Below, one piece after another: positions 1-64,000 of a DNA stretch of 64,000 nucleotides. This DNA is from Gloeopeniophorella convolvens (Eukaryota; Basidiomycota; Agaricomycetes; Russulales): contig WTXD01000031.1 of the NCBI GenBank assembly GCA_022496205.1, positions 273,601 through 337,600 of the forward strand. The letters run 5' to 3'. Within the stretch, counting starts at the first letter, position 1. Every line of letters begins with the position of its first letter. The translations under genes and the position numbers were made by a program. A model generated the notes under the pieces. It was not told the origin of the DNA. It was given only the letters and a program-made list of their open reading frames with translations, and made no database searches.

Positions 1-764
1 GGTCACCATGCTGCAGATTCTGCGCAGACGCCGAGGGTCCTATACCCACGGTATGTGGTTGTTGTAACGGCTCTGCTTGTGCTGATCTAGTTACCGGTTG
101 AGGCGCTTTCGAACTTGAAGGTGCACGCTGCAAAGATGGGGCGAGTGCCGGACTCGAGCGACCCTGTGGCGCGTTCAAAGATTGATTCATTGGCTGGAGG
201 ATCTTTCAAGTTATCTAGGGTAATGCACGGGAGTATCAATCAGCAGCAGGAGTGGTTTGGCAACATCGGAAAGCGTACCTTGGAGCCTTAACAGAGAGCC
301 AAGGGGAGAGTCGATGACAATCTAGTCTAGGGTACCTCACGCTATAAACTGGGCTGCAAAGACGTACGACGCTGTGAGATAAGCCGCAAATAGCTCTCCT
401 GAAAGATGGTGCTACCGGTGGCGGAGAATGAGGCCCAAGCAGGACATTCGGAAATGGTCTCCGCGATAAGCTGGCCCGAATCCGACTGCTCGTGGTCACA
501 GGATGACTTGAGGCGATCCGGATTCTGTCGCACCGCAACGACCGAACCCTGGCGTTTGTGGGCACTCGGTGAGAATTCACACCCTCGGAGCGCTTCAGCG
601 GGGGCTACGCTGATGCGTCGCGGGAGTCTCAGACGGGATTTGCATTACAGAGTATAGCTCAACAAGGCAGAAACCTGCTACAAACTGGACAAACAATCAA
701 CATCCAAAGTCGAAAGAAAAAGTGGTGGGACAGCTTACGACTGATACTACTAAATGTCGCGCAA
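1..764. other. No gene recognised, left edge
   Basis: I see no convincing gene here. Short open frames exist on both strands, but none resembles a known family or joins through plausible splice sites. The last 100 bases are the 3' flank of the minus-strand gene that ends at 765. Confidence 0.5.
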
Positions 765-2372
765 TCATACTTCTACTACGGATTCTTCCATCACGATTTC
801 CTTCTTCGGCGGACCCCTGTTAGTGCGCTCCTTGTACGACTTGACTGTCCTGACCGTGTACCACGTCGACCGTGTGGTAGCCATCGAGCCTCGAAGACCG
901 GCGCCGGGGGTCCCGTCACCTGCACCCTGCTCGTCGTCTTCAACATCCGACTCGTCGCTGCCTTCTCCGCTCGCAAGCGCCTGCGGTACGTGCACACCTG
1001 CGTCGCGCGCCTCAGCCTGCGCCTCGGCGAGAGCCTGCATCATCTCGCGCGCCCATGCTGCCACGCGCGTGGCCTCCGCCATCAGGTCCTCAGCCTCCTG
1101 GCTGCGCTGCTCAACCGCCTCCTCGCGCTCCTCGACCTCTGCCTCACGTTCCCCGACCTCTGCCTCACGTTCCTCGACCTCTGCCTCGCGATGCGCCACC
1201 TCGAGCTCCTTCCTACTAAGCTCCAGCTCGCGCTCCTCGATGCTCTTCGTGCCTGTGCCTTCGGCATCGTCATTGGGACTGTGATGCGCCGTATGGACCG
1301 CCTGCGATGCCGTCGCCGCAGCCAACGGTAGCGGCTGCCGCTGCGGGGGAGGCGTGCTGGCATGCTCGGGCGACGAAGGCACGGGAGATCGCAGTGACGG
1401 CAGCGATGATGTGGACGAAGATTGTAGCGGTGAGACCAGCGGCGGTGGGGTGACTGGCAGCGCCGGGGTGCGATTCATCCATTCGTGTATGCGGCCAGGT
1501 GAGTGGAAGCGCCGCGATGGCGACAGCGAATCCCTACGGGTCGAGGGCGTACGCTCGTAGTCAGACTCGTGGAATGGGGATCGTCTTCGGTAAGGAGGGT
1601 GGGAGCGGTGCGTATGGCTAGATTCCCGGGATGGCGCTCGCCTTCGTGATGCAGACCGATTCCTAGCGTCTCTGTCCTGCACCGACATGGATGGCCTCCG
1701 CCGAGCTGCGCGGCGGGAAGGCTCCTCGACATACTGAGGGGAGCGTGAACGCGAGCGTCGCGACGGCGAGCGACCACGGGTGTAATGGCGCTCGAACGGG
1801 GACCGACTCCGCCGCGCAAAGCGATGCACGCGTACTTCAGAGTATGTTGGAGAGGGAGATCGCGAATACCGATGTTGCATACGCATGGCGCCTACCCTAG
1901 GGGACTCCCGGGAGCCCGAACGCTGCCGAGACCGATAAGGAGAGGTATGCATGCGCTCGATAGAGCTTGATGACCTATGGAAGATGGTACGCGGTCGGCT
2001 GGTGGAGGTTGCTGGCCTCACTGGCCGTGAATGAAGGACGGGAGATGGCAGCGCCCTCCTGGTGGAACGATACGGTGGGGGGCGGGGCATTTCAGGAAGC
2101 TTTGACTCTACAAGTTGCCAGCCGGAGTGATTGCCTTGGCTACGTTGTGGTCTCGATGGCCGCGCTGATGCTCCCACAGACGCAGGACCTTGTTTGGGGC
2201 GTAGGTCTGGTCGGCCTAGTGCGTCACTCAGTCGCTTGAGAATCGTACGTCCACGCGGGGGCGGAGGCGGAGGTGGGTGCACGCGCGAGCGTATGCGCCG
2301 GCCTGGGGGCGGCGGGGGTGGTGGTGGTGGAGCCATAACCGGGTTGACTGAAGGGAGTACAAGGCGCGACAA
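765..2372 (-). CDS. SR/Pro-rich coiled-coil protein with C-terminal YTVRTVKSYKERT motif (copy 1)
   Basis: Function is not known to me. The open frame encodes up to 535 residues. The N-terminus has poly-proline runs, and the most likely start is the MAPPPP methionine about 12 codons in. Residues about 100-270 are rich in Arg-Ser and Ser-Pro dipeptides, like an SR protein. A charged heptad coiled coil follows (residues about 385-460, repeats of the EVEEREA type). After an acidic linker (SDESDVEDDEQ) comes the conserved tail YTVRTVKSYKERTNRG. Copies at 3567-4769 and 5475-6347, and a plus-strand member at 43630-44820, share the coil and tail. An upstream 5' exon is possible: a donor-like CTCGAG/GTACGT sits near 2425, as in copy 2. 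The low complexity and tandem copies suggest a fast-evolving, lineage-specific family. Confidence 0.7.
   Translation of the reverse strand: MSRLVLPSVNPVMAPPPPPPPPPGRRIRSRVHPPPPPPPRGRTILKRLSDALGRPDLRPKQGPASVGASARPSRPQRSQGNHSGWQLVESKLPEMPRPPPYRSTRRALPSPVLHSRPVRPATSTSRPRTIFHRSSSSIERMHTSPYRSRQRSGSRESPRVGAMRMQHRYSRSPSPTYSEVRVHRFARRSRSPFERHYTRGRSPSRRSRSRSPQYVEEPSRRAARRRPSMSVQDRDARNRSASRRRAPSRESSHTHRSHPPYRRRSPFHESDYERTPSTRRDSLSPSRRFHSPGRIHEWMNRTPALPVTPPPLVSPLQSSSTSSLPSLRSPVPSSPEHASTPPPQRQPLPLAAATASQAVHTAHHSPNDDAEGTGTKSIEERELELSRKELEVAHREAEVEEREAEVGEREAEVEEREEAVEQRSQEAEDLMAEATRVAAWAREMMQALAEAQAEARDAGVHVPQALASGEGSDESDVEDDEQGAGDGTPGAGLRGSMATTRSTWYTVRTVKSYKERTNRGPPKKEIVMEESVVEV
1128..1191 (-). repeat. 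21-bp tandem repeat encoding coiled-coil heptads
   Basis: About three imperfect units of 21 bp, each encoding a seven-residue Glu/Arg heptad (EVEEREA, EVGEREA). The period equals exactly one coiled-coil heptad, so length changes here would lengthen or shorten the coil without a frameshift. Confidence 0.75.
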
Positions 2373-3316
2373 GCTATGCTTAGATATGGTGAGAGGGGCT
2401 ATGAAGCCGTAGAACGATCAACGTACCTCGAGCTGGCAGCCCTAGTCAGCCAGGACTGCAGGACTACTTACTTCGGGGAGGTCGCCAGACCCCGGATAGT
2501 TATTCGAGCCATCATGCATTCATGAGCAGGCCTATGGACTTCAATTCCTCGTGTAAGGCGATGCTGTGCGTACATGTGCACTGAGCGCGCAGCGAAAACA
2601 ATGCACACTGTCAACGTATGCCATGGAACCTGTCAGTGCAAACAGGTGCAAACGACTCACGAGGTCTAGGCCTTCGTGACGACGCGCATCGGCCGTGTCC
2701 GGACACGCGCGGCACGCGTCGGACTGCGCCGCCTGTCGCTGCATGATAGTCAGTGGTGTTGTGTTCCTTCCAAGTCAGCTCAATTGCACAATGTGCGACA
2801 GTGCCTTTTGCCGCGTCAAAAGGCACCCAGTGTGTATGCCTGCCGACTGAGTCTCATTCAATCGACGGACAACGAAGTCACAAGATACATAACACTCTAA
2901 TTCGTCCCAAAGCCAGGCCTAGTGTTGCGGGAACCCAAACAACGCATACAGGGCATGATGTGACGCACTGAATTATGCCTCAAGCCAACTCTCCGTCCTA
3001 CCACAAAGCATCTATCTGGTGGAGAAGGCTCACAGGACGCTCCCATAAGCTGTACGACGGAATGACCAGGTGACCAAACGCCAAAGCAGGCTGGCTTATT
3101 CAGACTGACTTGCGGCGGTCCTGTGGTACGGGAGCTTGAAGAGGCGAAGGTGAAACATTACGCCTGGCCGACATAATCAGGACTTGCAATACAGACGGCA
3201 AGACACCGACAAAAGACTGTAGTATCAATTGAACACCTGCAAGTACGTTAACAGGGAAGGCGGAGGGTCGAGATATGCCGAAGGACGGCGTGAATATAGC
3301 TAGATCTAGGTCGCAT
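2373..3316. other. Upstream region of copy 1
   Basis: No gene recognised. The part next to the gene resembles the region upstream of copy 2 (4730-4860). Shared landmarks in the same order are CGTACCTCGAGC, a CCAG-CCCGG block and AAGG-CGATGCTGT followed by ACATGT. The tandem duplication therefore included the 5' flank or a short first exon. Confidence 0.45.
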
Positions 3317-3540
3317 TCACAGCGGCACCTGCTCTGAAGAGTGCGACCTTCGCGGTGGCTTTCGATAACGCCCATGATACGGGGGTCTCGACTTCTCGTA
3401 TGGTGGCAATGGAGACCACGATCGCCGCGCGCGCTGGTATGAAGAGGCATAGTGGTGGTTCGGGGATGGTGACCGTTGACGTAGGATAAGGCCCGGGGGT
3501 GGACGTCCGGCGACGACAGCGACAAAGGCGGTGGCATATG
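3317..3540 (-). pseudogene. Relic of an SR-rich family member
   Basis: On the minus strand one frame reads as Arg-Ser and Ser-Pro rich sequence (RQRSPSPNHHYASSYQ, then YEKSRPPYHG and RRSHSS) before a stop at 3317-3319. This resembles the central SR segment of the 765-2372 gene. No coiled coil or YTVRTV tail follows it. It lies directly 3' of copy 2, whose own stop is at 3567. I read it as the remnant of another tandem copy that lost its 3' half. An unrecognised alternative 3' exon is possible but less likely. Confidence 0.4.
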
Positions 3541-3566
3541 AGCTACCATTAGATGGTGTTGCGCGA

Positions 3567-4769
3567 TCACGCTTCTGGAATGATATCCTTCGGCATGGTC
3601 TTCTTATTTGGCGGGCCCCTGTTAGTACGTTCCTTGTACGACTTGACCGTCCTGACGGTGTACCACATCGAGCGCATGGTGTCGGCTATCGAGCCTCGAA
3701 GTCCATCGCTGGGGGTCTCGTCATCCGCACTCTGCTCTCCGAGTTCGACATCCGGTTCGTCGCTGCCTTCCCCGTCCAAGACAAGGGGATGCAGCATGCG
3801 CGCACCTGCGTCGCGCGCCTGCGCCTGCGCCTCGGCAAGAGCTTGCAACATCCCGCACACCCAAGCTTCCCTGTGCATGGCGTCCGCCATCAGGTCCTCA
3901 GCCTCCTGTTTGCGCTGCTCGGCCGCCTCTTCGCGCTCCTTCACCTCGGCCTCGCGCTGCACAAGCTCGCGCTCTTTCCTGTTGAGTTCCAGCTCGCGCT
4001 CCCCGATGTTCCGTGGGCCCGTGCCTTTAGCATCACAGCTGACGCTGCGATACATCACACGGACCGCCCGCGGTGCCCTCGCCGCAGTAGGGGGTGGCGG
4101 CCGACGCCGCAGCGGAGGCGTCGTGTTGCGCTCCGGAAACGATGGCAGGGATGACGGTGGTGATGTAGATGGAGACAGAGATAGGGGTGGGGTGTGGTTC
4201 GCCCATTCGTGGATGCGGTCGGGCGAGCGCGAGCGCAGCGGCAGGGACAAAGGGGCATCATAGGCTGCGCGCGTTTGTTCGTACGCGGATTTTTGGGATG
4301 GGGGCCTTGTCCGGTAAAGAGAGCGAGAGTTCTCGATAGAGTGCGATGGCCGATGTAAGATGGTGCGTGGTGGGGTAGAGTGGCTGCCTTCGCTGTGTTG
4401 AAGTCCTCTTGGCCGCGCTGACACTCCTACAGAGGCTGCATCCTGTTTTGGGGGCGGGTGCGGTTGGCTGAGCAGGTCGACCAGTCGCTTGAAGTCAGAA
4501 CGGCTGCGCTCACGCAGCGCTAGCGGCGGAGGCAAAGACAGAAGCAGAGGTGGAGGCGGAGGGGGAGCAGGGCGCGGGCGCACTTGTGGGAGCGGCAGGA
4601 GTGGAGATGAAGACGCCATGTTTATGCCGGTGGAAGTAGTACAGCGCACGCGAGGCTGATATACGTTCCACAATGCAACGTTTGAATATTGTGAGTGATG
4701 TTGCGAAGCCAGAGAGCGGTCGACGTACCTCGAGCAGGCATTTAACTGGGGCTCATTGAAGAACGTCAC
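3567..4769 (-). CDS. Pro-rich coiled-coil protein with C-terminal YTVRTVKSYKERT motif (copy 2)
   Basis: Paralogue of the 765-2372 gene, up to 400 residues. The first in-frame ATG is at 4769; a later one (MASSSP) is at about 4619. The later start is plausible because the intervening segment contains a donor-like CTCGAG/GTACGT and may be partly 5' UTR or intron. The order is a Pro/Leu-rich N-terminus, a short SR-like stretch, a coiled coil (REAEVKEREEAAEQRKQEAEDLM), an acidic linker, and the tail MWYTVRTVKSYKERTNRG. The nucleotide sequence of the tail is almost the same as in copy 1, while the N-terminal halves barely align. That pattern points to selection on the tail. Function unknown. Confidence 0.7.
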   Translation of the reverse strand: MTFFNEPQLNACSRYVDRSLASQHHSQYSNVALWNVYQPRVRCTTSTGINMASSSPLLPLPQVRPRPAPPPPPPLLLSLPPPLALRERSRSDFKRLVDLLSQPHPPPKQDAASVGVSARPRGLQHSEGSHSTPPRTILHRPSHSIENSRSLYRTRPPSQKSAYEQTRAAYDAPLSLPLRSRSPDRIHEWANHTPPLSLSPSTSPPSSLPSFPERNTTPPLRRRPPPPTAARAPRAVRVMYRSVSCDAKGTGPRNIGERELELNRKERELVQREAEVKEREEAAEQRKQEAEDLMADAMHREAWVCGMLQALAEAQAQARDAGARMLHPLVLDGEGSDEPDVELGEQSADDETPSDGLRGSIADTMRSMWYTVRTVKSYKERTNRGPPNKKTMPKDIIPEA

Positions 4770-5474
4770 CAGGCCCGGGGTGACTTAGGCCATTTTAGTT
4801 GATCCATGAAGCGCGATCCCACTAGGAAGGGCGATGCTGTACATGTACAGCGTTAAGGTGTTGCAACGATGGCAATGCGAATGTTGTCGACTTCTTGATT
4901 CACGAAGGTCGCAATATTTGTCGAGCGCCAGTGAGACCGAAGTCGTCCGACTCCGACCCAACTCCGACCCGTGCGGTGGCGTCCGTGTCCGTGACAGCCG
5001 CGTGCGCCACCCACATGCCACGCCAGAGGTCGAGGACGGATACATAAGACTGCGTTCACTCGGGCTGGCATCGCATCATCGCAGCAGTGCTCTATTATGA
5101 AAACTCTGACACAGCAGAGTATGCGAGCCATCGTGCATCATGCGTCGAATCTCGAGCCCCGAGCCGCTTTTCAATCCACTCACACCGTTCAGTATGTACA
5201 GCTTGAATATGGCAATACCTGTACTCGCGCGTTAGAAAGGTCGCAGGACGCCCCAATAACCACCGCCCGACAGAATTCGCTGATTTAACACCGAAGCACG
5301 CCGATGGCCCCAGGGTGCCGGGCCTCCGGTGACAGGGACTGTCGTTCCAGTAGCCCAGCAGCTCTCACGATAGGTCACCCTGCGCCTCGCTCGGAGTAAA
5401 GCTGGGCGATGCCTGCCACCTGTGCAAGTGGTAAATATCTTAAGCTATGATCCATGACATTGGAAAAGCGCACA
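4770..5474. other. Intergenic, 5' side of copy 2
   Basis: No gene recognised. The segment next to copy 2 matches the flank of copy 1. A short block at 5235-5280 (CGCAGGACGCCCCAATAA) also resembles one near 3030-3055, so the duplicated unit was longer than the coding sequence. Confidence 0.4.
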
Positions 5475-6347
5475 TCATCGCAGCCGCGGGGCCATCACAT
5501 TGTCATCTTCATACACCCGCCTCAACCAGATGCGTTTGATGCGCTCCTTGTACGAATTGACTGTCCTGACGGTATAATGGGCTGAAATGTCAGAGGCCAC
5601 CGTGTCCCACGAGCGAGCGCTGAGCAAGCTCTCCGCGCTGCCCATCCCGCCGTGGTCTTCTGCCAGCCAGTCCCAATCCGGCCCATGCGTGTGAGCTCCT
5701 GGCCCCAATGCCTGTGACGGATCGCGCAGCACTTCACGGGCCCACTCGGCCATGCTCAGCGCTTCTTGCAACGTGCGCTCCGCCTCCTGGCTGCGCTCCG
5801 CGACTTCCGCTTCGCGCCGGGCGAGCTCCGCCTCGCGCTGCGCGAGCTCCTGTGCTGCTGTGCGGTGCTTGTCGTGATGCACTGCACTCCCTGGCCATGC
5901 GGCTTTCGACAACCCAAGGCTCCCAGGAGGCACCGCCAACGTGGGGAGCACTGGCGCGTCCGGCGGTGGTGAGACGATGATCATCGGGTGGGTGCGAGGG
6001 TCCTCGTCGAACAGTCCATGCAGACTCAAGGCTGCAGTTGCTGGCTGCGGGAAAATGTACAAGCGTGACGGCGCATATAGGACCCCATTATCATCGGGAG
6101 GAGATACATGCAGGACAGGCAACCCTCCGGGAGCCTCTGCAGCCACTGTGCGTGATTGGGAGTATGGGACCTCACTGCTCGGTTCCAGTTGGCGGACTGG
6201 CAGTCCCGCAGACCGGGCAGGCTCGGGTTCCAAGAAGAGCCCAGCTGATAGAGTTGGTGGAGGCGAGAGTAGATCCCCAGGAGCCACGGGACTGTAGTTG
6301 GTTCGACGCAGCTGCGCTTTACTTGGAGGAACTTGCAAAAAGGACAA
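5475..6347 (-). CDS. Coiled-coil protein with C-terminal YTVRTVNSYKER motif (copy 3)
   Basis: Third and most diverged member of the cluster, about 290 residues. It has a Pro/Ser-rich N-terminal half, a coiled coil at residues about 165-205 (AQREAELARREAEVAERSQEAERTLQEA), a linker (HTHGPDWDWLAEDHGG), and the tail YTVRTVNSYKERIKR, followed by a family-unlike end (IWLRRVYEDDNVMAPRLR). A donor-like GAAG/GTACGC lies upstream near 6451, so a short 5' exon may exist. The ATG at 6347 is the first in frame but is not proven. Function unknown. Confidence 0.6.
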   Translation of the reverse strand: MSFLQVPPSKAQLRRTNYSPVAPGDLLSPPPTLSAGLFLEPEPARSAGLPVRQLEPSSEVPYSQSRTVAAEAPGGLPVLHVSPPDDNGVLYAPSRLYIFPQPATAALSLHGLFDEDPRTHPMIIVSPPPDAPVLPTLAVPPGSLGLSKAAWPGSAVHHDKHRTAAQELAQREAELARREAEVAERSQEAERTLQEALSMAEWAREVLRDPSQALGPGAHTHGPDWDWLAEDHGGMGSAESLLSARSWDTVASDISAHYTVRTVNSYKERIKRIWLRRVYEDDNVMAPRLR

Positions 6348-7195
6348 CGGCTGATCAGATGCTGGATTCGGAGGGCCCGGATCTGGGGCGGCAGGGAGCT
6401 GACGCTGGTCGGTGACCCGTGAATCTGACGCTGTAGGGTCCAGGAGCGTACCTTCAACGGGGGCTCGGTACTGACAAGTAAAGGCAACTCCATTTGAGGA
6501 CTACCGATGGGGGGTGGAATGAATCTGATATATTGACGCTGGCAGCTGAGCCTGCGCGGCAGTGCGCCGCATTGCCATTGACACGCAGCGGTCACTTCAG
6601 TTCAAACTCGAGACGGGGCGGTGCAAACCGTGCAAGACGACGTCAGGCCTCAGGTGACCGGGGTCCTCTGGGCTGGGGTCCCTGGTCCTCGGTCCTCGGG
6701 CCTCACTGAACCGTGGGACCGCGCTTCTGTAGTTCTGCGTCATGCGGCCATGCAGGCCGACCGCGACGCGTTGAACTTCAATATCATCACCTTCGACTAC
6801 AAACTCCCGCTGGTATCTGCGAACGGGATTAATTTCAGATCACTCAAGCAGGCCTCCGGCTGGTTTGACCAGTTCAATCAGGGCGCCTATCCCTTGGTCT
6901 GTCCGCCCTTTCGCCATTCCTTCAGTCCATCCACGGCTCGAGGCCTGGAATGCACGCATATGTATTCACAAACAAAGCGTGCTAATCTTTGATTTGCACG
7001 CAAAGTTGAGCCACAGACACAGTGCGACAGACTAGCAAGCTGATGCAGCTGTTCAGCTGTCGCGGAGCCACAATCTTAATACGACTCCTCAGGCGCCCGA
7101 AGCACACTGGCTGGTGGGCTCTCAGATCAAAGATGGGCGGGGCTATGCAAGAGTGTACAGCTAGAACTCACAACTGCTCGAGAGGTCGGGCGAGA
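6348..7195. other. Intergenic
   Basis: No gene recognised. It contains a GC-rich low-complexity stretch around 6650-6710 made of GGTCCTC/GGGGTCC runs. The first 120 bases may hold a 5' exon of copy 3. Confidence 0.4.
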
Positions 7196-7470
7196 TCACT
7201 TCAAGCCCCTAAATTTGGCCAGCGGCCACCATGCGCAACTGGGGACGACCCCGGTGCGGTGCGGGCTGACGATCCCAGATTGATTGCGCGAGCCCGGACT
7301 CCAGGAAAAGCTCAGCTGATCGGTCAAGAAAACCCGTCGGGAGCCGGGGACCCCAACCATTATGCGTGATTGTCTCGATGGTGCGATGGTGCGCAACCAA
7401 ACTTCAATCACGCTAGTCAGGAACCCGAGGAATGCCATATAGGTTCTGAAGACGTACCTTCGGCGAGGGA
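7196..7470 (-). pseudogene. Probable decayed 5' part of a copy-3-like gene
   Basis: Minus-strand sequence around 7290-7330 resembles the N-terminal part of copy 3 (AELFLESGLAQS against AGLFLEPEPARS). An equivalent donor-like GAAG/GTACGT lies upstream at about 7455. No coil or YTVRTV tail is present. I infer a truncated, decayed tandem copy; the similarity is short and could be chance. Confidence 0.3.
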
Positions 7471-8049
7471 TCGGTGGTGGATTCAAGCGAATACCACTCC
7501 AGACGTGAGGGCTGTGCATAAGGCGTGAAAATGGGACCCGCACTGATGGCAGAGTGCGAAGCGCGAAACGGCATCGAGATAGCGCAAAGCATTGAAGAAC
7601 CCCGTTCTCCACGTGGTCGGTTGCCCGTTGTTCGTGCCGGTGTCCATCGGTGGCTGGTGAATACGCACTTCCGAGACCTGGGGACCGACCAGTTTTTTGG
7701 GTGCGTTAACCTTGGGCATGCTCGCCAACGTAATTGATATCCTCTGAGTCGACGTTCAAAATCAGTGCCACGAGTCCTGAGTAGAGTGCGCAGCTGCCCG
7801 GACCGTTGTCCGAGCGCCTCGGACTCGTCGTCTATTTGGTTATTTATTTGTTTGTTACGAAGAAGCGATATGTATCAACAGGAGATAACACCAGAGAAAA
7901 CTATCTAACGTACAAGTATCTGGCCTGCCTTTATAACGCGCTGTAGCGAAGCCACTTGGACTTCGCTGTAACAGTAAATGCTACAAATTCCGCGCCCCCG
8001 ACGGGTTACGAATAAGTAGGGCCAGTGTGGCGGGTCAACTGGTCGAAAT
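7471..8049. other. Intergenic
   Basis: No gene seen. The last 200 bases are AT-rich and are the likely 3' flank of the minus-strand F-box gene. Confidence 0.4.
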
Positions 8050-9840
8050 CTAAGCATGTTCAACATGCACGTAATCGACCACCTCGCAGATAGCATCGAT
8101 GTCAATGTCGTCCATGGTGCATGAATCGAAGATAACCTTTCTAATAGCCAGTCCTTGCTCCTTGCGCGCGCGAAGCGCCGAAAGTAGCGACTCACCCACT
8201 CCCGCACCCCTGATGGACCATAACCTCAGCTCCTGAAGTTCGGGGAAGACCACGGGACCTCCCTCGGGTGGCGAGAGGATGAGGCACAGAGTGGATGCGG
8301 GGGCAGAAGTGCAGCAAGTGATGACCCTTGCGCTTGGGAAACGCTCCGCGAGGTCGTCCCAGAGCTCCGGGTCCTCGACGATCAGGGTGCGCGCAAACAG
8401 TGGTGGAAGTGCGCGACAAGCGGCGCGGAAGATGGTGGCCTTGTGTGTACCCCGGGCCATATCCCTGAAGCTTATATTGACGTCCACGTCATGCCTGAAT
8501 GGACGGAGGTGGTAGGCCACAGGCTGCCATGGAGTTCTGTGCGCAATCAACTGCACCCCCAGCAACCAATACGGGAGACGGAGAAGCGCGAGGGTACCAT
8601 CGCCACCGGTCCCCTCGAAATAGCGGAGTGTTCGGCGCACCAGAGGTAAGATCTGATCCATCCTTAAATCGCAGGTTTGTATACGAACTTGGCATGTGAC
8701 GGGGTAACTGACGTGTTCGAGAAAGTACGGCAAAGACTCAACGATCTGATCGCCGAGGCCGTCAGCCCACACAAAATCTTGCAAGTGTGAAAGTTCAGCA
8801 ACACCAGCCATAGCCTGTACAGGCCCGCTCCTGGTGGTAAAGGCCCCGATCAAAACCAGAGTCCGAAGTGCAGGCGTGCTCTTCAGAAACTCAACGGCGT
8901 CCTCGACGAAGGCGGGCGATACATCCTGATAGGGAGTATGAGTGTCGGTAGTGACAGAGAGGTAGGTCAGATTGTATGTGGGAACGAAAAGAGGTCCCCA
9001 TTGAGCGAACATACTGGTGAGCGAGACGTGGCGGAGGGCCGATGAGTGGCGGACAAGGGTATCGAGGGAGATAACACTATCCGCCGGCTCGTAGTAGGAG
9101 GGGTCTTCCACGTTGGTCGCAAACAGTTCGACGTGCTTCAATGATGGCGCACCGATCTCGAACTGGGTGAGGAAACGTCGGAAGGATGACCCTGAATCGG
9201 CTCGCAGCACCAGCGCCTTAACGCGCGACAAACCGCTTGGGGGCAGCGTTGCAACGCTATAGTACGGGGGTGGAAGGTGGCCAAGTATTCGGAGTCCAGG
9301 CATTGTCCCAGAACGAGCGAGGCACCTCTGCACCCAGCTTGGACCGAATCCCACGAGTATATTCCTCCATAAGGAGGGGGCTCCCAGAGCGACGCTTCTC
9401 CAACGCTGGCAAACTTGAGAGCAGGCTATCCACTCTGGTAGAGCCCAATCCGGGCCATATGATGAGCTACCGTAGTAAGAAGATGCCGGCGGGTCCGCGA
9501 TTTCGGGGGAAAAGTCGCTTTGACCCGGTCCAACTGTTGGGTCTGCTGTGATGGAGAGGTCGATCCACGCCTCGAAGACGAAACAAAGGAGCTCGTCGGG
9601 CAGTCGATAGACCGGGCAGACCGCAGCATTGCGGCGCGCCTTGGCGTGTTGCACCGCGGTGTTGATGGCGTCGAACTCAGACTCAGATAGTCGGTGACGG
9701 GTTTCGTATCCGGAGTTTGGGAGGTCGCTACCATATAACTGAGATTCTACACGATCCGGCGTATCGAAGCGGACCTGAGAGCACTGTGACCAGGAGGATT
9801 GGGAACTGACGCTGCTATCAATGCCATTCAGTGGCTGCAT
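8050..9840 (-). CDS. F-box protein
   Basis: Single-exon protein of 596 residues, taking the ATG at 9838-9840 (MQPLNGIDSS) as start. The frame extends upstream only to a non-ATG codon. The F-box lies at residues about 68-100: VYRLPDELLCFVFEAWIDLS, with the typical LPDELL core. It is followed by a Trp/Cys segment (ACSQVCQRWRSVALGAPSLWRNI) typical of Agaricomycete F-box proteins. The remaining roughly 450 residues have the hydrophobic periodicity of degenerate leucine-rich repeats (LVLIGAF, LQELRLWSI). F-box proteins bind Skp1 and select substrates for SCF ubiquitin ligases; the substrate cannot be inferred. Such genes are strongly expanded in mushroom-forming fungi. Confidence 0.88.
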   Translation of the reverse strand: MQPLNGIDSSVSSQSSWSQCSQVRFDTPDRVESQLYGSDLPNSGYETRHRLSESEFDAINTAVQHAKARRNAAVCPVYRLPDELLCFVFEAWIDLSITADPTVGPGQSDFSPEIADPPASSYYGSSSYGPDWALPEWIACSQVCQRWRSVALGAPSLWRNILVGFGPSWVQRCLARSGTMPGLRILGHLPPPYYSVATLPPSGLSRVKALVLRADSGSSFRRFLTQFEIGAPSLKHVELFATNVEDPSYYEPADSVISLDTLVRHSSALRHVSLTSMFAQWGPLFVPTYNLTYLSVTTDTHTPYQDVSPAFVEDAVEFLKSTPALRTLVLIGAFTTRSGPVQAMAGVAELSHLQDFVWADGLGDQIVESLPYFLEHVSYPVTCQVRIQTCDLRMDQILPLVRRTLRYFEGTGGDGTLALLRLPYWLLGVQLIAHRTPWQPVAYHLRPFRHDVDVNISFRDMARGTHKATIFRAACRALPPLFARTLIVEDPELWDDLAERFPSARVITCCTSAPASTLCLILSPPEGGPVVFPELQELRLWSIRGAGVGESLLSALRARKEQGLAIRKVIFDSCTMDDIDIDAICEVVDYVHVEHA

Positions 9841-11460
9841 AGAATGGGCATGGCAACGGCGCAGCGCATCACCTTTCGTATGACATCCGACCAATGCGGA
9901 CCGTTAATGGGATGAGATGGAGTTGACCAAGAGTTGACACAAAGTAGATAGCAGAGAAACAAGCGGGTTGACAGGTTTATGTGTGGCACCGGCAGAAGCG
10001 GCAGTGACGTGGTGCGTATGTAGACTGATGAATCGATGACCGCTGGCGAAGACGTCTACACGATGCTGACGATGACAATGAGCGACATGCATTGCCGTGG
10101 GAGAGCGTAGTGACCCGTTCACTGGCAGCGTCGATCAAGCTTTGGCTGCGTGTTGTGACTTGTGTGCGCGTTATTTGTCATATCACGTGCACACGACTCC
10201 GTCTCTCAAGCCCTCGAGCTCGTCCGAGTCCAGCGATTCCGCTTGCGAAACACGCCCATTTTTTTTATCCATGTCCCAGCTAGTCTACGGCATTGCTCAG
10301 CCCGCCTTGTGAATGACGGTTGTCACTTATACCTTTCAACGGCGGGAACAAGTCTCTTTCCGATGCTCCTCTCGTCGCGCCTGAGGGAGAACCCGCTTCC
10401 TCCATGATGACCGACATCCAGCAGGCGCCCCAACTTTAAGCGATCAAGCAGACACAACACAGCCTGGTGCTTCGAGCTTCAAGCTCAAGCGTCAGCCCTC
10501 TAGAAACACAATTGCTCATCTGCATCATCCTTCGGACCTCTCCATTCCAGGGCTAGCAACCTCAGCGGCACCGTCAGAATCCGTGAGAGTCTCGAATCAA
10601 CGTGCTCAAGGAACGCGCTCGTGCGCAGCCCCCGCCATGCGCACCCTCAATCCACGAACCTCGCATCACTTAAATCGGCCTTACACCCAGCGCTCGGGCT
10701 GCTCCGCATAAGAATGGCCGAGGCACCCACACCGTCTCCGGTCGCACTGTGTCACTTCAAGCCCTCTGAGCAGGTTGCCGTTGCGCCCGCGGTGACTGCC
10801 AAGTTTTTCCTTCTGCCATCCTAGGAGACACACTCGGCTAGGAGGTCAGGATGCTTGGATTTGGTGCGTCGCGCGATCGTCTTCGAACTGGATGCGGGGT
10901 GCGGGTGGCGTGCTGACATGCGCGTCTTGCGTAGGCCCGATTCGACCCCACGACGCGCAACGAATCGGAATACTGCTGTCGGCATGATCTGATGTGTACG
11001 ACAGTTGAATTTGCTTCAATGCATTTTGCGATGGCCCGCTGCATGCTTGCTTCAAGTTCCCACGCGCATGACGCAAGGACTTCGACACTCTGCCAAGCCC
11101 ACACCGACGAGGAAGATATGTATAACAAAGCTTCATACTAAGCTTTTGGTGCACAGTCAACTAGCCAATCTCTTCAACGCGCAATCTTAGGCGGGAGGCA
11201 ATATTGGGGCACCTAGCGCCAAGTTCGGACGCGCGCTGCGCGAGGCCTTCAGTGCTCTGCCAGGTCTGCACCAACGACGAACACCAAGCTTTCATGAAGT
11301 CCAGCACAGTCGACTGGCCGATCCTTCCGACGCTCAAGACCCCAGCAGGAGTGGACGCTCTCACGACTCCCGCTCCCCGCTTCTAGATCTCTGATCTAGT
11401 GATTGACGTAAAGCATAACCGGGAACCTCTGCACGAAATTCCAATCTGTGACTCAATTCC
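9841..11460. other. Intergenic without a recognised gene
   Basis: 1.6 kb between the F-box gene and the mobile element. I see only short, unsupported frames. It contains one imperfect duplication (11053-11113 and 11220-11280). Confidence 0.5.
11053..11280 (+). repeat. Imperfect direct duplication, about 60 bp
   Basis: Copy A at 11053-11113 and copy B at 11220-11280 share CAAGTTC, ACGCGC, a CTTC block and CTCTGCCA in the same order. I estimate about 70% identity, with weak similarity continuing through an AAGCTT motif. It may be a relic of a duplicated coding exon on the minus strand (both read like WQSxExLA), but no gene is intact. Confidence 0.5.
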
Positions 11461-11461
11461 A

Positions 11462-11470
11462 GAGGCATCC
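11462..11470. repeat. Target-site duplication, left copy
   Basis: GAGGCATCC, identical to 18288-18296, lies immediately outside the left inverted terminus of the element. The preceding A also matches, so the duplication could be read as 8-10 bp depending on where the terminus is cut. Confidence 0.85.
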
Positions 11471-11658
11471 TAGTCTCGTTCCCGCCTAGTCTCGTTCCCG
11501 CCGTTCACAGAGCCGGCTAGGAGGGTTGAAATTGTCGGTTGTTGAGTGTTGTCATTGGTAGATCGGATTTAGAATCTGAAATGGTGCCTGAAAAAACCCT
11601 CGCTAGCCGGCTCTGTGAACGTCTGGTGCACTTCGCATGGGAGACCCCCCATCGTGAC
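11471..11658 (+). repeat. Left terminus: terminal block, long hairpin and inner block
   Basis: A 16-bp unit (CTAGTCTCGTTCCCGC) occurs twice head to tail at 11470-11485 and 11486-11501. Then a 19-bp perfect inverted repeat (CGTTCACAGAGCCGGCTAG, 11502-11520; complement at 11603-11621) encloses about 80 bp. The arms continue as GAGGGTT/AACCCTC with a one-base bulge. The inner block 11620-11658 matches the right end in inverted orientation. Read alone, the 120-bp palindromic unit could be taken for a MITE, but a hairpin sits at the same place at the other end. Confidence 0.85.
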
Positions 11659-11811
11659 TGATTGTAACGCCTGGCTGTTAAGCGCATGTCAAGCGACGGA
11701 CTTCACGTGGGCAGACGCGTCGACTTACGTGGTAGTAATAGCGTAAGTCTCTAGCTGACCAACTTGGTGCCAACGCATCAACCGACAAGTCACACTCCTG
11801 CGGGCAGGGCC

Positions 11812-14800
11812 ATGTCTGACCCTCCAACAGGTCCAGAAAATGGTGTTCAGAGTTCCATGGAACAGGACATTCGTTCTCTTACACAATCTGATGCACTACC
11901 TACAGCTCATGAAGCAGAGCGGGCACGGTCATATGCCCTTCTCAATGATGCACGACGGAGGGCCGGGGGAAGGTACAAGTCAGCAGATGCAAGGAAGATC
12001 ATGGTGGATGAATGCACACGTAGATCATGCGGCAGGGTTGTCCCGAAGGAGTGGCAATTGGATGTAGCAGAATGCATCATCCTCGGTGTCGACTGTGAAG
12101 TAATTGCTCCGACTGGTGCAGGGAAGACCATACCATTCATTCTGCCTGTGTTCTATCAACCAAAGAAGGAGATTGTCATTATCTCGCCTCTAATTGCCCT
12201 TCAGAAAGATCAGGTATGTTAGAACCTATAGTTCATCCATAAGCTAACAGTTGCATAGGAGCGTCGGTTTCGTGAACTCGGAATACATGCAAAAGCAATA
12301 AACCGAGATACCTATAGCCGATCTGTCAAGAGGGTGCGTCCGCTGCAGAGATTGAATGTTTTTTAAGTACTCACGATACAACCAGAATCTCAAGCGTGGC
12401 CGGTATCCAGTGATACTGACTTCACCTGAGATGTGTCTGCTGCACCCAGAGTTCCGTGCCGCTTTAGAAGCACCGTCAAAGCGTCGAAGGATTGCTGCCT
12501 TTCTGATAGACGAAGCCCATTGCATCACACAGTGGGGCGAAGAGTTTCGACATGCGTATAGTGAGCTGGGGACACTTCGAGCTTTTGTGTCAAATCGCGT
12601 ACCATTCCTCGTCACCTCTGCGACTCTCACACCTGCAGACTTGGTTGAGGTTCGCAACTCGGTGCATATGCAGCGTCACTCATCTTTCCACCTCAACCTC
12701 GGAAATGATCGGCCTAATATCACCTGGAACGTTCACCGAATGAAGGCTGCCAAGTCTGACGTCGAATCACTCGCATTCCTCTTACCTGAAACAGAGAGTC
12801 TCGAATCTGACGCAAAGCTCATCCGCAGTGTCATCTTCTTTGATGATATCTCATTGTCGATGGAGGTGCTTCGGTGGTTCCGCGAACACCTTCCTGAACG
12901 GCTTCGAAAGCGCGTGGCTTGCTATAATTCAATGCGCGGTGACGAAAGTAAGATTGATGTCATTGAAGAATTCAATAATGGGAACATAGACATACTATTT
13001 GCGAGCGAAGCAGCGGGCATGGTGAGTGCATGTTGCAAGTATGAGATACTCTATTAATGCCGTGTTTTGCATTGCAGGGGTGCGATCTGGCCGATGTCGA
13101 TGTCGTCGTGCAGTTTTTGGTGCCAAAATCACTCTCGATCTGGTTCCAGCGTGCTGGCCGTGCCGGGAGGCGGAGAGGTAGCCAAGCTAGTGCATATCTA
13201 TTGGTTCAGCCGACGATCTTCCAAGAAGTCGGAAAGGGGACGCGCCTGGCTGGTGATGATATTAAGTACAAGAAAGACGTCGAGGTTGGCCTCCGTGATT
13301 GGATTGAGACAACTGGGTGCCGTCGCCTTGTTGCTGATGAATATTTCAACAACCCAGGTCATGAGCGTGAGTTGTCTTGTTCGCGTTGTGCGCTTTGGGT
13401 ATGAGCTAATCAGCGGTAATACGCTATGTAGCGTCTGTTGGCGTGTGTTGTGACAATTGCGCGCGCGCGATGGCAGCCGCGCAAGGTTCGCAAGACGAAT
13501 CTCAGCGCGAGCGGCCGACAACTCCCATCCATTCACGCAACCCCTCCATTATCACACATCCCACTCCTAGCAAAGCTCTAAATTCTTCAGGAAAACGGCC
13601 AATGCTCAACCCTGACGCGGATCGCCCCCCAACGTTCCTGTCAGGCGACAGGGGGACTTTCTTCGCGCCGCGGAGGCTGCTCTGAAGACATGGAGACGCA
13701 GTACGTGGCTCGAACATTACTCGTTGCGCCCCTGGGGTGTCGAGGGCCTGATGTCCGATGCTGTGCTGACCGGGTTCGCGACATACGCGCGCTGGTCGGA
13801 GGTGGATCACGTCGCCAGCTCAGATCAGTGCCCTGCCGCGGCGAAGTGGTGGGCGTTGCACATCCATGGCAAGGATGTTCTGGACGTCACACAAAAAGCA
13901 CACAAGAGGATAGCGGACGAGAACGAGCTCGCGAAAAAACAACGGAACGACGCTCGTAAACAAGCGACACGCGAACGGCAAGAGGAGAAGAAAAGGATTA
14001 AGACAGAGGCGCGCGAGCAAACAAAGATCGAAAAGGGGAAGGCACGGGAAGAGAAGGCATCCACGGACGTTGAACGGAAGGCGAGGGAGCGCGAGGAGAA
14101 ACAAAGGGCCAAGGAGGCGGAAAAGAAGCAGAAGGCGGAGGAGGCGGAGATGGCACGCCTTATGGAGGAGGCGGCCATACATATGGCGGTTCGTTTTTGT
14201 TTCTCTCCATTTTCTGGGCTTAGTATTCCATGCGCTAACGGTCTGTACACCAGGCATTGCGGACAGAGCCCAGGCGTATCGCGCCGCGGCCGCGTCCCGC
14301 ATACCGTGGCGCGCAGGCTGCCCTTCCGCCCGCCGCGCCCACTCAATCCGATCCTGCACCACCAGCGGCACCATCGCAGGCGTTGTATCCACTGCCAGAG
14401 CCAGTCGCGCCGTGGCCGCAGCCGGATCCAGCGTTCCACGGGGCACACCATCATCACCACCCCCCACCACACGCTTCCTCCGAAACGCCCGTAGCCCACC
14501 CAGTCGATTACCCGCAACCGCTACCCACCTACTCACCAGCCCCCGCGCACTATGGCCCACTTGTCTCACTCGCAGTGCCGAGTCCCGCGGTGGATATCGC
14601 ACTCCGTACAGACCTGCCGGCCGGTCCATCTACACCCGTTCTGCAGGACAACAGCTGGGACTGGCCCTCCGAAGCCCCATATCCGAGCGCCCTTTTTGAG
14701 GGGCACGTCAGGCAGCGCGCTTACGTCGACTACCGTGCACCTCCCCCGCCGCCGGACGACTTTGCGTTGGTAACGCACAACCACGTCTCCAACGGCCCGA

Positions 14801-15233
14801 TCCGTGCGTCGCGATTTTTTCGTCTTCCCGATTAACTTTGTTAACCTCATTATGTGTAGGCGATCCAGCATTCCTTACGCCGCCATATACCCCGCAGCAC
14901 TCGTCGCGGAATGCACACCATCTCCCTCCCGTTTCCGCGCCCCAGCAGCGTGCGCCGTTCGGAACTCACCCATACACGCCGTCGAACACGCCTCAGTACA
15001 CACCGCATAATACGCCTCAATATACCCCCCATAATACGCCCCAAGGAACACCTTCTTGGACTCCGCACCACACGCCGCAAAGGGCTGTGATGGCACTGTA
15101 CGCACCATCTCGCCAGATGCATCCGCCCGCGCCGGTCCGGTATGTCGCGCCGGCCCGGGTGACCATCCCGGTCCCCTACCACCAGTCGCAACCGCCGCCA
15201 CCGCCGCAACAAGGATGGCATGGCGGATTTTAG
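11812..15233 (+). CDS. RecQ-like ATP-dependent DNA helicase with C-terminal extension (frame probably broken)
   Basis: Superfamily 2 helicase. Exons by frame and splice signals: 11812-12213, 12259-12333, 12386-13021, 13078-13366, 13432-14188, 14254-14803, 14860-15233. Visible motifs are Walker A APTGAGKT, ISPLIALQKDQ, DEAHC with the RecQ-type continuation ITQWGEEFRH, SATLTP, FASEAAGMGCDL spanning an intron, and QRAGRAGRRRG. A cysteine segment (CCDNC) follows, then a domain containing TWLEHYSLRPWG. Next come a Lys/Glu-rich coiled coil (about 13890-14180) and a tail rich in Pro, Thr, His and Gln with repeated TPxYTPHN units. Between 13614 and 13685 the frame must shift by one base near a C6 tract (13626-13631), and no good intron solves it. 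The copy may be inactive, or there is a sequence error. The element context suggests a role in transposition. Confidence 0.85.
13614..13685 (+). other. Apparent one-base frameshift in the helicase gene
   Basis: The upstream helicase frame runs to a stop at 13683-13685. The downstream frame (AAEAALKTWRRSTWLEHY) opens after a TGA at about 13614. The overlap contains runs of six C and five G. One extra C in the C6 run would join the frames; the only GT dinucleotides nearby are poor donors. Confidence 0.6.
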
Positions 15234-15266
15234 TAAGATATAAATACAATCGTTTCAATCCACAAT

Positions 15267-18048
15267 CTATTCTGCCCCTGCTGAGATGCTTCCCGCGTTG
15301 TCTTCCTGCGTCCCGCTACCGGACTCACTCGCTGAATCTGCAGATCGCTTCTCTAGTCTGGATTGAGAGGTATTGCGCTTGAACGACCGCCCCTCCCACC
15401 ACCGATCGAACACCCCATCAGGCTGTGTAACTGCATTCTGGCCAATCGTGATGACATCTTTTGCCTGGTCACCTTCCCGCGTGATGGTGCGGCCGTCATG
15501 GCGCGAATACCATTTTTCGTCAACGATGACATCCATCCATTTCTTCACGTCCCTGTCTTTTCCTGGTACTGTATGTGCTGATCCTCGAGACCTAATAAGT
15601 TGGTGCTGCGCCTTCATATGGGCCGCAACTGCACGGAAGACCGGAACGCCAGGTGACATTCTCGAGAGCTGCTCGAGCGTCGCCCCCGGGCCGCTAGACC
15701 GGTACGTAACCTTTTGAAGTATCAGCGCGAGGTTTCATCCTCACAAGGCATAGATCACCTTGATATCCTTTATGTTTTGTTCTTGAGCCTGGTCAATTGG
15801 CAGGAAACCATCCCGATTTCCCATACGGTTCAGCAACCAGCAGTGCTTTCGGACAAAATTTCTGATTCGTGGAGGGTAAGTGTGACGTATCATGCGAGAA
15901 CAACTTAAAACTGACTTCACCTCCGGTGTCCACTCGCGCTTCAAGCCTTGCAGCAGCTCCAGGACCTCAATTGTGTACTTGCTGTGCTTGCTTCCAGCGA
16001 AGCGAAACAGCAATGTGGGTAGGAGGTCTTCCATGCGCCCAACATCTCCCATTTTGATTGCCTCCCGCAGATCAAAATATGCCAGTGTATCTGCCAGGAA
16101 CATGATAGCATGGTATTGAACTTCGTCCGAGATGTCACCGGCTTCGTTCCTCAGTTGGACAAGCGCAGTTCGTGAGGCATATCTCTTGTAGATCTTCTCC
16201 GCGAGGGCGATTAGCTCATGAGGGGTTTTACTCAGAAGTTCCGATAGGTCACCGTTTTTGAGAGACGCAGCTTGGATCCAGCATGCAAGAACGTGGGCCT
16301 CGCCAATGTGCCAAAGCGCCTCATCAAGATGATGCCAAAACGGGCCTTTTGTTTGCGTCTTCTGTAATCCTTTCCGCTTGAGTAAGTCGAACGCACGTCG
16401 CAGGCCAAACCCTGCTGATGTTCCTTCATATTGCCCCAGGAGCGAGCTCGCAAATGCAAAGAGGCAGTGAAGCCACCCAAACACTGCAAGGACCCAGTCA
16501 AGACGCTCAAACCCATTGACATCGTCGTGCCGGTACTTCGTTAGGCCGCGAAGGCGTTCGACTGTGAGTTGGTCACCTATAATCGCAACGAGGAACTCAG
16601 CCGCAAGTCGCTTCCGGTCCTCGTTGTCGTCATCAAGGTGTAGTATCTGAAGCAGATATTTGAGGACCTGTTGATTCCCCTCATAACTCGCTTCCTCGAT
16701 GTCTGCAGTGTATAGCATGAACTGCTCTATGGTGTTCTCCAGACCCGCCGGCAGCTGGTTTGTGGGAGGAGGTGGTGCGAGGATGGGGTTATCACGGTGA
16801 GGGTAAGTCTTGAATGCTGGAGATTCAAGTAGAAACCGCAAGATTCTATATCTTGCCTGTGCTGCTATACGAGAATCTGTGGCGTCCGCTTCGCTACCGT
16901 TCATCAAGGCCCCGATGGAGAATGGTTCCTTTGCGCCTTCAATACGCGTAGTTCGAAACTCGCTGCCGAACGTCTCTGAAAGCCGGACAGAACGCGGAAA
17001 CACCCAGAGTGTTGCAGCGCATGCGCTGTAGAAATGGTGCTGGTTGTCTGATCGCATCGAAAAGACGCGTTTTGGGATATTGACGTTATCATAGGAGAGT
17101 ACGAATGCCCGCTTCCTGACCGCGACGACGGCTCCTTCCATCTGCTTCTCCGAGATGCTCCCGAATGCATTGTTGGTCCATCTTATACTCATCGCGAGGC
17201 CCGTAGAATGAACAGCATCGAAAGCACGTGAAGAGAGGCCACACGACTTTAGGTAGATTGCCCAGAGTGCCGCGAGGCGATTGGACTTGTGCGAACGTGT
17301 GTAGGAAAGCATGCTGATAATATTCATCACAACCTACAGGTAATCTAAGTCATGCCGCTACACGCAAGATCTGGTACCACGGACTCACGTTATTGGGTCT
17401 TTTAGATGTGTTTCGCTTTTCTTGCGACTTGCTCCATGCTGTGCCTAACAACAGATCCCACAGGAGAGGTGCCGACTCCTGAAGTTCCGCGGATAGAGTC
17501 GGGAAGCTCAGAGATGTGAGGGTCTCTAGGGAAAGTGGATCACCAGGCGAGGTGAGGACTTTGGCGACTGCACGCATCTCATCCTGGATGCTCTCCTTGA
17601 CGCAGTCTGCAGCGAACCCCTCTATGATCGCTCGGCTCACATCAGCCTTTCCACCAGGGGGCTTCCACCAGCGCTGTAGCAGATCCAGGAACTCGCCGCT
17701 TGAGAGAAATCGGGTTCGCGCGCCTCGTATTTGAGGGTCACTTGTGCACTGCTTGTCCCCCCAGCAGACCGCATTCAAGAACATTCCGAGATCGAGGCCC
17801 TGTGTATTCATAAAGTCCAGTACTGCCTTGGCCCTTGTGCATACATCGGCACCCAAGTTGCTTGTGGGATACCGTGCGTGTTGCCATGGCCGGCGATGAT
17901 TGTGAGGCTCCTCCTGGTCCGATGCATCACTGCTTGTAGCTGTCAAGGACCCTGCATCTTCATCAAGCACAAAGTCGGAATCATCCTCTGATTCGTCATC
18001 GAAAATATCACGAAAGAATTGAGGGAGGTCTGCGGCTATGTTGTCCAT
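15267..18048 (-). CDS. DUF6589 protein, candidate transposase
   Basis: About 891 residues from three exons: 18048-17389, 17333-15745 and 15693-15267, with introns of 55 and 51 bp in good GT-AG context. The start is the ATG at 18048 (MDNIAADLPQF); one 13 codons upstream is also possible. The N-terminus is acidic (DDESEDDSDFVLDEDAG). The central and C-terminal parts carry what I recognise as DUF6589 signatures: AFDAVHSTGLAMSIRW, IGDQLTVERLRGL, NGFERLDWVLAVFGWLHCL, FLPIDQAQEQNIKDIKV and, after the last intron, FGPGATLEQLSRMSPGVP. The family is common and multicopy in Agaricomycetes. Its function is not established to my knowledge; the Asp in GDQLT could be a first acidic residue of an RNase H-like fold. 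The gene is intact and converges on the helicase gene 33 bp away. Confidence 0.85.
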
Positions 18049-18197
18049 TTGTGATGTCTTTCGATAGCACGATGCTTGCGCGCACACAGAAAGCAGCCAT
18101 CATGATTATCAAGCGACATCAACTGATAACATCTCACAATTGTGCTGACAATCATATAATACTTTTGACACTACTGCTTATGTCAGGCGTGATGGTT

Positions 18198-18287
18198 GTC
18201 ACGACGGGGGGTCTCCCTAGCGAAATACCCCAGACGTTGCAGGAGCCAGCCGAGCTGGATCTCTGCAACGATCTGGAACCGAGACTA
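18198..18287 (-). repeat. Right terminus: inner block, hairpin and terminal block
   Basis: Read on the minus strand from 18287 inward: TAGTCTCGGTTCC, then a hairpin (CGTTGCAG at 18235-18242 pairs with CTGCAACG at 18263-18270, with CCAGC/GCTGG further in), then the 39-nt block shared with the left end (18198-18236). Hairpin arms at the two ends begin alike (CGTTCACAGAG against CGTTGCAGAGA), but the right hairpin is only 36 bp where the left is 120 bp. Confidence 0.85.
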
Positions 18288-18296
18288 GAGGCATCC
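18288..18296. repeat. Target-site duplication, right copy
   Basis: GAGGCATCC, identical to 11462-11470, directly outside the right terminus. Confidence 0.85.
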
Positions 18297-19474
18297 CGAC
18301 GCCATCTTCTTTCCCATCGCCAGTCGGCAGGAAATAAATTCCATGAGCCAACGCAAACGCAAGTCTTGCAGCACCAATAGAATCATGCCCAAGCTTCTGG
18401 CAATTTGCCTGCGAGGGCAGTGGTTACGAGGCTGCTGCCGCGCACGCGTGGAGATGGAGCAATCGGTATATTCGAGGGGACTGCTCACCCAAGTGCCCGC
18501 GCCAACGCCCTACGTGCGCGTGAATCCGTGATGTCTGCACAAAGACGGTCAAGCAAGACGGAAGCCGCGGACGTGCATGCATGCATACTTGAACAACTGC
18601 CAGCTGCCAGCCGCGTATAAATTTCTCGACGTCGTCTGCAACATGATTACCTTCGCCCGGCGGCCTGATGCAATTTCCCTGGACTCTCACGGTCGCCCCG
18701 TCTGCTGGCACGCCATCTTCGTTTTTGCGTAAGTGGCTGCAGGGTGATGACAGTCGCGTAAAGTACCTGCTGGCTGTATCGGCCTTCGGGCGTAGCCGAC
18801 GACGCGGCACGATGCAACCGGGTGCGCATTCTAGAATGTCGTGACGGCCGGCCCGGGACTCGAGCTCAAGTTGGACCGCCGGCGGCTGCCGGCGCCGACG
18901 GGTCTCTTCAACAATCAGCCCGGCGCAGCACACACGACACACAATTGCAACAGCCTGAACATCCGGAGATGGTTCATCTCCTTTGCCTTTAGACCGACGA
19001 CGGGAAACCCTTATCAACGGCGCAAATGACATGCCACAGGAGGTTCATATCATCGCGCCACAGCACATGCAGCAGCGCAGGACAAAGCTGACATCTGGAC
19101 AAACGGGTGTCGTGCCGCGCTTGCCTGGCAGGCAGCGGGGCAACGTACATATATAACAGGGTGACGGCATCCGGGAAACGGGGGTGCGCCGTGCGGGAGC
19201 TAACGTTTGCGCACAGGAACGCAGCGCGCCCGAGATCAATCAAGGTTTGCGCGGGCTCTGGCCAGGGGTTCTCTTCCAATGCACGCGCCAGGCATCACGC
19301 GTTCACGCTGCCGATGCGAATTCAGTACGCCGCTGCGAAGCTCACGTCACGTCGCCTCCCGCTCCTCAAAACCACCTCCGCGGGCACCCCGCCCCCGCCT
19401 CTGCCCTTCCGTCCGTCTGCCACCCCCCCTCCCCTCGGATCCGTCGCTCGTTTCATTATTAATAATTGTTCCTT
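18297..19474. other. Intergenic, right flank of the element
   Basis: No gene recognised. A roughly 200-codon minus-strand frame at 18424-19032 lacks recognisable features and is probably chance in GC-rich DNA. The last 100 bases, pyrimidine-rich with CCCCGCC and CCCCCCTCCCC tracts, are the likely promoter and leader of the DUF6534 gene. Confidence 0.45.
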
Positions 19475-21185
19475 ATGGCTCCGACCGCGTCAAGCAACGC
19501 GACGCTGTATGCGGATACCGATGGTATCCCAGACGGCGTGCTCTCCCTGTGCGTCTACCTTCGCCTCGTGAAAGACGCATCGTCGTTGACCCGCGCGGCG
19601 CACGCAGCGTCGGCCCCATCGTGCGTGCCGTCCCGCTGTCCTGCGCGCGCAGATGCTCATCTCCCGCAGCTCGTGGGCAGCATACTGAGCTGGTGTCTGT
19701 ACGGCCTGCTTATCATGCAGCTCTGTGCGTGCCACCCGCGCGGCGTCCGCGTGCCCCGCTGATTATAACCCGTCCCACCACACAGACGTGTACTACCTCG
19801 CGTTCCCGCGGGACACGCTATGGGTGAAGCTCATCGGTGCGCATCGCTCTCCACCAGTCCGTCCGGAGCCCGCGCGCTGACCCAACCGCGCGCGCAGTGT
19901 ACGGCCTGTTCATCCTCGACAGCGCGCAGTCGGTGATCATCACGGACGTCGCGTGGAGCATCCTCTGCGCGGGGTGGGGCAAGCCCGACGCGCTCGTAAA
20001 GACCAGCTGGGGCTTTGCGATGACGCCGCTCATCGATGCCCTAAGTGCGCGCGCTCCGCCTGCCGTGTCTTCTTTTCGCTTCGCTGACGACGGGGCCCGT
20101 TTCTTTTTTGTTTCCGCGCGCGCAGTCTCCACGTGGGTGCAGGTGTTCTTCGCGTGGCGCGTGTGGATCCTCGGGCGGCGCTTCGTATGGAAGTCGCTGA
20201 CGGTGTTCATCGTGCTCGTGCGTCGCTCTTTTCTGCTCTGCGCGCCCGGCGTGCGTCGCTGACGGCGCGCCCGCAGCTCGCGCTCTCGATGGGCTCCCTG
20301 GGCGTCGCGGCCGGCATCAAGGTAGGCGGGCCGTGGGTGGCGCGCTGTGCGTCTGACTCGATGCTCACCGCCCCGCGCAGTATGCAGGGATTAACGACGT
20401 ACGGCGTATCAACGAGATCTACCCCATGATTTGCGTGCGTGCACTGCTCGATCCACCGCAGGACCGTCGCTGATCCCGGGGCGTGCTCGTAGACATGGCT
20501 CGGCGGGAGCGTGCTCGCGGACTCGCTGATCGCCCTCAGCATGGTGTACCTGGTGCGTCCCGCCGTCAGCCTGAAATGCACTGCGAGCTAACGCGCCGCG
20601 CGGGCAGCTCTGGCGCGCAAAGCGGCAGGCACGATGGAGCGACAAGACAGGCAGAAAGCTCACCAAGCTGATCCGATCGACGGTCGAGACGGGCGTGCTG
20701 TCCGCGGCGGTGGCGGTTCTCGACCTGAGCTTCTTCCTCAGTTCGAACCGGAACAACATCCACATCACGTTGTGCGCGCTCTCTCTCTCCTCTCTCTCTC
20801 TCTCCGCGCGGCTCGCTCACGGCCCGTCCAGCGCGTTCGTGATCTCGAAGCTGTACAGCAACGCACTGATGGCGTCGCTCAACTCGCGCGCGGGCGTGTA
20901 CGAGCGGATCGTGCTGCCCAGCTCGCTGTCGATGGACCTGGGGAGCAGACAGATCACGACGCTCCAGTTCCGGCACACGGAGGGCGAGAGCAGCGGTGAG
21001 TCGTCCGGCGAGACGGGCGAGGACGGCGCCGGGCGCGCGCGTCCGTCGTCGGGCAGCAACTGGAAGCTGGTGCGCGGCATCTCTCTCCTCTGACTGCCTG
21101 CGCGCGCCGAATGTTCACTGGACCTTGTGGCTTGCAGCCGATTCTGCCGCTCGATATCATCGACGGCCTCGAGGAAGAGGTGTAG
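19475..21185 (+). CDS. DUF6534 seven-helix membrane protein
   Basis: Multi-exon integral membrane protein of roughly 320 residues. The start is the ATG at 19475 (MAPTASSNATLYAD). The best model has exon 19475-19548, a 13-nt exon 19608-19620 (VGPI), 19670-19724, 19786-19836, 19898 onward, and about five more exons to the stop at 21183-21185. Hydrophobic helices are visible: LVGSILSWCLYGLLIMQL, LIVYGLFILDSAQSVII, STWVQVFFAWRVWILGRRF, FIVLLALSMGSLGVAAG, GGSVLADSLIALSMVYLLW and TGVLSAAVAVLDLSFFL. After the membrane region come FVISKLYSNALMASLNSR and a Ser/Glu-rich cytoplasmic tail. This matches the basidiomycete DUF6534 family, multicopy and of unknown function. A receptor-like topology is suggestive only. 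Confidence 0.82.
20781..20811 (+). repeat. CT microsatellite in an intron
   Basis: A CTCTCTC/TCCTCTCTCTC tract forms the pyrimidine-rich part of an intron of the DUF6534 gene. Confidence 0.7.
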
Positions 21186-21699
21186 CGCGCGGCCGGCACC
21201 AGTTCCTTCCTTCTTGCAGTGTTCGCGGATCCGCCTACCAGCTAGCTTATCGGGCCATCGTCGGGGGCCCCTGGGTACCAAGTATCATTTTGCATCGCAG
21301 CAACTCGCATTTGTAGTTTTGTCATCACCATCATCAGCAGTAGCACCCACCACCACAACCACCATCCCCCATACCCGCCCGTAGCTAATTAAACAGTCGT
21401 CCGTACGTCTTGCTATCGCATCTGCTTTCGCGCGCTCCCACTGCACGGCTGGCTCGCGCGGAGTCCGCGGACTCGGGATTGCCGTCGACCGGTTGGAATG
21501 AATGCATGGGTCTGGTGATGCGGATCGAAGCTAGCATCGGCAGGGGCGCTTCGCTTCTGCGTTGGTTCGGGCTGCGTCGCGTCGCGGGCATCAATCGCGA
21601 CGTCTGTGTGCGCCGCGGCCGTGGGCGAGGCGCAGCCTGGGCCCTGCTGCAGCATCGCTCGCCCGCGTACAAGTATGAATTCCGGCGTATGTAGAGTAC
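21186..21699. other. Convergent intergenic region
   Basis: 3' flanks of the DUF6534 gene and the methyltransferase gene. It contains a short ATCACCATCATCAGCAG / CACCACCACAACCACCATC low-complexity stretch at about 21325-21370. No gene seen. Confidence 0.5.
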
Positions 21700-23508
21700 C
21701 TACTCTGCGGCAACAGCAGCGTCGAGCACCTTGCGCGCCACGTGGCTCGCAAAGCCCTCGAACGCGCGCACGTCCCGCCCCGACCGCCACTCCACCACCG
21801 CCGCCGCCACCCCGCCCTCCGTCTCCACCCACAGACCCGCAACCAACAGCGACGCAGCCCCCGCGTCGACCGTCTGCGCTTCATGTGGCGCGCCGCCCCC
21901 GCCGCCGCTGCCGCCGCCTGCCGACGAGCAGCACGCGACCACGTCTCGCGCGCCGCGGTCACGACGTACTCCGTGCGCGCGCCAGGGCGCACGGAGAAGG
22001 GCAGCGCGAGCGCGCGCAGCGTCGCGGGGAGCGTGTCGGGCGGTGGCGCGCGCGGGAGCGGCTGGCGGTGCGTCGTGCGCGGCGGGAGGAGGCGCGCGAG
22101 CGCAGGGGCGCGCGGGCGCGCGATGGTCTGCGGTGCGCTCAGGTCGTGCATGAGCGAGGCGGAGCGGCGGGGGAGAGGAGGGGTACGCACATCGGGCAGG
22201 CGCGCGGGCGCGAAGGACCACGCGAGCGCCCAGCGGCGCGTGTGGCCCTGCACGAGCTCCGCGAGCGCGTAGTTGTCGATCGCGTGCGCGTGGAGGAGCG
22301 CGACGAGCGTCGTGAGCGAGGAGAGCTTGCCCAGCATTGACGTGTACCATCTGCGCGCCGCGCGGGGGCGTCAGCGTGCGTGGGCTGGCGGGGAGAGGAG
22401 GCGCGCACCGGCAGCGCTCGCGGTGCACGAGGCTCTCGCGCACCATCGCGCCCACGAACGCCTCTTCGCCGCCGGGCGTGACCATCTCGACCTCTGCGCC
22501 GGTGCACACCTGCGCCACATCAGCTCGGATCCTCTGGTAGAGCCAGGGCACGCACGGCGCTGGGCGCGAGCTCCTTCGCAGCGGCAGCCTGCGCCGCCTC
22601 GTCCGCGCTCGCGTAGAACGGCGGGTTGCACATCGAAAAGTCGAACCTGCGCGCGCGCATACACACGCTCAGCGGCTGCAGGCGCCGGCGGGGAGCCGGA
22701 GCACGCACGTCGCGCCCGGGTCCTGCGCGAGCGGGAGCAGCACGGGGCCCGCGGGGTCCGCGCGCAAGAGCGCGATGCGCGCGGCGAGGCCATTGCGCGC
22801 GATGTTGGCTTGTGCGGCGTGCAGCGAGGCGGCGTCGACGTCTGCGGTTGCGTTGGGCGGCGTGCGTGAGTGGGGGGGAACCCGCGCGCACCGGTCGCGA
22901 CGAAGGTCCAGTTCTCCGCGAGACGGCACGCGAGCAGCGGATAGATCGCGGATGCGCCGGTGCCGCTGCGGTCATGTCAGACGCGCGCAGAGGAGGACGG
23001 GCACTCAAGGGATGACGTGCATGTCGATGCCGCGCACGGGCGCGGTGTCCGAGTCGTGCGCGCCGCGCGAGTGCGCGATGATGTCCTGCAGCCAGAGGAC
23101 GTAGTTCAGCCTGCCGGGTGCGCCGGTCAGCGTTCGCTCGGAGGCCGTGCGATGTGGTGCGGTGGGACGGCACCCACCGGTTGGGCACGGGTGGACACAG
23201 CCTGTCGTCTGGGATGTCGAGCTGCAGCTGAAAGTCGCGCGCGAGCAGCGCCTGCGTGAGCCGTCTGTGCGCTGCATGAGCGCGCGGGGCAGCGGGGTGT
23301 GTGTGAATGGGGACGCACCGCTGGGCGGTGTCGTCGTGAAAGTCGATGGTGGAGCCGGGGAGGATGCTGTGAATGGGGAGAGGGGCGTGAGGCGGGACGC
23401 GGGGGCGGGGGAGGACTGCCGCGGGACGGACTGGGGTGCGAGGGGCGGGTAGGCGCGTGCGAGGGCCACAAAGTCGGGCGGTGTTTTGTACGGATTGCGC
23501 GGGTGCAT
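21700..23508 (-). CDS. METTL16: METTL16-type RNA N6-adenosine methyltransferase
   Basis: S-adenosylmethionine-dependent methyltransferase of the METTL16 family, which methylates an adenosine of U6 snRNA in characterised members. The start at 23508 gives the family-typical opening MHPRNPYKTPPDFVALA. Further exons read GSTIDFHDDTAQ, RLTQALLARDFQLQLDIPDDRLCPPVPNR, LNYVLWLQDIIAHS, ATDVDAASLHAAQANIARNG and FSMCNPPFYA. The last is the catalytic NPPF motif. Then come VEMVTPGGEEAFVGAMVRES and WYTSMLGKLSSL. The C-terminal part is Ala/Arg/Gly-rich and ends at 21700. At least seven exons are needed; I did not fix every junction because GC-rich GTGCGC donors are common here. Nuclear location is inferred from the family. 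Confidence 0.85.
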
Positions 23509-23714
23509 TGGGCGACGCTCAGCCTGAGATTGTGCGTTCGGAGCGACGGAAGAGCGTTTGGCTCTCCGGGCCGCTGACCTTGCGCTCCTTCCCCCCGCTC
23601 ACTATCGGCACCTGCCCTGGAGCACCCAAGAAACGAATGGTATTACAAGCAACGCTACACACTCGCCCGCGCACGGCCCAATTCCAACAGATCTACGTGT
23701 CCTAGCAAGGCACC

Positions 23715-24419
23715 TCACAGCTTGGCGGCGTCCTCCTTGGTCGGCTGCGGCGACGGGTCCATCTTGATGTGCACGCCCGTCGCGACGAGCCGCCCGTGCG
23801 TGCTGTCCCAGATCTGCCCTCACCACGACATCAACTCGGAACACGCACAGCGCCCAGCACGCAGACGCACCTCGGTCCGCGAAGACCGCACGCGGTTCCC
23901 GACGGCGATGGTCGTATTCACGATGCGCAACAGCGCGCCGCTGCCCGCGCGCGGTCCCGGTCAGCACGGGAACGGAGCGGGGTATCCGGACGCACCGCGG
24001 CGCCGGCGCGTGGTACGCCATGTTCAGCACGAGCGACACGCCCGACGACGTGCCGAGCACGACGCTGATCGCGAGCCCGGAGAGCACGTCGACGAGCAGC
24101 GCCGCGCACCCGCCGTGCAGGAACCCGCCGTAGTTGAGCATGTCTGCGCGCCCTCGTCATATCAGTGCCGCGCACAGCCAGACGAGCAGCCGGGTGGCGC
24201 GCGCGCACCGTCTTCGACAAGCAGCTCGAACACGGCGCGCCCCTCGGCGCGCTCCGGTGCGCCTGCCTGCGGCTGGAGCGCCGCCTCGGTCAGGCGCGTG
24301 CGCGCAAAGATGGTGTGGCCGAAGGTGGGGGTGCGGCTCATTGTGCGCTGCAGGACGCGTTGGAGCGCGAGCTTGGTCTCGCGCGGGGCGTTGCCGGCGA
24401 CCGTGTCGGGGTCGGACAT
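23715..24419 (-). CDS. Hot-dog fold acyl-CoA thioesterase (PaaI/THEM-like)
   Basis: Small thioesterase-superfamily protein in about four exons, with start ATG at 24417-24419 (MSDPDTVAGNAPRETK) and stop at 23715-23717. The exon around 24000-24141 carries the hot-dog signature MLNYGGFLHGGCAALLVDVL, with the HGG motif at the start of the long helix, followed by LVLNMAYHAPAP. The first exon has LTEAALQPQAG..EGRAVFELLVE (first strands of the fold); the last has TGVHIKMDPSPQP. Members hydrolyse acyl-CoA thioesters, often in mitochondria or peroxisomes. I see no clear targeting sequence. The gene lies about 200 bp upstream of the methyltransferase on the same strand, with no sign of functional linkage. 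Confidence 0.8.
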
Positions 24420-25501
24420 GCGTGCGGGATGTAAGTAGGATACGCCGTAGTAGGAGGTATGTAGTAGGTGCCAGTGGGTCCAAGTGGACTTGCATATGTA
24501 CTCAGCTACCGGCGTCTTGATCGCTTCCGCGAGCCGGTGCCTGTGAATTCTTCCTCCGGCATCTTTGAGCTTTGTGCTCAGCGGCCACATGCCTCGCACA
24601 TGCCAGTGAGCAGCCACGAGCCAAGCTGAGCTCGTCGGATCATGGTGCAGGCGCGTGCACTCAAGTGGCAGCGCATCACTGTGCGGGCCCGCTGGCGTAT
24701 GGGGTTACAAATTATACCTCTTGCAAACTCACCCTTCTGTCAGAACTCGGACGCCATGGTATATCGTACTTGTCCTTCTGACGTCCGTAGGACAACCCCG
24801 GCCCATGGCCAACTTTTCACCATGAAACACGCACAGTAGTCGCCCAGTCCTTTTCGAATATACTCTTCCACGAAACGACATGTGGCGTTTCCAGACAGTC
24901 CCGCCCTCCCACAATTGCTCACCGCCCCCTTGACTTCATGCCGACCAACACACAGCGAACAGCGCGAAACACCCCACAGCGCTCATATCGTCTGATCCCG
25001 CCCCTGCTTCTTTACCCCCTGCAACCACATTCGGCAGCGCGTTGACGATCACTCCCGCCTGATGGATACCCACTAGCACTCTCGCCACCGTAGCTTGCTG
25101 GATGGCCGAGGCTCCTTGACGATGCGGCCCCGCCTGCGCTTGATGCAGACATTTGACGCCACCCCCTGGGGTTACCAGAGGGATCGACCGCGCTCAGGGC
25201 CTCTCGTGCGCAGACCGGCTCTGTGCTTTCCATACCCGGGCTGAGATGGCCCAAACACACACAGCCATAGCGGCCCTCGCGATCAGCACCGGTGCGGCTC
25301 GCGAAGTACGTTGTCACCCCGACTTTGTACTCGCGGTGTCCGCCCATGACCAACCACGCGCCGCGTGCAGACACACCGCGCGCATAAATGCGTCCCGCGG
25401 CGCGGGTTTCAAACTTCGCTTGTGCCGCACGACCCCAGGCCTTCCGCCTCCGCCTCCACCTCCGCACCCACCTCTTGCCGCTCCGCGCAACAAGTTGCAC
25501 G
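24420..25501. other. Divergent intergenic region
   Basis: About 1.1 kb between the thioesterase start and the plus-strand gene at 25502. No gene recognised. It must contain both promoters; I see no clear TATA element. A GC-rich frame on the minus strand (25012-25677) is a shadow. Confidence 0.45.
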
Positions 25502-26731
25502 ATGTACCCGCTCCCGATGGTCACCGCCGTGCCCGTCGATCTCGTCAGCGCAGAGTGCGTCGCCCCGCTCCGCGCCAACATGTGGCAGCACCTGACGCCC
25601 CCCGCAGCAGCCGCGCCGCGTTCCCATACGCGCTTGCGCTCATGCACGTGCGCACCTACCCTTCTCTGCCGCGCCACGCGCTGACGCCCGCTCTCTCGCG
25701 CAGAACACGATCCTGCGCGGGCTCAATCAGGCACACTTCCTCGCGCGCTACCTGCACGCGCGCGACAGGCGCATCGCTGCGTACCTCGACTACGTCACGG
25801 GCATCGCGGAGCTCGCCGAGTGGCTCCTCCTTGGTGCGCACCTGGATCCCTTGCGCGTTCGCGCGGCTCTCGGAGGCTGACGGTGCGCTGTGGCAGCGGA
25901 GGACAGGGTGTTTGGCACCCGGCGCGCTAGCGGGCGCACGCCGCGCGAGGCGCTGGGCCCAGAGTGCGCGCCGGACGCGCGTGCGCTGCTCGGCGACGTG
26001 CGGAGGCTCGGCGAGCTTGCGCTCGCGTACTACGAGGTGCGCGTCGCGCGCTATGCCCTCCCTCGCTGCGCGCGCTGATGGCACGGCGGTGTGCAGAGAC
26101 GGCAGGACTACGACGGGCACCAGATCGCGCTCATGATGTCGTTCGGCGGCGAGCTGGCGGCGCGGATGCAGAAGCAGGTGCGCCGCCCTGCGCTCTGGTG
26201 TGTGCGCCGGCGCATGACTGTGTGTGCGTGTCCGGTGGGTTCACAGGTCGACTGCTTGAAGCCGCAGCGCCTTGCAAAGGTGTTCACCCAGGACGAGATG
26301 AGACGCGCAATGTCAAGTGAGAGGCGCTCCCCCTGCTGACCGGGCAGTGATTGCGCAGCCGGAGACTGAATACTCGCACAGAGCACGCGCGGTGGTTCAT
26401 GAGCAGGCCGGACCACGACTTCCTCGTCCCGTGCGTGTCGCCGTCGCGTACCTCCAGCTCGGCGCTTCGCTGACGGGGCCTGCGCAGGTTCTTGATGTCG
26501 CACCACAACCGCGCCGAGACGATGCAATGGCCGTTCTTCTCCAGGCGCGACCTGCACGACATGCACCGGAAAGAACAGACGTTCGTCGAGTGAGTGCCCT
26601 CAGCGCCCTGCGGCGTTTGTGGGCAGCGCTGACAGGAGTTTAGTACGTGGAAACTGGCGCCATACAACGTGCGTAATGGCGAGCCGCAGGAGGTCGAAGG
26701 TCCGGAGAAGAATAACAACCCATACGAATGA
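25502..26731 (+). CDS. Unidentified multi-exon protein, possibly hemerythrin-like
   Basis: A spliced gene is supported by alternating open frames and splice signals. Start ATG at 25502 (MYPLPMVTAVPVDLVSAE), stop at 26729-26731 (ending NNNPYE). Recognisable stretches: FPYALALMH joined to NTILRGLNQAHFLARYL and YLDYVTGIAELAEWLLL, then AEDRVFGTRR, ARALLGDVRRLGELALAYYE, QDYDGHQIALMMSFGGELAARMQKQ, VDCLKPQRLAKVFTQDEMRRAMS, a RPDHDFLVPC segment, and FLMSHHNRAETMQWPFFSRR. The helices and the LMHN, SHH and RPDHD elements recall fungal hemerythrin (HHE) domain proteins, but I cannot see a full metal-ligand set. No function is assigned. Exon edges in the first 200 bp are uncertain. Confidence 0.5.
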
Positions 26732-27413
26732 AGACCGCCCGCAAATCAGCTATAGCTTGCCATCTTGAGTATCACTGTATCACATAGGACGGAAGAAACC
26801 GGAAGCAAAGGAAGGTAGGATTGTGTCGACTGTACATGCATCTGTATCTATATCTATATCTGCGGCGTAAATTATTGGAATGAAACGTTGAAGTTCACTA
26901 TCGGCGATGGACTTGCGCTGGCTTGGAACTACGTGATATGTAAATACAATGTTTGTCTCCAAACTACGAGCCCCAGGGAAAAGGGCTGCCAAAAGGCAGG
27001 TAGACCGGTCCTCAACTCACGGAGACGATGCAGTCGGGCTCTCTGTGATCCACACGCCTTCATAACGAAGGTCAGCGGCAGGGAATGATCGAACTGCTAT
27101 ATTGTTCCACGACCGTAACAGGCCTCCAGTGTGAGATGAGCACAGGAAGCCTTGACTGGGTGCGTGGGGCGGATTGCAGGGATATCAGGTGTGAAGAGCT
27201 CCAACAATAAAGCATTGCATTGAGGACCAGAACCGCGCTGTCGACGAGGTGGGAGAGAAAATGAACGAGGGTCACTTGTTGGCCGGCCCGGGGACGGCGC
27301 CCCATAGTGTGAGTCGGGCCGGGCGCGGCGGATGACGTTGGGTGAGGCAAGCGCACGACACCAAGTTGAACGCTCTCCGACTCTCTCCTGACCACCACAA
27401 GCACCACCACGCC
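26732..27413. other. Intergenic with SOD promoter
   Basis: No gene. It contains a short TCTATA-type repeat (about 26838-26862). The last 100 bases before the SOD start have a CTCTCCGACTCTCTCC and CACCACAAGCACCACCA leader typical of highly expressed fungal genes. Confidence 0.5.
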
Positions 27414-28421
27414 ATGTTCTCCCTCGCCCGCACCATCGTCCGCCCCGCGCTCGCCCGCACTCTCGCGCAGCGTGCCGCCGCGCTGCACACGCTCCCCGAG
27501 CTGCCCTACGCATACGACGTGAGCCTCACCCCACCTGACCTGACCCGAGCCCTCCGTGCGGAACGTGCTGAGGGTATTTTACTGCAGGCCCTCGAGCCGC
27601 ACATCTCCAAGGAGATCATGCAGCTGCACCATACCAAGCACCACCAGACGTATGTGAACGGCCTGAACACCGCCGAGGAGGCCTACGCCAAGGCGTCCTC
27701 GACCGGCGACAAGATTGCGCTGCAGTCGGCGCTCAAGTTCAACGGCGGTGGTACGTGCTCTTCTCCCGATTAACATCCGTTAGAGCAGCGCTGACGGTGG
27801 CGCCGCGCAGGCCATATCAACCACTCGCTCTTCTGGAAGAACCTCGCGCCGGCCGGCCAGGGCGGCGGCCAGCTCAAGGACGGTCAGCTCAAGTCCGCGC
27901 TCGAGCGCGACTTTGGCTCGGTCGACGCGTTCAAGAAGCAGTTCAACGCTGCGACTGCGGCGATCCAGGGCAGCGGCTGGGGCTGGCTCGGTTACAGCCC
28001 CAAGACGCAGAAGCTCGAGATTGTGACGACGGCGAACCAGGACCCGCTGCTCTGTGCGCTGGACTGTTTTTGACGCTCTGGTGCTGGAGGGCTGACTGGG
28101 TTTGGCTTGCAGCGCACGTTCCCATCATCGGTGTCGACATTTGGGAGCACGTACGTCACGTCCCTGCATCAGTGATCCTGCCTTACTCATACTCATTCTC
28201 GCGCAGGCCTTCTATCTCCAAGTACGCCTTCTGACGTTTGCGCCCGTTTGTTACTAACACAACCCTTTTTCGCACCACAGTATAAGAACGTCAAGCCCGA
28301 CGTAAGCACCTTCTCAACGTTGCATCGACGCTGTCACTGACTCCGTACACAGTACCTCAACGCTATCTGGAACGTCATCAACTTTGAGGAGGCCGAGACG
28401 CGCTTCGCAGAGGCCGCCTAA
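27414..28421 (+). CDS. sod2: Mitochondrial manganese superoxide dismutase
   Basis: Converts superoxide to hydrogen peroxide and oxygen in the mitochondrial matrix. Exons: 27414-27518, 27588-27750, 27811-28053, 28113-28150, 28207-28221, 28281-28301, 28353-28421, including very short exons of 15 and 21 nt. The N-terminus ([20 protein letters not shown]) is an Arg-rich presequence before [18 protein letters not shown]. Metal ligands are visible as [19 protein letters not shown] and the pair in VDIWEHAFYLQYKN. The end is [26 protein letters not shown] and the DIWEHAFYLQY signature are intact. Length (about 217 residues) is normal for the family. The gene is complete. Confidence 0.97.
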
Positions 28422-28584
28422 GGAGATATGCAACGAACAATATTCCAGCGTTGTGCTTGTACTAAATCCAACCCAAAATATCATCTTTGCCTACTGCACG
28501 ATGCTCGAGCGCTCGGAACCAGATGACGAAGTCGGCCGGCGCGGCGCGGTCCCGTGACGAGCCCCCACGATCACGTTGCCGCGT
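28422..28584. other. Short convergent intergenic region
   Basis: 3' ends of SOD and of the phosphatase gene. The phosphatase might extend here through one more exon; I could not decide. Confidence 0.4.
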
Positions 28585-30318
28585 TCACGCCGCGCCCATG
28601 CACCGCGCGAAGAGATTGTCCGGCACGAGCGCGCGCAGCTTGCCCACGAGCGTGTCGAGCGCGATCCATTCAAGACCGGGGAAGGGTGTGCCTTGAAATA
28701 GCACGCGCACGAAGCGCGCACCGCGCGCCTCCCACACCTGCACGCTCCTTGTCAGCGTTCGCATTGGCCGGGGAAGGTCGGGGTGCACCTCAAAGATAAC
28801 CTCGGTCCCGAGCGCGGGCCAGCGCAGCTGCGACGCGCCTAGCCCCGCGAGGAGGCGCACGAGCGAGCCGTCGTGGCCAACGTAGAGCGCCAGGCGGTGT
28901 GTGTAGGAGGGCCCCGCGAGCGCGTCAGCGAGCTCTGAGAAGAACACACCTGCGCACCCGCGTCAGCGTGCACGTCGCGCATGATCGGCTTCGCGCACCG
29001 AACGTAAGGGTGTTGTACGTGGACGCGTTTTGTGCCGCGCGCCAGATATAACTCCAGAGTGTGAGGCTCAGAAGGCAGGGGCAGGAGAGGGCGCGGGGAC
29101 GCACTCGTACTCAAAGTCGCCGAGCGCAAAGACAGTCGCTGCGTCCTGCTCCGAGACGCATGCGCCGGCAGTGTTGCAAGGCAGCGGGTGGCCGTGGCAC
29201 GTCCGCGCGCTGAGCGCATCGAAATAGTGGTCGTCTGGCCGCGTCCGTTCAGAAAGCGTGCCCCGGGAAGGGAGAAAAAGCAGGGCAGCGCACACCACGA
29301 CTCCCACGCGGACATGCCCGTCGTGCCGAAGACAGCGCCCAGGCGCGCCTGCAGCGCAGCGTTATCCGCGAGGTGCTGCGTCCACGCGGGCACGCTCTCA
29401 AATGCGTCGCGGACTGCGTCCGCGGCAGGGCATGCGTATCCCGGGACGAGCGAGTCGATCTACCGGCGCCGCGGTGGGTGAGTTCCAGCAGAGAAGACGG
29501 GGAGGAGGGCGGGGAGGACGCACGGAGGAGGGCTGCGTGTGCACGGGCCAGCGCTGCCCTGCGATGCGCGCGTCCATCGCCGCGAGCAACGCGCCGGCCG
29601 TCTGCATCGTGCGGTCTTCGGTTGACGTGCGCACCCATATCTCGTCCTGCGACACCTCTCTCAGGAACCCGAGCTTGCCATGATAGACCCCCCACAGATC
29701 CTATCCGCACACCAGTGCATCAGCGTCTGCGCCCAGGGGAGAGGGGGAGAGGGAGAAATGGAACGCACCGCGCCGTGCGCGTGCGCATCCGTGAGCCCGC
29801 CGGGCGTGAGCTGTCCCGCGTCGCACGTCCCGTTCCAGAGCTGCACCGCGAACGGGTGCTGCGCGGGCGTGCGCGCGTCGTGTGCGATCGCGGCGCCGCC
29901 CGCGTCGTACGTGCGTTGCTCGGCGCCCGTGCAGTCCCACCCGGCTGCCGGGTTGAGCGTACGCTCGGCGGGCGCAATGTTGTCCGGCGTGCGCTGGGTC
30001 TGGTTAGCAGCGGCAGTTGGGATTGGTGTGCGCGGGGCGCACCTTGTGGTGCCGCATGACGAGCGCAACGTGCACGAGCTGCGAGGCCGAGGAGACATCC
30101 GGCGGGAGGGCGTAGTGTGCGGCGTTGGCGTGCGGCGCGTTGCAGAAGTTGTATGTGTTCCAGGGTAGGCTCGCTGGCGTGCGTGAAGAGTTGTACACGC
30201 CGTTCGTAGAGGCGAGGGACCCTCCCCCACTTGTAGCATTCTGCGCGGCGGCGGCAGGTCCACCGGGTGTGAATGGGAGGGCAGTGAGCGCGAAGGCACG
30301 CAGGGCGCGGCGGAGCAT
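28585..30318 (-). CDS. Secreted histidine phosphatase superfamily (clade 2) protein
   Basis: Acid-phosphatase-type enzyme of the histidine phosphatase superfamily, branch 2. Start ATG at 30316-30318, with a signal peptide (MLRRALRAFALTALPFTPGG..AAAAQ). The catalytic motif is split by an intron: MRHHK then RTPDN, giving RHHKRTP where the family norm is RHGxRxP, so His replaces Gly. Other exons read NGTCDAGQLTPGGLTDAHAHG, YHGKLGFLREV, IWVRTSTEDRTMQTAGALL, MSAWESW, DDHYFDALSARTCHGHPLPC and LALYVGHDGSLVRLLAGL. The last carries the second catalytic HD motif. The stop is at 28585-28587; an extra terminal exon cannot be excluded. The substrate is unknown: phytase, acid phosphatase and 2-phosphoxylose phosphatase relatives share this fold. 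Confidence 0.8.
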
Positions 30319-31123
30319 TGTCACGGGTGGGTCGGCCGTCCCAAGCAGAAATTCCAGGATCTGCTGCCATATCCGCGGTGTTATAATAGCTTGTATTGCG
30401 CGGCGGGGCGACGCACGGAGCGAAGATGCAACATCAGGTGGTCGCGGTAACGCGCTCCGTTGGACTCACGAGAGCGAAGCGAAGGGCGCGTCGATGGTGA
30501 TGCGCACGTGCACCTGTGTGGGAGTGCCAGCTGCCAGCCAACCCCAACCTGACAACACCGCACACGTTCAACTACTACGGCATGGTTTACCCCACTTCGA
30601 CACGGCGTTAGACTCGCGAAGCGTGTTCTCAGACCAGGTGACGGGGCATCGGAGCGTGCAAAGGAAGTCTAATTAGAGGCACTACTGCGCTTTTACTATC
30701 GTCTTCTACTGCCTCCCAACATCCGACGACAGCTGGTAGCCGCTGAGATGCATCCAGCTGAGCACAATGCAGTCCAGCTACCTGGGTGTGAAGGTCGGAG
30801 CGGCGCAATGCGGCTCAGCGAAGCTTGGCAAACAGCTTTGGCGCCAGTTCGTTCTGAAAGACAAGGCTCAGACAGCGTGAACATACAGAACAACGGGACG
30901 CTTACGTCGGTGCAATGCATCATACTAGAAGGAGCACAGTGAGATTCCAGCTGGAGAAACGATATGAAAAGGCAATACGTACTGGACTAGAAGGGATGAT
31001 AGACGGAAGCAACGCATCAAGTCACGTCAGCAGGTGAGCTAGTCATTGCAGGCAGGAAGCACGTACACCTGACGGCGCACCGGTGCTAGTCAGCACATGT
31101 CCGAGTCGAGACAAACACGAGGC
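30319..31123. other. Intergenic, no gene seen
   Basis: Promoter region of the phosphatase and 3' flank of QCR6. No frame here has support. Confidence 0.5.
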
Positions 31124-31479
31124 TCACATTTCCTCGACGCAGTCCTCATGCTTGAAGCCCTTGCCGGACTCCACCTTCTCCTGGCAGTGGAAAAAGTGCT
31201 GCGCGGCAGCGCGGCACTTGGGCGACTCCTGCGCCTCCTCGCGCAGCTGCGGATGAATCTGCACACGCACAAACAGGGTCAGCAACGTCGACTCAGACGC
31301 GTCGACAGGGAAGGCCGACGCACATCTTCGGGATCCTCCTCCTCCTCCGCGGCCTCCTCCGCGGCCTCCTCCTGGGGCTCCTCCTGGGACTCCTCCTTCT
31401 GTTCCTCGGGGGCCTTTTCCTCGGGGGAGTCGGCGTGGACCGTTCCTATGAACGACGAGAAGAACGACGAGAGGCTCAT
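31124..31479 (-). CDS. qcr6: Ubiquinol-cytochrome c reductase hinge protein (complex III subunit)
   Basis: Acidic hinge protein that helps cytochrome c bind cytochrome c1 in respiratory complex III, in the mitochondrial intermembrane space. Two exons: 31479-31324 (52 codons, MSLSSFFSSFIGTVHAD) and 31258-31124 (IHPQLREEAQESPKC..), giving 96 residues with a phase-0 intron of 65 bp. The N-terminal half is extremely acidic (EEAAEEAAEEEEDPED), as in the yeast protein. The C-terminal half has the expected disulfide cysteines (SPKC, FFHC, HEDC), but I count only three in the family-typical spacing rather than four. It is divergent with the MYND gene at 31767 across 287 bp. Confidence 0.88.
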
Positions 31480-31766
31480 GGTCGTGTGTTGCGGTGCACC
31501 AGGTTCGGAATTTCTGAGCGGCCAGCGCGCACGCGGGCGTCGTCGGGACCAGGTTCAAGCGCCGCCTCGGTAACTTCCGGTGTCATGACGCGTCCAAAAC
31601 TGACACATTGACACACCGCCATGCCGGGCCTGCTACTTGGGTCACAACCTATATCAGTTGCTGCGTTCACATTCCACGGTCTGCGCATACCCCCCACGAC
31701 TCGTGCTGCACATTTCTACACCAGGATCTTACCGAGGAAGAGAATACCCGCTCATTCAGTACTGAC
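31480..31766. promoter_or_regulatory. Bidirectional promoter region, QCR6 / MYND gene A
   Basis: 287 bp separate the two divergent start codons. A TATA-like CCTATATCAG lies at about 31645-31656, upstream of the MYND gene. No further elements can be defended. Confidence 0.4.
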
Positions 31767-34174
31767 ATGCCACCGAAAGCGAACAGGAACTCGAAGAGCA
31801 GCAAGTCGAGTCTGCCACCCTTTCCCTTCGAAACCCTCTTCAGTGCTGCCCACCTCTCCAGCGACACGGATCCCGACCCGCTCTACTACAATGCCTATCA
31901 CACAAAAGGGTGGGCATGGTTCGCAGACATACTATGTCGCTCGCTCGACTTACCAGGCAAGTGCATGTCTACCCTCATTTCACGTCATCGAATTGACTGA
32001 GCCGAAGATGTCACCACCAAGTCTGGTCTCAAGAAAGTCCATAAAGATTTTAATGAGATCAACGCGAAGCTCATCAATATGTGGGACTCCATGAGGCCCA
32101 TGCCCGTCCACACGGACGCGGACTATCGGATGCGCGATCGCACTTTAGCAGCCGTTATTTGCGCGTACACCAAAATGTGCATCGATTCCGTCCTATGCGA
32201 ACGTATCTTTCGCGAGGCAGGTTCGTGCTTTCTGTTACCTGTTGCGACAACCGCCCGACCGACCGATACGTCCGTAGATCTTCTCGACAAGGTGATCTTC
32301 ATGCTTGACTCGAAAGTCACCATGCATGCCATCCTTCAGTGTCTCATCACCGTGACACATCATGGTAGCCTCTATGTCCGCACAGAGATCTCCAGGAAGG
32401 CGGAACAAATCATTGGATTCTTTCAAAGGGGGTGCTGGAACATTGCGGCTACGGAACTCGCCTTCGTTGCGCTCACGCGCTGCATTGCGTCAGTCCTCGA
32501 GGCACCCGATGCAAAACAAGACGTCGATCCACCCCTTTTCCATGCGATGCGAATCCTCAACGTCCTTGTCATAACGCTCGGGCTGTTGAAAGAGCCCAAA
32601 GTGTCGCCACTCTTTTGGAAGCACGGAACATCATTCATATCAATCCTGGCATGCACCTGTTCGGACGCTTTGAAAATACGGCCGAGTTCAATCAACCTGC
32701 TCGTCGCCCTCAGCCGTTCGCCCGACCTCCGCGCCCGTGCAACGGGCGTTCTGGGCGTGCAGCGCATGTATATCATCGAACAGTTCACTCGAGAAGAGGA
32801 GTATGAGAGGAACCCTCCGCCACTCAAGCCGAAACTGTCGGTTCTCTCGGGGCAATGGCCAGCACGCATCAAAGCCGCCTTGAAAGCATATCCCCACCCC
32901 AGTGAGACTGACAAGTTTAACGAGTGCCGACAGGTGTTGCGCGCGATCGTCTCGCAAATGGCCCCCAAACGTGATTTAGCTACGCTTGGGTACTACTTGG
33001 CATGCATCGTCACTCTCCACAATGTTTCCCTCGCCCTCGACCTCGCGCAGCCAGGTGACTTGCCCATACCGAAGCACGACCTGCCCGGGCTGACCTTCAC
33101 CGGCGAGTGGGACGTGCCGCCGGAGTGCGCCACGGCGCTCCGCGCACGCAACAAACCGACCGACAGCATGCTGGCAGACATCCTCGACGTCAAGCGATTG
33201 ATTATGGAGTACCGCTCAGAGGACTCCCAGGCGGCCGCCCGCGAAGCGCTCGTGCGCTCGCCGGATGTCGCGTACTTCTACTACGTGCTTACGCTCGGCG
33301 ATGCGACCGCCGAGGACGGTGTCCGCGCCGCGCGCAAGGGCCTCCGCTGCTACGCCATGCAGGACCCGCACTATCTACGCTGGGAGCTGCTGCACCGCGC
33401 GGCGGAGCACGGCTGCGAGATCGCGCTTGAGCGACTGACCACGGCCGGCGCAGACGAGCGTGTGTTCCAGGAGGGCTTTGCGGCCGCGCGGTTCGCCCTC
33501 GAGGACGCCGAGACGTATTTGCGCGAGGCACCGCCAGATGCGCGCAACATGGGGCCCGTCGCAGGCTTCTATACGCTTATGCTGCTGGTCTCGCGGGGCC
33601 ACGAGCTCAAAGATGGGCTGCCAGAACTCAAGGTACGTGCATCCATATCTCTAGACTTGACTTGGGGCTCACGTCGGACACGTCCCAGGACGCAAATGAC
33701 AAGTTTGAGATCGCAACCGAGTGGCGCGCGTTTGTCGGCTCGCGCAAGGACTTTACGCCGACGCTCGCTGCGCGCGAGACGCTGCTCGAGCGCATGGACG
33801 AGGCGCAACGCGAGTGGGGCGCCATCGTGCGCACGATGGCGAAGCGCGCGCCAGGGGCGGCCGAATTCGACGAGCCGGCGGCACTCGCGCGGTGGCTTGA
33901 GACCCTGACCGCAGACGACCCAGGCGAGAAAGAGACGCCGCCCGCGCCGTGGCGCTTGCGCGTGGTCGACGAGGGCGTGCACGCGGGCACGCACATCCCG
34001 GTCAGCGACGTTCTGCTGGGCCGCTGCTCGTGGTGTGGTGCGCAGAGCGCGGTGCTGCGCCGGTGCAGCGGGTGCCAGCAGGCCCGGTACTGCGATGCCG
34101 GGTGCCAGAAGCGGCACTGGACGGGCGGGCACCGCAAGACGTGCAAGAAGGTAAATGCGGCTCGGAAGGAGTAG
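31767..34174 (+). CDS. Helical-repeat protein with C-terminal MYND zinc finger (array copy A)
   Basis: First of four tandem paralogues. Start ATG at 31767 (MPPKANRNSKSS). Intron 1 (31957-32007) has a GC donor in the strong context AG/GCAAGT; the downstream frame (DVTTKSGLKKVHKDF) needs exactly this junction. Intron 2 (32221-32277, GTTCGT donor) is 57 nt and stop-free, so it may be retained. Intron 3 is 33633-33688. The body looks like armadillo/HEAT-type helical repeats (SSINLLVALSRSPDLRARATGVLGV). Residues from about 590 hold AREALVRSPDVAYFYYVLTLGD, and the C-terminus has the MYND finger CSWCGAQSAVLRRCSGCQ..RYCDAGCQKRHWTGGHRKTC. MYND fingers bind short proline-rich peptides; no partner is evident. 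Function unknown. Confidence 0.85.
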
Positions 34175-34709
34175 GCCGCGTTGTGCTGGGATGTTATATT
34201 GTTGCGATACCGGATATGTATGTATCGCGGCTATGCCGTTTATTTAAGGTTCCGCGGTGAGGTGGGCACTTGTAGGTGCGAGTTATGTATACACGTAATG
34301 TGGATCTGACCATACATATATAGCAAGGGGTGAAGATCGTCGTCGGGCAGGCAGAGCTGCCACAACTCCTATTCGCTGTTCATCGATCATCGACATACTT
34401 TGCGTCGACTTCACCAGTTGCTTGACCATCGCGTTCGCACGCCTCGCGCACCAACGCCATCAACGGCACCCTCTCGACCTTCTTCAAAGCATTTGGCACT
34501 CGCATGTCCTCGCACGTTGGCGCTTCAGGCAATGAGCGCTAAGATTGAGGCGGCGACTCGGTGTTCCCCGAGCGCCAACGCGTAACCTCGTCGCGTCGCC
34601 GCGTCGTCGATTCTTGATCCACCTGCCGTTCCCCAAGCGCCCATCAAGCGCCCTGCTCCCTCCGCTGCGGTGAACCAAGTCTCGCAAAGCTTACATCCTC
34701 ACCATCGTG
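34175..34709. other. Intergenic between array copies A and B
   Basis: Contains an AT-rich TATA-like stretch (about 34307-34325). No gene seen. Confidence 0.45.
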
Positions 34710-37124
34710 ATGCCACGCCGCGGAGTCAAAAATAAGGCCAAGAAAAAACTTACGCGCCCACTGGGTGGTGGTGGTGTATGGCCCTCTGGCATACCGGACT
34801 ACGCACCCCCGAAGGACTTGGCCGATAATATCTTCCATGCGGAAGGCTGGGCACCGTGCGTTGAGCTTCTCACTTATCATCTTGAGCTCCCCGGTAGGCA
34901 CCGCCCTTTACTCCCACTTCATTTCTGACGTCTTCCGGGCCAAAGATCTGAACACACGTGCCGGCTTGAAAAAGGTGCACAAGGATTTCGATGAGGTCAA
35001 CAAACGGCTCGAGGAGAACTGGTGCTTCGCCGAGAGTTTCCCGTCTATCACACCCATGGGCATCATTGCCCGCGACCGTATGATGGCAACGGTGGTCGCT
35101 CTCTACGCCAAGATATCCGTCGATTCGATTTTGCGTGATCGCATCTTCCGCGAAGCAGGTCAGCATCTTCACCTAGCTCGCGTCATTATGACAACCTGAC
35201 ACATATCTCAGACTTTCTTTCCAAGGCTCTTTCCGCTCTCGAGTCCCCCGCAGCATCCCACGTCGTTCTTCTGGCGCTCTCGACGGTGACTCACCATGGC
35301 GGCCTTTACGTCCGCACGGAGATAGCCAAAGAGTCAGGCGTGCTTCTCACGCACCTCGACGAACAACCGGACGACCTAGTAGCTGCAGAACTAGCCATCA
35401 CTGTTCTCTCCCACTGTATTTGCGCCGTCATCGAGGGAGAACAACCCCCGGATGCCAAACTTGTCAAGTCGCTCAATATTCCGCGGGTCGTGCGCACGAT
35501 GCTCGCTTACATGCGCAAGCCTGGTGCAAGTGCGCTCCTCTGGGAGCATGCCATAGAATTCCTTGCCGCTGCGGCACACCACTGCTCCGACGTGCTTCGC
35601 GATCAGCCAAGTGCGATCAACTTGCTCGTCGCCCTCACCCGCTCTCCAGACCTCCGCATACGTGCAACGGGAATATCGGGCATCTTGCGATTGCATATCT
35701 TTGACAGCGAAAAGTCTCTGACGCAATTCGACCCGCAAAAGCTTATCGCTGCCGCAGGCCGGCGCTGGCCTGACAAAGTCGTTGACGCGAACATGGACTA
35801 CGGAATGACACGCACAGAAACGATGCTGACCGCCGCCGGAGCGCGTGACTTCCAAGCTGCCATGATGCATGCTGTGCAAACGGGCGATCTCGCGGAACTC
35901 GGAACGACACTCGCGAAACTCATCATGCGCACCGAGTATTCGATCTCACAGGGCGGGTTCCAGGTTCAGGACTCCCGTACGGGCAAGATTGCGTTCGATT
36001 CATGCGGGTTACCTTTCACCATGTGGCACGACGCACCTCAGTATTGCGCCACAGCGCTCCGAAAGCGTGGAAACGCGGGAGACGCCGAGGCAGCGGATAT
36101 CGTCGAGCTCAAAGGCTATCTGATCAGGTCTCGCATGGCCGAGGCACGTCTACTCGCCCGCGCCGCGCTCGAGCGCTCCCCGCTCTCCCCATTCTTCCAC
36201 CACGTGCTCACACTTGGGGCATCGTCCACGGACGGCGTGCGTGCGGCGCGGCAAGGCCTGCGCCTCACTGTTCCGGGCAGCGCGGGCTACGTCCGCTGTG
36301 CCCTGCTGTACCGCAGCTCGGAACATGGTGCAGAGCTCGCGCTCGAAAGGCTACGTGCAGCACTTGCGTCGGGACGCGCGCTTGAAGAGGGCTTTGCGGC
36401 GGCGCTGTGTGCGCTTGAGGACGCAGGCACCTTCCTACAGGAAGCACCGCCGGACTCACGCAGTGTCTCGCCTGTTGTCTGCATATACACACTCATGCTT
36501 CTTCTCGTACGTGGGCACGAGCTCGCGGATGGGCTTCCAGAGCTCAAGGTAAGCTTTCTCATCTACCTTCCTATGACGTAGAGTTGACATTTGTTTATTC
36601 TAGGAAGCAAGCGAAAAACTGGAGATTGCGGATGAGGTATTACGTTTCCTCAAAATGCCCATCCGACACACGCAGATGCGCAATGCTTGCGCAACCGCGC
36701 TTGAGCGCACTGACGTTGCCCAGCGCGAGTGGGGCGCTGCCGTGCGCAACATCACGAAAGACGGCGCTCTGGACACTGCAGCAACACCAGATGCAGCACA
36801 TGCTGCGCTCGCGGAGTGGCTCGAGCGCTTGGACGTAGGCGACACGACGGAGGGCGGTGCAGGCTCGCACACACATCCACGCCTCGGCGTCAACGACGTC
36901 GAGTTGTACCGTTGCTCGTGGTGCGGCGCACCCAGCGCGATACTGCGAAAGTGCCGCGGTTGCCAGAAGTCCCGGTGCGTGTGCCGTTTGCCTTGCTCGT
37001 AGCTACGGGTGTTGACTGGCCGATTTGGGCGTGCAGATACTGTGACAACAGGTGCCAGAAGCAACACTGGACGGGCGGTCACCGCAAGGTGTGCAAGCGT
37101 GGAGACAAGAAGGCCGAGGAGTAA
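34710..37124 (+). CDS. Helical-repeat MYND-finger protein (array copy B)
   Basis: Second paralogue. Start ATG at 34710 (MPRRGVKNKAKKKL, basic N-terminus). Four introns: 34894-34945 (GTAGGC donor, the only GT among the four copies at this site), 35159-35211 (contains a stop, so it must be spliced), 36549-36603, and 36975-37036, which interrupts the MYND finger between CQKSR and YCD. The body aligns with copy A (SAINLLVALTRSPDLRIRATGI; LLVRGHELADGLPELK). The finger is CSWCGAPSAILRKCRGCQ..RYCDNRCQKQHWTGGHRKVC. The end is basic/acidic (KRGDKKAEE). All Cys/His ligands are present. Confidence 0.87.
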
Positions 37125-37806
37125 ACGTCTCGTTCCATCGCTCCCGTCGATATTTTGGCAGATGTTTAGGGTAAGTATCTTGATCGAGTTATCTTGCGCA
37201 TAGTTGATCATCGTGTACGTGAGAGGTGCGTCCACGTTTTTTCCTCCGCACATATTGAGATGCCTGACGCAAGTTGGCATTGGTTGTCCCTCAGGCAGCA
37301 GTACCAGTAATTGTACTACATACCGCCATTCAAGGGTACTTGGAGAGCCTGAGCGGCAGAATCGCCCTGGCTGCATGTCCAGTCCCATAGTTCCTGTAAC
37401 AGAGATTATCGCTTGGCAGACGCAGGTCTGCTGTGCCCTCCAGTCTGAGCCACCTATGAGCTAGGCCCACTGATCGGCATGGCATACGTGACCTGAGGAC
37501 TCCGCGCGAGTTTGAACAGTGAGAACGGCGCTGAGCGGCGCCGCCCGTCGATTCGTTGCCATCAATTGTACCTGAGCACAATAGATAATCTGGATGACGA
37601 TGCCATCGGCGTGGCTTGAATGTGGTGGCCGTGTTGTGACTCCGATCAGTGTGTCCAGGTCTGTCCTTTGTGCATCGGGCAGCCACCGCGGCTTACATAT
37701 GGCGCCACTGACCGTGACGCGCTCTGCTTCAGTGTCCTCCTATAAAAACGCGCCTTTCCTCAAAGGTAGAGCGTGCATCTTGCACGCTTAACCGTCTCCT
37801 GCTACC
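37125..37806. other. Intergenic between array copies B and C
   Basis: No gene seen. Contains the TATA box of copy C. Confidence 0.5.
37741..37748 (+). promoter_or_regulatory. TATA box of array copy C
   Basis: TATAAAAA, 59 bp before the ATG at 37807, in a good core-promoter position. Confidence 0.65.
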
Positions 37807-40305
37807 ATGCCCGGTCCGCGAACGAAAACCAAGTCCAAGATTCGACAACGCAGCCCGTCGACAGCCAGTGCGGCAGGTGGCACGGCCCCTTCTGATCGCA
37901 CATCGGGTTTTGCCCCGACCCAGGCAGACCTCGAGAACATTTTTCATGCAGAGGGATGGGCCGCATCTGTACATGCCTTGTGCCGTGATTTTAGGATTCC
38001 TGGCGCGTACTTTGTCTTGAAAGATGTTGATAAAACCTGACTCGAATTGGGCGGCTCTACCGCTACAGATGTCAGCACACGCTCTGGCCTCAAGAAAGCT
38101 CACAAAGACTTCGAAGAGATAAACGCAAAGCTTCTCGTCATCTGGGACTACTGCAAGAATTCAATTCCCAGAAACCCCGTCTCGGACCTGTTCCGCGATC
38201 GAGTAACGGCAACGGTTGTTGCGTTATACACCAAGATGTCTGTCGACATAATCCTCCGGAACCGCATTTTTTGCGAGACAGGTTGGCATCGCCTTTTTGA
38301 ATTCGTGACATTTGGGCAATCTGACATCTCTGCAGCTTTTCTGAGCATGGCACTGTCGTTGCTCGATGCACCCTCTGCCTCCCACCTCGTCCTTCAGTCT
38401 CTTGTGACCGTGACCCACCACGCTCCTGAGTCTTTCCGCATTTTCATTGCCAAGCGCTCAGTTCCTGCCATCCTTTCCCACCTGGACGCCAACCCTAATG
38501 ACCTAGTAGCCGCCGAACTAGCCGCCATCGTGCTTACACACTGCATCACCTCTGCCATCGGGGCCAAGGAGGTCCCAGAGCCAATGCTCCTCCAGCTTCT
38601 TGATATCCCGCACGTTGTGCGTACGCTGCTGGCATTCATGCGCAAACCTGGTGCGACTTCGCTTTTTTGGGAGCACACAATAACACTGTTCTGTTCTGTG
38701 GCGTTGCACTGCGCCAGCACCCTACGCGACCAGCCTAGTGCGGTCAATTTACTTGTCGCGCTCGCGCGCTCGCCAGATCTCCGCGCACGGGCGGTAGGTG
38801 TCCTGGGTGTACTGCGACTTCACGTAATGGACAGCGAAGATCCTCCTTGGCAGTTTGAAATGTTAAAGATTGCCAGGGCGATGGAAGGCCCGTGGCCCGC
38901 GCACCTGGACGCGGTTGGGGCGACATATGGCCCTGAGCGCCTGGAGGTATGGAGGATCATACAGGCCACGTACGCCTTCGAACGGGAGATGCTACGGGTC
39001 ACGGAGACACGGGATATTGCCACCCTCGGTGTGCATCTTGCGGAGCTGACTCTGTCAACCGAATTTGCCTTCCCGCAGGGTGGGTTCGAAACCGAGGACC
39101 CCAAGACGGGCAAGCGCGTGTCCTCCTCTCTTGGCCTGCCATGGACGCGGTTTCATGGCGCACCCCCGCATTGCGCAGCCGCACTCCGCGCGCGCGGTGA
39201 GCCTGGTGATGCAGATAGAGCGGATATCCTCGATATCAAGAGCCTCTTGACGCAGTACCGCACCAAAGAAGCACAAGCGCTCGCACGGACCGCCATCGCC
39301 CGCTCGCCGCACGTACCTTTCTTTCACCATGCTCTCACCCTTGACGTGCACTACGCTACTGGTGTGCGCGCTGCACAACAGGGCCTACACTGCGGCGGTG
39401 CAGGACCGGGCTCTCCCGGACATATCCGGCACTCCTTGTTGTATTACAGCGCAAAGCACGGCTCCGAGCTTGCCCTCATGCGATTGCATATGTGGCTTAT
39501 CGAGGGGAAGCAATTAGAGGAAGGCTTTGCAGCGGCGCTATGCGCCTTCGAGAGTGCCGACGCATTTGTGCACGAGGCGCCGCCCGACACGCAGACCATG
39601 ACCAGTATGATAGGAACCTACACGTTGATGATGATGCTTGTGCGCGGCCACGAGCTACGCGACGATCTACCGGAACTCAGGGTAAGTACACTTCCTGGTC
39701 GTCATGAGCTCTCGGCTGACACACCAAGGTAAATAGGAGGCCAACAAAAGATTCGAGATTGCCGACGACTTCGCGCGATTTCTTGGGTACTCTATTCGAC
39801 ACACGCAGATACGTGCAGCGCGTTCGACCGTACTCGACCGAATGTCTGCAGCACAGCAAGAATGGGGCGCGCTAGTGCGTACGATGGCAGATGGAGCGCC
39901 AAAGGCGGTTCCAACACCCGATGCAGAGGAAGAAGCGCTTGCGGCTTGGCTCGAGCGCATGGTCACGGAGGACGTCGACGATGCGGGAGCACCCGGCTCC
40001 CGCGAGGAGGAGGGCAGCACGCACATGCAAGTGCATCCACGCGTCACCGTCAACAATGTCGAGCTGTATCGCTGTTCGTGGTGCGGGACGCCGAGCGCGG
40101 TGCTGCGCCGTTGCGGCGGCTGCCAGAAGGCGAGGTGCGTGGGTCGCTGAGCAGTGTCTCGACACTATCTGATTCAACTTCGGGGTACAGGTATTGTGGC
40201 GCAGGATGCCAAAAGTTGCATTGGACAGGCGGGCACCGGAAGCTATGCGTACGCGGGGAAAAAGAAGCTGAGAGCAAGGAGAGGTCTGGAAATTCCGCAC
40301 ACTAG
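37807..40305 (+). CDS. Helical-repeat MYND-finger protein (array copy C)
   Basis: Third paralogue. Start ATG at 37807 (MPGPRTKTKSKIRQRS). Intron 1 is 38003-38068; phase and frame require the donor G/GCGCGT, so this is a GC donor with weak context. Intron 2 (38282-38335, GTTGGC donor) is 54 nt and stop-free. Intron 3 is 39682-39736. Intron 4 (40135-40190) interrupts the MYND finger exactly as in copy B. The finger reads CSWCGTPSAVLRRCGGCQ..RYCGAGCQKLHWTGGHRKLC. Body repeats match the other copies (SAVNLLVALARSPDLRARAVGVLGV). The C-terminus (EKEAESKERSGNSAH) is longer than in the neighbours. Confidence 0.86.
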
Positions 40306-40470
40306 CTTGTACTTGGACTTGCGGGACCGATTCCCATAACACATACAACGTGCAGCACCCACGTGTCCCCGAGGTTCTCAGTCACATGAACAGAATCTGG
40401 ACCGTCGCGATGACTACATATCCAAGCACGCGCTGTCGGTCGCACATGGAAAGGTTGGGTGGTTGAAGAT
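40306..40470. other. Spacer after copy C
   Basis: No feature seen. Confidence 0.4.
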
Positions 40471-40580
40471 GAGGTAGTGCGATGGTCAAGTGATTATCAT
40501 GGTGGACATCAGAAGCTGCAATGGGCCAGGGGGCATCGTAAAGCATGCAAACGGGAGGCGAAGTCCGGGGAGTCCAACTT
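40471..40580 (+). pseudogene. Orphan MYND-tail fragment
   Basis: A short stretch encodes GGHQKLQWARGHRKACKREAKSGE, closely matching the last 25 residues of copy D (GGCQKQHWTGGHRKVCKRETKSEE) at both protein and DNA level. The rest of the finger is absent and two ligands are lost (C to H in GGC, H to Q/W region). It lies upstream of copy D and stays in frame with it with no stop between. It is the 3' remnant of a fifth array copy, probably left by unequal crossing-over. Confidence 0.7.
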
Positions 40581-40684
40581 GCTCATGCGGGATGCACGTG
40601 ACCGCGACGCGAGACTCGCCCAGGCGTTTCTCAAGATGGCGCACCTTTGCCTCCCTTTGTTCTCTGTCACGCGACTCTTGCCCC

Positions 40685-40697
40685 ATTTTTATATATG
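40685..40697 (+). promoter_or_regulatory. TATA-like element of array copy D
   Basis: TTTTTATATATGC, about 115 bp before the ATG at 40810. Confidence 0.45.
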
Positions 40698-40809
40698 CAT
40701 CGTTTCATCTGTGCAGCGCATATATGCGCTCCTTGCAGCCCACCTCTCACAGCTGACGACAGCCAATTTGAACAACTTCCACATCTCTCACCTCGACTCG
40801 AAAGCTACT

Positions 40810-43179
40810 ATGTCAGGTTCGAGAACGAAGAACAAGCCCAAGGGGCGGCGATCGAAGGCCGTTAAAGGCATCAGTCCCTTTTCTACTCACAGAACTGAGC
40901 AAGCCACTCTCGAGAACGTGTTCCATGCCGAAGGATGGGCTGGGGCTGTGGATGTACTCTGCCAAGAACTCGGAATTCCAGGAAAGTGTCTCCCTCATCC
41001 TCTGGATAATGCTCTCCCTTACCGTGGGTGGGGAATAGATGTCAACACACGCTCCGGCCTCAAGAAGGTACACAAAGATTACCACAACATCAACAGGCTA
41101 CTTGGTCTCCACTGGGGTCACTGTGAGACGATGCTGACCAACGACACCCTGGCTATTCTATTCCGCGATCGCATGATGGCAGCCATTGTGGTACTATACG
41201 CGAAGATGTCCGCTGATGCCATCCTGCGTGATCGCATCTTCCGCGAGTCAGGTGCGCGTACTCATTCCGTCTTCACAGGATTTTGCCGACCCGACTTTAC
41301 AGCGTTTCTGAGCATGACGTTCTCACTGCTAGACTCGCCTTCCGTCTCTCATGTTGTCCTCCAGTCTCTCACAACTGTGACCCATCACGCTGCCATGTCT
41401 CTCCGTATGTTCCTTGCAAAGGAGTCGACCGCCCCTCTTCTGTCCCTCTTGGAGAAGCATCCCGATGATTTGGTAGCTGCAGAGCTCGCCATCATCGTGT
41501 TTTCACATACCATCCCTGCCGTCGTTGAAGCCGACGAGCCGCCGGATCAAATACTCGTCAAAGCAATTGACATCCCGCGTGTAGTGCGCATGATGTTGGC
41601 TTTCCTGCGCAAACCGGGCGCAACGCACCTCATGTGGGGACATGCTATGACGTTCTTCTGTGCAATAGCCCTCCATTTTGCAGATGTTCTGCGCAGTCAG
41701 CCAAGCGCGATCAACCTATTAGTTGCTCTCACACGCTCGCCGGACCTTCGCGCGCGTGCAACGGGTATTCTCGGCGTGCTGCGCATGCACCTGTTGGAAA
41801 GCGAAGACCCCTCATGGACTCTTGACGTCCTCAAGATGAGCTCGGCGGCGGCGCGCAAATGGCCGGCTCACCTCAATACGATTGCGCTCGCGTACGGCCC
41901 TCGACGCTTGGAGACTACTCTGACAATGGCCTGTACTGTAGACTTCCAGAAGGCAATGCTGCGCGCAGCACAAACGCGAGACCTTGCGGAGCTTGGCGCC
42001 TATCTTGCGGAGCTCGTCGTGCGCACCGAATTCTCCCTTCCTCAGGGCGAATTCCGAGTGGAGGATCGGAAGACGGGGAAATTATCGACCGACTCTCTCG
42101 GAATGCCATGGATTAAATGGGAGGACGCCCCACCATTTTGCGCAGCCGCACTCCGCACACGCGGCAAACCGGGGGACGCAGACGCGGCAGACATCATCGA
42201 GATCAAGGGCCTGTTGAAGCAGGCACGTCTTGACGAGGCCCATGCACTGGCGCGCTCCGCCATTTCGCGCTCTCCGCAGCTCCCATTCTTCCACTACGCT
42301 CTCGCCCTCGGCAAGGACTTCGCTAATGGGGTGCGTGCGGCGCGCCAGGGCCTGCGCTGCAGCAGCGCAGGGCCCGGCTCGCCGGGGTACATACGCCATG
42401 CGTTGCTGTACCGCGGCGCGGAGCACGGGTCCGAGCTGGCTCTCGCAAAGCTGCACACGGCGCTTATGTCGGGAAAGGAGCTAGAAGAGGGCTTTGCGGC
42501 GGCATTGTGCGCATTAGAGGACACGAGCGCGTTCATAAACGAGGCTCCCCCCGACATGCGTTGCGGTGGAGAAGTTGCATCAATCTACACATTAATGCTG
42601 TTCCTCGTGCGTGGCCACGAGCTGCGTGACGGCTTTCCCGAGCTCCGGGTGAGCTATTCTTTTATTCCACCTCAAATAACTCATATAACGGGTGCCCAGG
42701 ACGCTAACAAGAGGCTGGAACTCGTAGACGACTTCGCGCGTTTCCTCGAGCTCCCCATCCGGCATACGCAGATGCGACAGACTCGTTTGACCATAATTTA
42801 CTGTATGAAGATGGCGCAACAAGAATGGGGCGCGACGATTCACGCCATAGCGGACGGGGCTCCGGAGACCGCTGCAACGCCCGATGCAGCAGAGGCAGCG
42901 CTTGCAGCTTGGCTCGAACGCACGGTCGCGGATGACGCCGATAGCCCGTCGGATCACGCGCACTGTGCGCATGCGCAGGAGGGTATGTACATGCACCCTC
43001 GCATCAGCCTCAATGACGTCGAGCTATACCGCTGTTCGTGGTGCGGCGCGCCGAGCGCGATACTACGTCGATGCAGTGGGTGCCAGAGGACGAGGTACTG
43101 CGATGGTGGATGCCAGAAGCAGCATTGGACTGGAGGGCATCGTAAAGTATGCAAACGGGAGACGAAGTCCGAAGAGTAG
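40810..43179 (+). CDS. Helical-repeat MYND-finger protein (array copy D)
   Basis: Fourth paralogue; its frame is open from 40810 (MSGSRTKNKPKGRRS) to the stop at 43177-43179, 789 codons without any needed intron. The first three intron positions of the other copies are still visible as stop-free inserts of 57 nt (40982-41038, donor now GAAAGT), 51 nt (41252-41302, GTGCGC) and 51 nt from about 42650 (GTGAGC). The last two could still be spliced; the first has no GT or GC donor and is probably retained, adding 19 residues (GKCLPHPLDNAL..). The MYND finger CSWCGAPSAILRRCSGCQRTRYCDGGCQKQHWTGGHRKVC has no intron, as in copy A. Confidence 0.85.
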   Translation: MSGSRTKNKPKGRRSKAVKGISPFSTHRTEQATLENVFHAEGWAGAVDVLCQELGIPGKCLPHPLDNALPYRGWGIDVNTRSGLKKVHKDYHNINRLLGLHWGHCETMLTNDTLAILFRDRMMAAIVVLYAKMSADAILRDRIFRESGARTHSVFTGFCRPDFTAFLSMTFSLLDSPSVSHVVLQSLTTVTHHAAMSLRMFLAKESTAPLLSLLEKHPDDLVAAELAIIVFSHTIPAVVEADEPPDQILVKAIDIPRVVRMMLAFLRKPGATHLMWGHAMTFFCAIALHFADVLRSQPSAINLLVALTRSPDLRARATGILGVLRMHLLESEDPSWTLDVLKMSSAAARKWPAHLNTIALAYGPRRLETTLTMACTVDFQKAMLRAAQTRDLAELGAYLAELVVRTEFSLPQGEFRVEDRKTGKLSTDSLGMPWIKWEDAPPFCAAALRTRGKPGDADAADIIEIKGLLKQARLDEAHALARSAISRSPQLPFFHYALALGKDFANGVRAARQGLRCSSAGPGSPGYIRHALLYRGAEHGSELALAKLHTALMSGKELEEGFAAALCALEDTSAFINEAPPDMRCGGEVASIYTLMLFLVRGHELRDGFPELRVSYSFIPPQITHITGAQDANKRLELVDDFARFLELPIRHTQMRQTRLTIIYCMKMAQQEWGATIHAIADGAPETAATPDAAEAALAAWLERTVADDADSPSDHAHCAHAQEGMYMHPRISLNDVELYRCSWCGAPSAILRRCSGCQRTRYCDGGCQKQHWTGGHRKVCKRETKSEE

Positions 43180-43629
43180 GGCCCCACCGCGATGCCGTGG
43201 AGAATAATGCGCGGCCCGAAGCCCTGGATATGGGTTAGGTACCTTCGATACGCTGCGCATGGCACTTCCATGCATACCACTTCCAACTTTGACATATGCA
43301 TAGCCACCGCAGTCTCATCCTACTGTAAAAAGAGCACTCGAATAATACCACTGCCACCGCATGCTGTGCTTCTCTCGCGGGCAGTGCACCTAGCTTTGTT
43401 AGGACAAGCGCTCGTTGGTCTTCCCGATATATACTCGTTTGGCGTCCGCTGTTCGTCTGTCGCGCATCGACTGTCTTTTCCATCCGTTGATCAAATCAAC
43501 AAGGCTGCGATCTGTTGGAGACAGTATGTACAGTACTGCCATCCCTAGTATTCACAACGGTCCTGACATTACCCCCTAGATCGCTGGTCGCTCGATCAGA
43601 GTGCACGGACAGACTGAATAGTGCAAGGG
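43180..43629. other. Intergenic, promoter of the 43630 gene
   Basis: No gene. CGATATATACTCG at about 43427-43440 is a possible TATA region, though it is about 190 bp from the start codon. Confidence 0.4.
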
Positions 43630-44820
43630 ATGGATTCTCTTACCAAGACAACACGTCGCCGCAGAGTCCAATCATACCAACCACCTCCGGGCTGGGTCCC
43701 AGAACCTGTGGTCCCAGAGTATCCATTCGTAGTGCCGCCGCAGGGACCACCACTGCAGCCCGAAGTGATATCGATCGGGCCACCCCAGATTCCCTCTGCG
43801 TCAAGATCGCAGCAACGTAAAGCTGGTCGTTCGCAGTCAAAGACTCCACATTTATATCATACACCCCAGGCACCGATATTTGTACCTGGACCTCCCAGCC
43901 CCCCCACGCCAACCCCCGGAGTTGCACCACATTTGCCTTTTCCGCCTCAGATTACTGTTATACCTCCACAAGAGTCGCCGACTGCGTTCCGGCGCTCCAA
44001 ATCCTCATCAGCTGCGAATGGGATCCCGCCCTTCGTCCCACCACGGACGATGTACACACCTCCTCTGGGACCTTTGATCAATACCCCGCCTCCGAGTCGC
44101 CACCATTTCCCGTCTCCAAATGTCATTGTTGTCCCGCCTCCCTCACCAAGTCCCTCTATACACGTCCCATCGCCCATTATCCCGCGGCACTCCAGCCCAG
44201 AAACCATCTTCGTCCAAACGCCAAGTCCCCCATCTGGTGTTGTGCAATCCGTCCCAGAACCCGCGATTATTGTTCAGGGATTACCTCAGCCGGCATCCGT
44301 ACGACGGACATCGTCAAAGTCCTCGCGACCAGGAGAGAAGCCTGAGACAACTAATCTGCTGCGCAGTATTTTTGGCGGCGGAAAGAGCTCGAATCGTGAT
44401 GCCAATCGAGAACAAGAGCTCCTGAGGAGGGAGAGAGAAGTCGCCAAGAGGGAGGAATCAGCTGCACGGCGCGAACGAGATGCGCAACGTATGATGCAGG
44501 AGGCTTCCAACATGGAGGACCGCGCTCGGGAGGCGATGCAAGCTGCTGAGCAATCGCGGGAGTCGGTCGATGAAGCGAGATCTGGCACGAGGACACCCCG
44601 CGAGAAAGTCCCTAGTTCGCAAGTGCCGAGCAAAAGGTCGCCGGAACAACCTCGTCGAACTTCGAGTAGAGATGTGGATATCGACAGCGTTTACAGTAGT
44701 CCTATGTCGACCTCAACGGACGACCGCTCAACGTGGTATACAGTCAGAACGGTCAAGTCTTACAAAGAACGCACACAAAGAGGCCCCGGGAAGATCCCCA
44801 ACGCGGGCGCGCATGCATAA
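43630..44820 (+). CDS. Pro-rich coiled-coil protein with YTVRTVKSYKERT tail (dispersed member)
   Basis: Single-exon protein of 396 residues (start ATG 43630, MDSLTKTTRRRRV), related to the minus-strand cluster at 0.7-6.4 kb. Residues 15-235 are dominated by Pro, Ser and Val with repeated PPP, VVPPPSP and FVPGPPSPPTP elements. A coiled coil spans about 255-320 (ANREQELLRREREVAKREES). A charged linker follows, then the tail STWYTVRTVKSYKERTQRG close to the C-terminus. The coil plus tail are the family hallmark. It is the cleanest gene model of the four because it needs no intron. No enzymatic motif; possibly a scaffold, inferred only from composition. Confidence 0.78.
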   Translation: MDSLTKTTRRRRVQSYQPPPGWVPEPVVPEYPFVVPPQGPPLQPEVISIGPPQIPSASRSQQRKAGRSQSKTPHLYHTPQAPIFVPGPPSPPTPTPGVAPHLPFPPQITVIPPQESPTAFRRSKSSSAANGIPPFVPPRTMYTPPLGPLINTPPPSRHHFPSPNVIVVPPPSPSPSIHVPSPIIPRHSSPETIFVQTPSPPSGVVQSVPEPAIIVQGLPQPASVRRTSSKSSRPGEKPETTNLLRSIFGGGKSSNRDANREQELLRREREVAKREESAARRERDAQRMMQEASNMEDRAREAMQAAEQSRESVDEARSGTRTPREKVPSSQVPSKRSPEQPRRTSSRDVDIDSVYSSPMSTSTDDRSTWYTVRTVKSYKERTQRGPGKIPNAGAHA

Positions 44821-46076
44821 ATTCCCCCAGATCCCTCTAGGCAGATTCTTGAAAGAGTTGCAAGATAGAACACAGGTAGGAAAGGTGATATTCGAGATCT
44901 GGGTAGTCTGGCAGAAGTTGAACGTTGAATATTGAATGCTAGCACGTTGAAGTTTGAAGCGTTGACGGATCCGGGTTCGTCTTGACAGGATGGGGACCCA
45001 CTGACCGCATAAGGTTATCTGCTAAGAAGTTACCAGTTTCTCTTGATTAATCAGGCAGTGCGAATTGAACCATACTGAGGAATCGAGGCAGTATCACTCA
45101 CGTCGGGAACAAGGCTGTGGATGCCAAGGCCAGCCACTGAGGCCGCCGCTCGCAGAGCCACTGCCAGTGGTCGGAAGTCCGACTCAAACTCGGAACTCGG
45201 AAGCAACTCGGAAGACCCGGGGCAGGGACCGCGGGACCGCGGGACCGTGGGGGATGGCCGGAACGACCGGGCGCGGGGCGGCCATCGAGCCCGGGGCAGG
45301 TCTTGGGTAAGTCTCGATATTTCCTCGAAGTTGTTTCCCACCTGTCCCCTCATCATCGGCGCTCACACGTAAACCTATGAGCGTGGTAAGCTCGAGTCGT
45401 TGGCGCCACTCCGGATAACACTCTCCGCTGCCTATCTTGCTTTTATTGCTGTGAAATCCGCCTCCCGGGGGTCCTTACGCTCGGCGGCAAGCGCGGTGCT
45501 GGCAACGCTCAACCGTTTATTAGTACAAGTTACAACACAATGACAACGACAACGTCATGTGTGAGAAGCCGAAGCCGCTCTCGACGGTGGCCGCTCTTGA
45601 TTGCGTTAGAAGCGGTCGAACTGCACTTCGATCGGTGGGTACGAGTGGTCCTACGAGAACAGCAAGCCATAATTGCGTTCCTCTCCATGCAACGCCACGG
45701 CGCCCGTACGGCTCCTTGCGCCGTCACGACTACTTAGCAATGCAGTGCAGGTACAATGATCAGGGCTATTTGGTCGCACGGCGGACCGCGCACTCTCACG
45801 GGTGGGCCAGTCGAGTGCTCCGGTTACCCTGAACGCGAGAACAACCCGGTCTTGCGGCACCTCTCCCCTCGAATGCGGACACCTTTCATAGCACCGCCCT
45901 TGGTCCGGGTCTCTATCTTCCTTGTGGCTTTCCGCGCTCACGCTGAATGGCCGCTGCATCCCGGGGCGCCTCTCCCACCAGCTTCCCACCATCCCACCCT
46001 TTTAAGGCCCGATCCCATTCAATGATCTCCCCTGGCTCCCTTTGACTCGACCTCTCTCACTTGGTACACATAAACG
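44821..46076. other. Intergenic without recognised gene
   Basis: 1.25 kb. Contains a small GGGACCGCGGGACCGCGGGACCG repeat at about 45227-45250. I see no supported gene. Confidence 0.45.
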
Positions 46077-46919
46077 ATGAGCCAGCATGCCGAGGGTATC
46101 AGCTCGCCTGCCTCCTCTACGGATACCATCTCTGACGCGCATGGCTTGAACCATGTCGCCTCTAAAGATCTATCTACACCACGCGATGTATCAGCTCAGC
46201 CCCAATGGGCTTCACAATTATCTGCCTCGTTCTCAGCCATAGCAGATCAGCTACAGCTCGCCTCCAGAGCACTCTCACATGCTTCACTTGTTCCGCCATC
46301 GCCCTCACCATCCACTCTTGGTGTAGCCTCCGACCTCGCGACGCTCGCTGCGCGACTCGATACGATTGAGCAGACTCAAGATTCCCTCGCAATAGAGCTT
46401 GCAAGGCTCAGGGCACTACAGGCAGGGAAGGGCCCTGCGAACGAGATCACTGTGGAGGGCTTGGGTGCATCGGACGGGCAAACAGCAAGCCCCTCTGGGG
46501 TCACGGTTGAGGACCTCGATAAGCGCATCGCGGATGCACTCGCAGTAATGAAACTCGAGTACGTCACTCTCTCTTCGTCTTACTGCTGCGGATGCTGACA
46601 CTGCTTGTGTGCGCTGGCGCTGCGCAGCCAAGACCGACTGTATGCGCGCTTGCACAATTCGCGTGTGACAGTGTCAAAGATGCCCATCATGGTGCTGCCA
46701 ACAGCAACCGGCAAGCCACCGCCGAACTACCCTAGCACCAAAGGCGAGTTTGAACATCTAACCAGTATGTCCGTCATGTTTGCCCCGTGGCACGTGTTAT
46801 AACGCTACTCAGAGGAACGCTACGAAGCCCTACTCAAGGCGTATGGCCAACCCGTTTTGAAAGGCGATACTGCAGCAAAGCGCGAAGCGCTACGTGTATT
46901 CATTGGGCTGCCCGCATGA
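46077..46919 (+). CDS. Small coiled-coil protein, conserved C-terminal domain, unknown function
   Basis: 241 residues from three exons: 46077-46558, 46628-46764, 46813-46919, with good junctions (GA/GTACGT, A/GTATGT). The N-terminal half is Ser/Thr-rich and contains a predicted helix (ASDLATLAARLDTIEQTQDSL). The C-terminal part reads QDRLYARLHNSRVTVSKMPIMVLP, GKPPPNYPSTKGEFEHLT and KERYEALLKAYGQPVLKGDT, and ends in FIGLPA. I believe this arrangement is a conserved fungal family, but I know no function for it. No signal peptide or membrane helix. It converges on CSE1, whose stop is 170 bp away. Confidence 0.75.
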
Positions 46920-47088
46920 TCAGCAGGGCCCCACGCATGCGCACGCCCATCCCGGACCGCGTCAAAGGAGTGATGGAATCATCCCAACTGCACGTGGATA
47001 TCTATCGTTTCACCCTACACATATGCACAATCATCTCTTTACTTCCATATCCCGTCCCGTCGAGTCATTGTCCTGCGTTCCCTATACC

Positions 47089-50000
47089 CTAGACAGCAAT
47101 GCCAATCTTCTCCAGGAATGACGCACGATTCGCCTGCTTGACGAGTGGCCTAACCCCCGGCTCCGCATTGATGAGTCGCGTGAGCTCACCGGAGACGAAC
47201 ACCGTCATATCACCCACGTATGCGACGAGATCTGGGGGCGGTGCGCTAGCAGCTGCGAGTTTAGAGTACGCAGCCTGGTAGCCGGCGGCCTGCTCTTCGA
47301 GGTCTATCTCAGTGACGCCGGTTCCGCTGTCATCTGCCGCGGCAAATGCCCTCGGCTCCTTGAAGACTTCCGCGAGCTGGCCCAGAAGAGTGGGCCTGAT
47401 ACGAGTGTGAGAGCGGGACCCATGCGAGTGGGAGGAGGCTCACCATGTTTTATCGTTCGGTGCTTTTAGCGAAAGCGTGCTTTGTGTGAGCAGCCGCGTG
47501 AGTCCGACAGCTGCTACTTTGCGGTCCTTGACGATAAACTGGGAGGTCTGTGGGACCACAAAGTTGGACACGATCTGAGACCACAGGCTGTTCGGCACTG
47601 TAAGCTCGAGGCCAATTCCGTGACAAGCTGAGGGATGAACCGTACCCAGGTTGGATCTGATCAACCATTTGAATAAGGTAGTCTGGCGTGAGCCCGTCGA
47701 CGTTGATGGCGAGGATGTACAGGAGGAAGTACACAAAGTAGTAAACATAGCTATTTGTCTTGTTCTGTTGCATCCGCGTAAGCAGGGTCATGATGATCTG
47801 GCGAAAGTACGGCTGAAGTGCGGGCCTGGACAGCGTGGTGTTCAGCTAACCACATGCGCGGTTCGGAATGCAGTACTCACAAAGGAACATGCAGAACAAC
47901 GCTTTGCAGCAGCTCGAAACCAAACCCGTCGTTGACTTTGCTTGGCACTAAACGCTGCTGCACGATACCTAGTACCGCAGTGTGTTGATTGTTTTCGACC
48001 ATCGCCGGGGCGTCGCGAGACAGGAAGGCACGTAATAGGGAAACGAGGCCAGGGATCGAGCCCCTTTGTCCCCACATAGCAGGGGTGAGGAGGAATGGAA
48101 GCAGTGCACGGTAGTCGGTTGGCGCGCCCTTGTGCAACGTGAGCATCTGTGCGAGAATCTGGAATACATAGGGTATATATTCTATGGTGCAGGAGTAAGT
48201 CGCCGCGTATATATGTGTAGGGCGCAATACTGTACTCACGGTCGATGTCCTTTTGTAAGATCTCTGTGAAAGGTGGGAAGAGCGCAGGCTCGAAGAGCGC
48301 GATGGAATCAGGCACGGCAGCGCCAATGAAGCTGTGGAGCCCAATGTCAACACCTTGACATCTCAGGAGACGTTGTGGACATGCCGGAGAAGGCCTGATA
48401 TGCTTTCAAAGATGTATTGATCGAAGTTTGGGTTACTTGGATTCTTCGCGATGGTGCCCAGGATAAGAACAAGACGCCTCAGAACGTCCACGTATCCCTC
48501 GCCAAGACCTTCTCTCGACGTAATGATGACTCTTGCGACACCTGTGGGGTAAGAACTCCGGTGTCAACATCCGCATTGTGTGCGGAATGGGTGAAGGACG
48601 AACAGCGCATGAGGAAATCGTTCTCTGCGACGCGCTCAGGGGTAGGTTGTGCTTCAATCTTGGAGAGAAGAACGCCCAGGAGTGGGACTGCGAATGGCTG
48701 GACGTCCGCTGACGAGAACCTGAGAGCGGATATCATCGGCACCCTACAGCCTAACAAATGAAGCCACACACATGAGCCTTGGGGAGTTTCCGACGCGCAT
48801 TGCTAGAATACGGTCAAGTGCGACCGCTGCATATGTATACACCACGACATCTGTCGATTCGAGACGCGTCAGGAGCAGCGGCAGCACCGAGTTGAGTTGA
48901 TCTTTTGTGAGCTACAGACGTAAATTGATATATACATGAGCGCGACTGATGGATTATGCTCACCTGATTTCGGAAGGTATACAGGTACCGGATAGCATCG
49001 ACTTGCAGCACGGGACGAACAGACACAGCAGTGCTTTGCAGGTCGCTGAAGATGTTGTCCGCGAACCACTGAACGATATCAACGTTTGGATTTGTCGCGG
49101 TGACACCTTGCTGGAACGCATGGAAGCACATCAGCGGGTGCGTGCATCATCCATGCACGACCAGACATACCGCAAGCGTCCCGCTGCGCGTTGCCGCCGC
49201 CTCGAACAGGTAGACAGCCGCGTCCTTGCTCTTCCATGCCTCTTCACCAGGGCCGGTGCTCGTGGCCAGAGCCTGCGTTATCCACTCACTGGCAACCTCT
49301 GTAGTCGTACGTTCACTTTCTTCGCTGACGCCGACGAGCGCGCGCACGACGTCCGCCGCTGCCTGCCGCGGCGTCGAGATCTCGGCGATTTGCAACTCGC
49401 CACGCACATACTCGAGCGGCGTATCCTCAAACGCCTCCGCGTCGCGCGTACGCAGAGCCAGGTTCGGCACGACCACCCCCGCAATAAGACCTTGGATGGT
49501 CTCACGTGCGCCGAATATGTCGCGGTATGCGCCCGAGCGGATAGCAGTGGAGATGAATCGGAGGGACTGGGAGACGAGCTATGGGTACTAGATGAGCACA
49601 GCGATGGAAGATATGGGAACAGACATACCTGATCATACGCAGCACCTAACTGTTTTCCCCCACCGACGAGGCTCCACACCGAGCGAACGAATGTCTCGAC
49701 AGAGCGCGAGCGCGCGAGGACTTCCGGGTACATTTTGACATACAGCTGGATATTGTTCAATTCAAAAGTCGGACTGAGAACAGAGACAACGGACCTCTGC
49801 AATTTCGAGTACGCCCGTGCGTATTTTCGAAGGCGCTGACGGCGTTGGCTCATCCGGCTGAGGACGATCAGCTCGTGTTATGGGATGCGGGAGCAAGGGC
49901 CAACGTACATCCGTTTGCAGCTGTGGAGGATCCCACGCCATCAGCTGCATGAAGTATCCCGTGCCATCCGCAAAGAAGATTTCGTGTCCGTCTTCGAATT

Positions 50001-50768
50001 CGGGCGCAAGATCTTGGCATGTCAGGTCATAGAATAGCTCCACCAACACCACCATCGTCTGTGCGAGCAACGGCTCTGGCGTCGCAAGTAACCGATCCAT
50101 AGTGTACTTGAACAAGTTGAAGTACGGCGCGAGGAATTTAGAGAGTACTAGCTTTATCGTTGACCAGAACGCGTCCGAGCGCGTTTGCGAGCGCCACGAG
50201 CGGAATATCGAATGGGCAGTCTCCAGGACACCCAAATTGACGTTGAAATCTGTGCTGCTGAGCGATTGTACAAGTTGCTTCACATTGGGAGTCGAAGACC
50301 GTCAAACTAGGAGCGGGACGAGGAGCAGCTGGACGCACATCGATGAGATCTGGCCATCGCTCCGGAAAGTCGAGTTCGGCGATCAAGGAGACAGCCTCTG
50401 CGATCTGTGCACGTATGGCTTTATCGCTCGCGCCCGACAACGCGATCATTGCGGGCACGAGCTGCGGTTTGAGGGTATCCTTGTCTGCAGCTGAGATCGG
50501 GAACTCGTCCTGCCAGTAGCGTCAGTTCATGATCGGTATATCGCTTCAATAGTGTGCGCACGTCGTCCATCCATCCAAGCTTTACAGTGTTTTTGAGGTA
50601 CACGCTCGCTGCGAGCCGCACGGCACGGTCCTGCGTGGCATTGAGGACGAGCTGCAGTAGGTGCACGACGAAAGCAGGCTGTCTACTGTACGAGACGAGT
50701 GCCTGTTCGGCCTGCTTACGCGTCTGCGGATTAAGAGAGTCGAGAAGGAGTTTGGGGATGTCTGACAT
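47089..50768 (-). CDS. cse1: Exportin CSE1 / exportin-2 (importin-alpha re-exporter)
   Basis: Karyopherin of the importin-beta superfamily that returns importin-alpha to the cytoplasm with RanGTP. Start ATG at 50766-50768 (MSDIPKLLLDSLNPQTRKQAE) and an importin-beta N-terminal domain (LLQLVLNATQDRAVRLAASVYLKNTVK). Next comes the segment FPERWPDLID, then the CSE1-typical LVQSLSSTDFNVNLGVLETAHSIF and LTCQDLAPEFEDGHEIFF. Later exons carry HEAT-repeat helices. The protein ends NRASFLEKIGIAV with the stop at 47089-47091. About a dozen short introns; length about 950 residues, as expected. No domain seems missing. Confidence 0.9.
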
Positions 50769-51245
50769 CGAGGCTGAGTGCAACGACGTGCAAAATGACC
50801 AAAACCACAACTTTTGTGCTGCCGACCACCCTCACGCGTCCAGTCACGTGGTAGCCACACCCGCCTTGCCAGAGCGTTCTACTTCGTCGTTCCCCGGACT
50901 CAGTGGCAATTGCCATAGGCTGCATGATCGTAAGAAATACAACTCTTGTTCATGGACTACTACATGGTGAGCCATCAGTCGGCAAAGCAGTATAACGACG
51001 ACGCGCCACCACCACCACTACCCAACGAAAAAGTGCCTCACAACGAGAGAAAAGGCAGAAGCAGCAAGCAGGCATCGAAGTCAAGGTAAAGACAAGGACG
51101 GAGGTGAGGATACACAGAGAGAAGCGCATTGCAAAATTATTAGAGAGCAAGCAGTTAGGCGAGCGGCCTCAGCATACGAAACGAAAGAATAGTCTCATCT
51201 GAAGAGAAGAGGAGAGAAAAATCTACAGTACCGCGCGACGAACGC
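50769..51245. other. CSE1 promoter and 3' flank of the SET3-like gene
   Basis: No gene. A long purine-rich stretch (51020-51240) precedes the SET3-like stop. Confidence 0.5.
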
Positions 51246-54200
51246 TCAGCGCCCCCACGAGCTTGCAGTGCCCCGCCCGCGCCCACGCACCGCAGCGCCT
51301 GCCCACCCACGGTCACGATCTCGATCCGCTGACGGCCCGCGCGGCACGCCCGCAAACTGCGCTGCAGGGAACCGCGCTGAGCCGGGCTGGCCCATACCTG
51401 CACGAAGTGCACGGGGTCCACTCGGCAGCGGTCGCACGGCAGCAGGTACGGATGGGGGCACATACGACGATCCTGGGCGATATGTCGATGATGGCGGTAG
51501 ACGGTGAGGGAGCGCACCCGTGCTCGAGGGACCGGTTGCCGCGCCGGTAGGTAAGAAGGAGCGCGGTTGTGTGGGCAGAAGGGAGCGTGGTGATTCGCCG
51601 TCTTCACTATCTGCTGGAGAGGGTGACGGCGTCCGGCTTGAGCGTGGGGATGGACTTGGGCGAAGGTCTGCGCTGCGGGAGTGTGATGTACCATTGATCG
51701 CGGCCTTCGCGTCGTCTGCATCAACTTCCACATACTCCTGCATTGCCTGGGCTTTATCAGGGATGCCGGCTCGAGCAGGCTCCGTGGTTGCTGCCACTGG
51801 GGATTGAGGAGACGAGCCGTCAGGCCTTGCTGCCTCGCTGGGCTCGGCTTCGTCGACCATGGGCTCAGGGGAAGCGGGTGAGTCCACGATCTCATCAGTC
51901 GCAGGTACAGCTCCGAGATTTTCGGGTGCAGAAGCTTCTAACCCAAGGGACTCGCCAACACCCTCGTTGCCTTCAGCCTCAGGGACTGCATCAAATAACG
52001 AGTCAGCAGAAGGCGCGGCGGCCTCCAACTGCTCGCTTCCATGAAGCAGCTCTGGGGACTGCGCCACGGCACGCGCCAGCTCTTCTTCGCGCTGTTTCTT
52101 CTTCCGCATCGCGAAGTCCTTCAAAGACATCTTGACCTTTGGGACCGGTGGCAGCACGGGGGGTAGAGAAGCAGGGAGTAGAGGTGAGTCCGACGGCGGT
52201 GGCTCTGCTGCTGGCAGAGGCTCTGCAGGTGACGACGCCTCTTGCGGCGGCGATACGGGACGTGGAGACTCCACCAGTGGATGTGGAGGAGACTGCACGC
52301 GTCGGAGAGGCTCCGAGGTAGCGAGGGATTGCGGCGAGGGCGAGCGCACATCACACGAAGGCGATCGAGGTGTCAGGTCCGAGTCATGTGCGTCCTTGTC
52401 AACGACCATCGGCATGGGACCACGAAGAAGATTCGAATCAGGAGAAGAGGTCGAGGTCATCGATAAGAAAGGAGGGATCAAAGTTGATAACTTAGGCGAA
52501 AGGGGAGACGAGTTGGAAGAATACGAAGCCGTCGGCGATAGTAACGATAAATTAGCGAATGGTGTAGAGGGTGAAGGGGAAGCGTGAACATCGGGGACTT
52601 GAGTATTGGGGAGGGTTGGGAGTGAAGAGGAAGAGAGCTTGCCCGTGAAGACCCGCGGAGAAGGTGGGTGTGGGATCGAAGAAATGGTCGTAGGGTCGAG
52701 ATCGGCGGGCATCGGGGGTGGCGGCATCTCTTTTGTATCTGTTTTTGGAACGAGTTAGACAACAAGCGCGTTAAAGCTGCCCATGGTGCGCACTCAAGGT
52801 GACCGTGTCCACCTCCATTTGACCTTCATCCATCACGCTACCCAGGCTGATGTTGCTGCCACTTGGAGATGGGGACGGCGAGGCCGCGTGCTGACCCTCG
52901 GTGCTGCGGTGGATCCAACGTTTGCGCATCTTGGGCGGCATTTGGTCTTCATCCTCGGACCCCGGCTGGGGATCCGAGTCGGATGGTGAGGGTGACCGGT
53001 ATGGCGGGGCGTCTAGTGTCACCCTTCTGCGATGCGCGTGTGCCGGGGACGCACGATCTGATATGATCTGTGAGTCAGGAATATCTCGCATATGAGCGTG
53101 CCCGAACACGTACCTTGACCACGCCCCTTCTCTTTCTGACCCTTTTTAGGTGACGGGGATGCGGTGGCGGAAATAACTCTGAGCTCTGGGACCCCATTGT
53201 CAATATGGTCTGGCGCCAGATGATGATACCCGTTTGTCGAGACCACAGGAGATTCCACAGTATTGCGGCGGTCGCTGAGCACCGTCGAAGGACTGGGGAT
53301 CATCTCAACCCCGTTCATACCGCCGTTGAGAGGCGACTTCTCACGCGTGCGGAAGCCCCGCTGGACGCCGACAAGGGGTCCCAGATTGACGGTAGGCGGT
53401 AAGTGCTCTGCTCCGCTTGGTTCGCTCGCTTGTGGCGAGGACGCAGCTGCTGGAGCGGGAAGGCGCCCATCGACAAACTCGGCCATGAGCGTGAGCGCGC
53501 AGTCCTTGGCCTTGGAGCCACACGCGCAGGTCGTGAAGGTGGAGCTGAGGGCATGTAGCATAGACGCCATTTGATTGCGGATGTGATCAACGTGATGTGC
53601 TCTGTGTACGGAGGTGGTCAAGCGTGGGTGAGAGGAGGGCGAGTGGCACGGCGTACTCGAATAAATGCGGCGTCTCGATCAGCGCAGGGAGATGGTGCAC
53701 AGCATTCCCGTCGTCCCATTCCCAGCCAAGAACGACCTCCTCGTTCGCCTTGATATCGCGGAGGGCGAAGACGCCAAAGGTAAGCATTTCACGATCGCGG
53801 TCGCATTGAGGCGGGTCGTTGCGTTCGCTGTTCTCCTTGGCGCGCGGGCACACCATAGGTCGCAAGACGGCATTGGGACGACAACCGCTGCGGACAAAGC
53901 GAGCCTGGTTGCCAGTGATGCGGGCGTCTAGCGCAACGTCGAGGGGTGGGCCGAACAGGTGCACGAAGGGCTTTGGCATGCCATGGTGTGCATACGCATT
54001 CAAAGGGTCAGAAAGGTAGGCGGAGGAAGGGATGATGGTAGATGTGTAGGGAGTGATGAACTTGGAGGATGATACGGGGTGCGTGGTGTGGACAGAATAG
54101 GACGGGGGGCGGACAGAGGGGTTCGTATTGGAGGAAAGGATAGGGTGGGAGAAGGAAGAGTGTGGGAGGGGGCGAATGGACGTCTGGGATGGGGAAGGAG

Positions 54201-54882
54201 AGGCGGAGAGGACGACAGGGGAGGTGTTGAAAGGACTAGAAGAGGGGTAAGGGTGCGATAGGGCAGAGACGCCGCGCCAGTGTTTGGCCTGGCGGCGAAG
54301 ATTGTCTCTGGTATCCTGATGGGGTACGACGTCCTTTGCGATGGGGATATAGCTATGGGTCCACGGCTCCTCCACGTTGACATGTTCGTCCTCTGCTGCG
54401 CCGGTGAGATGGACGTTGACAGAAGCGCGGCGTTTTCGCCTCGAGTTGCCACCCTCGATAGCGAGCGCACTCTGGCGGCGATGCTTGCGGTCGACTCCAG
54501 GGCTGGCCTGTCGCCTGCGTTTCTCATTGTCGGCACGAATGGCGTCCTGCTTCCTCTGCGTCTGAAGCCTGACCGCGCGGTCGCGGTCGACAGGCCTGGG
54601 GGCGCATACCCAACACTTCCACTCCTCTGGAACACCGCCTGCGACAATTCCGAAGCAGGCGGCATGGCACCAGCGAGAGCAGTCGTCGCACGCTATGGAA
54701 AAGCCGTCATCGAAGGTGTATCCGCAAATGCAGTTGATGGAGTCGGAGGTCGTGGATGCGGGGGGTGGTTCGTCGTCTTGGGGGGCGGCACGCTTGGAGG
54801 GGACGGTCATGGTGGAATACGAGGCTGCGGCGTCGGCGAGGTTGAGCAGACCGAGTGCGGCCTCCGTTGCATCGTTTTTCAT
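51246..54882 (-). CDS. set3: SET3-like PHD-finger and SET-domain protein
   Basis: Chromatin protein of the SET3/MLL5 class, scaffold of a histone deacetylase complex in yeast. Start ATG at 54880-54882 (MKNDATEAALGLLNLADAAA). A PHD finger lies at residues about 50-95: CICGYTFDDGFSIACDDCSRWCHAACFG, then WKCWVC. A low-complexity Ser/Pro linker follows, then a SET-related region: ITGNQARFVRSGCRPNAVLRP and LTFGVFALRDIKANEEVVLGWEW. The catalytic NHSCxPN consensus is here RSGCRPN, so methyltransferase activity is doubtful, as expected for SET3 proteins. Further exons (53621-53115, then from about 53080) are joined to a long Pro/Ser-rich C-terminal exon (MPPPPMPADLDPT) by an intron with donor A/GTGCGC near 52794. 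The protein ends in an RGG/RGR tail (VRGRGRGTASSWGR). I treat all as one gene; splitting at 52771 is the alternative. Confidence 0.8.
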
Positions 54883-55230
54883 GAGTTGAGGGAGAAGAGA
54901 GCCCCTGCCGCGGGGGGAGGTCGTCGTGGTCGTCGAGCAAGATTTGTTAATTGTGCACTCGCGAGTCGCTCGACCAGACGAGCGACCGCTCACAAAACAC
55001 GTAAACACGCACAAACACTAGACTCCCGGCTTCTTCCGGGTGTCCGCACGAGCTTATTTCGCCGCCGCGCCCAGCCCCCGCATCTGGCAACGCTTATCTG
55101 CCTCTTACATCAATCACAAAGCAAGCCTCTCCCCCTGTTGCAGACGCGCAAAGCGAATTTCGATGATATTGAGGCAGCATACAACAAGGGCCGAAACTAT
55201 TTCTTTTCGTACCACGACCGGCGTTCTTCA
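54883..55230. other. SET3-like promoter and GH115 3' flank
   Basis: 348 bp; no gene seen. Confidence 0.5.
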
Positions 55231-58200
55231 TCAGTGAACGATGATGCTCTCGGGAGGCCCAAGGTAGCTCTGTTGCACGCCACCCGTGTCTAGACGCAAA
55301 AAGTCAGCTCCCAGCCTCCCAGGCAAACCACGCCCTGTGACACACCGATGACAATCTTCTGCACGATCACCGCAGGCTCGATCATCCAGAGCTGCAACCC
55401 AAACAATGTGCATAAGCCCTGAGGTCACGCAGAGCGCAAACCTACCCACCGTGAGCGTATGCTTGCCTGGCGGCGCTGAGAACGTCCCGTTAATCGACAC
55501 AATACTGTTTGCCACCCATCCATCGTCGGTATCCCACTGCGGGGGCTCGTTCCCAGGCGTTGCCAACGGGATAAAGTATGTCGTTTGCGGCGTCTGCGAG
55601 TCAACTTGCACGCCAAGAGCGACCGGCCGGTCGTCACCCATCGCGTTCAACGTCGGCGACACCAGCACCGTCACGTTCACGTTGCCCGATTGATCTGTAT
55701 TAAAGTTGAAAAAGTCGTATTGCCTGTGGAGATGTGTAGTCAGCGAAGCTTACATGAACAATAAACACGAAATTACAGGTTCGGCCCGCTGCCTGCGGTA
55801 TAGTTGGCCTCGTTGTTGCCCAAGCGCGGCCACGGCGTGACTCCCGACAGAGTACGGCCGTAATTTGGGATTTCCATCCATGCCACCTCACCAACGGTCG
55901 TGTTCCGCGTCGCATGGGCGGCTTCGATAGAAATGCCGCCATCTCCTTCCACGAAGCCTATAATAAAGTCGTAATTAGCAACCGCTTCTCCTTATCTGGC
56001 ACATATATACCCTTGAAATCTGAAGGCACGGCGGTATGGTTGGCAACAACATACACCGGTAGAGAGAAAGGGGGCGTGTCCTTTGCTGTCGAGGCAAGAA
56101 GAACCTGCCCAGTCTCGGCGCCGCTGACCGTGGACCAGTCGACGGAGATGAACAAGCGTTGCTCAGGATTCGCCTGAGTCAGAGATCCATCCGTTACCGA
56201 CAGCTTGATCCACGACGCGTTGCTCGTAGCCGTGAACGTGAACGGGACCGATCCACCCATGCCAATGTCGACGAACCGGTTGCCAAACGGCACGAACGGA
56301 TCAATGTTCAGCGTCGGTGGCCCACAGTTGTAACCGGCCGTGCACTGGTACTGGTTGTCTCCCGGCCTGGCAGCAGGAGCGCGTGAGAATACAGGGAAAT
56401 GACTGCGATGTGGTCGCTCTAACTCACCACGCAGCGAGGGTACCTTCTGGCACGATCCGCATTGGGTTGTTGATGTTCGGCTTGCGCGTCGAGACTCGAG
56501 AGACAGGGGGCATCCTGAGCACGTGGCTCAGTGATTGCACCCGAGAGCGCCACCAGAAGCAGAAGCATGCTCACATGTTTTGTGTAGGCTCTTGCCAGTA
56601 GTAATAGGTGACGTGAGTCTGATCCATCATGCTAGATGGAACCTTAGCCACCGAAGGAGCAAGCGGGGACCCGAACAACGTACTGGTCCCATTTTCCTGT
56701 GTTGCAGGGGCGCATTCGTGGGTCATCGTTGTTCGTTCGAATGCATGGGCTTGCTCACCATCAAGTAAGGTGTGATACTGCGCCTCCAGATCGTAGTCCT
56801 GCTCGAAAAGCTGTTCCACTTGGTCCGCGTAATCGTTGGCGCTGATTCTAGCTTGGAACGTGCGGGCGCTATTGATACCGGCAGAAATCCACATATTCGT
56901 CAGGGTGTAGCCCGCCTGAACAGGGTGATAGACAAGCTGGAAGAACGCGGACTTCTTTGCCGCTGATAGCTTATCATAGATGCGCGCTGCTGAATCGTTA
57001 GTGTTGCTCCACGCAGAGAGAACGGTCTCTGCCCTGTGGACTAGTCGGCGAGGTATGTGTGAAAGGTCGGGAGTAACGCTCACTCGCGGTAGCTTATGAC
57101 GCTGTACGTCGTCGAGTTGATCAGCTCTGGCTTTCGCCTCGCCAGGAACTTCGTCACGTTCGAGATCACGCCTTCGACGACCTCGGCGTCTGCGGCGCTC
57201 AAGTCAAACTCCCTCTGCGCCCATTCATTGACGAACGAGTCGAAGTTTGTCAACGACCACCGAGACGCGTTCCATCCGTAGGTGAGGAAAAATTCGGTTG
57301 ACAACTCCAGAGGCTTCAAGTCGCCAACGTTCAGGATCCAGACGCGCGTAGCCTCACGGTCCACAGCCAAGGACATTTGCTCGAAGATCTGTGAGCAGTA
57401 TCAGTTACGGGAGCCAAGGACGATTGGGGTAAATGCCTTTGAAATTTGTGAACTCTGCACAGATGGTCAGTCATGGCCTTCACAGTATCGACGTGAAACA
57501 AACCTGAATCCACTTGTAGTCTCGTGGGCTCCCAACCTTTGTACCCGGCGTCACCAAAATCCGGTGCTTACTGTCCATGCAAACAACTTACATAGTCGAC
57601 CTAATACCGATCAGAATGTGCATACATGGAGAGAGGATGATACTGACATGATAATAGACACCAGCCCCTCCTGTCCTGTTGCGCTCCGATGCAATGGGCA
57701 GCCGTCGAATATTACCCCAACTATACGGGCGTCAGTATGTCCATGCATCATACGCCTCACAACGCACTTATCATCAGTCCAGAGAAGAGTGATGTCATCC
57801 GGCACACGCATGCCGTCATCGTAATACCCTTCGACCTCTTTGTCTGACGGGTGTGGTCAGTGCAGGAACCTAACGGTATCATCCGGACTGTTACCTACAG
57901 AGACACCAGACTTGGGGAATAGTAGATGGGTCGGTCCCATTGAACTCGTTGGTAAGAATCTGCCGCTGGTCGGATATGATCTTTTCCAACAGCGCAATGT
58001 TCGTTGACTGGCCCGGGACTAAACGGCCGTTCAGAGGAACATATATGCTCCGAGGATAAGCGACGCACGATCTCCGTCGCCCCGCATGCCCACCGTGTAG
58101 AGCGACTCGTATTCCTTGGACCGGTTGACACCTTGTACCCAGAAGTTGTAAATGAATTGGGCATTTGACGAATAATCCCACGGCCCGACGCCGAATAAGC

Positions 58201-59378
58201 TCCACTCCACAGGGATGCTACGCATCATCGGTTCTTCATGGCTTGTGCCCATCACAATCCCGTAGTAGTCGGCCCAGAATTGATTAGTAGAATCATCTAC
58301 ACCGAACGCGCTGTACGATGCGATTCACTTAGGCAGTGAATAGACAAAATTTCGGGGTATTACCTGCTCCACTGTGCTGTACAGGGTAGGTGGTACGTCA
58401 GATCTCTCAAAAGTAGTTCGGGGTCGCGCGCACCTGGCCACAGATGGTTCGCCTTCATGCGGAGTAGCAACTCGAACCTTACGTGAAGGATATCTATCTT
58501 AGGCGCGTAACGTCAAATCAAGTGGGCGACACGTACAACTTGGTGTAGAAGAGGTGGTTGAAAGGAGAGCCTGTCAACGCCGCTCCAGTACCGTTGGTGA
58601 ACTTCTCCATAGCCCAGTTCTGCAGAGCGGGCTGCTCATCATTGAGGAAAATACCACGGTATTTGACCGTAGGGCTACCGTGGGAGCAGCCAGACGCTGA
58701 AATAAACAGATCCGAGTGCGTTGTTGCGGGCACATCTGCCCACCTGGCCGCTGATCAGTATCCTGTAGACGCCCGATGTCACCGAAGTGGATAGCCACGA
58801 GCTTACCAATACCAGGGTGATACACCTCAAGGCCCAATACGTGTCAGAAATCAAGGCGAACGAACCGAGTGTATGCACTCACCAAACTGCTCAGAAAGGT
58901 CATACATCCCGAAGATTGTCCCTCGCTTGTCGGCACCTATAATGACATAGGCCTTGCTGACCCCTGGAAGTGGGTTGGTTACGACTTGGCTAGTCCATGA
59001 TTCCCAGCTCCCCGAGATGGATGAGACGTCGAGCTTTGTATTGTTGACAATTGTGTCGATCAACGAAGACTTCCCAAGCGTTCCGACGAGGATGGGCAAT
59101 GAGGCAGACTTGAGATTTGCCGAAGTAGCGGTCGCGTTCGACAAGGACGGCTGAACACCAGTGACGCGCTTGATGTCAGCGACAAAGTCAGAAGCAGCAC
59201 GCTGAACGCCTGGCCACTCATCCGCGGAGACGAAGACGGGAGTAGCGTGTCCGTTGCTGACGACTGAGAACCCAGAAGAGGATTGTTGGAACGAAACGCA
59301 TGTGTCTTGACCGATGGCGCCGACGCTGACACTGGCGGCCAAGGCCACCAAGGTGGTTTGCCGTAAGTTGAGGCGCAT
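55231..59378 (-). CDS. Secreted GH115 xylan alpha-1,2-glucuronidase
   Basis: Removes (4-O-methyl)glucuronic acid side chains from glucuronoxylan, including internal residues. Start ATG at 59376-59378 (MRLNLRQTTLVALAASVSVGAIG, signal peptide); an in-frame ATG 11 codons upstream is possible. Family features in order: DEWPGVQRAASDFVADIKRVTG, LPILVGTLGKSSLID, KAYVIIGADKRGTIFGMYDLSEQFG, YRGIFLNDEQPALQNWAMEKF, LRMKANHLWPA, NQFWADYYGIVMGTSHEEPMMR, YTVGMRGDGD, NQRQILTNEF-type segments and a C-terminal RLDTGGVQQSYLGPPES. Many short introns; total about 970 residues, normal for GH115. The xylanase gene lies upstream on the same strand. Export and plant-cell-wall action are inferred from the family. Confidence 0.92.
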
Positions 59379-59405
59379 TGTGATGCGCTCGTTGAGGAGA
59401 CTGGT

Positions 59406-59430
59406 GGTCACTTTGCATAAATACCTCGAC
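59406..59430 (-). promoter_or_regulatory. TATA-like element of GH115
   Basis: On the minus strand the sequence reads GAGGTATTTATGCAAAG, 32-50 bp upstream of the start at 59378. Confidence 0.45.
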
Positions 59431-61070
59431 GCTTCGTGAGGCGTGCGATTGCTGTGGGGTCACGAGAGCGCGATGGAGAGTGGTGCGGTCCGGCAACGTT
59501 GACACAAACGGGAGAACCTCGGTCATGCGCACAGTGACCTTACCCCCGGAATCACCTACAGTAGCGCGTGGGCCTGTTATATTGGCGGAATTTACGGAAC
59601 TTTTAAGCCTTCGGAGAGGGAGGGATCCAGCCTGTCCTACAGGAATAGTACACATGATGGAGCGAGGAAGCAGTCCGGCCGTCCCCAAGAACCAGGCTTG
59701 GCGACTGAGGGGTCCTATATTGAGTGGACGGGTTTACGAGGGATATGCGCTGTCACTTGCCACGTCCAAGGGTACTCAGAAATATGAGATTGGCGATTAT
59801 GCGGACGAGTACGCGCGGCGGTCATCGCGGTCGACCACCTGTGGTCGATATCGGTCAAACCTGGTCAAGCTGGCTCGAAGCAACATGATGCGGAGCCGGC
59901 ACACCACGACCACAGATGCGGCCGGGCCGTAGTACTCCGTGCCGCGGGTTGGAGAGTCGAGCCCCTCGCGTCCGAGTCTCGACCGCGGATCCACTTCATC
60001 ATTGGTGCGTTTCATATCATCTTGTGCTTCTTCGCGACTGAGCACATTGTATTGTCGACCTTCGCAGGCCGATGCAGTCTTGACTGTAGCCCTCGTCTGC
60101 CCTCGTGCGCTTCATAACGAGGCGGCCCTCCGTCGGACATGGGAGCAGAGATGGAGTGCGACGTCAGGTGGTCTGTACCTAGGACTGGAGGAACGTTATA
60201 GTATTCGACCATCCGACGCAGTTCCTTCTAACCCCATCCGTACTTCTTTTCGCGCGCATACACCACTGCTGACTCTGTCGCGAATGAAGGGTCTTGCGAG
60301 TACCATGCCCACCTCGCTTGAGCAACCGCGCGTCCCCATGACCAGCTCTTCCTCTATGCCAGTCTGAGACTTGAATTGTGCGAGTCCGGGGCATACCGAT
60401 AAGACTGGTCAGCGAGCTGTAGGGCGAGAACCCGACTAGCGCTTCAAAGACCTGACTGACCGGGCGTTGGGAATTGTAGGTGCTCCTGCGTGCTTGTCCC
60501 ATTATATTCTGCTACTAGTTCTTATCGCCCGGGTACCCTTGTTTCAATTCACTCTGTGGGTTGTTGAGCCTCCTTGCGGCACTGCATGACCTTTTCCATG
60601 GCTTGATCATTGTGAAGCGCAGACCCAAGCGTCAGCTTCACGACTGACATGACGCTTATGCACCGTGAAGTTGTCATCCAAGCACGGGGAAGTATGCTGC
60701 GCTGACTTTTCATGCCATATGTAACGTCTCCCGCTCTGGAATGTGTACGATCTCTCACCTGTCCACTCAGGAGACACTTCGCCAACTTCGCAAGGCTGTC
60801 CTCCCGCACGGACGTTCAACGTTCAACGTCCGCTCCTCAAGAGCGGCTGCGTTGTGAACGCCTCAAGGCACTCCCAACCTTTGACAATGCTTTATCTCAT
60901 TGCATGGTGCGAAGTGCGCCCCATGCAGTATAGTGTCACGCTCACACGCTAGGTTATCCTTCGTCCACAACTCGGAACCGATTTCAATTGAGATATAAAC
61001 TCCACAGCTACAGGCACGTTTTAGGCTCTGATGCAAGTACACAGAGCTCAAGAAGGGACACGGAGCAACT
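59431..61070. other. Long spacer between GH115 and GH10
   Basis: 1.6 kb without a recognised gene. It holds the GH115 promoter and the GH10 3' flank. Open frames on both strands lack family resemblance and splice support. Confidence 0.45.
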
Positions 61071-62775
<1,705 letters not shown>

Positions 62776-62836
62776 TCTTCGCGTGTTGTACCACGGCGTA
62801 AGCGGCGCTGGCTTTGGGTCGACCAGGTCGCAGCCA

Positions 62837-62843
62837 CTTTATA
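62837..62843 (-). promoter_or_regulatory. TATA box of GH10 xylanase
   Basis: TATAAAG on the minus strand, 62 bp upstream of the start codon. Confidence 0.65.
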
Positions 62844-64000
62844 GCTTCACGTCGGGAGTTAATCGGTGCCATTCAGGCCATCGTTACGAAAGCTGAGGAG
62901 CTCGTTAGTCCGGACAGCAAGGAAATTCAGAGAGACTGCAGAGAAACTTGCCTCCGAAAGAGGTATGCCACGGAGACTAATGCCGAGTCATATATCCGAC
63001 ACGTACTTCTAGTTCTTCGAAGCGTGTAAGCCACGTAGGAACTATATCTTTGGGGAAGGGTCTGGGGAGTCCGGCTGCCGCTCGCGTTCATGACGACTGA
63101 AGATCTCCATGTTTGACGGCTCCGAAAAGTATAAAGATATCATTCGAAGCGTCATATGATGCGTCGCATGGACACTTTATTTTTTTAGAACGAATCTTTA
63201 GACCGGTAAGTATTTAAAGATCGCCTAGATTAGATTGACCGCACCTATGAAAGTGGCGAACGTGTTGGCGCGGATCGTGTCGACATCAAAGCGTATGACC
63301 TGATCCAACGACTGATCATGGCTTTGGGTTACAGACGGGTTCGTTGAACCCGTTGGTCATGATGTTGCGAGGGAATCCGAAACTGCCCGTCCGAGAGCGT
63401 GTGACTGGGTTGGAGCACATCATAGACGGCGCAGACGTGATGCACCCGCGCCCGCGACGTTGAGCTACGCCGTATTCTCGGACGACTATCACGGTGAACA
63501 CACCGAATTTCTGCCAAGCGACACCGATTGGAGGGCACGCACTATACCCGCCATGCCGACGCATGAAACCTCTAAAACCCGAGTGGTGCCATTTCGGAGG
63601 CGCCTATGACGGTAAGCAGGTGCGCAAGCCGGGCAACTGGACCCCACCCAGGATACATGCCGACACCAGGACTGCGATTGCGCTATAGCAATATGCCCGA
63701 TGCAGGGGTGGTGTATTCGCATGGAGGGACCAGGAAGGCAGGGCCTCATAGAGCGAGGACGGCTGCCCAAACTCTGTGCAACAGGGTGTGGGGCGCGCTG
63801 TGATCAGCATCATTAGTGGCAGTGGGGTCGGTGAGGCTCTGATTGAGTACGAGTTGAGCACGGTTCTCAGTGAAGTTATTCGGACACGCACGGGTATCGC
63901 GTTGTGTAGGCTCGAGCAGACTCCCGGGGCGCCGTCAACCCCAATGCTTGCCAATACTCTTGGGACAGTTTGGGACCCACTGGTGGTCGAGGTCGAAGGA
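62844..64000. other. Right edge, no gene recognised
   Basis: About 1.15 kb upstream of the xylanase. The 63120-63240 stretch is AT-rich with TTTATTTTTTTAGAACG. No open frame here has support; a gene continuing beyond the window cannot be excluded. Confidence 0.45.

Follow-up and report, generated by a model that had tools for sequence, protein, structure and literature searches.

We find that a stretch of 64,000 nucleotides of Gloeopeniophorella convolvens DNA (the whole of the sequence analysed, referred to hereafter as the window) holds a complete, recently mobile DNA transposon of 6,817 bp, whose two convergent genes encode a RecQ-type helicase and a DUF6589 protein, the latter a candidate transposase. 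We judge it likely that this cut-and-paste-type element belongs to the AcademH lineage of the Academ superfamily, as that lineage is portrayed in papers that cite it. The ends of the element are built from the following features (window coordinates, with strand where one applies):

11462–11470, left 9-bp target duplication GAGGCATCC, a perfect repeat
11471–11478, first 8 nt of the left tip, TAGTCTCG, inverted relative to the right tip
11471–11486 (+), outer left tip TAGTCTCGTTCCCGCC, an extra tandem copy absent from the other left ends read
11487–11502 (+), second, inner left-tip copy, lining up with the one tip present in other insertions
11502–11520 (+), first arm of the left foldback, 19 nt, perfect
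11603–11621 (−), second arm of the left foldback
11620–11658 (+), inner block at the left end, 33/39 identical to the inverse of 18198–18236
18198–18236 (−), inner block at the right end
18230–18276 (+), right-end foldback (hairpin)
18277–18287 (−), right tip, read inward as TAGTCTCGGTT
18280–18287, last 8 nt of the right tip, CGAGACTA, inverted relative to the left tip
18288–18296, right 9-bp target duplication GAGGCATCC, a perfect repeat

A perfect 9-mer repeat flanking a perfect 8-nt inverted tip, with the two sides 0.5–12 kb apart, occurs at a single place in the 64-kb window. The exact duplications, the inverted tips directly inside them and the 39-nt inner block shared between the ends had each been reported in a preliminary description of this DNA, and all three were reproduced when recomputed. 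The window copy carries its 16-nt left tip in tandem duplicate (11471–11486 and 11487–11502), this tip being single in the other left ends that were read, and the target duplication adjoins the outer of the two tip copies.

The ends recur elsewhere in the genome. Searching the 36.68-Mb assembly (404 contigs, here given as C with a number) returned 19 matches to the left end and 19 to the right end, six of the left-end matches being the inner block at right ends. For ten insertions, a single contig holds both ends (the window copy, C168, C278, C35, C74, C257, C104, C290 at 141 kb, C323 and C163), five of which are short elements (C278, C35, C74, C257 and C104); the C163 copy was found by a script seeking a tip together with a duplication, and it bears identical TAGTCTCG tips. 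When these loci were read, all ten proved to be flanked by perfect 9-bp duplications, every one of them different. The repeat is exactly 9 bp in five of the ten and chance identity permits one extra base on a side in the other five; the window copy by itself could be stretched one base beyond 9. Since the repeat cannot be extended in either direction in the first five, the duplication is 9 bp and not 8, and the asymmetric 8-bp (hAT/KDZ-like) reading offered previously is wrong. Two further copies are split between contigs (C29/C374 and C55/C88), and their outer 9-mers agree within each, agreement that also served as the criterion for recognizing them as halves of one copy. The duplication tally leaves out the one-ended loci (C365, C46, C68, C342, C57, C9, C168 at 36.6 kb and C129, the last two of which have an identical flank) and a 72-bp head-to-head unit at 37 kb of C374; the C163-subfamily copies C161, C251 and C290 at 136 kb stand outside the end readings. 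In this small sample, 12/12 of the 9-mers end in G or C.

Full-size copies are 99.6–99.95% alike, and five 2.0-kb derivatives, which are short non-autonomous relatives with the same ends, are 98.89–99.65% alike. The preliminary description had anticipated that the two ends would be found as a pair at several sites, each with its own duplication, and that similarity would not run past them; both ends do recur jointly, with a separate 9-bp duplication at each copy, and the similarity between copies stops at the tips.

Several further observations were made while reading these loci. One short copy (L032:1002–2977) contains telomere-like tracts, with three exact CCCTAA hexamers (two near one end) and, in the direction of the opposite end, four exact TTAGGG; this count covers L032 alone, the five 2.0-kb copies (L031–L035) being about 99% alike, and the full-size window element has none. 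A 72-bp unit at L045:4031–4102 consists of two right tips placed head to head, without a 9-bp duplication. Two insertions lie in or near symmetrical sequence, one within the foldback arm of another element (L037:700–745) and one beside the palindrome GAAGCTTAGCTTC (L034:1013–1028), such that a preference for palindromic targets is possible, on the basis of 2/12 insertions.

Movement of these elements can also be read from unoccupied targets. Nine insertions were probed with 150 + 150 nt of joined flanks containing one 9-mer each, and five of these probes matched a different contig over their full length without interruption, with a single 9-mer and 0–2 mismatches in 300 nt (C168 matching C94, C278 matching C334, C74 matching C79, C104 matching C359 and C323 matching C49, with 2, 0, 1, 0 and 1 mismatches, respectively; one of those at C94 is the last base of the 9-mer). 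The C104 site could be a paralogue, because its flank is repeated and has further matches at 81–84%. With the C290 probe, three insert-free copies of a repeat were hit (99%), and as this repeat is itself one of these elements, the insertion is nested. An empty site holding a single copy of the target had been named earlier as support for mobility of the window copy; such sites were found for the five insertions above, elsewhere in the same assembly, but for the window copy itself, as for the short copies C35 and C257, the joined-flank probe found no empty site in the assembly. We infer that the contigs with empty sites represent the second haplotype of a dikaryon.

The interior of the element is occupied by two convergent multi-exon genes, as the preliminary description had stated, and both could be modelled:

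11812–15233 (+), RecQ-type helicase gene, from domain matches and predicted exons
11812–12213, 12259–12333, 12386–13021, 13078–13366 and 13432–13687 (+), predicted helicase exons, 551 aa, open
about 13637–13945 (+), predicted conserved C-terminal domain of the helicase
to 15233 (+), predicted Pro/His-rich tail of the helicase
15267–18048 (−), DUF6589 gene, putative transposase, from the PF20231 match and predicted exons
18048–17389, 17333–15916, 15861–15759 and 15710–15267 (−), predicted DUF6589 exons, 875 aa, open
17088–17090 (−), Asp codon in YDN, candidate catalytic D1, from alignment
16572–16574 (−), Asp codon in GDQLT, candidate catalytic D2, from alignment
15780–15782 (−), Glu codon in QEQNIK, candidate catalytic E, from alignment; another conserved Glu is possible

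The helicase was modelled with GT-AG introns, its spliced product being a prediction. Its Pfam matches are DEAD and Helicase_C, with RecQ_Zn_bind below its cut-off, and its leading solved relatives are RecQ, WRN, BLM, RECQ1 and RECQ5. All four further TAGTCTCG subfamilies that were inspected retain the C-terminal domain (39–62% identity), and the gene therefore probably extends to about 15233. Elsewhere in the assembly, RecQ-like matches with no DUF6589 match within 8 kb lie at C349:191504, C395:25, C344:1782, C55:13530, C342:106576 and C13:269965, some of these six being near a contig end.

The main exon of the opposing gene matches PF20231 at 346 bits; the spliced DUF6589 product (four exons, 875 open residues) is likewise a prediction. 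Scanning nine reading frames of the element against Pfam revealed no other recombinase family at E 0.1, in keeping with the earlier statement that no known recombinase lies inside, and no nuclease family was listed among the matches. Two protein searches found 183 and 270 relatives of DUF6589, of which 120 were listed each; such names as were read among those listed are from Agaricomycetes and, among the 120 of 270 (a profile search for animal or fused relatives), PF20231 is the sole precomputed domain. Profile comparison returned two chance-level matches among solved structures and no credible similarity there, nor any to other Pfam families.

Thirty-six aligned DUF6589 proteins share GDQ and a late QE without exception, and DN almost without exception. 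When 74 rows are aligned, GD and a His remain invariant and DN exceeds 90%, but QE falls short of 90%, possibly on account of fragmentary rows, and several further Glu residues are equally conserved. A 13-row set containing three distant exons retains the second D, and the H 35 residues after it, in every row, even where rows are about 20% identical. A C/DxxH motif is shared by some DDE transposases, according to one account (PMC9587614), and the conserved D, D, H, E pattern of DUF6589 resembles that of DDE enzymes, the roles assigned to individual residues being putative.

We then consider how consistently the two genes occur together. For DUF6589, 34 exon matches merged into 21 loci, and for the helicase 27 matches merged into 24. 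A helicase lies within 5 kb of DUF6589 (4.8 kb at most) at 16/21 loci, convergent and in the same order in 16/16, these paired loci not all being independent (one subfamily contributes several copies, and C334 and C356 resemble two alleles). Paired lineages include helicases only about 30% identical to that of the window, and at the loci read, these weak helicase matches held up when the longer protein was used. At DUF6589 loci C68 and C88, a contig end cuts the side on which the helicase is expected, and C88 rejoins C55, which has one; at C4, C10 and C105, no helicase was found within 5 kb and contig ends provide no explanation. The two proteins lose identity to the window in approximately the same order of subfamilies (B for the most part the closest, C and D next, E last), as expected if both were inherited together.

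Both genes are under purifying selection. Between TAGTCTCG subfamilies, pN is 0.18–0.29 against a pS of 0.70–0.77 for DUF6589, and 0.10–0.24 against 0.79–0.85 for the helicase, ratios that are rough, silent sites being almost saturated; only alignments longer than 120 residues were used, and two distant rows fall outside these ranges (L056 for DUF6589, pN 0.51 and pS 0.72; L055 for the helicase, pN 0.48 and pS 0.87). The proposal that the two genes travel as one mobile element is thus upheld by their multicopy state, the individual 9-bp duplications, the empty sites and the recurrent convergent pair, and the companion proposal, DUF6589 as candidate transposase, draws support from elimination, conservation and purifying selection together.

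More distant pairs exist. That of L055 (C2), with about 21% (DUF6589) and 27% (RecQ) identity over the longest matches, lies between 119-nt inverted arms (L055:897–1015 and 7326–7444, 92% alike), in contrast to the short tips of the window group, and no duplication could be fixed beside these arms. A further DUF6589/helicase pair lies at 142–146 kb of C342. For the distant pair of C334/C356, a 7-nt inverted tip with a 9-mer repeat was rejected as the ends, because the helicase match begins outside that tip. In other species, contigs of equal size (3,627, 8,164 and 9,937) occur among the 120 DUF6589 and 120 helicase matches listed; the mean over 120 shifted controls was 0.37, with three reached in 1/120, and the linkage that this implies is suggestive only.

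Both ends of the element share an order of parts, namely tip, foldback and conserved inner block. The helicase-side end contains, immediately inward of its tip, an inverted repeat whose perfect arm measures 19 nt (subfamily A), 22 nt (B) or 15 nt (E); when each end was shuffled 100 times, the longest arms were 7, 8 and 10 nt, respectively. Comparison of these three subfamilies reveals covariation: between A and B, 4/17 pairs have changed on both sides, and between A and E, as between B and E, 10/15 have done so, none being broken in any comparison. Pairing of the end foldbacks therefore survives compensatory changes. At the opposite side of the element, all eight right ends that were folded form hairpins, strongest in B (16 bp) and weakest in C. 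Ends of this kind could plausibly be acted on by a RecQ helicase.

A mechanism can be proposed from these parts. DUF6589 would act as a DDE-type transposase (using the D of DN, the D of GDQ, the downstream H and a late E), would recognize the tip together with the inner block, and would insert the element with a 9-bp stagger; the RecQ helicase may help to process the foldback ends or the donor gap. A stronger version, which we advance only tentatively and regard as rather unlikely, would make DUF6589 a transposase superfamily of its own with cruciform-forming foldback ends, which an obligatory RecQ opens or repairs, such that ends and helicase co-evolve.

Most interest attaches to two results, the covariation of the foldback ends and the assignment of DUF6589. 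The first suggests a reason for a transposon to carry a RecQ helicase, and the second points to a function for a large fungal family that lacks annotation, its members probably being transposases and not host genes. With copies nearly identical and empty sites present, a possibly living helicase-encoding transposon is accessible. The term “DUF6589” was not found in the literature searched (one limited library), and a search by Pfam and InterPro number listed a single paper, on optics and unrelated; within that library's limits, the role of DUF6589 as a transposase may be unrecorded.

The known group closest in description is AcademH, which is reportedly due to Kojima 2020. In the accounts of citing papers, duplications are 9 or 10 bp long in AcademH and 3 or 4 bp long in AcademX, the length being tied to the encoded enzyme (a helicase in AcademH, a nuclease in AcademX; PMC10045372), and AcademH occurs in Basidiomycota, Ascomycota and Mucoromycota (PMC10799480). 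The window element and its relatives show 9-bp duplications in 10/10 two-ended insertions, where 9 or 10 bp is the mark of AcademH (PMC10045372); the window element encodes a helicase (DEAD and Helicase_C, with RecQ relatives), and no nuclease family was listed for its nine reading frames; the host, a member of the Russulales, is a fungus of a phylum in which AcademH is known (PMC10799480). As duplication length, helicase and fungal host all fit, the element is a probable AcademH member by the features named in those papers rather than by transposase homology, and DUF6589 would by extension be the Academ transposase. In the window element the helicase and DUF6589 are separate convergent genes, a layout that may differ from that of AcademH. 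The earlier remark that no described superfamily with this pair was known is not supported, since helicase-encoding AcademH elements with 9- or 10-bp duplications have been described in fungi (PMC10045372, PMC10799480).

The strongest competitor, which we nonetheless think unlikely, is a separate unnamed superfamily (DUF6589 with RecQ, 9 bp and foldback ends) resembling AcademH only in duplication length and helicase. The conserved foldback ends, the want of any other credible Pfam or PDB relative of DUF6589 and the missing mentions of that name would suit it, although such silence says little, as transposon papers need not use Pfam DUF names; against it, a helicase, a 9/10-bp duplication and a fungal host are what the citing papers describe for AcademH (PMC10045372, PMC10799480). 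It is very improbable that DUF6589 is an accessory protein and that the element is mobilized by an enzyme from another part of the genome: its candidate catalytic role is read from sequence, and mobility extends to non-autonomous copies in which no gene is evident, but the helicase and DUF6589, the two recognized genes of full-size copies, are conserved and selected across subfamilies, and the second D and H persist in even the most divergent rows.

Duplications of 9 bp are typical of Mutator, and a Mutator-like element that acquired a helicase gene would share this length. We consider such an origin very improbable, in that neither the nine reading frames nor the 36 aligned DUF6589 rows gave a MULE-type Pfam match, and the gene pair is common to divergent subfamilies and so is not one recent capture; nor need 9 bp be the Mutator-type sign for which it was first taken, AcademH having 9- or 10-bp duplications as well. 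KolobokH, a fungal Kolobok DNA transposon that likewise encodes a RecQ helicase and is described as found only in fungi (PMC9587614), is excluded for practical purposes because its duplications are TTAA (4 bp), with 5′-RR..YY-3′ ends by the same account, as against 9 bp and TAG..CTA ends here. hAT and KDZ elements usually duplicate 8 bp, unlike the 9 bp of the resolved insertions in this group. Lastly, the telomere-linked RecQ helicases are multicopy genes of fungal genomes (as reported in PMC4522978), as is the RecQ gene studied here, which differs in sitting within a bounded mobile element alongside a second gene.
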